Below are positions 1-64,000 of a stretch of DNA of 64,000 nt, piece after piece; position 1 is the first letter of the stretch; each line of letters starts with the position of its first letter. The position numbers and the translations under genes are program-made. Under the pieces are notes generated by a model, which saw only the letters and a program-made list of their open reading frames with translations, searched no databases and had not been told where the DNA came from. Source of the DNA: an uncultured Marmoricola sp. (GTDB lineage Bacteria; Actinomycetota; Actinomycetes; Propionibacteriales; Nocardioidaceae); NCBI GenBank assembly GCA_937868075.1, contig CALMLL010000006.1:1-64000 (forward strand), read 5' to 3'.

Positions 1-5
1 TAATG

Positions 6-38
6 GTTGCTCGCGAGCAACGGTTGCCCTAGAGTAAC
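6..38. promoter_or_regulatory. Two tandem inverted repeats, candidate ArsR operator
   Basis: A perfect 16-bp palindrome GTTGCTCGCGAGCAAC lies at 6-21. A second, imperfect copy, GTTGCCCTAGAGTAAC (12 of 16 positions symmetric), lies at 23-38. Their centres are 17 bp apart and both sit directly upstream of the ATG of the ArsR-type gene at 43. ArsR-family proteins bind such dyads as dimers and commonly autoregulate, so this is most simply the operator of the downstream gene. Function is inferred. Confidence 0.55.
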
Positions 39-42
39 GAAT

Positions 43-384
43 ATGTCCGGATCCGCAGCGCACGTTCTCGATGCCCTGGGAGACCCGATGCGCCGAGCGA
101 TCGTGGAGCAACTTCGTGATGGGCCACGTCCGGTCGGCGCGATCGCCGACGACCTCCCCATCGGCCGGCCTGCGGTCTCCAAGCACCTGCGGGTGCTGAG
201 CGATGCGGGCCTTGTCGAGCACGAACGTGTCGGCACCCGCAACCTCTACGCCCTCGCTCCCGAGGGTCTGGTCCCGCTTCAGCAGTGGCTTGTCGGCACG
301 TGGGATCGCGCGCTCGCCGCCTTCGCCGACCATGTCACCGCGCACACCCAGGAGGGCTCCCGTGCTGCCACCGATCCGTCGTGA
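43..384 (+). CDS. ArsR-family winged-helix transcriptional regulator
   Basis: A 113-residue DNA-binding repressor. The region around residues 5-85 is a typical ArsR winged helix: it begins with a GDPMRRAIVEQL helix and continues with the recognition segment GRPAVSKHLRVLSDAGLVEHER. No metal-binding cysteine pair is visible, so it is probably not a metal sensor; it resembles the ArsR proteins that are paired with SRPBCC (AHSA1) genes. I chose ATG 43 because the winged helix begins just after it and the repeats at 6-38 precede it; a TTG at 7 would place the operator inside the gene. Its 3' end overlaps the next gene by 23 bp, so the two are co-transcribed and translationally coupled. Confidence 0.85.
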   Translation: MSGSAAHVLDALGDPMRRAIVEQLRDGPRPVGAIADDLPIGRPAVSKHLRVLSDAGLVEHERVGTRNLYALAPEGLVPLQQWLVGTWDRALAAFADHVTAHTQEGSRAATDPS

Positions 385-1075
385 GGTCATCGTCGAGGCT
401 GCTCCCGACGTCGCCTTTGCGCTCTTCACCCACCACATCGGCTCGTGGTGGCCGTATGCCGGTCACAGTCTCGAGGGCAGTGCGGCGACGGTCGCTTTCG
501 AGGGTGAGCGCCTGGTGGAGCGCCTCGGCGCGAGCGAGCACACCTGGGCCGAGGTGCTGGAGTGGTCACCGCCGAGCCGCTTCGAGCTGAACTGGCATCC
601 CGGGCGGGATGCGGCTGATGCAACCAACGTGATCGTGACCTTCGACGCGGTCCCCGGAGGGACCCGCGTCAGCGTCGTCCATGACGGGTGGGAGTCGCTC
701 GCCGATGGTCGCTACGAGGGTTACGGGGCTGGGTGGGAGGCCGTGCTCGGCCACTACACCCACACGTTCTCCGACCGAGACGATCGCTGGTTCGCACTGA
801 TCCATCGACCCGGACCTGCCGTGCCCAAGGGCACCCTGGTCTTCGCCCACCCAGGGTTTCGCGACCATCTCGCCTTCGTCGAGTCCCTGGCCGAACGCGG
901 TCTGTTGGTCGCGGCCGGTCCCTTCCCTGACGAGCCCGGCGCGGGCATGACGATCGTTCGCGTCGGCGACCCGGAATTGGATGTCGACGCACTGGCACGT
1001 ACGTCGGACGCGGCGGTCGTCGCCGGAGTCCTCAGCGTCGAGATTCGCCCCTGGGCGGTGCGGTTCGTCGGCTGA
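362..1075 (+). CDS. SRPBCC (AHSA1-like) domain fused to a YCII-related domain
   Basis: 237 residues. The N-terminal part (about 1-140) is an SRPBCC/AHSA1-type ligand-binding fold, recognisable from the opening REVIVEAAPDVAFALFT and the later FELNWHPG and GGTRVSVVHDGWE segments. The C-terminal part (about 145-237) resembles YCII-related domains (FALIHRPGP, FRDHLAFVESLAERGLLVAAGPF). The GTG at 362 is taken as start because AGGAGG lies at about 350-355 and the domain begins just after; it overlaps the ArsR gene by 23 bp. ArsR-AHSA1 pairs are common and the AHSA1 protein is usually the target of the regulator. The two-domain fusion is less usual. The small-molecule ligand or reaction is unknown. 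Confidence 0.8.
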   Translation: MLPPIRREVIVEAAPDVAFALFTHHIGSWWPYAGHSLEGSAATVAFEGERLVERLGASEHTWAEVLEWSPPSRFELNWHPGRDAADATNVIVTFDAVPGGTRVSVVHDGWESLADGRYEGYGAGWEAVLGHYTHTFSDRDDRWFALIHRPGPAVPKGTLVFAHPGFRDHLAFVESLAERGLLVAAGPFPDEPGAGMTIVRVGDPELDVDALARTSDAAVVAGVLSVEIRPWAVRFVG

Positions 1076-1080
1076 GGGCC

Positions 1081-2364
1081 CTAGCCGAGTTCTACGGGCC
1101 CGGTGAGTCGGGCCGGCCCTGTGCGGGTCGGCACCGAGCACGTCAGCGTAGGAGTCGACGGGTCGATCACGGTGTCGAAAGGCTCCTCCCACTCTGCGCG
1201 CGCGATCCGCACAGTTCCGCGCACCCGCAATGAGGCCGTGCCGCGGTCGACCTGGTCGGCCACGGCCTGCCATCCCCACTCCGTGGGCCGCACCAGAGCG
1301 GGCTCGTCTGGCACGTCGGCACCCAGAAGTGCGGAGACGTCGAGTCGCAGGCCCTCTCCCGAGGCGGTCGCGGTGACCGGTAGTGGCCGATTGCCTCCGG
1401 TCAGGTAGTCGGCCAGCGTCGCGGCGTCATCTCGACGGTCCTGTTCGACCAGCCAACCCAGGAGGCGTTGGACCGGGAGCACGTCGGTCTGGGCGAAACC
1501 GCCGCCCCACAGGTCGCAGACCATGGAGCGCAGGACGCTCCAGTAGTCATCGGAGCACCCATGGATCGCGGCGAAGTAGTGATGCATGTCCCCGGGCATG
1601 ACTCGCTTGGAGAACGTGTCGACGACGGTCGGAGCCCCGAGAGTGCGCACCACCTCCCAGGCGGCGCGTTTGGTGCGATCACGGTCGTGGAGGTTGTCGA
1701 GGTCTCCGCGTCGTTGGGTCACCGATGAGGCGTCGCTGCGAAGGCGCCAGAGGTACACGGTGCGGGGGAGTACGTCGAAAGCCGAGGCCCGCAAGAACGC
1801 CTCGGTGATCGGGCCCTGGTCCTGGTAGCGGGTGTTCTCGGGGAAGACGATCCCAGCGCTCCGCCAGAACGCGGTGCGGAACATCTTGTTCCAGACGAAC
1901 ACGTCGCCGATGATCTCGGGCAGCTCGGCCAGGGCGGCGGCGGTGCGGGCCCGGGCGTGCACCCGGTCGGCCCAGCCCAGGCTGCTGCGGGTGAGGTCGG
2001 GGTGGAGACGCTCGAAGTGGCCCACGACGAAGTCCGACCCCGACTTGCGCAGGCTCTTCGACATGGCTTTCCACGCGCCCGGCAGCACGATGTCGTCGGG
2101 GTCGGCGAAGGTGAGCAGCTCGCCGCGGGCCCGAGCCACGCCGGCGTTGCGGGCCCCGCCAGTGCCGCCGTGAGGGTGGCTGACCACCTCGATGGCGGAG
2201 TGCTTGTCGGCGTACGCCTGGGCGATGGTGAAGGAGTCGTCGGTGGACCCGTTGTCGACCACGATGATCTGGGTCTTGACGCCTCGTTGGCCCAGCACGC
2301 TGTCGAGTGCTTCGGGCAGCCACCGGGCAACGTTCTTCACCGGGATCACGACGCTCAACAGCAC
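1081..2364 (-). CDS. Family 2 glycosyltransferase
   Basis: 427 residues. The N-terminal GT-A domain (about 1-210) is clear: LLSVVIPVKNVARWLPEALDSV, then IIVVDNGSTDDS, then the nucleotide/metal-binding segment FADPDDIVLPGAW. The C-terminal half is not recognised and has no obvious membrane segment, so the enzyme is probably soluble or peripheral. It should transfer a sugar from a nucleotide-sugar donor, possibly to a cell-wall or surface polymer; donor and acceptor cannot be read from sequence. The start used is GTG at 2364. It has no well-spaced ribosome binding site, so the exact start is uncertain, but the fold begins immediately after. The gene is transcribed convergently with the SRPBCC gene, with only 5 bp between them. 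Confidence 0.85.
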   Translation of the reverse strand: MLLSVVIPVKNVARWLPEALDSVLGQRGVKTQIIVVDNGSTDDSFTIAQAYADKHSAIEVVSHPHGGTGGARNAGVARARGELLTFADPDDIVLPGAWKAMSKSLRKSGSDFVVGHFERLHPDLTRSSLGWADRVHARARTAAALAELPEIIGDVFVWNKMFRTAFWRSAGIVFPENTRYQDQGPITEAFLRASAFDVLPRTVYLWRLRSDASSVTQRRGDLDNLHDRDRTKRAAWEVVRTLGAPTVVDTFSKRVMPGDMHHYFAAIHGCSDDYWSVLRSMVCDLWGGGFAQTDVLPVQRLLGWLVEQDRRDDAATLADYLTGGNRPLPVTATASGEGLRLDVSALLGADVPDEPALVRPTEWGWQAVADQVDRGTASLRVRGTVRIARAEWEEPFDTVIDPSTPTLTCSVPTRTGPARLTGPVELG

Positions 2365-2414
2365 CCTCCGAGCCTAGAGGGCGAGCGAAACGGTCCGGGT
2401 CCTAGGCAAGTCTC

Positions 2415-2445
2415 TTGACCTCATGTATCTTGATATCAAGATACT
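2415..2445 (+). promoter_or_regulatory. Aconitase promoter with perfect 20-bp palindrome operator
   Basis: A perfect palindrome GTATCTTGATATCAAGATAC occupies 2425-2444. A -35-like TTGACC lies at 2415-2420, and a possible -10 (GATACT, 2440-2445) overlaps the right arm, so a bound protein would block the promoter. The aconitase gene starts 75 bp downstream. A dedicated regulator is plausible but none is encoded next to it. Confidence 0.6.
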
Positions 2446-2519
2446 TTGCTGCTCCGGTTCACATCGAGGCGAACCCACGCGGCAAGATGGACCCATCGGC
2501 ACGCTCGTGAGGAGAAACG

Positions 2520-5191
<2,672 letters not shown>

Positions 5192-5195
<4 letters not shown>

Positions 5196-5920
5196 TCCTC
5201 GGCGTCTCGACAGGGGTGGTGGCCATCGTGGCCGCCACCCTTGTCGTCGGCGCGACCGTCCAGGGCGTCGTCGGCCTCGGGCTCGGTCTGGTGGCGGCTC
5301 CGATCATCGCTCTGCTCGACCCGTCGCTGATGCCGGTGTTGCCGCTGGTGCTCGCGGTGCTGCTGCCGGCGATCACGTTGATCGGGGAGCACGACGACAT
5401 CGACTGGCGCGGGTTGGCGTGGGCGTTGCCGGCCCGCATCCCCGGGACGTACGCCGGCGTGGCACTCCTCGCGGTCTTCTCCGACCGCCACATCGGCATC
5501 GCGGTCGCAGTCATGGTGCTGATCGCGGTGGCAGTCAGCCTGCGTGAGTTCACCGTGCCGGTCACTGCGGCCTCGTTGGTCACAGCCGGATTCGTGGCCG
5601 GTGTCAGCGGCACCGCGACCTCGATCGGCGGACCTCCGATCGCGCTGCTCTATCAGCACCATCGCCCCCGTCAGATCCGCACCACGCTGGCCGTCTTCTT
5701 CGTCGTGGGGGCACTGCTGTCACTGGCCGGTCTGGCCATCGCCGGACAGGTGGAACTGCGGGTGCTGGCGCTTGCCGGAGCACTCTCGCCGTGCCTGCTG
5801 GTCGGCGTGTGGCTGGCGAGTTGGCTTCGGGGCCGGGTGCCCGAAGCTGGGTTCCGGCTCGGCGTACTCCTGGTGTGCGCCCTGTCGGCGGTGGTGTTGT
5901 TGCTCAAGTCCCTGGCCTGA
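5192..5920 (+). CDS. TSUP-family (TauE/SafE) membrane transporter
   Basis: About 242 residues, strongly hydrophobic, with roughly eight predicted membrane segments. The N-terminal [19 protein letters not shown] segment and the internal repeat around [21 protein letters not shown] (about residues 128-150) are typical of the TSUP/TauE-SafE family, which exports sulfite, sulfonates or other organic anions. The substrate cannot be deduced. The TTG start at 5192 overlaps the aconitase TGA, which would couple the genes, but GTG at 5216 is an alternative and the ribosome binding site is weak. A functional link with aconitase is not established; the overlap may simply reflect read-through expression. 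Confidence 0.8.
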
Positions 5921-5935
5921 CTCCATGCTGCGCAC

Positions 5936-6304
5936 ATGAGCAGCCCGAGAAGCGCCGAGGTCGATGCCTACATCGAAACTCACGTGGGGGAGGTGCACGA
6001 CCGCTTGCTGGCCCTGCGCGAGACGCTGCATCGCGCGGTGCCCGGGGCCCTGGAGAAGATCAGTTACGGGGTGCCCACCCTGAGCGTGGCCGGGAAGAAC
6101 GTCGTGCATTTCGGAGGCTTCAAGGCCCACGTGAGCGTCTACCCGGTGCCGACCGGCGATGAGGCCTTCGCGGCCGACATCGTGGTCTACTGGGCCGGGC
6201 GCGGCACCTTGAAGTTCCCGATCAACGCGCCCTTGCCCCTCGATCTGGTCTATCGACAAGGCGCCTTTCTCCTGGCCGAACGAGGTGTCCTGCCCGAGGC
6301 ATGA
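5936..6304 (+). CDS. DUF1801 (YdhG-like) small protein
   Basis: 122 residues of the DUF1801/YdhG family, a small alpha/beta fold that resembles the frataxin-like fold and has no firmly assigned activity. Family-typical segments are VDAYIETHVGEVHDRLLALRE at the N-terminus, EKISYGVPTLSV in the middle and GTLKFPINAPLPLDLV near the end. ATG 5936 is 15 bp after the TSUP gene. A -10-like CATGCT at 5924-5929 lies 6 bp before the ATG, so the gene may also be expressed from its own leaderless promoter. No partner is suggested by the neighbours. Confidence 0.75.
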   Translation: MSSPRSAEVDAYIETHVGEVHDRLLALRETLHRAVPGALEKISYGVPTLSVAGKNVVHFGGFKAHVSVYPVPTGDEAFAADIVVYWAGRGTLKFPINAPLPLDLVYRQGAFLLAERGVLPEA

Positions 6305-6313
6305 CCGTACCCC

Positions 6314-6343
6314 TTGACATCGAACATATGTTCGAGTCACAGT
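6314..6343 (+). promoter_or_regulatory. LexA-controlled (SOS box) leaderless promoter
   Basis: TCGAACATATGTTCGA, a perfect 16-bp palindrome, lies at 6320-6335 and matches the actinobacterial SOS box (TCGAAC-N4-GTTCGA). It sits exactly between a consensus -35 TTGACA (6314-6319) and a -10-like CACAGT (6338-6343). The ATG at 6351 follows the -10 by 7 bp, placing it at or near the transcription start. This arrangement predicts tight LexA repression and induction by DNA damage. Confidence 0.8.
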
Positions 6344-6350
6344 GCGGGTC

Positions 6351-6719
6351 ATGAGTCTTGTGGCACCACCGGGATGGCCGGCTCAGGTGCGTCCTCCGGA
6401 CGCGCCTGACTGGGAGCGCACCGCCACGGCTTGGCTGCTCGATATCTGCCCACCCGAATACCGCGGGTATCGAGTGTTGCGCGGGCATCCGGTGGTGTTG
6501 GCCCGGTTCGCCGCTCGTCACGTCCAGGGTGCTCAAGCGGCGGTCAACGAAGGCCTCAGCGAGGCCCGCGGTGTCCTGCGTGACGTCGCCGATGCCGACA
6601 CCATCGAGGAGGCGGTGCTCACCTGGCAACGCGAATACGCCCGCCTGCTCACCGAAGCGCGCGCGGTCGCCCTCGTCGAGGAGGCGCTGCGAGGACGCAG
6701 GTTCGTCGCGCGGTTGTAG
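6351..6719 (+). CDS. Small SOS-regulated protein of unknown function
   Basis: 122 residues that I do not recognise as a characterised family. The protein is soluble and rich in Arg, Ala and Glu. Its first half contains APDWERTATAWLLDICPPEYR and RGHPVVLARFAARHVQGAQ; the second half is predicted to be long helices (TIEEAVLTWQREYARLLTEARA, VALVEEALRGRRF). It has no signal peptide, membrane segment, Cys or nuclease motif. I chose ATG 6351 over GTG 6342 because the promoter geometry puts the transcription start there. The perfect SOS box implies a role in the DNA-damage response, for instance as a helper of repair or a replication/division checkpoint. That role is inferred only from regulation. 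Confidence 0.75.
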   Translation: MSLVAPPGWPAQVRPPDAPDWERTATAWLLDICPPEYRGYRVLRGHPVVLARFAARHVQGAQAAVNEGLSEARGVLRDVADADTIEEAVLTWQREYARLLTEARAVALVEEALRGRRFVARL

Positions 6720-6728
6720 CGTGCGGTC

Positions 6729-7649
6729 ATGAACCTTCCGCTTCGCGTCCACCATGTCCCGGGCACCGGTGCCGAGGACGTCGTTCTCGATGCCGACGGG
6801 CTGATCTACACCGGCACGGCCGAAGGCTCGGTCTTCCGGCTCCGCCCCGACGGTTCGCGCATCGACCGGATCGGGCACACCGGTGGCCGCCCGCTCGGTC
6901 TCGAGTGGCTGCCCGACGGTCGCTTGCTGATCTGCGACGCCAACAAAGGACTGCTGGCTCTGGATCCGGCAACCGGTGAGATCGACAAACTCGTCACCAC
7001 GATCCGCGATCAGCACATGCGCTTTTGCAACAACGCCGCGGTCGCCGGCAACGGCGACATCTGGTTCTCCGACACCAGCACCGTCTACGGCATCGACGCG
7101 TGGAAGGCCGACTTCGTCGAAGTCACCCGCACCGGCCGACTCTTCCACCGAGCCGCACACGGGGGCCTCACTCAGGTGCTCGACGGTCTCCACTTCGCCA
7201 ACGGGGTCGCCCTCAGCGCCGACGAGTCGTTCGTCGCGGTCGCCGAAACGGGCGCCCGCACCGTCGTACGCCACTGGATCGCGGGGGAGCGGGCCGGCCA
7301 GCGCGACTACCTGGCCCAGGACCTGCCCGGCTACCCCGACAACATCTCCCGTGGCTCCGACGGGCTGATCTGGGTCACCCTGGCCTCGCCCAAGGACCCG
7401 GTCGTGGAGCGGTTGATGCGGGCACCTCTCAAGGTGCGCGAGAGCGTCAAGCGCATCCCCGAGGCGTTGCAGCCCAAACCCAAACGCACCGTCCGGGTGC
7501 AGGCGTACGCCGCCGACGGCACCCTCGTGCACGATCTCCACGGTGACCCGACCAACTTCCACATGGCCACCGGGGTGCGCGAACACAACGGCCAGGTGTG
7601 GCTGGGATCGCTCCACGAACCGGCGGTCGCGGTGATGGCGCTCTCCTAG
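6729..7649 (+). CDS. SMP-30/gluconolactonase-like beta-propeller protein
   Basis: 306 residues with repeated propeller blades (DGLIYTGTAEGSVFRL, DGRLLICDANKGLLALD, NGDIWFSDTS, DGLIWVTLASP). It belongs to the SMP-30/gluconolactonase/LRE and strictosidine synthase-like superfamily; LHFANGVALSADESF is a hallmark stretch. Members hydrolyse lactones or related esters using a metal bound in the central channel. No signal peptide is evident, so a cytoplasmic location is likely. A -10-like TAGCGT (6717-6722) lies 6 bp before the ATG, suggesting its own leaderless promoter although it follows the SOS gene by 9 bp. The substrate is unknown. Confidence 0.75.
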   Translation: MNLPLRVHHVPGTGAEDVVLDADGLIYTGTAEGSVFRLRPDGSRIDRIGHTGGRPLGLEWLPDGRLLICDANKGLLALDPATGEIDKLVTTIRDQHMRFCNNAAVAGNGDIWFSDTSTVYGIDAWKADFVEVTRTGRLFHRAAHGGLTQVLDGLHFANGVALSADESFVAVAETGARTVVRHWIAGERAGQRDYLAQDLPGYPDNISRGSDGLIWVTLASPKDPVVERLMRAPLKVRESVKRIPEALQPKPKRTVRVQAYAADGTLVHDLHGDPTNFHMATGVREHNGQVWLGSLHEPAVAVMALS

Positions 7650-7658
7650 ACTGAGCGC

Positions 7659-9563
7659 ATGTCTTTCCTCGGCGGGTCGCTGCTGCCCGGTTGGTCCGAC
7701 CCCGCACACCTGCGTGACCTCGACGAGCGGCAGTTGACCGATCTGGCCAGCGAGATCCGCGATTTCCTGGTCGCCAAGGTGGCCCGCACCGGCGGTCACC
7801 TCGGCCCCAACCTCGGCGTGGTCGAACTGACGATGGCGATCCACCGCACCTTCGACTCCCCACGCGACCGGATCGTGTTCGACACCGGTCACCAGGCCTA
7901 CGTGCACAAGATCCTGACGGGCCGAGTCGAGGGCTTCGACCAGTTGCGCCAAGAAGGCGGCCTGTCCGGCTATCCCAGCCAGGCCGAGTCCGACCACGAC
8001 ATCGTGGAGAACTCCCACGCCTCCACGGCGTTGTCGTACGCCGACGGCATGGCCAAGGCCTTCGCGATCCGGGGTGAGGACCGCTACGTGGTCGCCGTGA
8101 TCGGTGACGGAGCCCTGACCGGCGGCATGGCCTGGGAGGCGCTCAACAACATCGCCTCAGGCAAGGACCGCAAGGTCGTCATCGTGGTCAACGACAACGG
8201 CCGCTCCTACACCCCGACGGTCGGTGGCCTGGCCGATCACCTCACCGCGCTGCGGACCAACCCGCGCTACGAGCAGGTGCTCGACGTGGTGAAGACCAGG
8301 CTCAACGGGGTCCGCGGCGTCGGACCCGCCGTCTACGACGCGCTGCACGCGATGAAGAAGGGCATGAAGGACGCGCTGGCGCCCCAGGGCCTCTTCGAGG
8401 ATCTCGGTCTCAAATACGTCGGCCCTGTCGACGGCCACGACCGTCAGGCCATGGAGCAGGCGCTGTTGCAGGCCAAGCGCTTCGGCGGACCGGTCATCGT
8501 GCACGCCATCACCCGCAAGGGCTTCGGCTACGACCCGGCCGAGCGGCACGAGGCCGACCAGTTCCACGCCCCTCGCCCCTTCGACGTCGACACCGGGGAG
8601 GAGCGTCCCGCCGGACGCATCTGGACCGACGTCTTCGCCGAGGAGATGGTGGCGCTGGGTGCTCGCCGTCGCGACATCGTCGCGATCACGGCCGCGATGA
8701 TGCACCCGGTCGGCCTGCATCTGTTCGCCCAGCGCTACCCCGACCGCACCTTCGATGTCGGTATCGCCGAGCAGCACGCGGTCACCAGCGCGGCCGGCAT
8801 GGCGATGGCCGGCCTCCACCCGGTGGTGGCCGTCTATGCCACTTTCCTCAATCGGGCCTTCGATCAGGTCCTCATGGATGTCGCCCTGCACCGTTGCGGG
8901 GTCACCTTCGTGCTCGACCGCGCCGGTGTCACCGGCGACGACGGGGCCAGCCACAACGGCATGTGGGACATGTCGATCCTGCAGGTCGTGCCCGGTCTCC
9001 GTTTGGCCGCCCCCCGCGACCCCGCGCGCCTGCGCGAACTCCTCGGCGAAGCCGTCGAGGTCGCCGATGCGCCCACGGTGGTGCGCTTCGCCAAGGGAGC
9101 CCCGCCTGCCGATATCGAGGCTGTCGACCGCGCCGGGTCGATGGACGTGCTGGTGCGATCCGGTGCCAAGGACGTGCTCCTGGTCGGGATCGGCTCGATG
9201 GCCGCCACCGCCGTGGAGGTGGCCGAGCGCCTCGACCAGCAAGGAGTCGGCGTCACCGTCGTCGATCCTCGCTGGGTCAAACCGTGGGATCCCGCCATCG
9301 TGACCTTGGCCGCCCAACACCGCCTTGTCGTGTGTGTCGAGGACAACGGCATCGTCGGCGGCTGCGGGTCCAGCCTCCTGCACCTACTCAACGAGGATCA
9401 GGTGGAGACGCCGGTGCGGCTGCACGGGATTCCGCAGGAGTTCCTCGACCACGCAAAACGGGATGTCATCCTCCAGCGCATCGGACTCACCGCACAGGCC
9501 CTCGCCCGGGGAATCGTGGAGGAGATCAGCGCCGACTCCGCCGAGCCGGCCACGCTGCCCTGA
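7659..9563 (+). CDS. dxs: 1-deoxy-D-xylulose-5-phosphate synthase
   Basis: 634 residues. It condenses pyruvate and glyceraldehyde 3-phosphate to make 1-deoxy-D-xylulose 5-phosphate, the first step of the MEP isoprenoid pathway. Thiamine diphosphate-binding elements are clear: [34 protein letters not shown], and [16 protein letters not shown] followed by an Asn-rich NDNGRSY. The transketolase-type second domain has [17 protein letters not shown] and [21 protein letters not shown] at 7647-7652 lies 6 bp before the ATG and no Shine-Dalgarno sequence is present, so translation is probably leaderless. Confidence 0.96.
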
Positions 9564-9566
9564 CTC

Positions 9567-10319
9567 TCACAGGTGTTTGGTGGCCTCGCGGATGGACAGG
9601 CCGCTGAGGTGGGCTCGGTGCTGGTCGACGTACTCGGCTACGAAGGCGCGGTCGGAGCGGGCGTGATCGCGCAACGCCCACCCGATGGCCTTGCGGATGA
9701 AGAACTCCTTGCCGTACGCCGACATGGCCGGTCCTCGCCCGGAGGATCCGTCGAGATTTGCCTCGATGGCATCGCTCAGCAGCCGCTGGTCGAGGTCCTC
9801 ACCGCGGCCGACCTGGCAGATGATGGAGGTTCGACGCAACCACATGTCGGGTGCGGTGGACCATGCCCGCAACTGGGGCGCCACGGTGTCGGGGTCGGCG
9901 TCGAGCAGGTCTCGGACCAGATGGGTGGCGATCTCGTCGACGAGGTCCCACCAGGCGCCGCCGACGATGAACCGGGCGTAGTGCGGCAGCAAAGCTGCAT
10001 CCTGGAGCCCGGCGAACCGGCGGTGGCGAGCAAGTCCGATGGCGGCATAGCGTTCCTCGCGGTAGTCCGCCTCGTCCCACAGCAGGTTCTGGGCGGCCAG
10101 CCACTGCTCATTGGTTAGGGCGACGTCGAAGCATCGCCGCCACAGGCGACGGCACTGCGGCATCGAGACGCCGTAATAGGGCAATGCCGACTTCATGTAG
10201 GCCTGCATCGCGGGTGCGCGGTCAGGGTCGGCTGCGGCCCAGAGTTCGGCCCGGACATCGGCAACGACGGCGTCGACCGGGTCGGATGTGTGTGGGGCCA
10301 CACGTGTCTGGTCGGGCAT
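9567..10319 (-). CDS. AlkD-like DNA alkylation repair protein
   Basis: 250 residues, all-helical, of the DNA alkylation repair (AlkD-like, HEAT-repeat) family, which removes bulky or cationic alkylated bases without base flipping. Recognisable parts are MQAYMKSALPYYGVSMPQ at the N-terminus, the helix EADYREERYAAIGLARH, and WWDLVDEIATHLV with the conserved Trp-Asp pair. Later helices contain DMWLRRTSIICQ and FFIRKAIGWALRDHAR. The gene converges on dxs with 3 bp between the stop codons. An AlkA-like glycosylase is encoded 9 kb away, so two alkylation-repair enzymes occur in this window. Confidence 0.88.
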   Translation of the reverse strand: MPDQTRVAPHTSDPVDAVVADVRAELWAAADPDRAPAMQAYMKSALPYYGVSMPQCRRLWRRCFDVALTNEQWLAAQNLLWDEADYREERYAAIGLARHRRFAGLQDAALLPHYARFIVGGAWWDLVDEIATHLVRDLLDADPDTVAPQLRAWSTAPDMWLRRTSIICQVGRGEDLDQRLLSDAIEANLDGSSGRGPAMSAYGKEFFIRKAIGWALRDHARSDRAFVAEYVDQHRAHLSGLSIREATKHL

Positions 10320-10382
10320 AGAGCCAGCCTAGGCAGCGTTGCCCCTACCCTGGAACGAGCACAACGAAGGAAGGAAGTTGCC

Positions 10383-11300
10383 GTGGCCAAGGCCCGTTTC
10401 GTGCACATCGTCGATGACGTCCCGGAGTTGGTGGGGCGCAGCGACGGGCCCGTGCTGATCGTGGCACTGGAGGGCTTCCTCGACGCGGGCAATGCTTCCG
10501 CGCTGGCCACCGGGCATGTGGAAGAGGCCGGCGACGGCGGCCGGGTGGTCGCCAGCTTCGAGATCGATGAGTTCTACGACTATCGCGCCCGGCGTCCGGC
10601 GTTGACCTTCAGCGAGAACCGCTACACCGACTACGAAACACCGCGGCTGGTGGTCAAACTGCTCCACGACGCCCAGCACACGCCGTTCCTGTTGCTCACC
10701 GGACCCGAGCCGGACACCCGGTGGGAGGGGTTCGCGACTGCCGTACGCGCGGTCATCGACCACTTCTCGGTGAGATTGACCCTTTCCCTGGGCTCGGTGC
10801 CGATGGCAGTCCCGCACACGCGTCCGGTGCAACTGACCAACCACGCCACCTCCGAGCGACTGGTGGTGCAGGAGAACGTCTGGCGCGGTGACATCCGGGT
10901 TCCGGCCAGCGCCCAGGGCCTGCTGGAGGTTCGCCTGGGGGAGTGGGGGTACGACGCGATGGGCTTCGTGGCACACATCCCTCACTACGTCGCGCAATAC
11001 CCCTATCCACAGGCGGCCGCGGCTCTCGTGGAGGCGGTGACCGACACGACGGGTCTGGTGTGGGACATCTCCGGACTGCTCGAAGCCGGCGCCCGCACCG
11101 CGGAGGAGATCGCCTCCCAGATCAAGGAGTCCGACGACGTGCGTGAGGTCGTGCGCGGTCTGGAGCAGCAGTACGACGCCTTCCACCAGGCCGAGGACAA
11201 TCTGCTGGCCGAGGACGCGCCGATTCCCTCCGGGGACGAGTTGGGGGCCCAGTTCGAGCAGTTCCTGGCCGGCCTGGACGACGAAGGCGGAGATCGCTGA
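10383..11300 (+). CDS. PAC2-family protein
   Basis: 305 residues of the PAC2 family, related to proteasome assembly chaperones and common in actinobacteria that carry a 20S proteasome. Signatures are the N-terminal GPVLIVALEGFLDAGNA and the central LLTGPEPDTRWEGF, with SLGSVPMAVPHTRPVQLT following. The C-terminal tail (about 240-305) is acidic and probably helical. GTG 10383 is chosen because a purine-rich GGAAGGAAG precedes it at about 10369-10377. It overlaps the next gene by one base (TGATG), so the pair is an operon. The client of the protein is not known. Confidence 0.85.
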   Translation: MAKARFVHIVDDVPELVGRSDGPVLIVALEGFLDAGNASALATGHVEEAGDGGRVVASFEIDEFYDYRARRPALTFSENRYTDYETPRLVVKLLHDAQHTPFLLLTGPEPDTRWEGFATAVRAVIDHFSVRLTLSLGSVPMAVPHTRPVQLTNHATSERLVVQENVWRGDIRVPASAQGLLEVRLGEWGYDAMGFVAHIPHYVAQYPYPQAAAALVEAVTDTTGLVWDISGLLEAGARTAEEIASQIKESDDVREVVRGLEQQYDAFHQAEDNLLAEDAPIPSGDELGAQFEQFLAGLDDEGGDR

Positions 11301-12169
11301 TGCCGAGTTCGGTCAGTGAACTTCTCGACCTTCTCGACCTGGAGTCGGTCGAGGACAACCTCTTCCGGGGCGCCCAACCGCGCACGCTCCTCCAACGCGT
11401 CTTCGGTGGCCAGGTGGCTGCCCACGCCCTCGTGGCCGCCTCGCGGACGGTCGAGGAACCCTTCGTGGCGCACTCGCTGCATTCCTACTTCCTGCGCCCC
11501 GGCGACACCGCTGTGCCGATCGTGTACGACGTGGAGAACCTCCGCGATGGTCGCTCCTTCGCGACCCGTCGGGTGGTTGCCCGTCAGCACGGTCGCCCTA
11601 TCTATTTCATGACTGCCAACTTCCAGCGCCCCGAGGACGGTCTGGAACATCAGGACCCGATGCCGGAGGTGCCCGGTCCTGACGAGTGCGTCAATCTGGC
11701 CGAGTTGTTCAGTCGGCGGTCCCCTCGTCACAGCGAGGAGTGGGAGCGTGAATGGGCAGCCCTCGAGGTGCGTTGGGCTGGGGATTCGCGTCCGGGCGGA
11801 CGCTTGGACCCCTCCGACCACCCGGCCCGGCAGCGACTGTGGATCCGCACCAACGGGTCTTTGCCCGACGACGCCCTGACCCACCAGGCGGCCTTCACCT
11901 ACGCCAGCGACATGACCCTGCTGGGGGCAACCCTGGTGCCGCACGGGATGCACGTCTCCTCGCCGTCGATGCAGTCAGCCTCACTGGATCACTCGATCTG
12001 GTTCCACCGCCCCTTCCGCGCCGATCACTGGTGGCTCTACGACCAGGTCTCGCCGAGTGCCTCGGGGGGCCGGGGACTGGCGATCGCCCGGGTCTTCACC
12101 CAGGACGGTCTGTTGGTCGCCTCGGTGGCCCAGGAGGGTCTGATCCGGGTCCGCCAAACGGACTCCTGA
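11300..12169 (+). CDS. tesB: Acyl-CoA thioesterase II
   Basis: 289 residues with the double hot-dog fold of TesB, which hydrolyses medium- and long-chain acyl-CoA to free acid and CoA in the cytosol. Typical stretches are RVFGGQVAAHALVAASRTV near the N-terminus, HSLHSYFLRPGD, the RDGRSFATRRVVARQ strand and, in the second domain, AFTYASDMTLLGATL and SLDHSIWFHRPFRADHWWLYDQ. The gene starts inside the stop codon of the PAC2 gene. Several genes of fatty acyl metabolism follow within 3 kb. Confidence 0.93.
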   Translation: MPSSVSELLDLLDLESVEDNLFRGAQPRTLLQRVFGGQVAAHALVAASRTVEEPFVAHSLHSYFLRPGDTAVPIVYDVENLRDGRSFATRRVVARQHGRPIYFMTANFQRPEDGLEHQDPMPEVPGPDECVNLAELFSRRSPRHSEEWEREWAALEVRWAGDSRPGGRLDPSDHPARQRLWIRTNGSLPDDALTHQAAFTYASDMTLLGATLVPHGMHVSSPSMQSASLDHSIWFHRPFRADHWWLYDQVSPSASGGRGLAIARVFTQDGLLVASVAQEGLIRVRQTDS

Positions 12170-12186
12170 ACGGTCTTTTGGGCCGT
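12170..12186 (+). terminator. Hairpin after tesB, possible terminator
   Basis: ACGGTC and GGCCGT form a 6-bp stem (one G-U pair) with a TTTTG loop immediately after the tesB stop codon. A T-rich stretch (GTTTTGTAGTTCTTT) follows about 15 bp later. It is a weak but plausible intrinsic terminator. The remainder of 12187-12295 holds no gene that I can support. Confidence 0.35.
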
Positions 12187-12295
12187 CTCGGAATTACAGT
12201 TTTGTAGTTCTTTCCCGCCTCTATCCTGCGCTCTCCACGCCAGTTAACGTGGGTGGCTCATGTGACTGATGAGCTTGATGTGGCGGGAGTGACTG

Positions 12296-13522
12296 GTGCG
12301 GTTGAGGGCGTGGGCGCTGAGCCTGATGGTCGGCCTGATGGTCGGTCTGGTGGTCGGCCTCCCGGTGTCGGCCCCGGCGTCGGCGTACACCGTGAGCCTG
12401 GATCCGCAGACCGGCCCGAACTTCGAAATGCCGTTCCTGTGTGGGGAGAAGTGGACCGGAACCAGTCGCTGGTACCACAGCCCCAGCAAGTACGCCGTGG
12501 ACTGGAACGCCCCCGGCGATGCCGGCCATCCGGTGCTGGCCGCCGCATCCGGGACGGTCTCCAAAGTGGTGTGGGGCACGCGCTCCTATGGCATCTACGT
12601 GGTGATCGATCACGGCGACGGGGTCTCGACCCTCTACGCGCACCTACAGACCACCTGGGTCACCGTCGGTCAGCGACTCGACCAGGGTGAGGCGTTCGCC
12701 CTGGTGGGGAACACCGGAAACTCCTTCGGTGCCCACCTGCATTTCGAGCAGAGGCTCAACTCCACGGTGGTGCCGCCCTACTTCCACCGGACTCCGTGGG
12801 TGATGGGGCGCACGGTCGCCTCGACCAACTGCCCCGATACCCCCCTTGCTGGTGACTGGAACGGGGATCGCCGAACCGACGTCGCCGTGGTGCGGCGCAC
12901 CGCCACCGGGGCGCAGGCCCTGCTCCGCAAGCCCCGGTCGGTGGTGACGGTGGCCTTCGGAGTCGGCTGGGACACCTACTTCAGCGGCGACATGGATGCC
13001 AGCGGTTCGACCGACCTGACCGTGCGGGCACCCAACGACGCCACGTTCGAGACCCGCCTGTCCGCCACGTCGCAGCAGTCGTTGGACTTCGGCGCCCCGA
13101 CAGCGCGAGGCATCGTGGGCGATTGGAACGGAGACCGTGACGCCGACGTCGGCACCTGGCGCCCCGACACCGGCCAGTTCATGCTGCGCCTGAGTCCTAC
13201 TCGGACCCGCACGCTGACCCTCGCCGGACTGGGTGATCGCCCGGTGGTGGGCGACTGGGACGGCAATGGCGTCTTCGACCTCGGCGTCTACAACAGCGCG
13301 ACCTCGACCTTCGCGCTACGGGCCAAGGACGGCTCCCTCACCACCCTGGCCTGGGGCCAACCAGGCGATCTCCCACTCAGCGGGGATTGGAACGGCGACG
13401 GTGTGTGGGACATCGGCGTCTGGCATCCGGCCACGGCGACCTTCGTGTTGAGGTACGTCCCCGTGGGGACGACCACGGTGCGCACCAAGCAGATCGTCTT
13501 CGGGACGCCCAGAGCCCTCTAA
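12296..13522 (+). CDS. Secreted M23 (LytM) peptidase with FG-GAP-like repeats
   Basis: 408 residues. Residues 1-30 form a Sec signal peptide (positive start, then a GLMVGLVVGLPV core ending in APASAYT). The LytM/M23 zinc-peptidase domain covers about 60-165; visible pieces are WYHSPSKYAVDWNAPG, VIDHGDGVSTLYAHL and the C-terminal metal-ligand motif GAHLHFEQ. Residues 180-400 carry about five tandem repeats of GDWNGDRxxDVxxW type, resembling calcium-binding FG-GAP/VCBS blades. It probably cleaves peptidoglycan cross-links or another glycine-rich peptide outside the cell, with the propeller acting as an adhesion or substrate domain. The start is GTG 12296 with a GGGAG 6-10 bp before it. The gene overlaps the convergent maoC gene by 4 bp. 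Confidence 0.85.
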   Translation: MRLRAWALSLMVGLMVGLVVGLPVSAPASAYTVSLDPQTGPNFEMPFLCGEKWTGTSRWYHSPSKYAVDWNAPGDAGHPVLAAASGTVSKVVWGTRSYGIYVVIDHGDGVSTLYAHLQTTWVTVGQRLDQGEAFALVGNTGNSFGAHLHFEQRLNSTVVPPYFHRTPWVMGRTVASTNCPDTPLAGDWNGDRRTDVAVVRRTATGAQALLRKPRSVVTVAFGVGWDTYFSGDMDASGSTDLTVRAPNDATFETRLSATSQQSLDFGAPTARGIVGDWNGDRDADVGTWRPDTGQFMLRLSPTRTRTLTLAGLGDRPVVGDWDGNGVFDLGVYNSATSTFALRAKDGSLTTLAWGQPGDLPLSGDWNGDGVWDIGVWHPATATFVLRYVPVGTTTVRTKQIVFGTPRAL

Positions 13523-14403
13523 GCAACTGGTTCGACGGTCCCGGCCAGGTGCGCCTTGCCCGAGGGCGAGGTGAGGCCGAAGCCGATCGTCGACCCCTCG
13601 ATGACCGACCCGAAACCCACGGTGGCCGGCAGCAGGATCGGCTTCTTGAACACCACGTCGATCCGCGCAGCCTCAGGGACTCGGCCGTCCAGAGCCGCCA
13701 GACACCGGGCTTTGCTCCACATGCCGTGCGCGATCTGTCGCGGGAATCCGAACGCCTTCGCGGTCAGCGCGGTCAGGTGGATCGGATTGTGATCTCCGGA
13801 CACCGACGCGTAGGAGCGGCCGAGGTCGGCAGGCAGCCGCCACTCGATCCCGGTGGGGAGTACGTCGAGCGGACCCGTCACCTGCTCGGCGTCGGGGTGC
13901 CGGTTGCCCGGGCGCAGATAGGTGGAGGTCTCCTCCCACACCGCACTCTCGTCGGGTCCCTCCTCGGCGCTGATCGAGGTGACGACGTCGTACACCACAC
14001 CCTTGGGGTGGGGTCGCTGGTTGGTCGCGTGCACCCGGACTTCGAGGGTCTCGCTCAGGCCGATCGGGCGATGCGTGGTGATCGTGTTGCGCAGATGGAC
14101 CGAGCCCACTGGGGTGTGAGGAAATGACGGGTCGCTCATCAGGGCCATCTGGAGGCCGAATCCGAGCAGGTGGGGGTAGGTGACCGGGACGGTCTCCCGG
14201 CGAAGGAATCCACAGACTTTGCCGTAGGCCGTGACATGGTCGGGGTCGAGGGTGACACCTCGGCGCAGCAGCGTCAGGTCGGGCAACGAGGTCCCGGTCT
14301 TGGCCACCCCGGGCACGGAGCGGACTACCGGAATGCTGGGCAGGCCCGCCCGCAACAGCATTCGCCAGCCCGCGGGGGTGTCGGTGATCTCGCGAACGGT
14401 CAT
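13519..14403 (-). CDS. MaoC-like (3R)-hydroxyacyl dehydratase, HtdX-type
   Basis: 294 residues. It resembles HtdX (Rv0241c) of mycobacteria, a double hot-dog (3R)-hydroxyacyl-ACP/CoA dehydratase. The catalytic hydratase-2 motif is visible as YASVSGDHNPIHLTALTAKAFGFPRQIAHGMW (about residues 190-225), with the Asp/His pair in DHNPIH. It lies directly behind fabG4 and divergent from fadA2, the same order as Rv0241c-Rv0242c-Rv0243, which supports the assignment. ATG 14403 is 1 bp after the fabG4 stop; a GTG three codons earlier is possible. A copy of a REP-like repeat found at 33.2 kb lies inside the coding sequence at 14109-14135. Confidence 0.85.
   Translation of the reverse strand: MTVREITDTPAGWRMLLRAGLPSIPVVRSVPGVAKTGTSLPDLTLLRRGVTLDPDHVTAYGKVCGFLRRETVPVTYPHLLGFGLQMALMSDPSFPHTPVGSVHLRNTITTHRPIGLSETLEVRVHATNQRPHPKGVVYDVVTSISAEEGPDESAVWEETSTYLRPGNRHPDAEQVTGPLDVLPTGIEWRLPADLGRSYASVSGDHNPIHLTALTAKAFGFPRQIAHGMWSKARCLAALDGRVPEAARIDVVFKKPILLPATVGFGSVIEGSTIGFGLTSPSGKAHLAGTVEPVA
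14109..14135 (-). repeat. REP-like repeat copy inside the maoC gene
   Basis: On the minus strand this reads CGACCCGTCATTTCCTCACA followed by CCCCAG. It matches the repeat units of the intergenic palindrome at 33195-33325 with one or two differences over about 21 bases. It encodes the in-frame residues DPSFPHTP of the MaoC protein, in a region that fits the family, so the gene is not disrupted. Confidence 0.55.
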
Positions 14404-14404
14404 G

Positions 14405-15739
14405 TCAGGCACCCAACATCATCTGACCGCACACGCGCACCACATTGCCGTTGACCGCCGTCGAACCGGGGGAGCAGAACCACGCCACCGCCTCAGCGAC
14501 ATCGACCGGTTGGCCACCCTGAGCCAGGGCGTTCAGGCGACGCCCGACCTCGCGGGTCAGCAGAGGTACGGCGGCGGTCATCGCGGTCTCGATGAAGCCT
14601 GGGGCGACTGCGTTGACGGTGATGCCGTCCTCCACCTCGCCCTTGAGGGAGTCGACCAGTCCGATGACACCGGCTTTGGAGGTGGCGTAATTGGTCTGCC
14701 CGACATTGCCGGCGATCCCGGCGATCGAGGAGACGCCGACGATCCGGCCGTTGGGGCGGATCGCGCTCTGTGCGAGAAGTTCCCTGGTGATCTTTTCGGG
14801 GGCGGTCAGGTTGACTGCGATCACCGACTCCCACCGATCGGCGGCCATGTTGGCCAGCAACTTGTCGCGGGTGATTCCGGCGTTGTGGACCACAGCATCG
14901 ACACCCCCATAGCGCTGCTTGACCTCGTGGGCGATGCGCGCGGGCGCGTCGTCGGCGGTGATGTCCAAGGTGAGGTAGTCGCTGTCGAGTTCGCTCATCA
15001 GGTCGTTGAGGTCGCTGGCCGCTTGGGGGACGTCGATCCCCAGGATCCTGGCGCCGTCGCGGTGCAGCACCCGGGCGATCTGCTCGCCGATACCCCGGGC
15101 CGCTCCGGTGACGATGGCCACGGTGCCGGCCAGTGGAGCGGACTGGTCGAGGACCTCGGCGGCGCTCAGGGTGCCGGTTGCTCCGACCCGGACGACCTGC
15201 CCAGAGACGTAGGCCGATTTGGGGGAGAGGAGGAAGGACAGCGTGGACTCCAGCGCAGACTCCGCACCCTCAGCGGTGAGGATCAACTGCGCGGTCGAGC
15301 CGCGCCGCGCCTCCTTGCCCAGAGAGCGGGTGAATCCCTCCAGGGATCGCTGTGCGACGCGCTCGCCGCCGGACAGGGTTTCGGGCAGCGTGCCGACCAC
15401 GATCAGTCGAGAGCACGGCTCCAGGGAACGCATCATCGGGGCGAAGAAATCGCGCAGTGCGCCCAACTCCGAACTCGTGCGGACACCGGTCGCGTCGAAG
15501 ACGAGACCTTTGAAGCGCTGGGCCGGGTCGGGGTCGGAGGTGTGAGTGACACCCAGGTGGGTCAGGGTCGCGGCGATGTGGTCGATCGCGCGACCGGTTC
15601 CGCCGATGGCCACCGTTCCGGCGACCACGGGACTGCCGGGGCTCCATCGATCCAAGGCCACCGGGTCGGGCAGGCCGAGGTTCTTCACCACGATCCGGCC
15701 GATGGCACTGCCAGAAAAGGACTGGTAACGGTCACTCAT
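14405..15739 (-). CDS. fabG4: Two-domain 3-oxoacyl reductase, FabG4-type
   Basis: 444 residues. An N-terminal Rossmann-like/flavodoxin-type domain (about 1-200) precedes a short-chain dehydrogenase domain (about 205-444), the organisation of mycobacterial FabG4 (Rv0242c), a high-molecular-weight NADH-dependent 3-oxoacyl reductase. In the second domain the cofactor motif is TGAARGIGEQIARVL and the catalytic Ser-Tyr-Lys set lies in VGVSSIAGIAG and NYATSKAGV. With the MaoC gene that follows it forms a reductase-dehydratase pair for fatty acyl chains. It is divergent from the thiolase gene fadA2 and shares a 95-bp promoter region with it. Confidence 0.92.
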   Translation of the reverse strand: MSDRYQSFSGSAIGRIVVKNLGLPDPVALDRWSPGSPVVAGTVAIGGTGRAIDHIAATLTHLGVTHTSDPDPAQRFKGLVFDATGVRTSSELGALRDFFAPMMRSLEPCSRLIVVGTLPETLSGGERVAQRSLEGFTRSLGKEARRGSTAQLILTAEGAESALESTLSFLLSPKSAYVSGQVVRVGATGTLSAAEVLDQSAPLAGTVAIVTGAARGIGEQIARVLHRDGARILGIDVPQAASDLNDLMSELDSDYLTLDITADDAPARIAHEVKQRYGGVDAVVHNAGITRDKLLANMAADRWESVIAVNLTAPEKITRELLAQSAIRPNGRIVGVSSIAGIAGNVGQTNYATSKAGVIGLVDSLKGEVEDGITVNAVAPGFIETAMTAAVPLLTREVGRRLNALAQGGQPVDVAEAVAWFCSPGSTAVNGNVVRVCGQMMLGA

Positions 15740-15784
15740 GGTCTAACACCCCTCGCTCCAGGTCATGCTCTGTACAACGGTAGT

Positions 15785-15800
15785 GTTACCTGAGAGTAAC
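15785..15800. promoter_or_regulatory. Inverted repeat in the fabG4/fadA2 divergent promoter
   Basis: GTTAC-N6-GTAAC (GTTACCTGAGAGTAAC) sits midway between the two divergent genes, which makes it a good candidate operator for a dimeric fatty-acid-responsive regulator. It resembles the second repeat before the ArsR gene (GTTGCCCTAGAGTAAC), but no regulator gene is adjacent. Confidence 0.4.
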
Positions 15801-15834
15801 CACGGCCCGGCATCGGGGTCGAAGAGGAGTGGTC

Positions 15835-17202
15835 ATGGCCCAGCCAAAGTCACAGCCAAAGTCACAGCCGAAGTCACAGCCGAAGTCAGAGTCAAAGTCA
15901 GAGTCCCGGTCCAGGTCGGCGTCCGCCGCCGGCGTACGCCCTGTTGCGGTGCTCGGCGGGAATCGCATCCCGTTCGCCCGCGCCAACAGCGCCTATGCCG
16001 ACGCCTCCAACATGGAGATGCTGACCGCCGCCCTCGACGGTCTGGTCTCGAGATACTCCTTAGCGGGTGAGGAAATCGGCGAGGTGGTCGCCGGGGCCGT
16101 CCTCAAGCACGCGCGTGACTTCAACCTGACCCGAGAAGCGGTGCTCAACACCCGCCTGGCACCCCAGACCTCCGCCACCGACATCCAGCAGGCCTGCGGC
16201 ACCGGGTTGCAGGCGGCGATGCACGTGGCCGACAAGATCGCCTTGGGACGCATCGAGTCCGGCATCGCTGGCGGCACTGACACAGCCTCCGACGCCCCGG
16301 TCGCCATCTCCGACGCGCTGCGCCGCAAGCTCATGGGGGTCAACGCCGCCCGCGACACGATGGGTCGGGTCAAGGCCCTGGGGGCGATCCGTCCCGGCGA
16401 CATCTGGATCGAGATTCCGCGCAACTTCGAACCTCGCACGGGCCTGTCCATGGGCGAGCACGCCGCGCTGACCGCGTTGGAATGGCGCATCGCGCGGGAG
16501 GCCCAGGACGAGTTGGCGGTGGCCTCTCACCACCACCTGGCCGCCTCCTACGACGCCGGCTTCCAGGACACCTTGATCACCCCGTTCCGCGGCCTGGTCA
16601 AGGATGAGAACCTGCGCGCGGACACCTCGCTGGAGCGGTTGGCGAAGCTCAAACCGGTCTTCGGCAAGGGCAGCACCGCGACGATGACGGCAGGCAACTC
16701 CACAGCGCTCACCGATGGCGCCTCTGCGGTGCTGTTGGCCAGTGAGGAATGGGCGGCTCAGCGCTCGCTGGAGCCGCTTGCCTATCTGGTCGATCACGAG
16801 ACCGCCGCTGTCGACTTCGTCCATGGTGGGGAGGGGCTGCTGATGGCCCCGGCGTACGCCGTCTCGCGCTTGCTGGCGCGCAACGGCCTGACCCTGCAGG
16901 ACTTCGACTTCTATGAGATCCACGAGGCGTTCGCCTCCCAGGTGCTGAGCACCCTGGCGGCCTGGGAGGACCCGGTGTTCTGCGAGCACCGCCTGGGCCT
17001 CAGCGCGCCCCTGGGTGCGATCGACCGTGCCAAGCTCAATGTCAACGGCTCCTCCCTGGCCGCGGGCCACCCCTTTGCCGCCACCGGCGGGCGGATCGTG
17101 GCCAACCTCGCCACGCTGCTGGCCCAGCGAGGCAGTGGACGCGGATTGATCTCGATCTGTGCTGCCGGTGGCCAGGGCGTCGTCGCGATCCTGGAGCGGT
17201 GA
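15835..17202 (+). CDS. fadA2: Acetyl-CoA acetyltransferase (thiolase), FadA2-type
   Basis: 455 residues. The thiolase core begins at about residue 35 (VRPVAVLGGNRIPFAR). The acyl-accepting Cys lies in QQACGTGLQAAMHVAD, the conserved NVNGSSLAAGHPFAATGGRI carries the active-site His, and the second Cys is in ISICAAGGQG. The divergent fabG4-htdX arrangement matches mycobacterial FadA2 (Rv0243). It catalyses thiolytic cleavage or condensation of 3-ketoacyl-CoA. The N-terminus is odd: residues 3-30 are a Gln-Pro-Lys-Ser / Glu-Ser-Lys-Ser tract encoded by 12-bp tandem repeats, followed by Ser/Arg-rich residues before the fold. ATG 15835 or GTG 15829 could be the start; a start after the repeat is not evident. 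Confidence 0.9.
   Translation: MAQPKSQPKSQPKSQPKSESKSESRSRSASAAGVRPVAVLGGNRIPFARANSAYADASNMEMLTAALDGLVSRYSLAGEEIGEVVAGAVLKHARDFNLTREAVLNTRLAPQTSATDIQQACGTGLQAAMHVADKIALGRIESGIAGGTDTASDAPVAISDALRRKLMGVNAARDTMGRVKALGAIRPGDIWIEIPRNFEPRTGLSMGEHAALTALEWRIAREAQDELAVASHHHLAASYDAGFQDTLITPFRGLVKDENLRADTSLERLAKLKPVFGKGSTATMTAGNSTALTDGASAVLLASEEWAAQRSLEPLAYLVDHETAAVDFVHGGEGLLMAPAYAVSRLLARNGLTLQDFDFYEIHEAFASQVLSTLAAWEDPVFCEHRLGLSAPLGAIDRAKLNVNGSSLAAGHPFAATGGRIVANLATLLAQRGSGRGLISICAAGGQGVVAILER
15841..15912 (+). repeat. 12-bp tandem repeat inside the fadA2 N-terminus
   Basis: Four near-identical copies of CAGCCRAAGTCA (15841-15888) encode Gln-Pro-Lys-Ser. Two diverged copies beginning GAGTC follow to 15912. 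The repeat unit is a multiple of three, so copy-number change would lengthen or shorten the protein without a frameshift. Confidence 0.85.
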
Positions 17203-17236
17203 AACTGCCCTCCTCTCTCGAGCGGGGGCGCAGGCT

Positions 17237-18715
17237 TCAGTCGGGCAGCAGGGCTCGAAGGGTCCCGATGGTGTCCGCCCCCTCGGGCGTCTTGTCGTCT
17301 CGATAGCGAACCACGCGCGCGAACCGGAGGGCCACGCCACCGGGATAGCGGCTTGACCGCTGCACACCGTCGAAGGCGATCTCGACGACCTGCTCCGGAC
17401 TGACATGCACGACGTGTCCTTCGCGGTGGGTCTGTAGAGCGAGGAAGCGTTCGGTCTGCCAGGCGAGCATCGAGTCGGTCATCCCCTTGAAGGTCTTGCC
17501 GACCATCACGAAGTCCTCACCCGAGCGGGCGCCGAGGTGGATGTTGGACAGCAGGCCACGACGTCGGCCCGAACCCCATTCCACGGCTAGGACCACGAGA
17601 TCGACGGTGTGGCGCGGCTTGACCTTGACCCAGCCTGACCCGCGTCGACCCGCCTGCCACGGGGCGTCCAAGGACTTGACGACGACACCTTCGTGACCAC
17701 GAGCCAACACATCGCGCTGGAATACCGTGGCCTGTGCCTCGGTGGTCACCAGCAACCGGTCAGCGCGCAGTTGCTCGGGGACCACGGAGACCAGGGCATC
17801 GTGCCGCGCAGCCAGTGGGTGGTCGATGAGGTCCTCCCCGTCGAGGTGCAAGATGTCGAAGAAGAACGGCCGGAGCCCCTCTCCGCGCGAGTTGGTCTCT
17901 TGGAACGGTCGTGGTCTCCCGTCGGCGTCGACCACCAGGGCCTCGCCGTCGAGGATCACCTCATCGACGGGCAGGTGCCGGACGGCGTACTCGATCTCGG
18001 GGTGGCGACCAGTCAGGTCATCGAGGGTGCGCGACCACACCTGCACCTCCTCGCCCCGGCGATGGACCTGAATCCGGATGCCGTCGAGTTTGGCGTCGAC
18101 GAAGCAGGGGAGCGACGTCTGTTCCAAGGCGGCCGAGAGGTCGGGGGCAGAGCCGGCCAACATGGGATGAGCGGGTCGTCCGACGACGAGGCTCAATCCG
18201 GCAAGGTCGCGACCCTGGGCGCACCAGGTCGCCACCACGGGCGCCGAACCGGAGAGCATCACGGCTCGCCGCACCTGCGGCAGCGGTACGTCGAAGGCTT
18301 GGCCGATGGCCTCGATCAAGGAGCCCTCCTTGACGCCCGCCCGCACATCTCCGAGCAGCAGCCCACGCAGCAGGTCCTGCTCGTCCTGGGTGGCACGGCT
18401 GGCGACTTCCTCGAGGACGCCGGTGCGGGCGGTGGCCGACCCGGGCCCGGCGAGTCGACCCAGCGACTCCATGGCGCGATCAACATCCGCGACGTCGAGT
18501 GAGGGGTCAGGGGCCGGCGGCGGCATCGAACTCAGGCTGGCCCAGCCAACTCCGGTGCGTCGCTGGGGCAGGCGCCCGGACAGGTAGTGGGCCACCAGGG
18601 CCACCTCGTCGGGTTCGCACGAGCGCAGGCATTCGGCAAGGGCGGCCGCCTTGGCGATGCGGGAGGAGGTCGCACGCGCGCGGGCCAATGCCGACACGAC
18701 CGTCTGGAACTCCAT
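17237..18715 (-). CDS. ligB: ATP-dependent DNA ligase, LigB-type
   Basis: 492 residues. It is colinear with mycobacterial LigB (Rv3062): an N-terminal DNA-binding helical domain, then the adenylation domain with motif I AKLDGIRIQVH (Lys209 is the AMP-accepting residue), ILDGEALV, FFFDILHLDG, GHEGVVVKS and GSGWVKVKPRHTVDLVV, then an OB-fold domain ending in RYPGGVALRFARVVRYRDDK. It seals nicks with ATP and is an accessory to the NAD-dependent LigA, probably in repair. ATG 18715 is chosen at the start of homology; ATG 18724 is possible. It is divergent from an AlkA-like glycosylase, so two repair genes share a promoter region of about 60 bp. Confidence 0.93.
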   Translation of the reverse strand: MEFQTVVSALARARATSSRIAKAAALAECLRSCEPDEVALVAHYLSGRLPQRRTGVGWASLSSMPPPAPDPSLDVADVDRAMESLGRLAGPGSATARTGVLEEVASRATQDEQDLLRGLLLGDVRAGVKEGSLIEAIGQAFDVPLPQVRRAVMLSGSAPVVATWCAQGRDLAGLSLVVGRPAHPMLAGSAPDLSAALEQTSLPCFVDAKLDGIRIQVHRRGEEVQVWSRTLDDLTGRHPEIEYAVRHLPVDEVILDGEALVVDADGRPRPFQETNSRGEGLRPFFFDILHLDGEDLIDHPLAARHDALVSVVPEQLRADRLLVTTEAQATVFQRDVLARGHEGVVVKSLDAPWQAGRRGSGWVKVKPRHTVDLVVLAVEWGSGRRRGLLSNIHLGARSGEDFVMVGKTFKGMTDSMLAWQTERFLALQTHREGHVVHVSPEQVVEIAFDGVQRSSRYPGGVALRFARVVRYRDDKTPEGADTIGTLRALLPD

Positions 18716-18777
18716 GGCGACCATTGTTGCCGGCGCCACCGACCGCCCCGTCGGAGGTGACCCGTAGGCTCCGGATC

Positions 18778-19713
18778 GTGAGCGCGGCGCGTGAAACCCA
18801 CCGCACCTGGACGCCCCCCTGGCCGTGTCCGGTGGCGCTCAACCTCGCGCCGTTGCGTCGTGGAGGAGGCGACCCGACCTTTCGGATAGCCCCCGACGGC
18901 GCCCACTGGCTGGGCATCCGGACGCCCACAGGCAGCGCGACGCTGCGGATCCTGCCCCGCGCGCAAACCGGTCAGGTGGAGGCGTCGGCGTGGGGCGCAG
19001 GAGCCGACTGGGCGTTGGACTCGATCCCTGACCTGCTCGGTGCCGCCGACGATCCTTCGGGCTTCGAGCCGGCACATCCGATCCTGGAGCGCACGTGGCG
19101 CCGTCATCAACACTGGCGGCTCGCCCGCACGGGCCGGGTCTGGGAGGCCCTGGCGCCAGCCATCATCGAGCAGAAGGTGACCGGTCAGGAAGCCTTCGCT
19201 GGCTTTCGGATGTTCGTGCGCCGATTCGGTGAGCAGGCGCCCGGACCAGGGGCCGATCTGGGTCTGTGGGTCCAACCGTCCGCCGCCACCGTGCGTTCCA
19301 TCCCGAGCTGGGAGTGGTTGCGCATGCATATCGACCCGGCCCGCTCCCGCACGCTCGTGGGTGCCGCGGCCCGGGTCAGCGCTCTTGAGGGTGTCGACGA
19401 CCCAGCGCTGCTCGACGCCCGGCTGAGGTCATTGCCGGGGATCGGAGTGTGGACCTCTGCCGAAGTGCGTGCGCGAGCACTCGGCGATGCCGATGCGGTC
19501 AGCTTCGGGGACTATCACGTGGCCGCCGTCGTGGGGTACGTGCTCACCGGTGTGGCACTAGATGACGCCGGTCTGGCCCAGTTGCTCGAACCATGGCGAC
19601 CGCATCGCCACCGCGTCCAACGGCTTGTCGAGATGAGTGGTCTGAGCCGACCGCGTCGCGGTGCCCGCATGGCACCTCGCACGCATCTTCCGGCCCGTGT
19701 CACCCGTGCATGA
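18778..19713 (+). CDS. AlkA-like DNA-3-methyladenine glycosylase
   Basis: 311 residues. The C-terminal two-thirds is an HhH-GPD fold: a helical LAPAIIEQKVTGQEAFAGFR segment, the hairpin LRSLPGIGVWTSAEVRARALGDADAVSFGDYH with the catalytic Asp at DYH, then a closing helix. The N-terminal part resembles the beta domain of AlkA-type enzymes. It should excise alkylated purines in base excision repair. GTG 18778 is chosen because TAGGCT (18765-18770) lies 7 bp before it with no ribosome binding site, a leaderless arrangement. It overlaps the convergent oxidoreductase gene by 14 bp. Confidence 0.85.
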   Translation: MSAARETHRTWTPPWPCPVALNLAPLRRGGGDPTFRIAPDGAHWLGIRTPTGSATLRILPRAQTGQVEASAWGAGADWALDSIPDLLGAADDPSGFEPAHPILERTWRRHQHWRLARTGRVWEALAPAIIEQKVTGQEAFAGFRMFVRRFGEQAPGPGADLGLWVQPSAATVRSIPSWEWLRMHIDPARSRTLVGAAARVSALEGVDDPALLDARLRSLPGIGVWTSAEVRARALGDADAVSFGDYHVAAVVGYVLTGVALDDAGLAQLLEPWRPHRHRVQRLVEMSGLSRPRRGARMAPRTHLPARVTRA

Positions 19714-21055
19714 GGGGGGCCATCGCCTTGGCGATCAAGCTCGGTTTGCCGCGTCGCTCCTCCTCGAGGTCGGCCAGCAGCATGGCCCGCAGACCGGCGT
19801 TGATCCCCAGCCATCGGAGCGGCTCTGGCTCCCATCGCCGGGAGCTGTGATTGACCCAGGGAAGACGCACCAGGTCGGAGTCGTTGCCCATGATCAGGTC
19901 GGTCAGCGTTCGTCCGGACAGGTTGGTCGTGCTGACCCCGTCGCCGACGTACCCCCCTGCCCAGGCCAGCCCGCTGGCTCGGTCGAGCCCGACCGACGCG
20001 GCCCAGTCCCGGGCGATGCCCAGCGGCCCGCCCCAGTGGTGGCTCAGGCGGGTCTCGCCCAGCACTGGGAAGAGTTCGCGCAGGGTGTCGGACAGCATTG
20101 AGAAGACCCGGGGATCGTTGTCGAAGTCAGGTGAGATCCGAGATGCGAAGTGATAGGGCGCGCCCCGGCCGCCGAAGGCCAGGCGCCCGTCCGCAGTGCG
20201 TTGGCCGTAGATGATCACGTGTCGGCCGTCGCTGAACGTCGGCCGAGTCTCCATGCCGATCTCATCCCAGATCGACTCCGGGAGCGGTTCGGTCGCGACC
20301 ATCAGCGAGTAGACCGGCGCGATCGCCCGGCGGTCCAACCGCGTGGTGAAGCCTTCGGTGGCGCGTACGACGACGTCGGCGCTCACCGTCCCGTGGGTGG
20401 TCGTGACTCGTCGAGGTTCGATCGCGGTCGCCGCGGTGCCCTCGACGATCCGTCCTCCGAGTCGTTCGACGACTGCAGCGAGTCCCTGCACCAGTCGAGC
20501 AGGGTGCACGGCCGCGCAGTGGGGCGTGTAGGTGCCGCCGAGGACGTTGGTCGCCGCGACCAAAACCTTCGCCTCGTCGGGGCCGAGGAGTTCGACTCCG
20601 CCGAGTCCGCGTTCCTTGGCGACGCGTACGTCGTCTTGGGAGCGCTGCCACTGCACCGCCGATCGGGCGAGGACGACGGTGCCGCCTTTGGCGAAATCCG
20701 CCTCGATCCCTTCGGCGGCGCACACGCGGCCGACCTCGTCGACGGTGTCACACATGGCCGCATGCATCGCCTGAGCGCCATCACGACCGCCGGCGCGCAC
20801 CAGCCGGTCCCACGAGGTGGGGAACAGTGCGCTGCACCATCCGCCGTTGCGTCCTGAAGCGCCGAAGCCGACGTGCTCCTGCTCGATGACCAACACCCGC
20901 AGTGTCGGATCGGAACGCAGCAGGTAGTACGCGGTCCACAGGCCGGTGAGTCCGCCGCCGACGATCGCGACGTCGACCGTGGTGCTCTCGGCGAGAGCCG
21001 GTCGCCGCGGCTGCTTGGCCGCCGTGTCGTGCCAGAGGGAGAGTCCAGGGCGCAT
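19700..21055 (-). CDS. FAD-dependent amine oxidoreductase (PuuB/DAO-like)
   Basis: 451 residues of the D-amino-acid-oxidase superfamily, closest in look to gamma-glutamylputrescine oxidase (PuuB/OrdL). The FAD dinucleotide-binding motif is VDVAIVGGGLTGLWTAYYL (about 25-45), followed by VIEQEHVGFGASGRNGGWCS, the segment where related enzymes attach or contact FAD. The C-terminal substrate domain contains LSHHWGGPLGI and WAGGYVGDGVSTTNL. It probably oxidises an amine such as a polyamine derivative to an aldehyde. ATG 21055 lies 8 bp after the Lrp-type regulator gene, forming a two-gene operon divergent from the aldehyde dehydrogenase/transport operon. A second paralogue sits at 27239. Confidence 0.87.
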   Translation of the reverse strand: MRPGLSLWHDTAAKQPRRPALAESTTVDVAIVGGGLTGLWTAYYLLRSDPTLRVLVIEQEHVGFGASGRNGGWCSALFPTSWDRLVRAGGRDGAQAMHAAMCDTVDEVGRVCAAEGIEADFAKGGTVVLARSAVQWQRSQDDVRVAKERGLGGVELLGPDEAKVLVAATNVLGGTYTPHCAAVHPARLVQGLAAVVERLGGRIVEGTAATAIEPRRVTTTHGTVSADVVVRATEGFTTRLDRRAIAPVYSLMVATEPLPESIWDEIGMETRPTFSDGRHVIIYGQRTADGRLAFGGRGAPYHFASRISPDFDNDPRVFSMLSDTLRELFPVLGETRLSHHWGGPLGIARDWAASVGLDRASGLAWAGGYVGDGVSTTNLSGRTLTDLIMGNDSDLVRLPWVNHSSRRWEPEPLRWLGINAGLRAMLLADLEEERRGKPSLIAKAMAPLMHG

Positions 21056-21063
21056 GGCGTTGG

Positions 21064-21531
21064 TCAGCGCACTCCCCAGGCGTAGGTCTGTTTGCGCAAC
21101 TTCAGATACATGAACGTCTCGGTCGTCCGCACGCCTTCGATGGCACGCACTTTGGTGGAGAGCAGCTCGAGGAGTTCCTCGTCGCTCTCCACGACCACCT
21201 CGACCATGAGGTCGAAGCCGCCCGCGGTCATCACGACATAGTCGATCTCGGGCATGGCAGCCAAGGCATCGGCGACCGGCTCGAGCGGTCCGGACACGGT
21301 CAGGCCGATCATGGCCTGACGAGCAAATCCCATCTCGACCGGGTCGGTGACCGCGACGATCTGCATCGCTCCGCTGTCGATGAGTCGCTGGACCCGTTGG
21401 CGCACGGCGGCCTCGGAGAGGCCGACGGCTTTGCCGATCGTCGCGTAGGCACGCCGACCGTCTTGTTGGAGTTGCTCGATGATCGCCTTGGAGATCCCGT
21501 CCACAGGGTGCTTGGCTGCCATGCCCGACAT
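21064..21531 (-). CDS. Lrp/AsnC-family transcriptional regulator
   Basis: About 155 residues. It has an N-terminal winged helix (DGISKAIIEQLQQDGRRAYATIGKAVGLSEAAVRQRVQRLIDSGAM, quoted in part) and a C-terminal RAM ligand-binding domain with VVMTAGGFDLMVEVV and the closing VRTTETFMYLKL. Lrp/AsnC proteins sense amino acids or related small molecules as octamers. Its position between two divergent polyamine catabolic units makes it the likely local regulator. The start is ATG 21531 or 21522; an upstream extension is not supported by homology. Confidence 0.9.
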   Translation of the reverse strand: MSGMAAKHPVDGISKAIIEQLQQDGRRAYATIGKAVGLSEAAVRQRVQRLIDSGAMQIVAVTDPVEMGFARQAMIGLTVSGPLEPVADALAAMPEIDYVVMTAGGFDLMVEVVVESDEELLELLSTKVRAIEGVRTTETFMYLKLRKQTYAWGVR

Positions 21532-21627
21532 CGTTGTCCGCGATGGACAGCGGTGCAAGGACCACCCAGAGGCGCGTCGAGTGCCCTCAGGGCCCGCCGA
21601 TGCAACGAAAACTCCCAACTGACGTAC

Positions 21628-21648
21628 CGATTTCAACGGAATCTGTCG
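21628..21648. promoter_or_regulatory. Candidate regulator site before the polyamine operon
   Basis: CGATTTCAACGGAATCTGTC spans most of this interval. It contains an imperfect inverted pair GATTTC-N3-GGAATC, and its GAATCTG/CGATTTC parts resemble the elements at 30153-30190 and 34709-34744. It lies between the divergent Lrp regulator and aldehyde dehydrogenase genes. The evidence is weak because the element is short. Confidence 0.3.
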
Positions 21649-21719
21649 CTCATGGGTTGTTTGGGCCGGTTTTCGATGCGAAGGTAACCGCAATCGACGC
21701 GCATCGAGGAGGGGCCGTG

Positions 21720-23231
21720 GTGTCGACCACTCGTGGTCACCAGTTCATTGCCGGACAGGCTCGAGTCGGCGCGGGCGGCACCCACCCCGTGATCAACCCC
21801 GCTACCGGGGAGACGGTGGTCGAGGCCGACCTTGCCTCACCCGCGGACGTCGACGCCGCAGTCTCCGCCGCAACCGCGGCGTTCGCCGACTGGTCGCGAC
21901 GTACGCCGGCCGAGCGCAGCGACCTGATGGCCACCTGGGCCCGACTGGTGGGCGAACGCGCCGACGATCTGGCCCGCACCGAGAGCACTCAGACCGGCAA
22001 GACCTTGCGCATGTCCCAGGAGTTCGACGTGCCGGGGACTGTCGACAACACGTTCTTCTTCGCCGGCGCGGCCCGGCACCTGAGCGGCCTGGCGACGGGG
22101 GAGTACTCCCCAGCCCACACCTCCAGCATCCGCCGCGAGCCGCTGGGCGTGATCGGCTCGATCGCCCCCTGGAACTACCCACTCCAGATGGCTGCGTGGA
22201 AGTTGTTGCCGGCAGTGGCCGCCGGCAACACGGTGGTGCTGAAGCCCTCCGAACTCACCCCGCTCACGACGCTGACCTATGCGGAGGCCGCCCAGGAGGC
22301 GGGGATCCCCGACGGTGTCATCAACGTCCTCAACGGCACCGGGGCCGGCATCGGCGACGCGTTGGTCGGGCACCCCGGGGTCAGCATGGTGAGTTTCACC
22401 GGCTCGACCGGTGTCGGACGTCGAGTCGGAGCACTCGCGGCGGGACAGGGAAAGCGGGTCCACCTCGAGCTCGGTGGCAAGGCGCCGTTCGTGGTCTACG
22501 ACGACGCCGATCTCGAGGCTGCGATCCACGGAGCCGTCGCCGCCTCCATGATCAACACCGGCCAGGACTGCACCGCCGCCACCCGCGCCATCGTGCACTC
22601 CTCGATCTTCGAGGCGTTCTGCGAGGGCGTCGCTGACCTCATGGCCGGCTTGGTGCTGGGTGATCCCTTCGACCCCGACACCGACCTGGGCCCGGTCATC
22701 TCCAAGATCCAGCAGAAGCGTGTGATCGGCCATGTGGCCACCGCGGTCGGCGAGGGAGCGGTCGTGCGCTGCGGGGGATCGGCACCGGAGGGGCCCGGAG
22801 CCTTCTTCGAGCCCACCTTGATCACTGGCGTCCATGCCGACTCCTCGATCATGCGCGACGAGGTCTTCGGTCCGGTGCTCGCCGCGATGGCCTTCGACAC
22901 AGACGATGAGTCGATCGAGTTGGCCAACCACACGGCGTACGGGCTTGCCGCCTCAGCGTGGACCCGCGACGTCTATCGGGCCAACCGGGCCAGCCGGGAG
23001 ATCAACGCGGGCTGCGTGTGGATCAACGATCACATCCCGATCATCTCCGAGATGCCTCATGGCGGATACAAGGCGTCGGGCACGGGCAAGGACATGAGCA
23101 GCTACTCCTTCGAGGAGTACACCCAGATCAAACACGTCATGCACGACATCACCGGGGTCGCCCGCAAGGGCTGGCAACGCACCGTCTTCACCGACCGAAG
23201 CGAAGGAGTCAGCAATGGCACAACTCAGTAG
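21720..23231 (+). CDS. NAD(P)-dependent aldehyde dehydrogenase (aminoaldehyde-type)
   Basis: 503 residues of the ALDH superfamily. The NAD-binding and catalytic pieces are GSIAPWNYPLQMAAWKLLPA, FTGSTGVGRRV, the general base Glu in [11 protein letters not shown], and the catalytic Cys in [11 protein letters not shown]. The C-terminal PHGGYKASGTGKDMSSYSFEEYTQIKH is typical of gamma-aminobutyraldehyde and betaine aldehyde dehydrogenases. It should oxidise an aminoaldehyde produced by the FAD oxidases or aminotransferases. GTG 21720 is taken as start because AGGAGG lies at 21707-21712; GTG 21717 is an alternative. It overlaps the next gene by 17 bp and heads a six-gene operon. Confidence 0.9.
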   Translation: MSTTRGHQFIAGQARVGAGGTHPVINPATGETVVEADLASPADVDAAVSAATAAFADWSRRTPAERSDLMATWARLVGERADDLARTESTQTGKTLRMSQEFDVPGTVDNTFFFAGAARHLSGLATGEYSPAHTSSIRREPLGVIGSIAPWNYPLQMAAWKLLPAVAAGNTVVLKPSELTPLTTLTYAEAAQEAGIPDGVINVLNGTGAGIGDALVGHPGVSMVSFTGSTGVGRRVGALAAGQGKRVHLELGGKAPFVVYDDADLEAAIHGAVAASMINTGQDCTAATRAIVHSSIFEAFCEGVADLMAGLVLGDPFDPDTDLGPVISKIQQKRVIGHVATAVGEGAVVRCGGSAPEGPGAFFEPTLITGVHADSSIMRDEVFGPVLAAMAFDTDDESIELANHTAYGLAASAWTRDVYRANRASREINAGCVWINDHIPIISEMPHGGYKASGTGKDMSSYSFEEYTQIKHVMHDITGVARKGWQRTVFTDRSEGVSNGTTQ

Positions 23232-24378
23232 GCGGGGCCTGCTGCGAGGCGCGGGTGGGCTCGCGTTCGCTGGCGGCAGCCTGGCCGTGCTCCCGCTCTT
23301 CGACCTGCAAGGCGCCAAACAGGATCCGGCGAAGTGTCGAGCCAAGGACATCTCCGAGATCCAGAAGCAGTTGGTGGTGTCCAACTGGCCGCTCTACATC
23401 GACCCGATCAAGAAAGCCGATTCGACCCTGAAGGTCTTCGAACGCGAGACCGGGATCACCGTCGACTACAGCGACGACGTCAACGACAACACCGAGTTCT
23501 TCGCCAAGGTGCGCAACCAACTGGGCAGTTGCCAGACGATCAAGCGCGACATGATGATCCTCACCGACTGGATGGCCGCCCGGGTGATCAACCTCGGCTG
23601 GGTCCAACCGCTCAACAAGGACGCGGTCCCCAACCTCCACAAGAACCTCATCAAGCCGCTGCGGAACCGAGCCTGGGATCCCGACCGCACCTATTCCGCG
23701 CCGTGGCAGAGCGGCCTGACCGGGATCGCGTACAACGCCAAGCTGACCGGAAAGGTCTCCAGCTTCAAGGAACTGATCACCCGCGCCGACCTGTCCGGCA
23801 AGGTGACTTTGCTCTCGGAGATGCGCGACACCATGGGCTTCATGCTCAAGGTGGTCGGCGCCGACCCGGAGAAGTTCGGGGACACCGAGTGGGGCGACGC
23901 CATCGACGCACTGCGCAAGTCGGTATCCACCGGCCACGTTCGGGCCTTCACCGGCAACGAGTACAGCCAGGACCTCGCTGCCGGAAACCTGTTGGCCTGC
24001 GAGGCGTGGTCCGGCGACATCATCCAGTTGCAGTTCGACAATCCGGACATCAAGTTCGTCTACCCCGAAGAGGGCGTGTCGCTGTGGAGCGACAACATGC
24101 TGGTGCCCAACCTCGCCACGCATCAGGGCAACGCCGAGAAGTGGATCAACTACTACTACGACCCCGTGGTAGCCGCCAAGCTCGCTGCCTGGAACAACTA
24201 CATCTGCCCGGTGATCGGGGCGAAGCAGGAGATGGAGAAGCTCGACCCGACGCTGGTCGACAACAAGCTCATCTTCCCCGATGAGGCCGATCTGGCCACC
24301 ACCTTCGAATTCATGCCGTTGAACGAAACCCAGAACAAGATCTACGAAAAGGAGTGGAGCGATGTCACAGGTGGCTGA
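23215..24378 (+). CDS. Polyamine-type ABC transporter substrate-binding protein
   Basis: 387 residues, PotD/PotF-like solute-binding protein that delivers polyamine to the membrane permease. The N-terminus carries a twin-arginine motif (SRRGLLRG) and a hydrophobic stretch to about residue 30, so Tat export is likely. There is no lipobox Cys at the cleavage region, so it may stay anchored by the signal or be released. Family features include VVSNWPLYID and FERETGITVDYSDDVNDN near the start and NMLVPNLATHQGNAEKWINYYYDP near the end. It overlaps both neighbours within the operon. Confidence 0.9.
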   Translation: MAQLSRRGLLRGAGGLAFAGGSLAVLPLFDLQGAKQDPAKCRAKDISEIQKQLVVSNWPLYIDPIKKADSTLKVFERETGITVDYSDDVNDNTEFFAKVRNQLGSCQTIKRDMMILTDWMAARVINLGWVQPLNKDAVPNLHKNLIKPLRNRAWDPDRTYSAPWQSGLTGIAYNAKLTGKVSSFKELITRADLSGKVTLLSEMRDTMGFMLKVVGADPEKFGDTEWGDAIDALRKSVSTGHVRAFTGNEYSQDLAAGNLLACEAWSGDIIQLQFDNPDIKFVYPEEGVSLWSDNMLVPNLATHQGNAEKWINYYYDPVVAAKLAAWNNYICPVIGAKQEMEKLDPTLVDNKLIFPDEADLATTFEFMPLNETQNKIYEKEWSDVTGG

Positions 24379-25540
24379 GAACACCGGCGTACGCCGAACC
24401 GGCTCGGCCGGTGACGGGCTGCGACTGGTTTCGTTGACCAAGGAGTTCGCCAACTTCACCGCGGTCAAGTCGATCGATCTGCACGTGCCGACAGGGTCCT
24501 TCTTCGCGCTGCTGGGCCCTTCGGGTTGCGGGAAGACGACGACTTTGCGCATGGTGGCCGGCCTGGAGACCCCCACCTCGGGCCAGATCCTCCTCGGTGA
24601 CAAGGACATCACCTTCGAGAAGCCTTATCGGCGGCCGGTCAACACCGTCTTCCAGAACTACGCGCTTTTCCCTCACCTGGACATCTACGAGAATGTCGCC
24701 TTCGGGCTGCGCCGGCGCAAGGCCGGCAACGTCGACAGCGAGGTCAAGGAGATGCTCGAACTGGTCGAGCTGACCAGCCAGGCCCGCAAGAAGCCGGCCC
24801 AGCTCTCCGGCGGTCAACAGCAGCGGGTCGCGTTGGCGCGTGCCCTGATCAACCAGCCTGAAGTGCTGCTTCTCGATGAGCCCCTCGGTGCGCTGGACCT
24901 CAAGTTGCGGCGGGCCATGCAGATCGAGATCAAGCGCATCCAGACCGAGGTCGGGCTCACCTTCGTCCACGTCACCCACGATCAGGAGGAGGCCATGACC
25001 ATGGCCGACACGATCGCGGTGATGAACCAGGGCGTCATCGAGCAGATGGGGGCCCCTGCGGATCTGTACGAGAACCCCAAGACCACGTTCGTGGCCAACT
25101 TCCTCGGCCAGTCCAACCTCATCGAGGGCACCGTCAAGGGCCGCGACGGGGACTTCGTGAAGGTCGACATGCATGGCACCCTCGCTTCGATCCCATTGAG
25201 CCGCTCGCACACCACCGACGGCGGATCGGACGGGCTCGGCTGGGTGGGGATCCGGCCCGAGAAGGTGCTGATCGCCGACGTCGGAGAGGACATCGACGCC
25301 CCCGGCAACTCCATCCCGGGCGGCATCGTCACCGACGTCAGCTTCGTGGGGGTCTCCACGCAGTACCTCGTCCGGATGCCCTGGGGACAGGAGATGCAGG
25401 TCTTCGAACAGAACACCGGCCGCCGCCGCATCTTCAACACCGGCGAGTCCGTGGACTTGTCGTGGCGACCCGAGTACGCGTTCTTGCTCGATCACAGTCA
25501 AGACGCCGACGCCGGCGTGGATGTGGTCGCGGCGCCATGA
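24362..25540 (+). CDS. Polyamine-type ABC transporter ATP-binding protein (PotA-like)
   Basis: 392 residues. The ATPase domain has Walker A GPSGCGKTTT, the Q-loop in NTVFQNYALFPHLD, signature LSGGQQQRVALARAL and Walker B VLLLDEPLGALD, followed by the switch His in THDQEEAMTMAD. A C-terminal TOBE-like regulatory domain (about 270-370) follows. It powers import by the two permeases encoded next. It overlaps the binding-protein gene by 17 bp and ends in an ATGA overlap with the first permease, consistent with tight stoichiometric coupling. Confidence 0.95.
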   Translation: MSQVAENTGVRRTGSAGDGLRLVSLTKEFANFTAVKSIDLHVPTGSFFALLGPSGCGKTTTLRMVAGLETPTSGQILLGDKDITFEKPYRRPVNTVFQNYALFPHLDIYENVAFGLRRRKAGNVDSEVKEMLELVELTSQARKKPAQLSGGQQQRVALARALINQPEVLLLDEPLGALDLKLRRAMQIEIKRIQTEVGLTFVHVTHDQEEAMTMADTIAVMNQGVIEQMGAPADLYENPKTTFVANFLGQSNLIEGTVKGRDGDFVKVDMHGTLASIPLSRSHTTDGGSDGLGWVGIRPEKVLIADVGEDIDAPGNSIPGGIVTDVSFVGVSTQYLVRMPWGQEMQVFEQNTGRRRIFNTGESVDLSWRPEYAFLLDHSQDADAGVDVVAAP

Positions 25541-26418
25541 AACTGACCACCGCCACTCCGGTGGCCAAGGCGGAGAGGACCGGCTGGACCGGGTACATCT
25601 TGATGGTGCCCGGCGTGATCTGGCTGCTGCTCTTCTTCGTGATCCCGTTCTACTCGCTCGTCGCGACCAGCCTCTATGACCCCAACGGCTCGACGTACGC
25701 CGGCTACCAGATGACCTGGGCCTTCGGGAACTACCCCGACGCGCTGGCCAAGTACTGGCAGCCGCTGGTGCGCTCTCTCGTCTACGGCGGGGTGGCGACC
25801 TTCATCTGCCTGCTGTTGGGCTATGTGCTGGCCTACTCGATCGCGTTCAAGGCAGGCCGGTGGAAGAACCTCATGCTGGTCTTGGTGATCGCTCCGTTCT
25901 TCACCAGCTTCCTGGTCAGGACGCTGTCGTGGAAGCTGCTGCTGCGCGATGACGGCTTCTTCGTCAACTTCTTGCAGTTCCTCCACATCCTGGGGCCGGA
26001 TGGTCGACTGCTGGCCACCCCGGTCGCGGTGGTGGCCGGTCTGGTCTACAACTTCCTGCCGTTCATGGTGTTGCCGCTGTTCGCCAGCATCGACAAGATC
26101 GACCACCGGTTGATCGAGGCCGCCAGCGACCTGTATGCCTCGCCGATCCGTGGCTTCTTCAAGGTGACCTGGCCGCTCTCGTTGCCCGGTGTGGTGTCGG
26201 GGACGCTGCTGACCTTCATCCCGGCTGCAGGCGACTACATCAACGCCCAACTGCTGGGCAGCCCGCAACAGCGCATGGTCGGCAACGTGATCCAGAACCT
26301 CTTCACCGACGCCAACGACTACCCGGCCGCGGCCGCCCTGTCGATGATGCTGATGCTGCTGATCTTGGTGATGGTCTTGTTCTACGTACGCCGTAGCGGA
26401 ACGGAGGACCTGCTCTGA
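25537..26418 (+). CDS. ABC transporter permease (PotB-like)
   Basis: 293 residues with about six membrane segments, of the binding-protein-dependent transport permease family. The cytoplasmic coupling (EAA) loop is visible as EAASDLYASPIRGFFKVTWPL (about 195-215). A periplasmic loop after the first membrane helix is long, as in PotB. ATG 25537 overlaps the ATPase stop codon (ATGA). It forms the channel together with the next permease. Confidence 0.93.
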   Translation: MKLTTATPVAKAERTGWTGYILMVPGVIWLLLFFVIPFYSLVATSLYDPNGSTYAGYQMTWAFGNYPDALAKYWQPLVRSLVYGGVATFICLLLGYVLAYSIAFKAGRWKNLMLVLVIAPFFTSFLVRTLSWKLLLRDDGFFVNFLQFLHILGPDGRLLATPVAVVAGLVYNFLPFMVLPLFASIDKIDHRLIEAASDLYASPIRGFFKVTWPLSLPGVVSGTLLTFIPAAGDYINAQLLGSPQQRMVGNVIQNLFTDANDYPAAAALSMMLMLLILVMVLFYVRRSGTEDLL

Positions 26419-27242
26419 TGAACGCCTTGCAGAGAATCGGTCGTTGGATCGGTCGCCACCTGGTTCTGGCCGGTGGTATCGGGGTGTTGATCTACATGTT
26501 CATCCCGATCTTCGTCGTGGTGCTGATGAGCTTCAACGCACCCAAGAGCAGGTTGATCTACCGCTTCGACGGATTCACCCTCCACAACTGGCTGAACCCG
26601 TGTCAGGACGCGTCCATGTGCAGCGCCGTCGCACGCAGCGTGCAGATCGGTCTGCTGGCGACCTTGGCCGCGACGCTTCTTGGGACCCTGATGGCCTTCG
26701 CGCTCGTGCGCCACAAGTTCGCCGGCCGATCCCTGGCCAACCTGATGATCTTCCTGCCGATGGCAGCCCCCGAGATCGTCATGGGTTCGTCGCTGCTGGC
26801 CCTGTTCGTGGCGGCCGGTGTCGGTGGCAAGTTGGGCTTCTGGACCATCCTGATCGCCCACATCATGTTCTGCCTGTCCTTCGTGGTGGTCACGGTGCGA
26901 GCCCGGCTCGCCGGACTCGACGACAACCTGGAGAAGGCGGCGATGGATCTGTATGCGACGCCGTCGCAGACCTTCTGGAAGGTCACCTTCCCGCTGGTCT
27001 TCCCCGGCATCCTGGGCGCCGCGCTGTTGGCGTTCTCGCTGTCGTTCGACGACTTCATCATCACCAACCTCAATGCCGGCAACACCACGACCTTCCCGAT
27101 GTATGTCTGGGGTGCCTCTCAGCGCGGCGTACCGATGCAGGTCAACGTGGTGGGCACGGTCATGTTCGTGGTGTCGGTGCTGATCGTGGTGGGCAACGAG
27201 ATCCACCGCAGGCGGCAGGAGAAGGCACTGGCTGCCTCATGA
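26418..27242 (+). CDS. ABC transporter permease (PotC-like)
   Basis: 274 residues with about six membrane segments. The EAA loop is EKAAMDLYATPSQTFWKVTFPL (about 172-192), followed by GAALLAFSLSFDDFIITNLNAG, a PotC-type stretch. It starts inside the stop codon of the first permease and ends with an ATGA overlap with the FAD oxidoreductase gene, so transport and catabolism are encoded in one message. Confidence 0.93.
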   Translation: MNALQRIGRWIGRHLVLAGGIGVLIYMFIPIFVVVLMSFNAPKSRLIYRFDGFTLHNWLNPCQDASMCSAVARSVQIGLLATLAATLLGTLMAFALVRHKFAGRSLANLMIFLPMAAPEIVMGSSLLALFVAAGVGGKLGFWTILIAHIMFCLSFVVVTVRARLAGLDDNLEKAAMDLYATPSQTFWKVTFPLVFPGILGAALLAFSLSFDDFIITNLNAGNTTTFPMYVWGASQRGVPMQVNVVGTVMFVVSVLIVVGNEIHRRRQEKALAAS

Positions 27243-28636
27243 CCCGCCCTCGGCATCCGGCTCTGCGTGAGGCTGCGCCTGTTGTCTATTGGCTCGATGA
27301 CCCGAACCGCCCGCCGTCCCAGCCGGCGCTGACCGGGGCCACCGACTGTGACCTGGCCATCGTCGGTGGCGGCTACCTCGGGCTGTGGACCGCGTTGATC
27401 GCCAAACAGCGTCGGCCCGATCTAGATGTGCTGGTGCTCGAGGGTGCCGAATGCGGTCACGCCGCCTCGGGGCGCAACGGCGGCTTCTGCGAGGCCTCGT
27501 TGACGCACGGGTTCGGCAACGGCATGTCTCGGTGGCCGCAGGAGATGGCCCGACTCCTGGATCTCGGTCGGCGCAACCTGGATGCGATCGAGGACACGAT
27601 CCTCGCCGAAGGCATCGACTGCGATTTCGTTCGCACCGGGGTCCTGGCGGTGGCTTCACAGCCTCACCAGATGGAGCATCTGGTCGACGAGCACAAGCAG
27701 ATGGTCGAGATGGGGATCGAGGCCACGCTGCTAGATCACGATGCCGTCCGTTCGCGGGTGGACTCGCCTACGTATCTCGGCGCGATCCATGACCCTGAGG
27801 TCGCGCTGGTCGAGCCGGCCCGACTCGCCTGGGGGCTGCGCGAGGCCTGTCTGCGGCGAGGGGTGCGCATTGCCGAGCACTCTCCGGTCTTCGATCTCGC
27901 CACCACTGCTGCCGGTGTTCGTCTGCGCCTGCGTGAGGGAGTCGTCTCAGCGCCCCAGGTGGTCCTCGCCACCAACGCCTACCGACCCCTCTTGCGTCGA
28001 CTGCGGCTGATGACGGTGCCGGTCTACGACTACGCCTTGATGACCGAGCCGCTGACTCCTCAGCAGCGGGCCTCGATCGGTTGGACCGGTCGGGAAGGGA
28101 TCTCCGACACGGCCAACCAGTTCCACTACTACCGGACCACCCGTGACGGGCGGATCCTGTGGGGCGGCTACGACGCCATCTATCACTTCGGCTCCAAGAT
28201 GTCCCCGGAGTTGGAGCAGCGCGCAGCCACCTTCGACCAGTTGGCCACCAACTTCTTCACCACGTTCCCCCAACTCGAGGGACTCCGGTTCACGCACTCA
28301 TGGGGTGGGGTGATCGATACCTGCACCCGCTTCACCGCCTTCTACGGAACCGCCCACCGTGGCCGGGTCGGCTACGCACTCGGGTTCACCGGACTCGGAG
28401 TCGGTGCCACGCGGTTCGCTGCCGAGGTCGTCTTGGACCTGCTTGCCGGCGAGCGCAACGAACGCACCAGCCTGCAGATGGTGCAGGACAAGCCGTTGCC
28501 ATTCCCGCCCGAACCGGCCCGCTGGGTCGGCATCGAAGCGACCCGACGATCGCTGGCCCGCGCCGATGCGGCCGGCGGGCGGGAGAATCTATGGCTGCGC
28601 GCGATGGATCGACTCGGCTTCGGGTTCGACTCCTGA
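27239..28636 (+). CDS. FAD-dependent amine oxidoreductase, second copy
   Basis: 465 residues, paralogous in layout to the oxidoreductase at 19700-21055. The FAD motif is CDLAIVGGGYLGLWTALIA, followed by LEGAECGHAASGRNGGFCEA. Other stretches are YALMTEPLTPQQRASIGW, RILWGGYDAIYHFGSKM and the C-terminal YALGFTGLGVGATRFAAEV. It is last in the transport operon and translationally coupled to PotC. It likely oxidises the imported polyamine or its gamma-glutamyl/acetyl derivative. Having two such enzymes in one island suggests two related substrates or sequential oxidation. Confidence 0.87.
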   Translation: MTRPRHPALREAAPVVYWLDDPNRPPSQPALTGATDCDLAIVGGGYLGLWTALIAKQRRPDLDVLVLEGAECGHAASGRNGGFCEASLTHGFGNGMSRWPQEMARLLDLGRRNLDAIEDTILAEGIDCDFVRTGVLAVASQPHQMEHLVDEHKQMVEMGIEATLLDHDAVRSRVDSPTYLGAIHDPEVALVEPARLAWGLREACLRRGVRIAEHSPVFDLATTAAGVRLRLREGVVSAPQVVLATNAYRPLLRRLRLMTVPVYDYALMTEPLTPQQRASIGWTGREGISDTANQFHYYRTTRDGRILWGGYDAIYHFGSKMSPELEQRAATFDQLATNFFTTFPQLEGLRFTHSWGGVIDTCTRFTAFYGTAHRGRVGYALGFTGLGVGATRFAAEVVLDLLAGERNERTSLQMVQDKPLPFPPEPARWVGIEATRRSLARADAAGGRENLWLRAMDRLGFGFDS

Positions 28637-28660
28637 GTGGCCCGCCCCCGGGGCGGCCCC
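28637..28660. terminator. GC-rich hairpin between convergent genes
   Basis: GGCCCGCCCC and GGGGCGGCC form a stem of about nine pairs with one bulged C, located just after the oxidoreductase stop codon and before the stop of the convergent aminotransferase. There is no T-run. It may act as a bidirectional terminator as often seen in actinobacteria. Confidence 0.4.
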
Positions 28661-28665
28661 AGCCT

Positions 28666-30063
28666 CTACAGCAACGTCTGGGCCTGCACCAGGACGTCGC
28701 GGATGATCTCTTCCATCTCGTCGAAGTGCTCCTGGCCGCAGATCAGCGGCGGCGCCAACTGGATCACCGGGTCCCCTCGGTCGTCGGCGCGGCAGTACAA
28801 CCCGGCGTCGTACAACGCCTTGGAGAGGAAGCCGCGAAGCAGGCGCTCGGACTCGACCTCGTTGAAGGTCTCCTTGGTGGCCTTGTCCTTGACCAGTTCG
28901 ATCCCGTAGAAGTAGCCGTCGCCGCGGACGTCACCCACGATGTCGAGGTCCTTGAGTTTCTCCAACGTGGCTCGGAAGTTGGCTTCGTTGTCGAGGACGT
29001 GCTGGTTGATCTTCTCCTCTTCGAAGATCTCCAGATTGCGCAACGCCACCGCGGTCGAGACCGGATGCCCGCCGAAGGTGTAGCCGTGGAGGAAGGAGTT
29101 GTGGCCCTCCAAGAACGGCGCCATCAGTCGATCGGAGGCGATCATGGCCCCCAGGGGTGAGTAGCCCGAGGTGATTCCCTTGGCACACGTGATGATGTCG
29201 GGCTGGTAGCCATAGCGCTCCGCGCCGAACATGTGGCCCAGGCGGCCGAAGGCGCAGATCACCTCGTCGGAGACCAGCAACACGTCGTACTCGTCGCAGA
29301 TCTCCCGGACCCTCTCGAAATATCCGGCGGGCGGTGGGAAACAGCCCCCGGAGTTCTGCACCGGCTCCAAGAACACCGCGGCAACGGTGTCGGGTCCTTC
29401 GTTCTCGATCACCGTGGCGATCTCGTTGGCCGCCCACTGACCGAAGGCGTATTCGTCGTCGGCGAAGTAGGGCGCCCGGTAGAAGTTGGTGTTGGGGACC
29501 CGGAAGGTCGAGGGGACCAGGGGCTCGAAGGGCGCCTTCATCCCCGGGATCCCGGTGATCGACAGCGCCCCCTGGGGGGTGCCGTGGTAGGCGATCGTGC
29601 GGCTGATCACCTTGTGCTTGCCGGGCTTGCCGGTCAGCTTGAAGTAGTGCTTGGCCAGCTTCCACGCCGACTCGACGGCCTCGCCGCCTCCGGTGGTGAA
29701 GAAGACCCGGTTGAGGTCACCGGGGGCATAGCCAGCAACCTTCTCGGCCAGGTGGATGGCGCCCGGGTGGGCATAGGACCACAGCGGGTGGAAGGCGAGC
29801 TGAGAGGCTTGGGCAGCGGCGGCCTCGGCCAGGTCGGTGCGCCCGTGACCCAACTGGTTGACGAAGAGCCCGGCGAGGCCGTCGAGGTAGCGGCGCCCGT
29901 GGGAGTCGTAGATGTAGGCGCCCTCGCCACGCACGATCACCGGGACGTCGCCACCCTCATAGACCGAGTGCCGGGAGAAGTGCAGCCACAGGTGGTCGCG
30001 CGCAGCTTCTTGGAGTCGCTCGTGCTCGGCGGCTCCTTCGGCGCGAGTGTGGTCGAAAGACAT
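28666..30063 (-). CDS. Class III aminotransferase (polyamine/omega-amino type)
   Basis: 465 residues, PLP-dependent omega-aminotransferase of the SpuC/putrescine-pyruvate type. Key parts are YIYDSHGRRYLDGLAGLFVNQLGHGR, FTTGGGEAVESAWKLAKHYF, the PLP-phosphate region, VSDEVICAFGRLGHMFG with the cofactor-contacting Asp, and the PLP Lys in IITCAKGITSGYSPLGAMI (about residue 290). It should transfer the terminal amino group of a diamine to a keto acid, giving an aminoaldehyde for the neighbouring aldehyde dehydrogenases. ATG 30063 has GGAGG just upstream. It is divergent from the aldehyde dehydrogenase at 30281 across a 217-bp region. Confidence 0.9.
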   Translation of the reverse strand: MSFDHTRAEGAAEHERLQEAARDHLWLHFSRHSVYEGGDVPVIVRGEGAYIYDSHGRRYLDGLAGLFVNQLGHGRTDLAEAAAAQASQLAFHPLWSYAHPGAIHLAEKVAGYAPGDLNRVFFTTGGGEAVESAWKLAKHYFKLTGKPGKHKVISRTIAYHGTPQGALSITGIPGMKAPFEPLVPSTFRVPNTNFYRAPYFADDEYAFGQWAANEIATVIENEGPDTVAAVFLEPVQNSGGCFPPPAGYFERVREICDEYDVLLVSDEVICAFGRLGHMFGAERYGYQPDIITCAKGITSGYSPLGAMIASDRLMAPFLEGHNSFLHGYTFGGHPVSTAVALRNLEIFEEEKINQHVLDNEANFRATLEKLKDLDIVGDVRGDGYFYGIELVKDKATKETFNEVESERLLRGFLSKALYDAGLYCRADDRGDPVIQLAPPLICGQEHFDEMEEIIRDVLVQAQTLL

Positions 30064-30152
30064 GTGGGGCCTCCAGCATGGGTCGAGGTGGCCGGATCGT
30101 GCGGGCCGTGGCTGGTGGCCATGGTGCCTGCCCAGACCCGGCTGGGGCAAGT

Positions 30153-30190
30153 GAATCCGCGCCGTTCGGGCCTAGAATCTGCGGATTTCG
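30153..30190. promoter_or_regulatory. Candidate operator pair in the aminotransferase/ALDH divergent region
   Basis: GAATCCGCG (30153-30161) and GAATCTGCGGATTTCG (30175-30190) lie 22 bp apart, about two helical turns. The second contains the near-palindrome AATCTGCGGATT. Read on the minus strand, CGAAATCCGCAG (30179-30190) is repeated exactly before the gabT-type gene at 34709-34720. This makes it a candidate site for a shared regulator of the island, possibly the Lrp-type protein. Confidence 0.4.
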
Positions 30191-30236
30191 TGGCGGAGCC
30201 CCGCTTTTCGGGATACCACTTCGGGTGCCTCGCCGC

Positions 30237-30256
30237 TAGGGTCGGTATCACCGACC
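30237..30256 (+). promoter_or_regulatory. Promoter-overlapping 17-bp palindrome before aldehyde dehydrogenase
   Basis: GGTCGGTATCACCGACC (30240-30256) is a perfect 7-bp inverted repeat with an ATC centre. A -10-like TAGGGT (30237-30242) overlaps its left arm, so the dyad covers the predicted transcription start. It could be an operator or a 5'-leader hairpin 25 bp before the ATG at 30281. Confidence 0.45.
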
Positions 30257-30280
30257 ACCACATCGAAGAGGACGTTAACC

Positions 30281-31714
30281 ATGGCTGATCAGGAGTTCTT
30301 GAACTTCATCGACGGCGAACTCGTCGCCTCCGCATCCGGAGAGTCGTACGACGTTTTCGACCCCACCACCGGCGAGGTCTACGCCCAGGCGGCCAAGTCC
30401 GGCGCCGAGGATGTCGACAGGGCGATGAAGGCCGCGTCCCGCGCCTTCGAGGAGTGGCGCGACGCCACCCCCAGCACCCGCCAACAGGCGATGTTGAAGT
30501 TCGCCGACGCCTTGGAGTCTCGCGCCGAGGAACTGGTCGCGATCGAGTCCCGCGACACCGGCAAGCCGCTCGGCCTCACGATGAGCGAAGAGATCCCGCC
30601 GATGATCGACCAACTGCGGTTCTTCGCCGGAGCCGCCCGCATCCTCGAGGGCCGGGCCGCCGGGGAGTACATGGAGGGGATGACCTCCATGATCCGGCGC
30701 GAACCGGTCGGGGTCTGTGCTCAGGTGACCCCTTGGAACTACCCGATGATGATGGCCGCCTGGAAGTTCGGCCCGGCTCTGGCCGCCGGCAACGCGGTCG
30801 TGCTCAAGCCCAGCGACACCACCCCCGCGTCCACCGTCTGGATGGCCCAGGTGGCCGCCGAGTTCTTCCCACAGGGCCTGTTCAACGTGGTGTGCGGAGA
30901 CCGTGACACCGGCCGTGCACTGGTGGCTCACCCGACTCCGCAGATGGTCAGCATCACCGGATCGGTTCGCGCAGGCATGGAGGTGGCCCGCAGCGCCGCC
31001 GACGACCTCAAGAACACCCACCTCGAACTCGGTGGCAAGGCCCCGGTCGTCATTTTCGACGACGCCGACCTCGCTGATGCTGCCGAGAACATCGCGATCG
31101 CCGGCTACTTCAACGCCGGACAGGACTGCACCGCGGCCACCCGCGTGCTGGTCGCCCCGGGGGTGTACTCCGACTTCGTGGCAGCGCTGACCGAGCAGGC
31201 CAAGGGCACCGCGACCGGCATGCCCGACGACGAAGACATCCTCTACGGCCCGGTCAACAACGCCGACCAGTTGAGCAAGGTCGGCGGCTTCGTCGACCGA
31301 CTGCCCGACCACGCCAACCTCGAAACCGGCGGGAAGCGTCAGGGCGATCGCGGCTACTTCTACGAGCCCACCGTGCTGTCGGGTCTGCGACAGGACGACG
31401 AGGTAATCCAGAACGAGATCTTCGGCCCGGTCATCACGGTGCAACGCTTCACCGATGAGGACGAGGCGGTCCGCTGGGCCAACGACGTGCAATACGGCCT
31501 GGCCTCGAGTGTGTGGACCAAGGACCACGGGCGGGCGATGCGCATGGCCAAGCGCCTCGACTTCGGCTGCGTGTGGATCAACACCCACATCCCGCTGGTC
31601 GCCGAGATGCCGCACGGAGGGTTCAAGCACTCCGGCCATGGCAAGGACCTGTCGATGTACGGCTTCGAGGACTACACCCGCATCAAGCACGTCATGACCA
31701 ACCTGGGCATGTGA
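30281..31714 (+). CDS. Gamma-aminobutyraldehyde-type dehydrogenase
   Basis: 477 residues of the ALDH superfamily. Catalytic elements: [33 protein letters not shown], Glu in [12 protein letters not shown], and Cys in [14 protein letters not shown]. The C-terminal [27 protein letters not shown] resembles 4-aminobutyraldehyde dehydrogenases (PatD/Prr). It probably converts 4-aminobutyraldehyde to GABA. A saccharopine-dehydrogenase family gene begins one base after its stop, so the two and a small third gene form an operon. It is a clear paralogue of the dehydrogenase at 21720. Confidence 0.9.
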
Positions 31715-31715
31715 C

Positions 31716-32915
31716 ATGCGGATCCTGTTGGTCGGCGCCGGCGGTGTCGGCGCCGCCTTCGCCGCGATCGCTGAGCGTCGTGACTTCTACGACCAGATCG
31801 TGATCGCCGACTACGACCTGGCCCGCGCCGAGACGGCTGCGACCGATCCGCGATTCGTCGCGGCACGAGTCGACGCCTCCGACGCGGGCTCGGTCGAGGG
31901 GCTGTGCCGGGAGTACTCCATCACCCACGTGATGAACGCTGTCGATCCTCGATTCGTGATGCCGATCTTCGACGGTGCGTTCGCCGCCGGAGCCGACTAC
32001 CTCGACATGGCCATGTCGTTGAGCCGTCCCCACCCCTCCAGTCCCTATGAGCACTGTGGGGTCAAACTCGGCGATGAACAGTTCGCCAAGGCCCACCAAT
32101 GGGAGGCAGCCGGACGGCTCGCTCTGTGCGGCATCGGCGTGGAGCCCGGTCTGTCCGACGTCTTCGCGAGGTACGCCGCCGATGAACTCTTCTCCGAGAT
32201 CGACGAACTCGGCACCCGAGACGGCTCCAACCTGACCGTCGACGGATACGACTTCGCGCCGTCGTTCTCGATCTGGACCACGATCGAGGAGTGTTTGAAC
32301 CCTCCGGTGATCTGGGAGAAGGGCAAAGGGTGGTTCACCACCGCCCCCTTCAGCGAACCCGAGGTCTTCGACTTCCCCGAGGGCATCGGCCCGGTGGAGT
32401 GCGTCAACGTGGAGCACGAGGAAGTGCTACTCATGCCGCGATGGGTCGACTGCAAGCGGGCCACGTTCAAGTACGGACTCGGTGATGAGTTCATCGACGT
32501 ACTCAAGACGCTGCACAAACTCGGCCTCGACAAGACCGACAAGGTCCGGGTCGGTGGGGTCGAGGTGAGCCCTCGTGACGTGGTTGCCGCCTGCCTCCCC
32601 AACCCCGCCGAACTCGGCCCCCGCATGAAGGGCAAGACCTGCGCAGGGCTGTGGGTCACCGGCAAGGGCAAGGACGGCAACCCCCGATCGACGTACCTCT
32701 ATCACGTGGTGGACAACGAGTGGTGCATGACCGAGTACGGCCACCAGTGCGTTGTCTGGCAGACCGCGATCAACCCTGTGGTGGCGCTCGAACTACTCGC
32801 CACGGGTGCGTGGAGCGGGGCAGGGGTGCTCGGCCCGGAGGCGTTGCCACCCAAACCGTTCCTTGACCTACTCGTCGATTACGGCAGCCCGTGGGGGATC
32901 AAGGAAGTTGACTGA
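31716..32915 (+). CDS. Saccharopine dehydrogenase family oxidoreductase
   Basis: 399 residues. The N-terminal Rossmann motif is MRILLVGAGGVGAAFAAIAE; the central domain has NAVDPRFVMPIFDGAFAAGADYLDMA and GIGVEPGLSDVFARYAADEL, typical of the saccharopine dehydrogenase/LYS9-like fold. Members include saccharopine dehydrogenase and carboxynorspermidine dehydrogenase, both of which make or split a secondary amine between an amino acid/polyamine and a carbonyl compound. In this island a polyamine- or lysine-related role fits, but the reaction cannot be assigned. It overlaps the next gene by 8 bp. Confidence 0.82.
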   Translation: MRILLVGAGGVGAAFAAIAERRDFYDQIVIADYDLARAETAATDPRFVAARVDASDAGSVEGLCREYSITHVMNAVDPRFVMPIFDGAFAAGADYLDMAMSLSRPHPSSPYEHCGVKLGDEQFAKAHQWEAAGRLALCGIGVEPGLSDVFARYAADELFSEIDELGTRDGSNLTVDGYDFAPSFSIWTTIEECLNPPVIWEKGKGWFTTAPFSEPEVFDFPEGIGPVECVNVEHEEVLLMPRWVDCKRATFKYGLGDEFIDVLKTLHKLGLDKTDKVRVGGVEVSPRDVVAACLPNPAELGPRMKGKTCAGLWVTGKGKDGNPRSTYLYHVVDNEWCMTEYGHQCVVWQTAINPVVALELLATGAWSGAGVLGPEALPPKPFLDLLVDYGSPWGIKEVD

Positions 32916-33198
32916 GATCCAGGTCACCCGTTGGCGCGAACTACCCTCGATGGTCGTCGCCAGAAATGGTGACGAGCAGGTCAAAGTGCTCCTCGACCAG
33001 CGGTTCCAAGATGCCATCGACCAAGCGGCGATGTTGTTGGGCGACACCGATGCGGACGACTACCTCGCCGGCTGGACCCGTGACCCCTGGTCGATCACCA
33101 CTGGCTCGCCCGTCGCTGCAGCGGCGAGTGCCGCATCGGCCCTCGAAGACGAGTGGACTCCTGAGCGGATCGCGGCCTATCTCGCCCAACTCCCCTGA
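32908..33198 (+). CDS. Small 'virulence factor' family protein
   Basis: 96 residues. It resembles the small domain family annotated as 'virulence factor' (PF13769-type). Visible features are VTRWRELPSMVVAR near the start, then an acidic helical stretch VLLDQRFQDAIDQAAMLLGDTDADDYLAGW, and a closing ERIAAYLAQLP helix. There is no signal peptide or membrane segment. The TTG start at 32908 is chosen because AAGGA precedes it and the conserved region starts there; it overlaps the saccharopine-dehydrogenase-like gene by 8 bp, which suggests that the two proteins work together. The biochemical role is unknown and the family name should not be taken as function. Confidence 0.7.
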   Translation: MTEIQVTRWRELPSMVVARNGDEQVKVLLDQRFQDAIDQAAMLLGDTDADDYLAGWTRDPWSITTGSPVAAAASAASALEDEWTPERIAAYLAQLP

Positions 33199-33325
33199 CC
33201 GCCGACCCGTCACTTCTGCACACCCGTACGACGCCCGACCCGTCATTTCTTCACACCTGACAGGTGTGAAGAAATGACGGGTCGGGGTGCGCTGAGGTGT
33301 GAGGAATAGGCGGGTCGGCGGTCAG
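33195..33325. repeat. Nested palindrome of REP-like units between convergent genes
   Basis: Outer perfect 15-bp arms CTGACCGCCGACCCG (33195-33209) and its complement (33311-33325) include the stop codons of both flanking convergent genes. Inside is a perfect inverted repeat with 26-bp arms (33234-33259 and 33261-33286) and a one-base centre. The whole is four copies of a unit with the core CCGACCCGTCATTTCTTCAC: at 33203-33225, 33235-33259, and inverted at 33261-33285 and about 33290-33316. It is suited to act as a bidirectional terminator or cruciform. No transposase is present. Confidence 0.85.
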
Positions 33326-34695
33326 GCGGTCGCGTCGAAGGCCTCAGCGACCACGTCGAAGGCCTCGTTGAGCAGGTCGTCGCTCATTGCCAAGGAGGGC
33401 AGGAAGCGGAAGACGTTGCCCCATGTCCCGCAGGTCAGCGTGACGACGCCCTGGGAGTGGCAGTGCTTGTTGACCGCCGCGGTCCGGGCCGCGTCCGGCT
33501 CGATGGTTCCGGGTGCGGTCAATTCGATGGCCATCATGGCCCCACGGCCGCGGATGTCCCCGATGACCGGGTGCTTGGCCTGGATCTCGGTCAGTCGGGC
33601 GCGCATCAGCGACTCCATGGCACGTGCACGGGCCGCGAAGTTGTGGGTGCGCATGGCCTCCATCGAGCCCAGCGCGGCCGCACAGGCGACCGGGTTGCCG
33701 CCGTAGGTTCCGCCGAGTCCACCGGGGTGGACCGAGTCCATGATCTCGGCGCGGCCGGTGACCGCAGCCAGCGGCATCCCGCCGGCGATGCCCTTGGCCG
33801 TGGTGATCAGGTCGGGCACGAACTCGGCGTGGTTGGAGGCGAACCATTCTCCGGTCCGGCAGAAGCCGGACTGCACCTCGTCGGCAACGAAGACGATGCC
33901 GTGTTCGTTGGTCCACTCCTGCAGGGTGTGCATGAAACCCTCCGCCGGCACGATGAACCCGCCCTCGCCGGGGATCGGCTCCAAGACCACGCAGGAGAGG
34001 TTGTCCGCGCCGATCTGCTTGTCCCACATGTCGATGGCACGCAGGGCGGCTTCCTCGCCGGTCATGCCCTTGGGGTCGCGGAACGGGTAGGACAGGGGAG
34101 CGCGGTACACCTCGTTGGCGAACGGGCCGAAGCGGTGCTTGTAGGGCATGTTCTTGGCGGTCATCGCCATGGTCAGGTTGGTGCGTCCGTGGTAGGCGTG
34201 GTCGAAGACCCCGATCGCGTTTCGACCGGTGTAGTGGCGCGCGATCTTGACCGCGTTCTCGACCGCCTCGGCACCGGAGTTGAACAGGGCCGACTTCTTC
34301 GCGTGGTCACCGGGGGTGAGTTCGTCGAGTTCCTTGCACACGTCGACGTACAAGTCGTAGGGGGTGACCATGAAGCAGGTGTGGGTGAAGCGCTGGACCT
34401 GGTCGATCACTCGGGCGGCCACCTCGGGCGCGGCGTTGCCGACCGTGGTCACCGCGATCCCCGAGCCCATGTCGATGAGACTGTTGCCGTCGACGTCGAC
34501 AAGCACGCCGCCGCCGCCGGCGACCACGAAGATCGGCAGTCCGTTGGAGACGCCCTCGGAGACGTACTGCTTCTTGCGGGCCAGGTGTTCTTGCGACTTG
34601 GGTCCGGGGATCGCTGTGACCAGTCGCCTCTCCTGAGGCAGGTCAGGGCCACCGAGGGCGGTGGTCGAGGTGGTGGATTCGAACGTCGCGGTCAT
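33322..34695 (-). CDS. gabT: 4-aminobutyrate aminotransferase (GabT)
   Basis: 457 residues, class III PLP aminotransferase with GabT character: GNSLIDMGSGIAVTTVGNA, ALFNSGAEAVENAVKIARHYTGR, VFDHAYHGRTNLTMAMTAK, LEPIPGEGGFIVP, VADEVQSGFCRTGEWFA, and the PLP Lys in LITTAKGIAGGMPLAAV (about residue 300). It transfers the amino group of GABA to 2-oxoglutarate, giving succinate semialdehyde and glutamate, the expected end of the polyamine route encoded upstream. AGGAGG lies 7 bp before ATG 34695. No succinate-semialdehyde dehydrogenase dedicated to this gene is adjacent, though one of the two ALDHs could serve. Confidence 0.93.
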   Translation of the reverse strand: MTATFESTTSTTALGGPDLPQERRLVTAIPGPKSQEHLARKKQYVSEGVSNGLPIFVVAGGGGVLVDVDGNSLIDMGSGIAVTTVGNAAPEVAARVIDQVQRFTHTCFMVTPYDLYVDVCKELDELTPGDHAKKSALFNSGAEAVENAVKIARHYTGRNAIGVFDHAYHGRTNLTMAMTAKNMPYKHRFGPFANEVYRAPLSYPFRDPKGMTGEEAALRAIDMWDKQIGADNLSCVVLEPIPGEGGFIVPAEGFMHTLQEWTNEHGIVFVADEVQSGFCRTGEWFASNHAEFVPDLITTAKGIAGGMPLAAVTGRAEIMDSVHPGGLGGTYGGNPVACAAALGSMEAMRTHNFAARARAMESLMRARLTEIQAKHPVIGDIRGRGAMMAIELTAPGTIEPDAARTAAVNKHCHSQGVVTLTCGTWGNVFRFLPSLAMSDDLLNEAFDVVAEAFDATA

Positions 34696-34708
34696 CGGGG
34701 CTTCCTCC

Positions 34709-34744
34709 TGCGGATTTCGCGGCCCACCTGGGCTTGAATCGCAG
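34709..34744. promoter_or_regulatory. Candidate regulator site before gabT
   Basis: CTGCGGATTTCGCGG (34709-34723) and TTGAATCGCAG (34734-34744) lie in the gabT leader, the first directly abutting the Shine-Dalgarno sequence. The minus-strand 12-mer CGAAATCCGCAG is identical to that at 30179-30190 before the other class III aminotransferase. Confidence 0.35.
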
Positions 34745-34784
34745 TATTGGCCCGGGCATGGGTCGTTGGCAAACCCCCGTGCCG

Positions 34785-36353
34785 TCAGGCTTCGGAGAGT
34801 GCCTCGGACTCCTCACGGCGAGTCGAGGCAGGCAGCGCGAGCGTGGCCAGCAGCCCGATCAACAAGACGCCGGAAGCTACGCCGGTGGAGTACCTCGCCG
34901 CCGTCACCAGTGCGTCCTGCGCCACCTCGGCGGCAGCCTTGGTCTGCGGTGCTGCCTTCAACGAGGGGATGGCTGCTCCGACCGAGGAGTGAACGATCTC
35001 GACCACCTGCGACTGCGCGGCTGGCGGTATCTGGGTCTTGGCCAGACCGTCACGAGTGCCCGTGGTCAGCGAGGTGATCAGCAGGCCGCCCAGAAGTGCG
35101 ACCCCGAGAGCCGAGCCGAGTTGGCGGACCGTGGTCTGCATCCCCGAAGCCTCCCCGGACCTCTTCACCGGCACCTGACTCAAGATGACCGAGGTCAGTT
35201 GCGCGGTAGCCATTCCGACCCCGGCGCCGTAGACGAACAAGATCACCGCCAACTGCCAGGCATGACCGGGCAGGGTCAGGGCCAGGGCGCCGACGGCGAG
35301 TGCTTCGAGGCCGAGCCCGATGCGGACCACAGTCGTTTCCCCGAGCCGACGGGTCAGTTGCGGGACCATGCCTGAGATCAAGAACGTGCCCACGGCCAGC
35401 GACAGGATGAGCCAGCCGGTGCCGAGGGCGTCGTACCCCATGGCCCCTTGGAGCACCAGCGGCAGGGTGAACAGCATCCCGAACTCACCCAGCGACACGA
35501 TGAGGGCGGCGATAGCGCCGTAGCGGAAACTGCGGATCTTGAAGAGCCCGAGGTGGGTCAACACCACCTTCTGTTTGGCCTCGCGGGCACGCTCCCAGGA
35601 GACGAATGCCCACAGCATCAGCACGCCGGTGACCAGCGCGAAGGGGACGGGGGAGACCGAGCCGGAATCCTGCTTCCACCAGCCGTACGTCGACGACTCG
35701 ATCAGCGCGAAGACGATGCCGGCCAGAGCAATGGAGGCCAGGAGCGTGCCGACGATGTCGATCCCGCGGCGGATGTTCGGGTCGCGGGTCTCGGGCATGG
35801 CCACCAGCGCCAGCACGAAGGCGATCAGAAGGAAGGGCAGGTTGAGCCAGAAGGCCCAACGCCAGGACACATCGGTGGCCAGCCAGCCGCCCACCAGGGG
35901 ACCGACGGCGGCCATGCCGCCGATCGTGGAGCCGTAGATCGCGAAGGCGACGCCGCGGTCGCGTCCGGTGAAGAGTGCATTGATGGTCGACAGGGTGGAC
36001 GGCAGGATCGCCGCCGCGCCGACCCCCTGAAGCAGGCGGGCCGCGATCAGCATGGTTGGCCCGATCGCCGAACCCGCCAGGACCGACCCGACCCCGAAGA
36101 TCACCATGCCGATGATGAACATCAGCCGGCGGCCGTAGAGGTCGGCCAGTCTGCCGGAGGTGAGCATCAAAGCGGCGAAGACCAGCGAATAGACCGCGTT
36201 CATCCACTGAGCCTGGGTGGCGTCGAGATGGAGGTCCTCGATCACCACAGGCAACGCGACGTTGACGATCGTGGCGTCCATGATCACCAGCGCGACCCCC
36301 AGCGCGATCGAGGCCATGGCCAACCAGCGGCGTGGGGTGGGGGTCGTCTCCAT
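34785..36353 (-). CDS. DHA2-type MFS multidrug exporter
   Basis: 522 residues with about 14 membrane segments, of the EmrB/QacA (DHA2) drug:H+ antiporter family. The motif-A-like stretch SGRLADLYGRRLMFIIGM follows the second membrane helix, and IMDATIVNVALPVVIEDL is the classic first-helix signature with the conserved Asp. It should expel hydrophobic drugs or metabolites using the proton gradient. It is divergent from a TetR repressor gene with an operator-like dyad between them, the standard arrangement of a repressor-controlled efflux pump. The substrate is unknown. Confidence 0.92.
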   Translation of the reverse strand: METTPTPRRWLAMASIALGVALVIMDATIVNVALPVVIEDLHLDATQAQWMNAVYSLVFAALMLTSGRLADLYGRRLMFIIGMVIFGVGSVLAGSAIGPTMLIAARLLQGVGAAAILPSTLSTINALFTGRDRGVAFAIYGSTIGGMAAVGPLVGGWLATDVSWRWAFWLNLPFLLIAFVLALVAMPETRDPNIRRGIDIVGTLLASIALAGIVFALIESSTYGWWKQDSGSVSPVPFALVTGVLMLWAFVSWERAREAKQKVVLTHLGLFKIRSFRYGAIAALIVSLGEFGMLFTLPLVLQGAMGYDALGTGWLILSLAVGTFLISGMVPQLTRRLGETTVVRIGLGLEALAVGALALTLPGHAWQLAVILFVYGAGVGMATAQLTSVILSQVPVKRSGEASGMQTTVRQLGSALGVALLGGLLITSLTTGTRDGLAKTQIPPAAQSQVVEIVHSSVGAAIPSLKAAPQTKAAAEVAQDALVTAARYSTGVASGVLLIGLLATLALPASTRREESEALSEA

Positions 36354-36360
36354 GACTAGA

Positions 36361-36379
36361 TACTGACACGGTGTCGATA
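36361..36379. promoter_or_regulatory. Candidate TetR operator between MFS and tetR genes
   Basis: GACACGGTGTC (36365-36375) is a perfect dyad, extended to TAnnGACACGGTGTCnnTA. It lies 8 bp from the MFS start codon and within the divergent promoter region, so binding would block the exporter gene. Confidence 0.6.
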
Positions 36380-36442
36380 AGATTGCAAAGCTGAATCGCC
36401 GACATCTCTCATTGACAACGTGGGCAGTGGCAAGATGCCCCC

Positions 36443-37009
36443 ATGCCGAAGATTTCCGCAGCGACTGTTGCCGAGCACCGCGTGATGCGTCATCGCGCGG
36501 TCGTCGACAACGCGGTGCGGTTGTATCTCGAGCAGGGATCGGCCGGGGTGACCCCGGCTGCGGTGGCCAAGGCGACCGGCCTGGCGCGCAGTTCGGTCTA
36601 CCAGTACTTCCCGACCTCGGGCTCCCTGATCGGAGCCGCTGTCGAACAACTCTTCTCCGAGTACGCCGCCGAGGTGCTCGGCGCCGTCGACGACGCGGGT
36701 GAGGACCCCGACGACCGCCTCGTCGCCTACGTGCGGGTCAGCCTCGCTGCTGCCGCTCGGTCTCACGCGGCGAGCGTCAACGCCTCCGACCTACCCGAGG
36801 AGTGTCGGATCCGCCTCGCCCAACTGCACGATGCCCTCGTGGTGCCGCTGCGCGAGATCATCGCCGCCACCAACCCGACCGATGCCCGCCGCACCACCGC
36901 GTTGGCGATGGGCACGATCCAAGGTGCGGTGCAGTTGGTCGATCACGGAGCCGACCTCGACGAGGTGCATCGCGACACTGTCGAGTTCCTGCGCCGAGCC
37001 CTCTCCTGA
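36443..37009 (+). CDS. TetR-family transcriptional repressor
   Basis: 188 residues. The N-terminal HTH is clear (AVRLYLEQGSAGVTPAAVAKATGLARSSVYQYFPTSGSLIGAA, quoted in part), with the C-terminal helical ligand domain less conserved, as usual. It most likely represses the divergent MFS exporter and itself through the dyad at 36365-36375, with release by a pump substrate. A -10-like CAAGAT lies 6 bp before the ATG, so the message may be leaderless. Confidence 0.9.
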   Translation: MPKISAATVAEHRVMRHRAVVDNAVRLYLEQGSAGVTPAAVAKATGLARSSVYQYFPTSGSLIGAAVEQLFSEYAAEVLGAVDDAGEDPDDRLVAYVRVSLAAAARSHAASVNASDLPEECRIRLAQLHDALVVPLREIIAATNPTDARRTTALAMGTIQGAVQLVDHGADLDEVHRDTVEFLRRALS

Positions 37010-37024
37010 GCAATCGGCGACCGG

Positions 37025-38308
37025 TTAGAGCAGCGGACGCAGCGGGCCCAGGACGGCCTCGGTGAAGCGGCGATGGATGCCGCGCGCGGCCCATTCGGAT
37101 GCGGAGAGTTCCTCACAGTTGGTGAGGTCGTTGACGAAGATCTCCTCCATGGCGGTGGCCATGAGCGGGTCGATGAACTCGACGTTGATCTCGTAGTTGC
37201 CCGTCATCGAGAGGCGGTCGATGTTCGCGGTACCGATAGTCGACCAGCGACCGTCGATGGTGGCGGTCTTGGCGTGCACCATGGCGCCGGTGAACCGGAA
37301 CACCCGCACGCCGGCGGTGAGCAGTTGTGAGAAGTAGCCGCGGCTGAGCCAGTCGGCCACCACGTGGTTGGAGGTGCGTGGCAGCAGCAACCGGACGTCG
37401 ACCCCGCGCCGGGCGGCGTCCACGAGGGCCTCGACGAAGTTGACGTCCGGCATGAAGTAGGCGTGGGTCAGCCAGACGTTCTTGTGCGCCCGATCGATGG
37501 CGTCGAGGTACATCGACCGGATCGGGAAGGTCCATTGCTTGGGCAGGTTGCGGTGCACCCTGATGTGCGGTTCCCAGTCCGGCGAGGAGCCCAGGAGCAG
37601 CACCGGTTGGCTGGCCCGCCAGCGGGAGTGGACGTGGCGTTGGGTGTTCCAGAAGTCGGCGAAGGCGCGGGCAAGGTCCCACACGCCGGGGCCGGTGATC
37701 CGGCAGTGGGTGTCGCGCCATTGCGAGGCGTACGCCGAGCCGACGTTGTAGCCGCCGACGAAGGCCACTTCGTCATCGACGACGAGGATCTTGCGGTGGT
37801 CTCGGCCGTAGCGGCGCAGGTCCCAGAACCGCCACCCGGCGTTGTAGATCGGATAAGCCATCACCCGCATGCGTGGTGAGAAGCGCTTGAAGCGGGGCGA
37901 GACCACCAGGTTGGCGAAACTGTCATAGATGCAATAGACCTCGACACCACGCCCGGCAGCACGGGTCAGGGCCGCCTTGAAAGCCTCACCGACCTCGTCG
38001 CTCTTCCAGATGTAGGTCTCGAACAGCACCCGCCGCTGGGCGGTCTCGATGGCAGCCAGCATGTCGGCATAGAGATCGTCGCCGAAACTGTAGGTGCGCA
38101 CCTGACCGGGCCCGATCGGCACGTCAAGGGGTTCGGTCGCCGGGAACGGCTTGGGGTGTTTCCCCCGTCGACGGTAGGAGTCGACGAGGGTGAGGCCCAG
38201 CGCCAGCGCCAGTTGGGATCCGAAGAAGGTCAACAGGATCCGTCGCAATGCCCGGACCAACGGGTGGTTGGTGTTGATCAGGGGGGCATGCGTCACGCCC
38301 ACATTCAA
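37025..38308 (-). CDS. Phospholipase D-family protein (cardiolipin synthase-like)
   Basis: 427 residues with one N-terminal membrane segment (about 25-45) and two HKD catalytic motifs: HRKILVVDD (in GRDHRKILVVDDEVAFVGGYNVG) and HAKTATIDG (in MVHAKTATIDGRWSTIGTANID). Two HKD motifs on one chain with an N-terminal anchor is the organisation of bacterial cardiolipin synthases, which join two phosphatidylglycerols or exchange phosphatidyl groups at the membrane. Another phosphodiesterase role is possible. The start is uncertain: TTG 38308 is the longest, with GTG codons shortly after. Confidence 0.85.
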   Translation of the reverse strand: MNVGVTHAPLINTNHPLVRALRRILLTFFGSQLALALGLTLVDSYRRRGKHPKPFPATEPLDVPIGPGQVRTYSFGDDLYADMLAAIETAQRRVLFETYIWKSDEVGEAFKAALTRAAGRGVEVYCIYDSFANLVVSPRFKRFSPRMRVMAYPIYNAGWRFWDLRRYGRDHRKILVVDDEVAFVGGYNVGSAYASQWRDTHCRITGPGVWDLARAFADFWNTQRHVHSRWRASQPVLLLGSSPDWEPHIRVHRNLPKQWTFPIRSMYLDAIDRAHKNVWLTHAYFMPDVNFVEALVDAARRGVDVRLLLPRTSNHVVADWLSRGYFSQLLTAGVRVFRFTGAMVHAKTATIDGRWSTIGTANIDRLSMTGNYEINVEFIDPLMATAMEEIFVNDLTNCEELSASEWAARGIHRRFTEAVLGPLRPLL

Positions 38309-38342
38309 CCAGCGGGGGACAACGCCTCCGTGGGGCGCCCGG

Positions 38343-38978
38343 CTAGTCGCTGACGAGGGCCCAACGCACCCTCACCTGGGCCGACACCTGATGCTCGCCA
38401 CCTTCGGTCGGCATGTCCATCTCGGCCCCGGCCATCATCTTGTAGGAGCGCGCGGTCGGCGGCGCCCACCCCGAGGACGAGTCCGTGTCGATGATGTGCA
38501 GGACCTGGCCCACCCGGGCCCCAGCGAGCGTGGCCAGTTGCTCGGCCTTGTCGCGGGCGTCCTCGAAGGCGACCTCGCGAGCCTTGACCTGCAGGGGTTG
38601 GGGATCTGCCACCGTCCACGACAACGAGTCCATGCGCATGCTGTTGCCCGCCGCCGCGCCCGCGGCGGTGATGACCTTGCCCACCGTGGTGATGTCGCGA
38701 AGGCGGACCGAAAGCATCTGGCTGGCAGTGTGGCCCACGATCTCGGTGCCGTCGTTGTTCCAGCGCGGGTCGACGCTCAGAGAGGCGGTTTGGAGGTCAC
38801 GCGACTCCACGCCGATCGCGCGAATAGAGGCCAACACGTCGCTGGTCTGCTTGGCGCAGCCTTCGAGAGCGGCCCCCACGGTCTTGGCGGGGAAGCTCAC
38901 TCCCAGGCGCAGCGTGGCCACATCGGGGGTGGTCTGCACGGTGCCGCTGCCGGTCATGTCGACGTACATCTTGGTCAT
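38343..38978 (-). CDS. SIMPL-domain protein
   Basis: 211 residues of the SIMPL (DUF541) family: [24 protein letters not shown] at the N-terminus, [32 protein letters not shown] and the C-terminal [16 protein letters not shown] proteins are oligomeric beta/alpha proteins, often periplasmic, with no settled activity. This copy lacks a signal peptide. ATG 38978 is chosen because TAGGTT (38986-38991) precedes it by 7 bp, giving a leaderless promoter. It is divergent from uvrB. Confidence 0.82.
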
Positions 38979-39039
38979 GGCGCCCAACCTAGCGGGCGGT
39001 CCCGAGAAACTGTCCGAGCCGCCGCGTAGGCTCGCGGAC

Positions 39040-41168
<2,129 letters not shown>

Positions 41169-41172
<4 letters not shown>

Positions 41173-41543
41173 ACCTCCTCACCCCCGAGGGGCTGGTCGA
41201 GTTCTGCCTCGGCCTGCCAGGAGCCTGGGCCGACAATCCCTGGGACCATGACTACCCAGTGATCAAGGTGGGTCCACACACCCGCGGCAAGATCTTTGCG
41301 TTCATCGGCGCCGACTCGGTGGGTATCAAAGCGGGTGCGACCCGCGAGATTGCCGACGAGTGGCTGCACCGTTACCCCGCAGACGCCTCGTTGATGGCCT
41401 ATCTCGGGCGTTCAGGGTGGAACAACCTGCGATGGGGCGGTGACATCTCGAACGAGGAGATCTTCGAGGCGGTCCAGGAGTCCTATGACCGGGTCGTGGC
41501 CGGCCTCCCGATGAAAGCTCGCCCGGTGGGTGGTCATGCCTGA
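41169..41543 (+). CDS. MmcQ/YjbR-family protein
   Basis: 124 residues of the MmcQ/YjbR (CyaY-like fold) family: [37 protein letters not shown] and the C-terminal [26 protein letters not shown]. Family members are thought to bind DNA but have no known reaction. It begins with GTG overlapping the uvrB stop codon, so it is translationally coupled to uvrB and may be an accessory in DNA metabolism. Confidence 0.85.
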
Positions 41544-41583
41544 GTTGGGGTCGAGGGAGGGCATCTGAAACACTGCCGATCTG

Positions 41584-41720
41584 TGGAGGGGAGTATTCCC
41601 CCGCGGTGGCGTCGTCATCACGGCTTCGGCCCGGTGCCATCGGTTCCCTAGGAACGGAAGAGACCTCCGGTAGCAGTGCCTCGTGGAGATCTCCCACGAG
41701 CAGTGAGCTGTCCGGAGGAG
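41584..41720 (+). promoter_or_regulatory. Candidate yybP-ykoY manganese riboswitch with expression platform
   Basis: GGAGGGGAGTA at 41585-41595 is the conserved 5' part of the yybP-ykoY aptamer. The 3' part GGAACGGAAGAGACCTCC ends at 41668, and GGAGG (41585-41589) pairs with CCTCC (41664-41668) to close the P1 helix. CCTCCGG (41664-41670) can instead pair perfectly with CCGGAGG (41712-41718), the Shine-Dalgarno region of the terC gene. A hairpin (CTCGTGG/CCACGAG, 41680-41700) lies between. This suggests translational control: Mn2+ stabilises P1 and frees the ribosome binding site. TerC genes are a known class of target for this riboswitch. Confidence 0.8.
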
Positions 41721-41725
41721 GACGT

Positions 41726-42748
41726 ATGCAGGTCTCGCCGTTGGTGTGGGGAGTGACCCTGGCGGTCACCGTGGTGGTGTTCGTCTTCGATCTGATCGTG
41801 GTCGGTCGGCGTCCTCACGAACCTTCGGTCAAGGAGTGCGTGGGCTACCTGTCGATCTATGTCGGGCTGGCCATCCTCTTCGGGATCGGGGTCAGCGTGG
41901 CTGCCGGCTCGGACTACGGCATCGAATTCTTCGCCGGATGGCTCACCGAGTACTCCCTCTCGGTCGACAACCTCTTCATCTTCTTGATCATCATGGCCAA
42001 GTTCGCCGTACCTCGTGAGCTGCAGCAGTACGCACTCATGGTCGGCATCGTGATGGCCCTGGTGATGCGCGCGATCTTCATTGCGCTCGGTGCGGCCGCC
42101 ATCAACAACTTCTCCTGGGTCTTCTATGTGTTCGGTCTGTTCTTGATCTGGACGGCTTGGAAATTGGCGCGCGAGGGAGCCGAGGACGAGGACGAGTACG
42201 AGGAGAACCGCCTGGTCCTCTTCGTCGAGCGCAGGTTCCCGGCAACCTCTCAGTTCCAGGGCCGCTCTCTGATCGCCAAGATCGACGGCAAGCGACTCAT
42301 CACGCCGATGCTGATCGTGATCCTCACGTTGGGGACCACCGATCTGCTCTTCGCCCTGGACTCGATTCCGGCCATCTACGGCCTCACCCGCGAGCCCTAC
42401 CTCGTCCTGACCGCCAACATCTTCGCCCTGATGGGTCTTCGCCAGTTGTACTTCCTCATCGGTGGCCTCCTGGAGCGGCTGATCTACCTCTCCTACGGCC
42501 TGGCGGTGCTGCTCGCGTTCATCGGGGTGAAGCTGATCCTCCACGCGATGCACGAGAACGAACTCGGCTTCATCAACGGTGGCCATCCGGTGCACGGGGC
42601 GCCGGAGATCCCGATCTGGCTCAGCCTGGTGGTGATCGTGGGGATCCTGGCGGTGACCACGGTGCTCAGCCTGCGGGCCAGCGCGGCCATGAGTGACCAA
42701 GAACGCGATCAGCGCACTGGCCCTCGCCGCACCTGGGAGGAAGACTGA
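41726..42748 (+). CDS. TerC-family integral membrane protein (probable Mn exporter)
   Basis: 340 residues with about seven to nine membrane segments. TerC hallmarks are acidic membrane motifs: WLTEYSLSVDNLFIFLIIM (about 75-95) and LDSIPAIYGLTREPYLVLTANIFALMGLRQLYFLIGG (quoted in part; about 212-245), each with a conserved Asp. Members such as Alx and YkoY export manganese, and the upstream riboswitch supports Mn2+ as the ligand here. ATG 41726 follows GGAGGAGG at ideal spacing, and an earlier in-frame codon would fall inside the riboswitch. Confidence 0.92.
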   Translation: MQVSPLVWGVTLAVTVVVFVFDLIVVGRRPHEPSVKECVGYLSIYVGLAILFGIGVSVAAGSDYGIEFFAGWLTEYSLSVDNLFIFLIIMAKFAVPRELQQYALMVGIVMALVMRAIFIALGAAAINNFSWVFYVFGLFLIWTAWKLAREGAEDEDEYEENRLVLFVERRFPATSQFQGRSLIAKIDGKRLITPMLIVILTLGTTDLLFALDSIPAIYGLTREPYLVLTANIFALMGLRQLYFLIGGLLERLIYLSYGLAVLLAFIGVKLILHAMHENELGFINGGHPVHGAPEIPIWLSLVVIVGILAVTTVLSLRASAAMSDQERDQRTGPRRTWEED

Positions 42749-42777
42749 AGGCGCCACCTGGCGATCAGGTCGAAAGG

Positions 42778-42793
42778 TAGAACCTGTTACAGT
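42778..42793 (+). promoter_or_regulatory. KstR box and -10 element, ferredoxin-reductase operon
   Basis: TAGAACCTGTTACA (42778-42791) matches the KstR consensus TnnAACnnGTTnnA exactly, and its 3' edge forms the -10 TACAGT (42788-42793). Over 20 bases it is identical to the minus-strand site before kstD. It lies about 50 bp before the GTG at 42841. Confidence 0.85.
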
Positions 42794-42840
42794 TTCGGCG
42801 CCGCCCCGGTGGTCCTACTTCATCTGAGAAGGGACAAGCA

Positions 42841-43812
42841 GTGAGTCATCAAACTGACCTGCTGATCGTGGGTGCCGGTCCTGCTGGGCTGTTCGCGACG
42901 TACTACGCCGGCTTTCGTGGGCTGAGCGTCACTGTGGTGGATTCGCTGCCCGAGCTCGGCGGCCAGATCTCTGCGCTCTATCCCGAGAAGGCCATCTTGG
43001 ACGTGGCCGGTTTCCCTGAGGTGTCGGGTCGTGCTCTGGTGGCCAACCTGGTCGAGCAGGCCGCCTCGGCTTCCCCGACATACTTCCTCGAGCGGACCGC
43101 GGTCACGCTGGCGAACCGCGACGAGACGGTCGTGGTCGGTCTGGACGACGGCACCACGATCGAGGCCAAGGCGGTGATCCTGACCGCCGGCATCGGCAAG
43201 TTCACCCCGCGCGCCCTGCCTGCCGGTGACGGGTGGGAGGGTCGCGGGCTGACCTTCTTCGTCCCGTCCTTCACCGAGTACGCCGACAAGGATGTCGTCA
43301 TCGTCGGTGGCGGCGATTCGGCCTTCGACTGGGCCTTCCACCTTCGCGACATCGCGCGCAGCGTGACCTTGGTGCACCGCCGTGACGCCTTCCGGGCTCA
43401 CCAGGCCACCGTCGATGCCGTGCTCGCTTCGGACGTCGAGGTGATCACCAAAGCACAGGTGACCCGCCTAGTCGGAGAGACCTCGGTGCGGTCGGTGGAG
43501 ATCACCACCAACGACGGCGAGGTGCTCACCAGGCCGGCTGACGCGGTGATCGCAGCCCTCGGTTTCATCGCCGACCTGGGCGCTATGCAGCAGTGGGGAC
43601 TCGACCTCGACAAGCGCCACATCGTCGTCGACACCGCGATGAGGACCAACCTGCCGCGGGTTTTCGCTGCCGGAGACATCACCGAATACCCCGGCAAGGT
43701 CCGACTGATCGCGGTCGGCTTCGGCGAGGCCGCTACTGCGGTGAACAACGCCGCGGTCACGATCGACCCCGCGGCGCACGTGTTCCCCGGACACTCCTCG
43801 GAGGGGTCCTGA
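42841..43812 (+). CDS. Ferredoxin/flavodoxin-NADP+ reductase, thioredoxin-reductase-like
   Basis: 323 residues. It has the FAD motif LLIVGAGPAGLFATYYAGF, then SLPELGGQISALYPEK, and the NADPH motif VVIVGGGDSAFDWAFHL, without the redox-active CxxC of thioredoxin reductases. That combination is the YumC/type-2 ferredoxin-NADP+ reductase family. It transfers electrons from NADPH to a ferredoxin, and a ferredoxin gene lies two genes downstream. Because the operon carries a KstR box and steroid genes, it probably feeds a steroid oxygenase such as a P450 or KshA encoded elsewhere. The start is GTG 42841 with GAGAAGGGA upstream. Confidence 0.87.
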   Translation: MSHQTDLLIVGAGPAGLFATYYAGFRGLSVTVVDSLPELGGQISALYPEKAILDVAGFPEVSGRALVANLVEQAASASPTYFLERTAVTLANRDETVVVGLDDGTTIEAKAVILTAGIGKFTPRALPAGDGWEGRGLTFFVPSFTEYADKDVVIVGGGDSAFDWAFHLRDIARSVTLVHRRDAFRAHQATVDAVLASDVEVITKAQVTRLVGETSVRSVEITTNDGEVLTRPADAVIAALGFIADLGAMQQWGLDLDKRHIVVDTAMRTNLPRVFAAGDITEYPGKVRLIAVGFGEAATAVNNAAVTIDPAAHVFPGHSSEGS

Positions 43813-44312
43813 TGGCGGCCGGTCGCGATGCAGTGCGCATGAGCGATGAGGAGATCGCCTCCTTCCTGGCCAGCCAACTCAAGGTGCAGGTGGCCACTCT
43901 CGGCCCCGAAGGCTGGCCCCACCTGACCACCCTGTTCTACGTCTACGACGAGGGCCAGATCGCGTGGTGGACCTACGCCCGCTCCCAGAAGGTGCTCAAC
44001 CTGCGCCGCGACCCGCGGCTCAGTGTGCTGGTGGAGAGCGGCGACGACTACGACCAGTTGCGCGGTGTCTCCATGCAGGGCACCGCCCGACTGGTCGAGG
44101 ACTACGACTCGATCGCCACCATCGGCGCGGCTGTGGTCTCGGCCATGGCAGGAGGAGTGGACCTCGGTGAACTCGGCGACCAGATCGTCGCAGCCCAGGC
44201 CACCAAACGCGTAGGTGTGGTCTTCGAGCCCACCCGCGTGATGAGTTGGGACCACACCAAGATGAGTGCCCCTCCGGGGCCGAAAGGAGGGACCCATGAG
44301 GGTCAAGGTTGA
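43812..44312 (+). CDS. PPOX-class (pyridoxamine oxidase-like) flavin/F420 protein
   Basis: 166 residues with a split-barrel fold of the pyridoxamine 5'-phosphate oxidase-like family: VQVATLGPEGWPHLTTLFYVYDEGQIAWWTYARSQKVLNL (quoted in part), then DPRLSVLVESGDDYDQLRGVSMQGTARLVED. Actinobacterial members often use F420 or FMN for reductions. ATG 43812 overlaps the reductase stop (TGATG), and the ferredoxin gene begins 17 bp before its own stop. Its place inside a KstR-controlled redox operon suggests reduction of a steroid intermediate or heme/flavin handling; the substrate is unknown. Confidence 0.8.
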   Translation: MAAGRDAVRMSDEEIASFLASQLKVQVATLGPEGWPHLTTLFYVYDEGQIAWWTYARSQKVLNLRRDPRLSVLVESGDDYDQLRGVSMQGTARLVEDYDSIATIGAAVVSAMAGGVDLGELGDQIVAAQATKRVGVVFEPTRVMSWDHTKMSAPPGPKGGTHEGQG

Positions 44313-44490
44313 TTTCGACGAGTGCGAGTCCAACGCCGTCTGCGAGGGATTGGTCCCGCACGTCTTCCAACTCGATGACGACGACTTCCTGCAGGTGCTC
44401 GACGACCGGGTCACCGACGAGAACCGCGCCGCCATCGAGCGCGCTGTGCTCTCCTGCCCCAAGTCGGCCATCAGCATCGTGGAGGACTGA
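44296..44490 (+). CDS. [3Fe-4S]-type ferredoxin, FdxD-like
   Basis: 64 residues. The cysteine pattern is DECESNAVCEGLVP, followed near the C-terminus by LSCPKSAISI, a three-cysteine set consistent with a [3Fe-4S] cluster of the type used with P450s. It closely resembles mycobacterial FdxD (Rv3503c), which also precedes an hsd4A-like gene (Rv3502c). AAAGGAGG lies 5 bp before the ATG. It probably shuttles electrons from the reductase encoded upstream to a steroid oxygenase. Confidence 0.9.
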   Translation: MRVKVDFDECESNAVCEGLVPHVFQLDDDDFLQVLDDRVTDENRAAIERAVLSCPKSAISIVED

Positions 44491-44492
44491 GC

Positions 44493-45416
44493 GTGTCGCT
44501 GGCCTCAACCGACGATCTGGCCCTGGACGGGAAGGTCGCCATCGTTACCGGCGCGGGCGCTGGGCTGGGTCGTGTCGAGGCGCTGGCCCTGGCCGAGGCC
44601 GGAGCACGGGTTGTTCTCAACGACCTCCCGGGAGCAGCAGACTCCGTTGCTGAGGAGATTCGTTCGGCCGGAGGGTCTGCGCTCGTCGTACCCGGTGATG
44701 TGGGGGAGCGGGCTACTGCTGACGCCCTGACCGCAGCCGCGCTCGGCCTCGGCTCGCTCGACATCGTGGTCAACAACGCCGGGGTACTGCGCGACAAGAT
44801 GCTGTTCTCCCTGTCCGATGAGGACTGGGACCTCGTGATCAGAGTTCACCTACGCGGGCACTTTCTGCTCACCCGCAATGCCGCGGCTCACTGGCGCGAG
44901 GCCAGCAAGGCCGCGGAGGCGCCGATTTACGGCCGGGTGATCAACACCGCCTCGGAGGCCTTTCTGTTCGGCCCTCCGGGACAGGCCAACTATGCGGCCG
45001 CCAAAGCCGGCATCACCGCCTTGACGATGTCGGCGGCGCGGGCACTGAGCAGGTTCGGCGTGACCGCCAACGCGATCTGCCCGCGGGCCCGCACAGCCAT
45101 GACCGAAGGCGTCTTCGGGGCCGACCAGTCCGGCAAGGCGGTGGACCCGCTGTCCCCCGAGCATGTCGCCCCGCTGGTGGCCTATCTCGCCAGCCCTGCC
45201 GCAGGCGGAATCAACGGCGAGGTGTTCGTGGTGTACGGCGGCATGGTCGCCATGCTGGCGCCCCCGACCGTCGCGCAGCGTTTCGACACCGAGTCCGGAG
45301 TCTTCAACACCACCGAACTGCACCAGCAGATCGGTGGTTACCTCGAGACGCGCGAGGAGAGCGGCGGCTTCTCCGCCGACTCGGTCATGCGTCTCCAACC
45401 GAAGGAGCAGATGTGA
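44493..45416 (+). CDS. hsd4A: SDR-family dehydrogenase, Hsd4A-like (Rv3502c-type)
   Basis: 307 residues. Classical SDR: NAD motif VTGAGAGLGRVEALAL, NNAGVLRDKMLFSLSDEDWD, and catalytic Ser...Tyr-x3-Lys in NTASEAFLFGPPGQANYAAAK. The long C-terminal tail and the position after a FdxD-like ferredoxin match Rv3502c, described as a 3-hydroxyacyl-CoA/17-beta-hydroxysteroid dehydrogenase in cholesterol side-chain removal. It should oxidise the 22-hydroxy acyl-CoA intermediate. The start codon GTG 44493 is 2 bp after the ferredoxin stop. The gene ends in a GTGA overlap with the next SDR. Confidence 0.87.
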   Translation: MSLASTDDLALDGKVAIVTGAGAGLGRVEALALAEAGARVVLNDLPGAADSVAEEIRSAGGSALVVPGDVGERATADALTAAALGLGSLDIVVNNAGVLRDKMLFSLSDEDWDLVIRVHLRGHFLLTRNAAAHWREASKAAEAPIYGRVINTASEAFLFGPPGQANYAAAKAGITALTMSAARALSRFGVTANAICPRARTAMTEGVFGADQSGKAVDPLSPEHVAPLVAYLASPAAGGINGEVFVVYGGMVAMLAPPTVAQRFDTESGVFNTTELHQQIGGYLETREESGGFSADSVMRLQPKEQM

Positions 45417-46165
45417 GGCTGGCAGGCAAGATCGCGATCGTCACCGGCGGCGCCCGCGGCCAAGGAGCCGCGATCGTGCGGGCCTTCGTCGCCGAAGGTG
45501 CCAAGGTCGCGATCGCTGATGTCGCCGAGGCCGACGGCCAGGCGTTGGCGGCCGAACTCGGAGAAGCCGCCCGATTCGTCCGCCACGACGTCAGCGATCC
45601 GGGCTCCTGGACCCGACTGGTCGAGGAGGTCGACCAGGCCTTCGGCCCGGTCAACGTCCTGGTCAACAACGCCGGCGTGCTGCGCTTCGGCGCCGTCGAG
45701 ACGATGCCTCTAGAGGAGTTCGACCTGCTGATCGCGGTCAACCTCCGCGGGTGCTTCCTCGGCATGCAATCGGTGGCGCGCACCATGCGCAAGAACGGCG
45801 GCGGCAGCATCATCAACGCCTCCTCCATCGAGGGGCTGGGCGGCATGGCGTTCTGCACCGCGTATGCCGCGACGAAGTTCGCGATCCGCGGCATGTCCAA
45901 AGCCGCCGCCATCGAGTTGGGGCCGAAGGGGATCCGGGTCAACTCCGTGCACCCGGGGATGATCGACACCGACATGACCCGCGAGCACGGCGGCGATGCC
46001 GCCATGGAATACGGCGCCAGCAAGGTCGCCCTCAAGCGCGTGGGCGTTCCCGAGGACGTGGCTCCGCTCTACGTCTACCTGGCCAGCGACGAGTCGTCGT
46101 ACGTCACCGGTGGCGAGTTCGCCGTCGACGGTGGCGCGACCGCAACCCATGCCTTCGGCGGCTGA
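45413..46165 (+). CDS. SDR-family hydroxysteroid dehydrogenase-like protein
   Basis: 250 residues. NAD motif VTGGARGQGAAIVRAFV, NNAGVLRFGAVETMPLEEFD, catalytic Ser in NASSIEGLGG, then Tyr-x3-Lys in YAATKFAIRGMSKAAAIE. It resembles the 3-alpha/20-beta-hydroxysteroid dehydrogenase group (mycobacterial FabG3, Rv2002). It is the last gene of the KstR-box operon that starts at 42841 and is coupled to hsd4A by overlap, so a steroid alcohol or acyl-CoA alcohol is the likely substrate. It converges on kstR with 5 bp between the stop codons. Confidence 0.85.
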   Translation: MRLAGKIAIVTGGARGQGAAIVRAFVAEGAKVAIADVAEADGQALAAELGEAARFVRHDVSDPGSWTRLVEEVDQAFGPVNVLVNNAGVLRFGAVETMPLEEFDLLIAVNLRGCFLGMQSVARTMRKNGGGSIINASSIEGLGGMAFCTAYAATKFAIRGMSKAAAIELGPKGIRVNSVHPGMIDTDMTREHGGDAAMEYGASKVALKRVGVPEDVAPLYVYLASDESSYVTGGEFAVDGGATATHAFGG

Positions 46166-46170
46166 GCAGG

Positions 46171-46782
46171 TCAGCGCAGCAACAGATGAACGGCCATCTC
46201 CACACGGGCCGTGACGTCCTCGGCAGAGCCACGTCCGGTCACCCACGACACCAAGGCGGCCAGCCACACGTCCGCGATCACATGGGCGATGGCGATCGCC
46301 TCGTCACTGGGCGCCTCACCCTCGACATAGTCGGGGCCCTTCATGGCGCGAGTCAGCATCGCCGTCAGTTGCATGCCCACGACGTCGATCTCGGCCGAGA
46401 CCGAGTTGTCGGCGAACATGAACGCCCTGGTCAGCGCCTCGGTCAGATGAGGGTTGCGCTGCAGGCCGCTGGTGGCGTTGCGCAGCACGTGGACGACGCG
46501 GTCCCCAGGAGTGTCACCGGGGATGGGTCGGCGGCCCAGCGCGGCTTCGGCTGCCTCGAACTGCAGGCCCAGGGCGCTGACCAGCAGATGGATCTTGGAG
46601 GGGAAGTAGCGGTAGAGGGTCCCCAGTGCCACGTCGGCACGCTCGGCCACGGCCCGCATCTGTACGGCGTCGAACCCGCCCTTGCTGGCGAGGGCGACGG
46701 TGGCCTCCAGGATCCGGCGGCGGCGCTCCTTTTGCGCAGACGAGCCCAGCTCGTCATGAGTGAGCGACGTCACCGTGGTCAA
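46171..46782 (-). CDS. kstR: TetR-family repressor KstR
   Basis: 203 residues. The N-terminal DNA-binding region matches mycobacterial KstR (Rv3574) nearly residue for residue: QKERRRRILEAT, ASKGGFDAVQMRAVAERADV, then GTLYRYFPSKIHLLVSALG. The C-terminal part keeps KstR stretches such as RNPHLTEALTRAFMFAD and IADVWLAALVSWVTGR. KstR represses cholesterol catabolic genes and is released by 3-oxo-cholestenoyl-CoA-type esters. The TTG start at 46782 has GGAG 8 bp upstream. A KstR box lies about 85 bp upstream of the start, so it is likely autoregulated. In this region five other promoters carry its box. Confidence 0.93.
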   Translation of the reverse strand: MTTVTSLTHDELGSSAQKERRRRILEATVALASKGGFDAVQMRAVAERADVALGTLYRYFPSKIHLLVSALGLQFEAAEAALGRRPIPGDTPGDRVVHVLRNATSGLQRNPHLTEALTRAFMFADNSVSAEIDVVGMQLTAMLTRAMKGPDYVEGEAPSDEAIAIAHVIADVWLAALVSWVTGRGSAEDVTARVEMAVHLLLR

Positions 46783-46817
46783 GATCTCGCTCCTGAGGCG
46801 GGTCTAGGGGCCGGGAA

Positions 46818-46834
46818 CACTGGAGAATCCAGTG
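46818..46834 (-). other. Inverted repeat in the kstR leader
   Basis: CACTGG-N5-CCAGTG is a perfect 6-bp stem in the 5' leader of kstR, between its KstR box and its start codon. It could be a leader hairpin or a second operator. No function can be read from it. Confidence 0.4.
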
Positions 46835-46866
46835 CAGTTGAACCCGTCGAGATTATCAGTCGAAAC

Positions 46867-46880
46867 GATAACGTGTTTCA
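46867..46880 (-). promoter_or_regulatory. KstR box between kstR and the glycosyltransferase gene
   Basis: Plus strand GATAACGTGTTTCA keeps the AAC-N2-GTT core. Read on the minus strand, TGAAACACGTTATCGTTTC resembles the site before FadE34 (TGAAACACGTTCTAGTTTC), so its orientation points toward kstR. It lies 44 bp before the GT4 gene on the other side, so it could serve both. Confidence 0.7.
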
Positions 46881-46923
46881 CTTCTCGTTCCCCGACTTCC
46901 AAGCCGAGTAGGAAAAGAGTTCC

Positions 46924-48168
46924 ATGCGCGTCGCGTTGCTCTCGTACCGCAGCAAGCCGCATTGCGGCGGGCAAGGTGTGTACTTGAGGCACCTCAGCCG
47001 GGAGTTGGTGGCCCTGGGGCACACCGTCGAGGTCTTCTCCGGGCAGCCCTATCCCGAGCTCGACCCCGGAGTCACGCTGACCAAGGTGCCCAGCCTGGAT
47101 CTCTACCGGGAGCCCGACCCCTTTCGGACCCCCAAACTGAGCGAATACCGCGACCTGATCGACGTCGAGGAAGTGCTGACCATGTGGACGGCCGGCTTCC
47201 CCGAGCCCAAGACGTTCAGCAAACGGATCGCCCGGGTCTTCACGACGAGGTACGCCGACTTCGACATCGTCCACGACAACCAGGTGCTCGGCTACGGCAT
47301 GCTCGACATCGAGAAGTTGGGCGTCCCGCTGATCACCACCATCCACCACCCGATCACCTTCGATCGGCGCGTGGACCTTGCTGCGGCGCCGCACTTCCGC
47401 AAGCGACTGAGCCTGCGGCGGTGGTATGGGTTCTTGCGGATGCAGGGCAAGGTGGCCCGCCGACTCAAGCGGATCCTGACCGTGTCGGACTCCTCGCGGC
47501 GTGACATCGCTACCGACTTCGGTGTCGACATCGCCCGCATCCAGGTGATTCCGCTCGGGGTGGACGACGTCTTCGTGCCGCCGACCCAGCCGCGGGTTCC
47601 CGGCCGGATCCTGGCCATGGCCAGCGCCGACTCCCCGATGAAGGGGATCCGCACGCTGCTCGAAGCCGTCGCCAAACTGGCCACCGAGCGAGACATCGAA
47701 CTCGTGCTGGTCTGCAAGCCGCAGACCGGTGGCCCCACCGAGAAACTGATCGCCGACCTCGGCATCGGCAACCTGGTGCGCTTCGTCCACGGTGTCAGCG
47801 ACACCGAGTTGGTCGCCCTGATGGGTTCGGCCGAGATCGCCTGCGTGCCCTCCCTCTACGAAGGGTTCTCGCTGCCGACGGCTGAACTCATGGCGTGTGA
47901 GACCCCACTGGTGGTCAGCCGCGCCGGGGCGATCCCCGAGGTGGTCGGCCCCGACGGCGAGTGCGCGGACCTGGTGACCCCCGGCGACCCCGAGGAACTG
48001 ACCGCCGCTCTGGCCGCCCTGCTCGACGACCCTGCCCGCCGCGAGGAGATGGGCCGCGCGGGGCGACGCCGAGTCCAAGACAATTTCAGCTGGCGAGCCG
48101 TCGCGGTCGCGACCGCCGCCGCCTACGAGCGCGTCATCGAGGAGACACACGCCGATGCTGACCGTTGA
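46924..48168 (+). CDS. Family 4 glycosyltransferase
   Basis: 414 residues, GT-B fold. N-terminal ALLSYRSKPHCGGQGVYLRHLSRELVALGHTVEVFSG (quoted in part) is the acceptor-side Rossmann domain with the glycine-rich loop. The C-terminal nucleotide-sugar domain has VSDTELVALMGSAEIACVPSLYEGFSLPTAELMACETPLVVS, with the E-x7-E motif beginning at EGFSLPTAE. It adds a sugar from an activated donor to an unknown acceptor. It heads a cassette of four genes with a methyltransferase, a toroid protein and another methyltransferase, and starts 44 bp from a KstR box. It overlaps the next gene by 14 bp. Confidence 0.9.
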   Translation: MRVALLSYRSKPHCGGQGVYLRHLSRELVALGHTVEVFSGQPYPELDPGVTLTKVPSLDLYREPDPFRTPKLSEYRDLIDVEEVLTMWTAGFPEPKTFSKRIARVFTTRYADFDIVHDNQVLGYGMLDIEKLGVPLITTIHHPITFDRRVDLAAAPHFRKRLSLRRWYGFLRMQGKVARRLKRILTVSDSSRRDIATDFGVDIARIQVIPLGVDDVFVPPTQPRVPGRILAMASADSPMKGIRTLLEAVAKLATERDIELVLVCKPQTGGPTEKLIADLGIGNLVRFVHGVSDTELVALMGSAEIACVPSLYEGFSLPTAELMACETPLVVSRAGAIPEVVGPDGECADLVTPGDPEELTAALAALLDDPARREEMGRAGRRRVQDNFSWRAVAVATAAAYERVIEETHADADR

Positions 48169-48910
48169 TTTCAACCGACTCGGACTCCGCCCGGGCGACC
48201 GGGTCATCGACATGGGCTGCGGTGCGGGTCGCCACGCCTTCGAGATGTATCGGCGCGGCGCCGACGTGATCGCCTTTGACCAGGACGCCCAGGAACTGGC
48301 CGGTGTGGGTGACCTCTTCGAAGCCATGCGCGAAGCCGGGGAGGCGCCCGAGGGCGCCCGGGCCGACATCACCCAGGGTGATGCCCTGGCGTTGCCCTTC
48401 GCCGACGGCGAGTTCGACCGGGTCGTAGCTTCCGAGGTGCTCGAACACATCCCCGACGACGAGAGGGCGATCAGCGAACTCGTGCGGGTGCTGCGGCCCG
48501 GCGGCACGATGGCGGTCACGGTGCCGCGGTGGCTGCCGGAGAAGATCTGCTGGGCACTCTCCGACGCCTACCACGAGGTCGAAGGTGGCCACGTGCGGAT
48601 CTACACAGACACCGATCTGATCGGCAAGCTCACCGCAGCCGGCATGGTCTACGAAGGCAAGGACCATGCCCACGGACTGCACTCGCCCTACTGGTGGCTC
48701 AAGTGTGCGGTCGGAGTCGACAACGACACCTTCCCGCTGGTCAAGGCCTACCACCAGGTCTTGGTGTGGGACATCATGAAGACGCCGCGGATCAGCACGC
48801 TCACCCGGTTGGCCGAGCGCGCCCTGAACCCGCTGATCGGCAAGAGCATGGTGCTCTACCTTCGCAAGCCCGACGAGGCTGCGGTCGGAGCTGAGTCGGG
48901 GGCAGCGTGA
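48155..48910 (+). CDS. Class I SAM-dependent methyltransferase
   Basis: 251 residues. The SAM-binding motif I is VIDMGCGAGRHAFEMYRRGA; motif II is AFDQDAQELAGV, and the post-motif EFDRVVASEVLEHIPDDERAISELVRVLRPGG is typical of UbiE/Coq5-like enzymes. The C-terminal half has an unusual His/Trp-rich stretch (HAHGLHSPYWWLKCAVG) of unknown role. It is embedded between GT4 and the toroid protein with overlaps on both sides, so it probably methylates the same molecule the glycosyltransferase builds. Confidence 0.87.
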   Translation: MLTVDFNRLGLRPGDRVIDMGCGAGRHAFEMYRRGADVIAFDQDAQELAGVGDLFEAMREAGEAPEGARADITQGDALALPFADGEFDRVVASEVLEHIPDDERAISELVRVLRPGGTMAVTVPRWLPEKICWALSDAYHEVEGGHVRIYTDTDLIGKLTAAGMVYEGKDHAHGLHSPYWWLKCAVGVDNDTFPLVKAYHQVLVWDIMKTPRISTLTRLAERALNPLIGKSMVLYLRKPDEAAVGAESGAA

Positions 48911-50004
48911 GCTACCCGCTTCCCGCCGTGCCCGGCATCATCACCGCCGAGCAGGTGGCCCAGACCGCCCGCTCCATCGCGCTGATGCAGGAACCCTCCG
49001 GTGCCATTCCGTGGACCGAGGGCGAGCACACCGATATCTGGAACCACGTCGAAGGCGCGATGGCACTGCTCGTCGGTGGCGAGCGCGAGGCCGCCGAGAA
49101 GGCCTACGAGTGGGTCGTCGGCATGCAGCGCACCGACGGTTCGTGGCCGCTCAAGATCGTCGCAGGCACCATCGAGGACGCCTCGGGTGAGACCAACATG
49201 TCGGCGTACCTCGCCGTGGGCTTGTGGCATCACTGGCTGCTGTGTGAGGACCGCGCGTATGTCGAGCGGATGTGGCCCTTCGTGCGCCGTGGTCTCGATT
49301 TCGCGGTCGGCATGCAACTGCCCTGGGGCGGGATCCGTTGGTCCCAGGAGTGGACCACGACCGGGCCGGACGGCGTGCCGGCCCACCGCAACGACGGCTC
49401 CCTGCTGGCGGGTTCGTCCAGCATCTACCAATCGCTTCGTGCCGGTGTCGCACTGGCCGAACTGATGGGCGTCTCCCAGCCGGACTGGGAGTTGGCCGGC
49501 GGCCGACTCGGGCACGCGCTACGAGAGCACCGTGATCTGTTCATGGACAAGTCCACCTTCTCGATGGACTGGTACTACCCGGTGCTCGGGGGGGCCGTAC
49601 GCGGTCCGGCGGCCCACGATCTGCTCGCCGAACGCTGGGACGAGTTCGTCGTCCCCGGTCTGGGGATCCGCTGTGTCGACACCAACCCCTGGGTGACCGG
49701 GGCCGAGACCTGCGAACTCGTGATGGCCCTCGATGCGATCGGTGATCGTGACCGCGCCCTGACGTTGTATGCCGACATGCAGATCCTGCGCACCGACGAG
49801 GGTCGGTATTGGACGGGGATCGTCTATCCGGACAACGTGAATTGGCCGGTCGAACAGACCTCCTACACCGCGGCCTCGGTGATCCTGGCAGCCGATGAAC
49901 TCAGTCGGACCACACCGGGGGGCGGCATCATGGCCGGTGACACCCTGGCCGACCACTTCACCGAACTCGGGCTCGGCTGCGGCTGCGAACGGGCGACGGT
50001 CTGA
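48907..50004 (+). CDS. Terpene-cyclase/prenyltransferase-like alpha-toroid protein
   Basis: 365 residues of an (alpha/alpha)6 toroid fold. QW-type repeats are visible (MQEPSGAIPW and MQRTDGSWPLK, each Gln-x3-Gly), as in squalene-hopene cyclases and protein prenyltransferases. It is about half the length of a hopene cyclase and I see no DxDD catalytic motif, so cyclase activity is doubtful. A glycosidase-like or polyprenyl-binding role is also possible. The C-terminus ends in LGLGCGCERATV, with two Cys that might bind metal. GTG 48907 overlaps the methyltransferase gene. It converges on the next gene with a 3-bp gap. Confidence 0.7.
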   Translation: MSYPLPAVPGIITAEQVAQTARSIALMQEPSGAIPWTEGEHTDIWNHVEGAMALLVGGEREAAEKAYEWVVGMQRTDGSWPLKIVAGTIEDASGETNMSAYLAVGLWHHWLLCEDRAYVERMWPFVRRGLDFAVGMQLPWGGIRWSQEWTTTGPDGVPAHRNDGSLLAGSSSIYQSLRAGVALAELMGVSQPDWELAGGRLGHALREHRDLFMDKSTFSMDWYYPVLGGAVRGPAAHDLLAERWDEFVVPGLGIRCVDTNPWVTGAETCELVMALDAIGDRDRALTLYADMQILRTDEGRYWTGIVYPDNVNWPVEQTSYTAASVILAADELSRTTPGGGIMAGDTLADHFTELGLGCGCERATV

Positions 50005-50007
50005 TCT

Positions 50008-50673
50008 TCAGCCGACGGGGTCCCCGGCTTCACCGGCCACACGCTGCAGAGCCCGCATCGATCCCACCTGCCCGACCGGCGTGAAACTGCCGCCGGCAAC
50101 GGCTCGCTGCCACACGTGGAAGGGCGGTTGGCCGCCGTCCTCGGGTCGCTCGAAGACGTCGTGGATCACCAGGAGGCCCCCGGGTTGCACCCACGGGGCC
50201 CACCCGGAGTAGTCGTTCTGGGCGTGCTCCTCGGCGTGGCCGCCGTCGATGAACAGCAGGCTCAGCGGGGTGTGCCAGTGTCGACTCACGGTGGTGCTGG
50301 CTGCGATGATCGCGACCACCGTGTCCTCAGCTCCGGCTGCCTCGATGGTTGCCCGAAACACCGGCAGGGTGTCCATGCGCCCGGTGCGCGAGTCCACGAG
50401 CGTGTGGTCGTGGTGCTCCCATCCGGCTTGGTTCTCCTCCGAGCCGCGGTGGTGGTCGACGGTGAACACGGTCTGACCCGCAGGCTGGGCGGCCGCAGCG
50501 AGGTAGAGGGCGGACTTGCCGCAGTAGGTGCCGACCTCCAACAGCGGGCCCAGTGGTGCCTGTCGGCTGGCCAATTCCAGGAGGAAGTCGCCTTCATCGG
50601 GCGGCATGAAGCCCAAGGCCGCGCGCGCATGGTCGAGCAGTGACGACGTCGTGGATGAGCTCACGGATGGCAT
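50008..50673 (-). CDS. Class I SAM-dependent methyltransferase, O-methyltransferase-like
   Basis: 221 residues. Motif I is GPLLEVGTYCGKSALYLAAAA, motif II VFTVDHHRGSEENQ, and LSLLFIDGGHAEEHAQNDYSGWAPWVQPGGLLVIHDVF resembles the Methyltransf_24 family seen in sugar or cephalosporin-type methyltransferases. It faces the GT4-methyltransferase-toroid operon and starts 40 bp from the KstR box of the FadE34 gene, so it shares that regulatory region. The substrate is unknown. Confidence 0.82.
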   Translation of the reverse strand: MPSVSSSTTSSLLDHARAALGFMPPDEGDFLLELASRQAPLGPLLEVGTYCGKSALYLAAAAQPAGQTVFTVDHHRGSEENQAGWEHHDHTLVDSRTGRMDTLPVFRATIEAAGAEDTVVAIIAASTTVSRHWHTPLSLLFIDGGHAEEHAQNDYSGWAPWVQPGGLLVIHDVFERPEDGGQPPFHVWQRAVAGGSFTPVGQVGSMRALQRVAGEAGDPVG

Positions 50674-50707
50674 TGTCCTGCACGCGTCGTAGACCTGCGC
50701 GGTCGGC

Positions 50708-50726
50708 TAAGCTGAAACACGTTCTA
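50708..50726 (+). promoter_or_regulatory. KstR box before the FadE34-like gene
   Basis: TGAAACACGTTCTA (50713-50726) fits TnnAACnnGTTnnA exactly and continues as GTTTC like the other sites. A -10-like TAAGCT (50708-50713) overlaps its left edge. It lies between divergent genes at 50673 and 50773. Confidence 0.85.
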
Positions 50727-50772
50727 GTTTCTGGATCGGCCACGGACTCGTGTGGCAAGAAGGGGGCAAGCC

Positions 50773-52878
50773 GTGCCCATCGGCATCTCCGCGCACCACC
50801 GCGAACTCGCTGAGGTCTTCGGCTCATGGGCGGCATCCAGGTCCAATCTGGAGTCGGTGCGCGCGGCCGAGGGCAATCCGGTGGCGCCGTTCGCCGAGTC
50901 CACCCGTGCGCTGACCGAGATGGGCTTTGCCGGCATCGCGGTGTCTGAGGAGAAGGGCGGTGGGGGCGGCACGGTGAGTGATGTCGCGGTCGCTGTCGAG
51001 TCGCTGGCAGGGGCACTCCTGCCGGGACCACTGCTCGGCACTGCCGTGGCCGGCGTACTCAGTGACCAGGGGGAGTCGCTGGCAGTTGGTCGCATGGTCG
51101 TGGCGATGAGTCTGGGGGACCTGGTTAGCGTCTCGGACGGGCGTGCGAGTGGTGAGTTGAGCGTGGTCTGGGACGCCTACGGCGCCACCCACGTGCTCGT
51201 CGCCGACGTCGACGGCCGATGGTGGCTGGCCGACCTGGCCGGGGCGGCGACGAGCCCGCTGGAATCGCCTGACCTGACCCGGCGTGCGGCGAGCGTGCAC
51301 CTGGCTGGCGCGGCCGCGATCGAGCTACCGCCAGACCGAGGGGTGCATGTGCGGGACCTGCTCACCGCGCTCGTGGCCGCGGAGGCCTCAGGAGTGGCCC
51401 ACTGGTGTCTCGACCAAGCGGTCGCCTACGCCAAAGTGCGCGAGCAGTTCGGCGCTCCGATCGGCTCGTTCCAGGCGATCAAGCACCTGTGTGCGGAGAT
51501 GCTCGAGGGTGCCGAGTCGGTCACCGCTGCCGCGTGGGACGCCGCCCGCGCCTTCGACGAGACCCACGCCAGCGCGGATGAGCACGCGGTCCAGATCGGC
51601 CTGGCTGCGTCGGTAGCCGGAGCCATCGCCGTGCCCACCGCGATCATCGTGGCCCAGCAGTGCATTCAGGTGCTGGGCGGGATCGGCTTCACCTTCGAGC
51701 ACGACGCCCACTTCTACCTCCGCCGACTGCTGGCCCTGCGGGCAATGATGTGGCCGGCACATGCCTACGAACAGCGACTGGCGCAGTTGACCGCCCGCAG
51801 GCGTCCCCGCCTCGAGTACGCCGACCTTGACCCGGCCCTGCGTGCCGAGATCACCTCGTTGGTGGCCAGCATCCCTGCGGATCGGCCTCGCGAGCGTCTC
51901 GTCGAGACCGGCCTCCTGGTGCCCCACTGGCCCGCCCCCTATGGACGCGGGGCCAGCCCGGTCGAGCAGGTCGTGATCGACGAGGAACTGGCTGCCGCCG
52001 GGATCACCCGACCCGAACTCAAGATCGCCGGTTGGGCGGTGCCCACCATCGTCTTCCACGGAACCCCCCAACAGCAGGAGCGGTTCGTGATGGCCTCCCT
52101 GCGCGGGGAGATCTCCTGGTGTCAGTTGTTCAGCGAACCTTCGGCCGGATCGGATCTGGCGGCGCTGCGCACCAAGGCGGTCAAGGTGGACGGCGGCTGG
52201 GAACTGACCGGGCAGAAGGTCTGGACCTCGCTGGCACACGAAGCCGATTGGGCGATCTGCCTGGCCCGCACCGACCCGGACGTCGCCCAGCACCGGGGGA
52301 TCAGCTATTTCCTCCTCGACATGACCAGCCCCGGCATCACGATCAGGCCCCTTCGGGAGATGACCGGGGACGCGATGTTCAACGAGGTCTTCCTCGATTC
52401 CGTGTTCGTTCCCGATGACCTGATGGTGGGTCGGCCCGGAGACGGGTGGAGCCTGGCTCGCGCGACCCTGGCCAACGAGCGGGTGGCCATGGCCTCGACC
52501 AACCTCGGCATCAGCGTCGAGGAGGCCCTGCGCCTCGCCGCTGACGGCATGGGTCCGGTGGATCTGGCGCGCATCGGATCGGCAGTTGCCTGGGCGCGGG
52601 TGACCGGCCTGCTCTCGGATCGGGCGTCGCTTCGTTCCATCGTCGGGGCCGGGCCCGGGCCGGAATCGTCGGTGGCCAAGTTGGTCGGCGTACGTTCTCG
52701 GCAGGATGCGGCGTCGCTGGTGATGACCCTGTTGGGCGAGAAGGCCGTGCTCGGAGACAAGGTTGCGAAGGTTGCGGTGCATCAGCAACTGCTCACGCGA
52801 TGCCTCTCGATCGCGGGAGGGACGACTCAGGTGCTACGCAACGTGGTCGCTGAGCGGATCCTCGGGCTGCCGAGATAG
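50773..52878 (+). CDS. fadE34: Two-domain acyl-CoA dehydrogenase, FadE34-like (ChsE3)
   Basis: 701 residues, two acyl-CoA dehydrogenase domains in one chain (about 1-338 and 345-701), the organisation of mycobacterial FadE34 (711 aa), which oxidises steroid-CoA with a C5 side chain. The C-terminal domain shows LFSEPSAGSDLAALRTKAVKVDGGWELTGQKVWTS and LANERVAMAS, and ends with GGTTQVLRNVVAERILGLPR. GTG 50773 is chosen because AAGGGGG lies about 9 bp before it; GTG 50752 would be too far upstream of that site. It is driven by a KstR box. Its 3' end overlaps the convergent hydrolase gene by 45 bp. Confidence 0.9.
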   Translation: MPIGISAHHRELAEVFGSWAASRSNLESVRAAEGNPVAPFAESTRALTEMGFAGIAVSEEKGGGGGTVSDVAVAVESLAGALLPGPLLGTAVAGVLSDQGESLAVGRMVVAMSLGDLVSVSDGRASGELSVVWDAYGATHVLVADVDGRWWLADLAGAATSPLESPDLTRRAASVHLAGAAAIELPPDRGVHVRDLLTALVAAEASGVAHWCLDQAVAYAKVREQFGAPIGSFQAIKHLCAEMLEGAESVTAAAWDAARAFDETHASADEHAVQIGLAASVAGAIAVPTAIIVAQQCIQVLGGIGFTFEHDAHFYLRRLLALRAMMWPAHAYEQRLAQLTARRRPRLEYADLDPALRAEITSLVASIPADRPRERLVETGLLVPHWPAPYGRGASPVEQVVIDEELAAAGITRPELKIAGWAVPTIVFHGTPQQQERFVMASLRGEISWCQLFSEPSAGSDLAALRTKAVKVDGGWELTGQKVWTSLAHEADWAICLARTDPDVAQHRGISYFLLDMTSPGITIRPLREMTGDAMFNEVFLDSVFVPDDLMVGRPGDGWSLARATLANERVAMASTNLGISVEEALRLAADGMGPVDLARIGSAVAWARVTGLLSDRASLRSIVGAGPGPESSVAKLVGVRSRQDAASLVMTLLGEKAVLGDKVAKVAVHQQLLTRCLSIAGGTTQVLRNVVAERILGLPR

Positions 52879-54105
52879 TCCCGCCTGCCCGCGCTGGTGG
52901 TGCCATTCCAGCCACCGGGCGACTGCTGTGATCAACTGGTGGCTGCGGATGCTGCCGAACACCTCGAACGCGTGCTGGGCGCCCGGCAACTCGGTGTAGG
53001 TGACCGTGCGTGGGGAGACCTCACGCAATCGGGCGATGAAGGCTCGCGCCTGGCGCACCGAGACCAGACTGTCCAACGTGCCGTGGAGGGCGTAGAAGTC
53101 CGGGATCTGCGCCGGATCGAGATCGTCGAGACGACAGATCGGTGAGCCGGCGCGGAACTCCGCCTCGTGTCCGGCAAACGTCTTCGCGAACACCCGCGGT
53201 GCCATGAACTCGTCTCGCATCGCGATGGCGGCACCATCGCCGGTGGCCCCGGCCACGTCGTAGACCCCGTAGAAGGGCACACACGCCACCACGCTGGTCT
53301 CGGCGTCCTCGAAGCCGGGTTGGTAGGCCGGGTCGTTGGGGGACAAAGCTGCCAACGAGGATAGGTGTCCGCCTGCTGAGCCGCCGGTGATGACGATGTG
53401 ATCGGGGTCGCCGCCGTAGTCGGCGATGTTGTCGCGCACCCACGCCAGCGCCCGTTTGACGTCGATGATCTGGGCCGGCCACGGGTGTTTGGGTGCCAAT
53501 CGGTAGTTGACGGCCACGCACACCCAGTCGCGGCTGGCCATCTCGTTCATCAACAGTTGGCCCTGCTCCTCCTTGCGTCCGACCATCCATGCCCCTCCGT
53601 GCACTTGGAGAAGCACCGGCCTGCGTCGCTGACGGTCCGATCCGGCTGCCTTCGAGCGGTAGATGTCGAGGCGGCCCCGCATGTCCTTCCCGGCGTACTG
53701 GAGGTCGCGGATGACCTCGACGTCAGGGCGTCGCATCGCGAAGGGGCGGGCCAGGCGTCGCCATAACAGCGGCGCCTCAGCGCGGAGTTCGAGGCCCTCG
53801 GCGTAGTCGTCACCGAGCGACTCCCGCAGGCTGGACTCGGCCAGGGAGCCGGCTTGGAGTGCTTGCCGGGTGATCGTGCCGAGCAGGGCCAGGTTGACCC
53901 CGGCGAGGAGGGCATCGGTGACCCGCAGCTTGCCGCGGGCCCCGCTCTGGGCAGCGTCCAGGGCGGTGACCGCCATGATCTGGGGAGTGAGTTCGGTGCC
54001 GAACCACCCGGCGAAGAACGCGGGGATGCTCAGCCGCTCTCCCAGAGGGCGTAGTGCGTTGGCGTTGACGGCTAGCAGCGCCAATTGGCGACCTCGGAAT
54101 CCCAT
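52834..54105 (-). CDS. Alpha/beta hydrolase (HSL/BD-FAE-like esterase)
   Basis: 423 residues. The hydrolase domain (about 150-410) contains the oxyanion-hole motif LQVHGGAWMVGRK, the nucleophile elbow ITGGSAGGHLSS (Ser in GGSAG), an Asp in LHGTLDSLVSV and a His in PGAQHAFEVF, a complete triad. The first 130 residues include a hydrophobic segment near the N-terminus (LALLAVNANALRPL, IPAFFAGW) that may bind membrane or lipid. It could be a lipase or steroid-ester esterase. It is divergent from the igr-type operon across a KstR box. The start codon could be one or two codons later. Confidence 0.85.
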   Translation of the reverse strand: MGFRGRQLALLAVNANALRPLGERLSIPAFFAGWFGTELTPQIMAVTALDAAQSGARGKLRVTDALLAGVNLALLGTITRQALQAGSLAESSLRESLGDDYAEGLELRAEAPLLWRRLARPFAMRRPDVEVIRDLQYAGKDMRGRLDIYRSKAAGSDRQRRRPVLLQVHGGAWMVGRKEEQGQLLMNEMASRDWVCVAVNYRLAPKHPWPAQIIDVKRALAWVRDNIADYGGDPDHIVITGGSAGGHLSSLAALSPNDPAYQPGFEDAETSVVACVPFYGVYDVAGATGDGAAIAMRDEFMAPRVFAKTFAGHEAEFRAGSPICRLDDLDPAQIPDFYALHGTLDSLVSVRQARAFIARLREVSPRTVTYTELPGAQHAFEVFGSIRSHQLITAVARWLEWHHQRGQAGLSRQPEDPLSDHVA

Positions 54106-54151
54106 ATCTCAACCCTAGGAGTCGTCGTTGTGGCCACCGTTGGCGGCCAAC

Positions 54152-54167
54152 TAGAACACGTTATAGT
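54152..54167 (+). promoter_or_regulatory. KstR box and -10 element, igr-type operon
   Basis: TAGAACACGTTATA (54152-54165) fits the KstR consensus exactly; the overlapping TATAGT (54162-54167) is a near-ideal -10. It lies between the hydrolase start (54105) and the dehydrogenase start (54198). Confidence 0.88.
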
Positions 54168-54197
54168 TTCACGGGACGGCGGATTCGAGGAGGTCGG

Positions 54198-56417
54198 GTG
54201 CAGCACGGCGCAGTCGAGGATGAGGTGCTCGGCGTCCTTCGCGACGTCCTGGATCGAGGTGGCGCGACCTGGCAGGCCTGCGCCGATGCGGGGCTTCTCG
54301 GCCTCGTGGCCCCCGAGGCGTACGACGGCGCCGGTCTCGGCATCGACGCGGTCGCAGCGATGCTGCGCGAACTCGGCGCACGTGCCGTGGACCTGCCCAT
54401 CGCCGGGACCATCGCAACCGGGCTGCTGGCGCTGGTGAACCACGGCACCGAGCAGCAGCAACGCGACCTCATCGTCCCAGTGGTCTCCGGCGACCTACTC
54501 CTGATCCCGGCGCTGAACGAGCGCGGGTCAGCCCTGCCCGCGGCACCCACGGTGAGGCTCTCGGCTGCCGAGGGGGCGTGGCGACTCGACGGCGTCAAGG
54601 TCATGGTGGACATGCCACCGGGGCCCGCACGACTCCTGGTCTCGGCGAGTGCGCCCGACGGGTCGCAGTGTGTGGTGATGATCGACTCAAGTGCGGCTGG
54701 AGTGAGCCCGAAACCGACCCCGTCCTCGGCTGGCATGCCCGAGTCCTCGATCACCTTCACCGATGTGGTGGTTGGGGCCGATGACGTGCTGGGCGGGGCG
54801 CCCGGCAGCGCGCAGGCCGCCACTGCGGCCGAGGCTGTGCGTGCCCAGACGCGGGGGGCGCTGCTCGCCACCGGTGCCGGCCTGGTCGCCGGCGCTTTGG
54901 CCATGACGGCCGATTACGTGAAGCAGCGCGAACAGTTCGGCCGACCGTTGGCCGCGTTCCAGGCAGTGGCCATGCAGGTCGCCGACGTGTTCGTGACATC
55001 CCGGATGCTCGACGTCGGAGTGCGACAGGTGGTGTGGCGGCTCGGTGAAGGCATCGATGCCGCCGATGATGCGGCCATTGCGGCGTACTGGCTCTGCGAG
55101 CACGGCCCGGCGGCCCTGCAGACCTGCCACCACCTGCACGGCGGCATGGGTGTGGACGAGACCTACCCGCTGCACCGCTACTTCTCCCGCCTCAAAGACG
55201 TGGTCCGCCGACTCGGTGGCGTGGACCAGACCCTGGCGGAGGTCCCGCTGGTTGCCACGGCCGCCGAACATGCCGAACTCACCGAGGCGCAACGCGAGTT
55301 CAAAGCCAGGGTGCGCGCCTACTTCCAGGGCCTGGTCTCCCGGGAGGACCGGTTGTCGTTGATGACCGACCGCCACGGGGAGGCCTACCACCGCGCAATC
55401 AAGCAGATGGGCACCGACGGCTGGATGGGCGTCGGCTGGCCCACCGAGTACGGCGGCCACGGGCTGGGCCCCATCGAGCAGCAGATCTTCGCCAACGAAG
55501 CCGCCCGAAACGACATCCATCTCCCGTCGGTGACGTTGCAGACCGTTGGCCCGACGCTGCAGGCGTTCGGCACCCAGAAGCAGAAGGATCTCTTCCTGCC
55601 GAGGATCCTGGCCGGGGATGTCCACTTCGCCATCGGCTACTCCGAGCCCGATGCCGGCACCGACCTGGCCGCACTGCGCTGTGCAGCCCGCCAGGAGCCG
55701 GACGGCACCTGGGTGGTCAACGGTCAGAAGCTGTGGACCACAGGTGGGCATGCCGCGGACTACATCTGGCTCGCGGTGCGCACCGATCCGGATGCGCCTC
55801 GACACCGGGGGATCTCGGTGATGATCGTTGACACGCGCGATCCGGGCTATTCGTGGACGCCGATCATCACCTGCGACGGATCCCACCACGTCAATGCGAC
55901 CTACTTCCACGACGTGAGGGTGCCCGCCGACATGGTGGTCGGTGAGGTCAACCAGGGGTGGAAGCTGATCACCACCCAGCTCAACCACGAGCGGGTCATG
56001 TTGGGTCCGGCCGGCCGGCTGGAGGGGCTGCGCGACATGGTGGCCGCCTGGGCCCCGCCCGAGGTGGTCGCACGAGACGACGTACGCGAGCTCTTGGCGC
56101 GTACGACGGCGGCGTTCCGGCTCAACGAGTTGCTCAACTGGGAGGTCGCCACCGGAGACTCAAGCCTCAACGCGGTCGCCGATGCCAGCGCCTCCAAGGT
56201 GTTCGCCTCAGATGTGGTGCAGCGCATCGGTCTCGATCTCGAAGCGGTCGTGGCCCGCTACGGGGATGCGACCGATCCGGAGACCGCCTACCTCCTCGAC
56301 TACTTGGACAAGACCAGCAAGCGCAATCTCGTGCTCACCTTCGGCGGCGGCGTCAACGAGGTGCAGCGCGAACTGATCTGCCAGTTCGGGCTCGGGTTGC
56401 CACGGGTGCCAAGGTGA
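54198..56417 (+). CDS. Fused acyl-CoA dehydrogenase FadE28-FadE29 (ChsE1-ChsE2)
   Basis: 739 residues. Residues about 1-350 resemble FadE28 (ChsE1): ALNERGSALP, LTADYVKQREQFGRPLAAFQAVAMQ and CHHLHGGMGVDETYPLHRYFS. Residues about 360-739 match FadE29 (ChsE2) closely: VGWPTEYGGHGLGPIEQQIF, FAIGYSEPDAGTDLAALR, PGYSWTPIITCDGSHHVNATYFHDVRVP and ending GGGVNEVQREL...PRVPR. In mycobacteria these are separate subunits of a heterotetramer that dehydrogenates the 3-carbon steroid side chain. Here they are one protein in the order FadE28 then FadE29. GTG 54198 has GAGGAGG upstream. It is followed by ChsH2, ChsH1 and Ltp2 genes, the igr order. Confidence 0.92.
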   Translation: MQHGAVEDEVLGVLRDVLDRGGATWQACADAGLLGLVAPEAYDGAGLGIDAVAAMLRELGARAVDLPIAGTIATGLLALVNHGTEQQQRDLIVPVVSGDLLLIPALNERGSALPAAPTVRLSAAEGAWRLDGVKVMVDMPPGPARLLVSASAPDGSQCVVMIDSSAAGVSPKPTPSSAGMPESSITFTDVVVGADDVLGGAPGSAQAATAAEAVRAQTRGALLATGAGLVAGALAMTADYVKQREQFGRPLAAFQAVAMQVADVFVTSRMLDVGVRQVVWRLGEGIDAADDAAIAAYWLCEHGPAALQTCHHLHGGMGVDETYPLHRYFSRLKDVVRRLGGVDQTLAEVPLVATAAEHAELTEAQREFKARVRAYFQGLVSREDRLSLMTDRHGEAYHRAIKQMGTDGWMGVGWPTEYGGHGLGPIEQQIFANEAARNDIHLPSVTLQTVGPTLQAFGTQKQKDLFLPRILAGDVHFAIGYSEPDAGTDLAALRCAARQEPDGTWVVNGQKLWTTGGHAADYIWLAVRTDPDAPRHRGISVMIVDTRDPGYSWTPIITCDGSHHVNATYFHDVRVPADMVVGEVNQGWKLITTQLNHERVMLGPAGRLEGLRDMVAAWAPPEVVARDDVRELLARTTAAFRLNELLNWEVATGDSSLNAVADASASKVFASDVVQRIGLDLEAVVARYGDATDPETAYLLDYLDKTSKRNLVLTFGGGVNEVQRELICQFGLGLPRVPR

Positions 56418-56421
56418 TCAG

Positions 56422-57351
56422 ATGAGTGACCACGATCAGGCCCTCGCCGAGGCGGTGAGCCTCGAAGCCGCCCGGATCCAGGCGCTGGGCGAGACCGCGC
56501 CCCGGTTGGCGCGCGACCCGATCAACCAGCCGATGATCAACAACTGGCTGGAGGCGATCGGGGAGTCGCTACCGAGGTACACCGCAGGTGAGGCGCCTCC
56601 GGCGATGGCACAGGTGTGGACCATGGGTGGCTTGCACCCACAGCGCGACCCCAACGACCCGCTGCACTCGATGATGCAGTTCCTCACCGATGCCGGCTAC
56701 ACCGCCGTGCTCGGGACCAACTGCGAGCAGACCTACCACCGCTACCTCCGGGTGGGGGAGCGGGTCAGCGTGACAACGACATTGGACGCGGTGGTCGGGC
56801 CGAAGCAGACCGGGGTCGGGGTCGGCTACTTCGTGACGACCAAGAGCACCTGGCGAGTAGGCGAGGAGGAAGTCGCCACCATGCTCTTCCGGGTGCTGAA
56901 GTACCGTCCCAAGGGCGCCGACAGCGCACCCGGCGATCCGGCTGTCGACCCGACTGCGGTGCTGCGGCCCACCCGCAACGCAGACACCGAGTTCTTCTGG
57001 GAGGGGACCCAGGCAGGGGAGTTGCGTATCCAGTCGTGCGCCGACTGTGGTGCGCTGCGGCACCCGCCGGGGCCGGCCTGTCCCCAGTGTGGGGCGCTGT
57101 CGCGGACCCACGTCGTCGCGGCCGGAACCGGCACATTGTTCTCCTACGTCATCCATCGCCACCCTCCCGTGCCGGGCAAGACGCTCCCCCTCCTGCTGGG
57201 TCTGGTCGAGTTGGACGAAGGGGTGCGCATGGTCGCCGAACTTCGAGGCCTGGACGAGGAAGCGGTGCGCATCGATCTGCCGGTCCAGGTGGCCTGGCAG
57301 CGCATCGACGACGACCTGACCTTGCCGGTCTTCGAGCCGAGGACGCCATGA
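56422..57351 (+). CDS. chsH2: Steroid enoyl-CoA hydratase subunit with DUF35 domain, ChsH2-like
   Basis: 309 residues. The N-terminal MaoC-like hot-dog domain (about 1-165) contains YTAVLGTNCEQTYHRYLRVGERVSVTTTLD. The C-terminal part (about 190-309) is a DUF35 module with a zinc ribbon CADCGALRHPPGPACPQCGA and an OB fold (VAAGTGTLFSYVIHRHPPVPGK). That is the architecture of ChsH2 (Rv3542c): the hydratase part pairs with ChsH1 and the DUF35 part holds the thiolase Ltp2, so hydration and retro-aldol cleavage occur in one complex. It starts 4 bp after the dehydrogenase and overlaps chsH1 by 4 bp. Confidence 0.93.
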   Translation: MSDHDQALAEAVSLEAARIQALGETAPRLARDPINQPMINNWLEAIGESLPRYTAGEAPPAMAQVWTMGGLHPQRDPNDPLHSMMQFLTDAGYTAVLGTNCEQTYHRYLRVGERVSVTTTLDAVVGPKQTGVGVGYFVTTKSTWRVGEEEVATMLFRVLKYRPKGADSAPGDPAVDPTAVLRPTRNADTEFFWEGTQAGELRIQSCADCGALRHPPGPACPQCGALSRTHVVAAGTGTLFSYVIHRHPPVPGKTLPLLLGLVELDEGVRMVAELRGLDEEAVRIDLPVQVAWQRIDDDLTLPVFEPRTP

Positions 57352-57752
57352 CATCCACATCCACCCTGAGCCTCGTCGGGCAGGAACTGCCCGCCTGGGA
57401 GTTGCCGATCACTCCGACGCTGGTGGTGAGCACCGCGATCGCGACCCGTGACTTCCAAGACGTTCACCACGATCGCGACCTGGCGCAGTCCTACGGTTCC
57501 CAGGACATCTTCTTGAACATCTTGACCACCACCGGACTGGTCGAGCGCTACCTCACCGACTACGTCGGCGAGGCGTACGACGTCGGCTCGATCAACGTTC
57601 GCCTCGGCGCACCGGCCTACCCCTACGACACCCTCGTCTTCACCGGTGAGGTGAGCGCGATCGATGGTGACGAGGTGCACGTCAGTGTTGTTGGTGCGGT
57701 GAGCCTGGGGGCCCATGTCACCGCACTTGTGCTGTTGCGGAGGCGGCGATGA
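57348..57752 (+). CDS. chsH1: MaoC-like enoyl-CoA hydratase subunit, ChsH1-like
   Basis: 134 residues, single hot-dog MaoC domain with the active-site helix region ATRDFQDVHHDRDLAQSYGSQDIFLNILTTTGLVERYL (quoted in part), where the Asp and His of DFQDVHHD are catalytic candidates. It matches ChsH1 (Rv3541c). It acts together with ChsH2 to hydrate the 17-(propenoyl-CoA) side chain. ATG 57348 overlaps the chsH2 stop and the gene ends in an ATGA overlap with ltp2. Confidence 0.92.
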   Translation: MTSTSTLSLVGQELPAWELPITPTLVVSTAIATRDFQDVHHDRDLAQSYGSQDIFLNILTTTGLVERYLTDYVGEAYDVGSINVRLGAPAYPYDTLVFTGEVSAIDGDEVHVSVVGAVSLGAHVTALVLLRRRR

Positions 57753-58912
57753 GTTCCCTGAGCAGGGCCGCAGCCCTCGTCGGCATCGGTGCCACCGACT
57801 TCTCCAAGGACTCCGGACGCAGCGAGCTCCACCTGAGCGTCCAAGCCGTCCAGGCAGCCCTGGCAGATGCGGGCCTGGGCGTCGCCGACGTCGACGGACT
57901 GGTCACGTTCACGATGGACACCTCCAGTGAGATCGCGGTGGCCCGCGAACTCGGCATGGGCGACCTGCGGTTCTTCAGCCGGATCAACTACGGCGGCGGG
58001 GCGGCCTGCGGCACGGTGCAGCAGGCCGCGATGGCCGTCGCGACCGGGGTCGCGGACGTGGTCGTGTGCTACCGCGGTTTCAACGAACGGTCGGGCAGTC
58101 GGTTCGGACAGGTCTCGCCCTGGGCCAACACCCAGGTCAACACCAACGGACTCGACAACGCGTGGACCTACCCGGCAGGACTGAGCACGCCGGCGGCGAC
58201 CGTGGCGATGCAGGCCCGCAGATACATGCATGAGACTGGCGCGACCAGCCGCGACTTCGGTGTGGTCGCCGTGGCCGACCGACGCCACGCCGCCACCAAT
58301 CCGCAGGCGTTCTTCTACGGGAAGCCGATCACGCTGGAGGACCACCAGGCCTCTCGCATGATCGCCGATCCGCTCCACCTGCTCGACTGCTGTCAGGAGA
58401 GCGACGGGGCGGTGGCCCTGGTCGTCACCTCGATGTCGCGAGCCGCCGATTTGTCACACCGCCCGGTCAGCATCGTGGCCGCGGCTCAGGGCAGTGCCGG
58501 CGACCAGTTCGTGATGACCTCCTACTACCGCGACGACATCGGCATCCCGGAGATGGGTGTGGTCGGACGCGAGTTGTGGCGCCAGTCGGGGCTGGGCCCC
58601 GACGACATCGCGACCGCGGTGCTCTACGACCACTTCACGCCGTACGTCTTGATGCAGTTGGAGGAACTCGGCTTCTGCGCTCCCGGCGAGGCCAAGGACT
58701 TCATCAAGGACGGCGCCATCGAGATGGGTGGGAGGTTGCCGATCAACACTCACGGGGGACAGTTGGGGGAGGCCTACATCCACGGCATGAACGGCATCGC
58801 CGAGGCGGTGCGCCAGGTCAGGGGAACCTCGGTCAACCAGGTCGAAGGCGTCGAGCATGTGCTGGTCACTGCTGGAACAGGAGTGCCCACGAGTGGGCTG
58901 ATCCTGGGTTAA
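57749..58912 (+). CDS. ltp2: Thiolase-like lipid-transfer protein, steroid aldolase Ltp2
   Basis: 387 residues of the SCP-x/thiolase superfamily. It has RAAALVGIGATDFSKDSGRSE at the start, GGGAACGTVQQAAMAVATGVADVVVCYRGFNERSG, and C-terminal NTHGGQLGEAYIHGMNGIAEAVRQ. Ltp2 (Rv3540c) is the retro-aldolase that releases propionyl-CoA from the 17-hydroxy-17-propionyl-CoA steroid, leaving a 17-ketone. It binds the DUF35 part of ChsH2. It is the last gene of the operon, and the 48 bp that follow carry no clear terminator. Confidence 0.93.
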   Translation: MSSLSRAAALVGIGATDFSKDSGRSELHLSVQAVQAALADAGLGVADVDGLVTFTMDTSSEIAVARELGMGDLRFFSRINYGGGAACGTVQQAAMAVATGVADVVVCYRGFNERSGSRFGQVSPWANTQVNTNGLDNAWTYPAGLSTPAATVAMQARRYMHETGATSRDFGVVAVADRRHAATNPQAFFYGKPITLEDHQASRMIADPLHLLDCCQESDGAVALVVTSMSRAADLSHRPVSIVAAAQGSAGDQFVMTSYYRDDIGIPEMGVVGRELWRQSGLGPDDIATAVLYDHFTPYVLMQLEELGFCAPGEAKDFIKDGAIEMGGRLPINTHGGQLGEAYIHGMNGIAEAVRQVRGTSVNQVEGVEHVLVTAGTGVPTSGLILG

Positions 58913-58960
58913 CGGCGGGCCACGGTGAGGTGAACGCCAAGAAAACGGCACACTGTCCCT

Positions 58961-60736
58961 GTGTTCGTGCTGCGCTGGTTCACTCCGCCCGGAGTACTAG
59001 CGCTGCGCAGGTACCACGCTTCTTACCTGCCCGGCGACATGGTTGCCGGCATCCTGGTCGCCGCCCTGGCGATCCCGCAGGCCCTCGGTTACTCGGTCGT
59101 GGCCGGGGTCCCGGTGCAGGTGGGGCTCTACTCCCTACCCCCGGCGCTCCTGGCCTATGCCATGTTCGGCTCGTCGCGGTTGCTGTTCGTCGGTCCGGTC
59201 AGCACCATTTCGGTGTTGTCGGGCTCCTTGGTCCGCCAGATCTCAGGTGGAGACCCCACGCAGGCCTCGGCACTGACCGCTGACATTGCCCTGGTCGCCG
59301 GACTGGTTCTGCTCGCCGCCGGGCTCCTCCGGTTGGGCTGGGTGGCGAGGTTCCTCTCCGAACCCATCGTCACCGGTTTCGTCACCGGTCTGGTGATCCT
59401 GATCGTGGTCGGCGAGATCCCCGGTCTGCTCGGGCTCGACCCGCCCTCGGGTGCGTTGGTGACCCGCCTTCTGGCGATCCTGACCCACGTGCAGAGCGCG
59501 CACTGGCTCACCGCCTTGATCGGTGCCGGCGCCCTCCTGGTGCTGTTCCTGGGCAGCGCGCTGGCTCCACGGGCACCTTGGGCGTTGCTGCTGCTCATCG
59601 GCGGCATCGTGGCCTCGACGGTGTGGAACTGGGCAGACCACGGAGTCCGCGTGGTCGGTGAGATCCCGGCCGGCCTGCCACTTCCGCATCTGCCACTGCC
59701 GGATCCGAGCCTGTGGGGTGACTTGCTGACTGGTGGATTGGCAGTCGCCGGTGTGGGTATCGCCGAGGGGTTGGCGGCCGCGCGCACGTTCGGCAGCGCC
59801 ACAACGGCCAAGGGCAACCAGGACGACAGTGAGTTGATCGGCAACGGGTTGGCCGACATGGCCTCAGCCGTTTTCGGCGGCATGGCGGTGGCCGGCAGCC
59901 TGTCCAAGACAGCGGCCAACTCCCGGGCGGGCGCCAAGACCCAGTTGAGTGGAGTTGCGGCCACCCTCGTGGTGCTGGCGGTGCTGGTCTTCGCCACCGG
60001 GACCCTGACCCAACTGCCCAAGGTCGTGCTCTCTGCCGTGGTCGTGCACGCGGTGTGGGGCTTGGTGCATCCCAGCGAGTTCCGGCGGTTTGCTCGAGTA
60101 CGCCGCAACGACTTCGTCGGGGCTGTGGTCGCCCTCGTCGGCGTACTCGCCCTCGGGCCGCTCTACGGCCTGCTGACCGCGATCGCCCAGTCGTTGTTGG
60201 GGCTGATCTATCGATCGATGCAGGTCGGCATCGACGAGATGGGTCGGGTCCGCGGCGAGAAGGCCGCCTGGGGGGCGATCAGCCACGACGACTCCCGCCG
60301 ACCGGTCCATGGCGTATGTGTGCTTCGCCCTGACGGCCCGCTCTTCTGGGCCAACGCGGTGTCGGTGATCGACCGGGTGGAGGCCCACGTCACCGATCGA
60401 GAGGACGTGCGGGTCCTGGTCCTCGATCTCGAGGCCACCAACCAGATGGACACCACCAGTGCCGAGCGCCTGGGGAAGTTGATCACCGACCTGCGCGCCA
60501 ACGGGATCACCGTCATGTTGGTGCGCGTCTTCGAGAACGTCGGGGAGGTGCTGGAGCGGGCAGGGGTCACCGAAGAACTCGGCGCCGACCATGTGTGGCA
60601 CTCCATCTCTGCTGCGGTCAAGGAGGCCAAGGTGATCGCCGGGGAGCCGATGGAAGCCGAGGACGAGACCGGCGAGGACGAGCCCGAGGAGCACATCGCT
60701 TCCCGTTCGACCCGGCGGCGATTCCGCCGCAGCTAG
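58961..60736 (+). CDS. SulP-family anion transporter with STAS domain
   Basis: 591 residues. About 10-12 membrane segments (residues 25-420) with the SulP signature region PGDMVAGILVAALAIPQALGYSVVAGVPVQVGLY, followed by a cytoplasmic STAS domain (about 450-550; VCVLRPDGPLFWANAVSVIDRV, LDLEATNQMDTTSAERLGKL). The C-terminal tail is acidic then Arg-rich. SulP proteins carry sulfate, bicarbonate or organic anions; the substrate is not evident. No KstR box precedes it. A -10-like CACACT lies 6 bp before the GTG at 58961. It overlaps the convergent hsd4B-like gene by 4 bp. Confidence 0.92.
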   Translation: MFVLRWFTPPGVLALRRYHASYLPGDMVAGILVAALAIPQALGYSVVAGVPVQVGLYSLPPALLAYAMFGSSRLLFVGPVSTISVLSGSLVRQISGGDPTQASALTADIALVAGLVLLAAGLLRLGWVARFLSEPIVTGFVTGLVILIVVGEIPGLLGLDPPSGALVTRLLAILTHVQSAHWLTALIGAGALLVLFLGSALAPRAPWALLLLIGGIVASTVWNWADHGVRVVGEIPAGLPLPHLPLPDPSLWGDLLTGGLAVAGVGIAEGLAAARTFGSATTAKGNQDDSELIGNGLADMASAVFGGMAVAGSLSKTAANSRAGAKTQLSGVAATLVVLAVLVFATGTLTQLPKVVLSAVVVHAVWGLVHPSEFRRFARVRRNDFVGAVVALVGVLALGPLYGLLTAIAQSLLGLIYRSMQVGIDEMGRVRGEKAAWGAISHDDSRRPVHGVCVLRPDGPLFWANAVSVIDRVEAHVTDREDVRVLVLDLEATNQMDTTSAERLGKLITDLRANGITVMLVRVFENVGEVLERAGVTEELGADHVWHSISAAVKEAKVIAGEPMEAEDETGEDEPEEHIASRSTRRRFRRS

Positions 60737-61614
60737 CCGGAAGTGACCACGCAATCGTCGAGCACCGACGCGCCTGCGCGTGGGCCAGGGTCGGCGATCG
60801 TGGCCGACACCACCGCTCCTTCAGCCTGCGACCACGCCCGGATTCGGATCGTCTCTCCCGGGAAGACGACCCCACTGAACCGGGCCCGGAAACCGCTGAT
60901 CCTGGCCGCGTCGGAACCGAAGAGCCCGTCAGTCACCTCTCGAAGTACGACGCCGTAGGAACACAACCCGTGCAGGATCGGCGCCGGGAAACCAGCCATG
61001 CTCGCGAAAGCGGGGTCGGCGTGCAGCGGGTTCCGATCCCCGCAGAGTCGGTACAACAGCGCCTGTTGGGGCGTCACGGTGTAGACGGTGTCGAGGTCGG
61101 GAGCAGATTCCGGTGGAGTCGCCATCGTGGCCGAGCCGCGGGACCCGCCCCACCCGCCCTCCCCGCGCACGAAGATGCTCGAGGTGACCGTCCAGAGGGG
61201 CTCGCCCGACTCGTCGGTGGCGGTGCCTTCCTGCCAGATCACTGCGGCCTTGCCCTTGTCCCAGATGTCGGTGATCGACGTCGACAGGGTCGCTCGTCCC
61301 TCGGTGGGCAACGGGCGGTGGACGGTGACGCTCTGACTGCCGTGGACGACCTGGGCCAGATCGATCTCGCATCCGGGAAGGTCCAGGGGTGGGGGGTCGG
61401 TCTCGTGGAACGAGGGGGCAACCAGGGCGAACGAGGGCAGCACCTGCTGCTGGTCGTTGTCGAGGGTGTAGCGCAGCACGGCCGGGTCGGTGAAGTCTCC
61501 CGCGCGCGAGCCGGCCCCGATGGCGAGGTGATAGAGCAGCACGTCGGAGGCGGCCCAGGCGAAGGCCCGCGATGGCAGTTTCGCCCCGATCGCGACGTCA
61601 GGATTGATGGGCAT
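60733..61614 (-). CDS. hsd4B: MaoC-family 2-enoyl-CoA hydratase, Hsd4B-like
   Basis: 293 residues with a double hot-dog hydratase fold. The C-terminal domain has RLCGDRNPLHADPAFASMAGFPAPILHGLCSYG, the hydratase-2 motif with Asp and His catalytic candidates. Gene order kstD-hsd4B is the same as mycobacterial Rv3537-Rv3538, and the length fits Rv3538. It should hydrate an enoyl-CoA in steroid side-chain beta-oxidation. It starts 16 bp after kstD in the same direction and is presumably expressed from the kstD promoter with its KstR box. Confidence 0.9.
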   Translation of the reverse strand: MPINPDVAIGAKLPSRAFAWAASDVLLYHLAIGAGSRAGDFTDPAVLRYTLDNDQQQVLPSFALVAPSFHETDPPPLDLPGCEIDLAQVVHGSQSVTVHRPLPTEGRATLSTSITDIWDKGKAAVIWQEGTATDESGEPLWTVTSSIFVRGEGGWGGSRGSATMATPPESAPDLDTVYTVTPQQALLYRLCGDRNPLHADPAFASMAGFPAPILHGLCSYGVVLREVTDGLFGSDAARISGFRARFSGVVFPGETIRIRAWSQAEGAVVSATIADPGPRAGASVLDDCVVTSG

Positions 61615-61630
61615 CGATGCTCTCCGGTGA

Positions 61631-63328
61631 CTAGTCGGGGCTGGGTGCAGTGGTCTGTGCGGAACTCGAGGTGGACGCTTGTGCGGCGATGTCCTCGGCG
61701 GCCAGGTAGCCGAACACCATGGCTGGCCCGATCGTGGCTCCGGGCCCTGCGTAGGTGTAGCCCATGACGGCCGCCGAGACGTTGCCGGCGGCGTACAGAC
61801 CGGGGATGGGGGTGCCGTCGGGTCGCAGCACTCGGGCGCGCTCGTCGGTCACGAGGCCGCCCTTGGTGCCCAGGTCCCCAGGAACGATCTGGACCGCATA
61901 GAAGGGGGCCTGGTCGATGGTGTGCAGGGAGGGGTTCGGTTTGACGGTGGGGTCGGAGTAGTACTTGTCGTAGGCACTGTCCCCGCGGTGGAAGTCCGCG
62001 TCGATCCCGGCATCGGCAAACGCGTTGAACCTGACCACTGTGGAGACCAGGTTGTCGGCAGGCACGCCGATCTGCTCGGCCAGTTCCGGAAGAGTTGCGG
62101 CCTGCCTGACCACGCCGTGTTTGTACCAGTGCCCCGGGAAGGGTTGGCGGGGGCCGAGGCCGGCGAAGAGGTAGCGGTTGCGGTAGCGCTGGTCCATCAC
62201 CAGCCAACACGGCACGTGGGGTACGCCGGTTGCCTCACCCGCATACATCGCGTGCACCGCCTCGACATAGGGCAGTGCTTCGTTCATGAACCGCCGGCCC
62301 TGGCTGTTGACCATGATCGAGCCGGGCAGGTTGCGCTCGGCCAGGCAGAACCACGGGCCCCGCGGCAGCGGAATCGTGGGCCCCCACCACGCGTCGTCCA
62401 TGAACGCCAGTGCTGCCCCCGCCTCAGCGCCGGCTTCGATCCCGGCGCCGCTGTTGTTCGCAGAACCGGTGGTCCAGTCGATGCTGGTCGGCTTGGGGGA
62501 GTAGGTCTCGCGCATCGAGGGGCTCTTCTCGAACCCGCCGCTGCCCACGATGACCCCGCGTGTGGCGCGAATGGGCCCGGTGCTGGTCTCGACGCCGACG
62601 ACGCGGCCGTCCTCGACGATCAGCCCAGTCAGCTCGGTGTCGTAGAGCACGGGGACCCCGGCGTCGGCCAGGCCTTTGCGCAATCCGATGGCCAGGGCAT
62701 TGCCCATGGCGAACATCTTGCGTCCGCGCATCGTGTCGATGATCTTGCGGGCGGTGACCTTGGCCATCGTGATCGGGCCCCGGATGGTGCGCATCCCCAG
62801 GCTGATCTTGCGGAAGTCGGCTTGGGTCACGATCAGGTTGGCCGGCGCCTTGGTGTAGCGAGGGTGCAGTCGCTCCAACTCCGCACCCAGGAATCGGGCA
62901 TCCATCGGCATCGGTTCGACCGAACGACCCGACGGGCGTCCGCCGTCGGCCTCGGGGTGGTAGTCAGCGTAATCGGGGACCCAGGCGAAGCGGACCGGGG
63001 TGTTCTCGCGCAGGAAATCCATGACTTCGGGACCGCGGTCGATGTAGGTGTCGCGCTTGAGTTTGGGGACGTCCTCACCCACGATCGCGTCGAGGTAGGC
63101 CTTGGCTGAGGCTGCGTCATCGGGGTCGACCTGACCGGCGTCGCGCAGGGCGTAGTTGCCCGGGATCCAGACGCCGCCGCCGGAGCGAGCCGTCGATCCA
63201 CCGAAGTGACCGCTCTTCTCGATAAGCACGACATCGAGCCCGCGACGGGCCGCGGCCAGCGCCGCGCACATGCCTGCTCCACCAGCTCCGACCACCACTA
63301 CGTCATGGGTGCGTTGCGCCTCGGTCAT
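61631..63328 (-). CDS. kstD: 3-oxosteroid 1-dehydrogenase (KstD)
   Basis: 565 residues, FAD flavoprotein that introduces the C1-C2 double bond into 3-oxosteroids, a step leading to ring B opening. The FAD motif is VVVVGAGGAGMCAALAAARR (about 10-29), followed by LIEKSGHFGGSTARSGGGVW. The C-terminal GNVSAAVMGYTYAGPGATIGP contains the active-site Tyr and Gly described for Rhodococcus KstD. VRFAWVPDYADYHPE (about 112-126) is the region of another catalytic Tyr. TACAGT, part of the KstR box, lies 7 bp before the ATG, so the message is probably leaderless. It is followed by hsd4B. Confidence 0.95.
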   Translation of the reverse strand: MTEAQRTHDVVVVGAGGAGMCAALAAARRGLDVVLIEKSGHFGGSTARSGGGVWIPGNYALRDAGQVDPDDAASAKAYLDAIVGEDVPKLKRDTYIDRGPEVMDFLRENTPVRFAWVPDYADYHPEADGGRPSGRSVEPMPMDARFLGAELERLHPRYTKAPANLIVTQADFRKISLGMRTIRGPITMAKVTARKIIDTMRGRKMFAMGNALAIGLRKGLADAGVPVLYDTELTGLIVEDGRVVGVETSTGPIRATRGVIVGSGGFEKSPSMRETYSPKPTSIDWTTGSANNSGAGIEAGAEAGAALAFMDDAWWGPTIPLPRGPWFCLAERNLPGSIMVNSQGRRFMNEALPYVEAVHAMYAGEATGVPHVPCWLVMDQRYRNRYLFAGLGPRQPFPGHWYKHGVVRQAATLPELAEQIGVPADNLVSTVVRFNAFADAGIDADFHRGDSAYDKYYSDPTVKPNPSLHTIDQAPFYAVQIVPGDLGTKGGLVTDERARVLRPDGTPIPGLYAAGNVSAAVMGYTYAGPGATIGPAMVFGYLAAEDIAAQASTSSSAQTTAPSPD

Positions 63329-63335
63329 GGGCGAA

Positions 63336-63351
63336 ACTGTAACAGGTTCTA
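63336..63351 (-). promoter_or_regulatory. KstR box and -10 element before kstD
   Basis: Plus-strand TGTAACAGGTTCTA (63338-63351), read on the minus strand as TAGAACCTGTTACAGTTTCG, is identical to the site before the ferredoxin-reductase operon. TACAGT (63341 down to 63336) is the -10, 7 bp before the kstD ATG. Confidence 0.88.
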
Positions 63352-63396
63352 GTTCCCTTCCAGGGGGGTGTCGGAGTGCCCCTGGTCGACCAAAAC

Positions 63397-63414
63397 GAGA
63401 ACGTGTTCTAGTCT
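63397..63414 (+). promoter_or_regulatory. KstR box before hsaA
   Basis: GAGAACGTGTTCTA (63397-63410) keeps the AAC-N2-GTT core with one mismatch at the first T, and is itself highly symmetric (AGAACGTGTTCT). TAGTCT (63409-63414) at its 3' edge may be the -10. The hsaA ATG is at 63448. Confidence 0.82.
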
Positions 63415-63447
63415 TGGGGTGAAGTCCCCGTCGTACCAGGAGAAGCC

Positions 63448-64000
63448 ATGACGAACGCAGTGTTGGACGGTATTCGCGACCTGCTCCCCGCTATCCGGGA
63501 GCGCGCTGACGAGGCCGAGCGGCTGCGCGTCATCCCAGACGCGTCGGTGAAGGAGATCGAGGAGACCGGTTTCTTCCAGTTCCTCCAACCCAAGCGGTAC
63601 GGCGGCCTCGAAGGTGACCCGATCGACTTCTACACCGGGGTCCGCGACGTCGCGATGGCGTGCGCGTCGACGGCATGGATCTGCTCGGTGTTGACCGTCC
63701 ACCCCTGGCAGATCGCGCTCTTCGACGACGAGGCCCAGCAGGCGGTCTGGGGGGACAACCCGCTGACCCGGATCAGTTCCTCCTATGCCCCGACCGGCAA
63801 GGCGGTGGTCACCGATGGTGGCTACCTGCTCTCGGGGAAGTGGGCCTTCTCCAGCGGCTGTGACCACGCGACGTGGGTCCTGCTGGGGGCGCTGGTCTTC
63901 GACGGCGAGGGCCAGGTCGTCGATTTCAAGACCTTCCTGCTCCCGAGGGAGAAGTACGAGATCAAGGACGTCTGGAACGTCGTGGGTCTGCGCGGCACCG
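63448..64000 (+). CDS. hsaA: 3-HSA hydroxylase oxygenase subunit HsaA (partial, cut by window end)
   Basis: The first 184 codons are visible; the gene runs off the right edge. The protein begins MTNAVLDGIRDLLPAIRERAD, then FQFLQPKRYGGLEGDPIDFYTGVRDVAMACASTAWI (quoted in part), SSSYAPTGKAVVTDGGYLLSGKWAFSSGCDHATW and VWNVVGLRGT. This is the flavin-dependent HsaA family, acyl-CoA-dehydrogenase-like monooxygenases that hydroxylate 3-HSA (the phenolic secosteroid) to a catechol, using reduced flavin from HsaB. AGGAG lies upstream of the ATG at good spacing. It is preceded by a KstR box. The other hsa genes presumably follow outside the window. Confidence 0.93.
   Translation, partial: MTNAVLDGIRDLLPAIRERADEAERLRVIPDASVKEIEETGFFQFLQPKRYGGLEGDPIDFYTGVRDVAMACASTAWICSVLTVHPWQIALFDDEAQQAVWGDNPLTRISSSYAPTGKAVVTDGGYLLSGKWAFSSGCDHATWVLLGALVFDGEGQVVDFKTFLLPREKYEIKDVWNVVGLRGT

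Follow-up and report, generated by a model that had tools for sequence, protein, structure and literature searches.

A putative P2-less yybP-ykoY riboswitch with a predicted Shine-Dalgarno-overlapping switch ahead of terC in an actinomycete

The terC gene of an uncultured Marmoricola sp. is preceded by a leader element whose two ends can pair with each other, and whose 3' end can instead pair with the ribosome binding site of the gene; the question raised by this arrangement is whether the leader is a manganese riboswitch of the yybP-ykoY type and, if so, how it might act on terC. Here ‘the window’ denotes the whole stretch of 64,000 nucleotides that was analysed. The leader follows a YjbR-family ORF that ends at 41543, 41 nt ahead of P1, and the ATG of terC lies at 41726 (Table 1). 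The conserved ends singled out by the earlier note, GGAGGGGAGTA at 41585-41595 and GGAAGAGACC at 41656-41665 (the latter continuing into CCTCCGG at 41664-41670), do close a P1 helix, in which GGAGG and CCTCC form 5 bp with no mismatches, and which covaries among relatives. When the window was shuffled by mononucleotide 300 times, the pattern GGAGGGGAGTA..GAGACCTCC did not turn up once.

Table 1. Predicted parts of the terC leader, in window coordinates
Feature	Position	Strand	Remarks
Putative yybP-ykoY-type (Mn2+) aptamer, without P2	41585..41668	+	R1 covariance model; RF00080 below cut-off
P1.1 5' strand GGAGG	41585..41589	+	
L1 loop, 5' side	41590..41595	+	from conserved GGGGAGUA, 41588-41595
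P1.2 5' strand UUCC	41596..41599	+	partner 41656-41659; covaries
4-nt linker, in the place of helix P2 of four-way-junction members	41600..41603	+	
P3.1 5' strand	41604..41614	+	partner 41632-41642
L3 loop UCAUCAC	41615..41621	+	
P3.2 hairpin	41622..41631	+	
P3.1 3' strand	41632..41642	+	
P4 hairpin GUUCC-CUA-GGAAC	41643..41655	+	covaries
P1.2 3' strand GGAA	41656..41659	+	covaries
L1 loop, 3' side GAGA	41660..41663	+	
P1.1 3' strand CCUCC, common to P1.1 and anti-SD	41664..41668	+	
Predicted anti-Shine-Dalgarno CCUCCGG	41664..41670	+	
Hairpin CUCGUGG..CCCACGAG, loop between anti-SD and SD	41680..41700	+	no T run after
terC Shine-Dalgarno CCGGAGG, hidden in the predicted OFF state	41712..41718	+	
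terC, 340 aa, TerC PF03741	41726..42748	+	Pfam; identity to E. coli Alx

Several hallmarks of the class can be read directly from the leader. The L1 letters, GGGGAGUA on the 5' side and GAGACC (41660-41665) on the 3' side, are both present, and A41617 of L3 aligns with the Mn2+-sensing adenosine (A41 in L. lactis, A48 in X. oryzae), whose published contexts are UC-A41-AUUC and AC-A48-UACU respectively, the counterpart in the window being UC-A-UCAC. The GUCA of L3, to which this adenosine belongs, is unchanged in 67 of 67 leaders. All 67 leaders of alignment A2 also have a linker of 4-5 nt and no P2, such that the junction would be a three-way one formed by P1, P3 and P4. The four-way junction with P2, as seen in the crystallised members, is not found in the window aptamer, although this is not a class-defining feature, since E. 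coli alx is without P2 too.

A covariance-model match to RF00080, which the earlier note had put forward as a check, did not materialise: across a 301-base stretch around the leader the score was 15.4 bits (E 0.022), far under the cut-off of 45, the weak alignment covering GGGGAGUA and the CAU letters of the loop. No Rfam family reached its gathering threshold anywhere in the window (a match to sR14 in the scan of the 301-base stretch was dismissed as chance), and a search of the complete genome from which the window comes gave no RF00080 match at E<=10; over 296 genomes of the class the model matched 11 at E<=0.01, with 0 above the cut-off. In a control of eight loci the same model (Rfam 15 copy, 177 positions) gave E. 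coli mntP 41.6 bits, which is below its own cut-off, and did not list E. coli alx at E<=1. As alx is a studied riboswitch, a failure of the model that misses it says little on membership, and we dropped Rfam as sole judge of the matter. The RF00080 model may need rebuilding, and surveys based on it will undercount Mn2+ riboswitches in Actinobacteria.

We therefore aligned the leaders of 14 relatives (alignment A1) and built from these a covariance model, R1. RNAalifold recovered P1.1, P1.2, P3, P3.2 and P4 from A1 without the family structure as input; 94.4% of cells were paired, with double changes in 50 cells, a level reached by 0 of 500 shuffles. The window itself scores 85.8 bits (whole-genome E 4.1e-17), partly by construction, since it is among the 14 training sequences. 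At E<=0.01 R1 detects the element in 127 of the 149 same-family genomes sampled and in 169 of the 296 sampled from the class (set against none over the RF00080 cut-off), with carriers named in record titles as Mycolicibacterium, Amycolatopsis, Micromonospora, Saccharopolyspora, Nocardioides, Marmoricola, Kitasatospora and Streptomyces; 27 of 30 terC loci have a match, the element being missing from L009, L010 and L022. A further locus, L151 (labelled Verrucomicrobia), was rejected as a carrier, as it fits the motif pattern and not the aptamer. R1 also matches the validated E. coli alx element (32.6 bits, E 6.7e-7), which points to homology, and does not match the E. coli mntP leader, a difference explained by the linker of about 4 nt in alx as against a P2 hairpin in mntP.

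Within 91 copies chosen for diversity, 94.2% of cells were paired and 21 of 31 pairs carried double changes; cells with double changes numbered 373, whereas shuffling gave 120, with none of 500 shuffles reaching the real value, and slid controls never exceeded 98. This alignment leans towards the model, because it was fitted to the model's structure, whereas A1 was not so fitted. All five helices covary, with compensatory changes in P1.1, P1.2, P3 and P4, and even the outermost pair of P1 varies among the 91 copies (GC 66, CG 5, AU 4, GU 4, UG 3, unpaired 8, gap 1). Taken together, the comparative evidence (R1, covariation, homology to alx and the link to terC) bears out the earlier proposal of a yybP-ykoY riboswitch ahead of terC, and supports the assignment of 41585-41668 as a putative Mn2+ aptamer of that class, with membership resting on R1.

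The downstream gene fits a role in manganese homeostasis. Its 340-aa product matches TerC (PF03741) at 3.6e-50 and shares 34% identity with E. coli Alx, whose annotation is that of a Mn exporter; from this similarity, export of Mn2+ by the TerC product is likely, albeit the literature describes what TerC proteins do in Mn homeostasis as unclear or controversial (PMC10550928, PMC13274385). A motif search across 220 loci gave 203 copies of the aptamer, 174 of them distinct, and a terC ORF lies within 330 nt of 167 of the 174, counts biased in favour of both the pattern and terC, since some of the loci were chosen by one or the other. For the remaining seven no terC was found: four run into the end of the sequence, and at L139, L190 and L205 there is no terC there.

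How, then, might the aptamer reach terC? The strand that closes P1 is complementary to the terC Shine-Dalgarno (SD) sequence, and the two pairings are mutually exclusive. The perfect match of CCTCCGG to CCGGAGG that the earlier note had pointed out holds in the window (7 bp, 0 mismatches) and recurs elsewhere: in 99 of 169 distinct leaders (the 174 copies minus 5 without a CCTC tail) the 150 nt that follow the P1 tail contain its exact 7-mer complement, against a chance level of 3.6 on average and 9 at most over 500 shuffles. For the commonest tail, CCTCCGG, the figure is 96 of 116. Beyond the SD core, pairing extends to position 8 in 46 of 62 non-redundant leaders (21.9 when permuted) and to position 9 in 36 of 62 (18.3 when permuted), both with 0 of 5000 permutations as high and with phylogeny ignored; in the window itself position 8 is a T:T mismatch. 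The signal stops at position 9, with no clear pairing excess at positions 10-13 in the same 62 leaders.

Within the core the picture is different. At positions 5-7 tail and SD do not covary: of 53 tails other than CCTCCGG, just 3 are followed by a 7-mer that complements them exactly (1.4 on average when permuted); where these tail positions vary, the SD mostly stays CCGGAGG, and the pairing in such leaders is consequently shorter or mismatched. The missing covariation would be accounted for if 16S rRNA keeps the SD under selection, yet these positions then supply no compensatory evidence. Little variation is seen in the inner CCUC, in line with a strand that has to fit two identical partners, and CCGGAGG is absent at some aptamer-bearing loci. 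Overall, the comparative evidence favours the predicted switch between P1 and the SD, as had been suggested.

Folding calculations give a sense of the balance between the two forms. Left free, 41581-41745 folds at -71.6 kcal/mol with the anti-SD:SD helix formed (pair probabilities 0.95-0.996) and the SD hidden; with P1.1 forced, exactly the aptamer fold is obtained, at -62.0 kcal/mol. Among 87 representatives the anti-SD:SD helix has a probability above 0.5 in 75, and P1.1 in 1. In these models the OFF form is thus favoured thermodynamically without Mn2+ or tertiary contacts, and the gap of 9.6 kcal/mol is large for Mn2+ to close at equilibrium, which suggests that control may be co-transcriptional. 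The scan revealed no intrinsic terminator between the aptamer and terC (a weak terminator-like site at 41767-41779 lies inside terC and was judged irrelevant), and a sigma-70 promoter scan returned no match.

Synthesising these findings, we propose that terC is very probably controlled by a yybP-ykoY riboswitch that turns translation ON, the Mn2+ ligand and the direction of the response being taken from the family. With Mn2+ absent, the 3'-terminal CCUCCGG of the aptamer would pair with CCGGAGG, leaving terC untranslated. When cytosolic Mn2+ is high, the ion would bind between L1 and L3 by way of A41617, with the P1 and P3 arms docked; this would stabilise the weak 5-bp P1.1, as Mn2+ is reported to do for P1.1 in X. 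oryzae (PMC6754395), such that P1.1 regains CCUCC. The SD would then be freed and a TerC/Alx-type membrane protein made, probably removing Mn2+ or passing it outward. Both the function of TerC and the placing of control at translation, not at Rho or stability, are what we infer here.

Alternatives differ in how much of this scheme they leave standing. Were there no riboswitch at all, the leader would simply hide the SD in a hairpin, or would resemble the family by chance; the sub-threshold RF00080 score and a 191-nt fold that is not unusually stable (z -1.12) are in keeping with this, and yet it is contradicted by the conserved loops, by covariation over 91 copies and by homology to alx, so that we give it next to no credence. 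An aptamer of the family that senses another divalent metal in this lineage, or pH as well, is a more reasonable proposition, in that variants with other ligands are suspected in a review (PMC7266159) and alx is reported to respond to alkaline pH also (PMC9603457); with the Mn2+-sensing adenosine kept throughout the 67 leaders and a TerC/Alx homologue downstream, we nevertheless hold it to be quite improbable.

The level of control is where a rival has most room. An untranslated OFF leader would expose the mRNA to Rho, and Rho-dependent termination or mRNA stability might then be the main effect; Rho is reported to act on the E. coli mntP leader (PMC11647493), and the gap between aptamer and terC holds no intrinsic terminator. 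Rho alone, however, would not need the SD pairing, which is conserved and covarying, and we regard this as unlikely, if still worth keeping in mind, beside the translational switch that we prefer.

Related aptamers occur at other loci. A second subtype of the Mn riboswitch lies ahead of GDT1/UPF0016 genes at L090, L091, L092 and L095 (same-family genomes) and at L093 and L094, with R1 scores of 47.9-68.3 bits; the identity of the genes comes from Pfam (PF01169) at L091-L094, and from a similar N-terminus only at L090 and L095. At L090, L091, L092 and L095 a GC-rich hairpin and then a short T run precede the gene, which suggests a transcriptional platform there, as opposed to the translational one on terC. 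Another relative (L089:410-1411, - strand; R1 58.9 bits) sits ahead of a sodium/calcium exchanger family gene (PF01699), and strong aptamers without terC downstream are found at L139 and L205, in Kribbella and a Pseudonocardiaceae genome (83.1 and 98.6 bits). Kushneria aurantia is a gammaproteobacterium; a contig labelled with this name (L218) carries an actinobacterial-type aptamer of 79.4 bits ahead of a terC-like start, for which transfer, contamination and a wider range are the alternatives.

We also speculate, tentatively and with rather more doubt than confidence, that throughout Actinomycetes terC is as a rule regulated by a P2-less three-way-junction subfamily of the Mn2+ riboswitch. 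Its platform would be as direct as can be, with two identical GGAGG strands, the 5' strand of P1 and the SD, competing for one CCUCC without a separate anti-anti-SD, and the subfamily would be largely uncounted because the current Rfam model misses it. What may be new is this clade-wide, P2-less, directly overlapping platform, along with the failure of the present Rfam model to capture it; no paper on the P2-less form or the overlapping platform was found by title or the start of the abstract, which is weak evidence. The leader as proposed would provide a simple Mn2+ ON switch, open to test and spread over a large clade. Actinobacterial hosts could draw on it as a candidate Mn2+ sensor part, and its three-way-junction aptamer invites comparison with the crystallised four-way ones.

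Set beside known systems, the leader combines familiar and unfamiliar traits. The yybP-ykoY leader of C. glutamicum terC (cg2157), a 5'-UTR seen by RNA-seq (PMC3890552), is likened to ours by actinobacterial origin and gene only, and it makes the association of yybP-ykoY with terC in Actinobacteria one already known. The E. coli mntP leader shares GGGGAGUA in L1 and, as published, translational control by Mn2+ (PMC11647493), but has a P2 hairpin (GAUUUCC..GGAAAU) and serves another gene family. The crystallised L. lactis and X. oryzae aptamers are alike in their L1 and L3 loops, the Mn2+-sensing adenosine and the P1.1 switch helix; their reported structures, in contrast, are built of P1/P2 and P3/P4 stacks around a four-way junction (PMC11087558, PMC6754395, PMC9190785), and they are described as acting by transcription antitermination. 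E. coli alx, reported to be Mn-responsive (PMC9603457), differs in a longer leader between aptamer and start, with other hairpins and without the CCUCCGG/CCGGAGG pair, but has in common with the window GGGGAGUA in L1, UCGUCA..AC in L3, a short linker for P2 and a TerC-family gene downstream.
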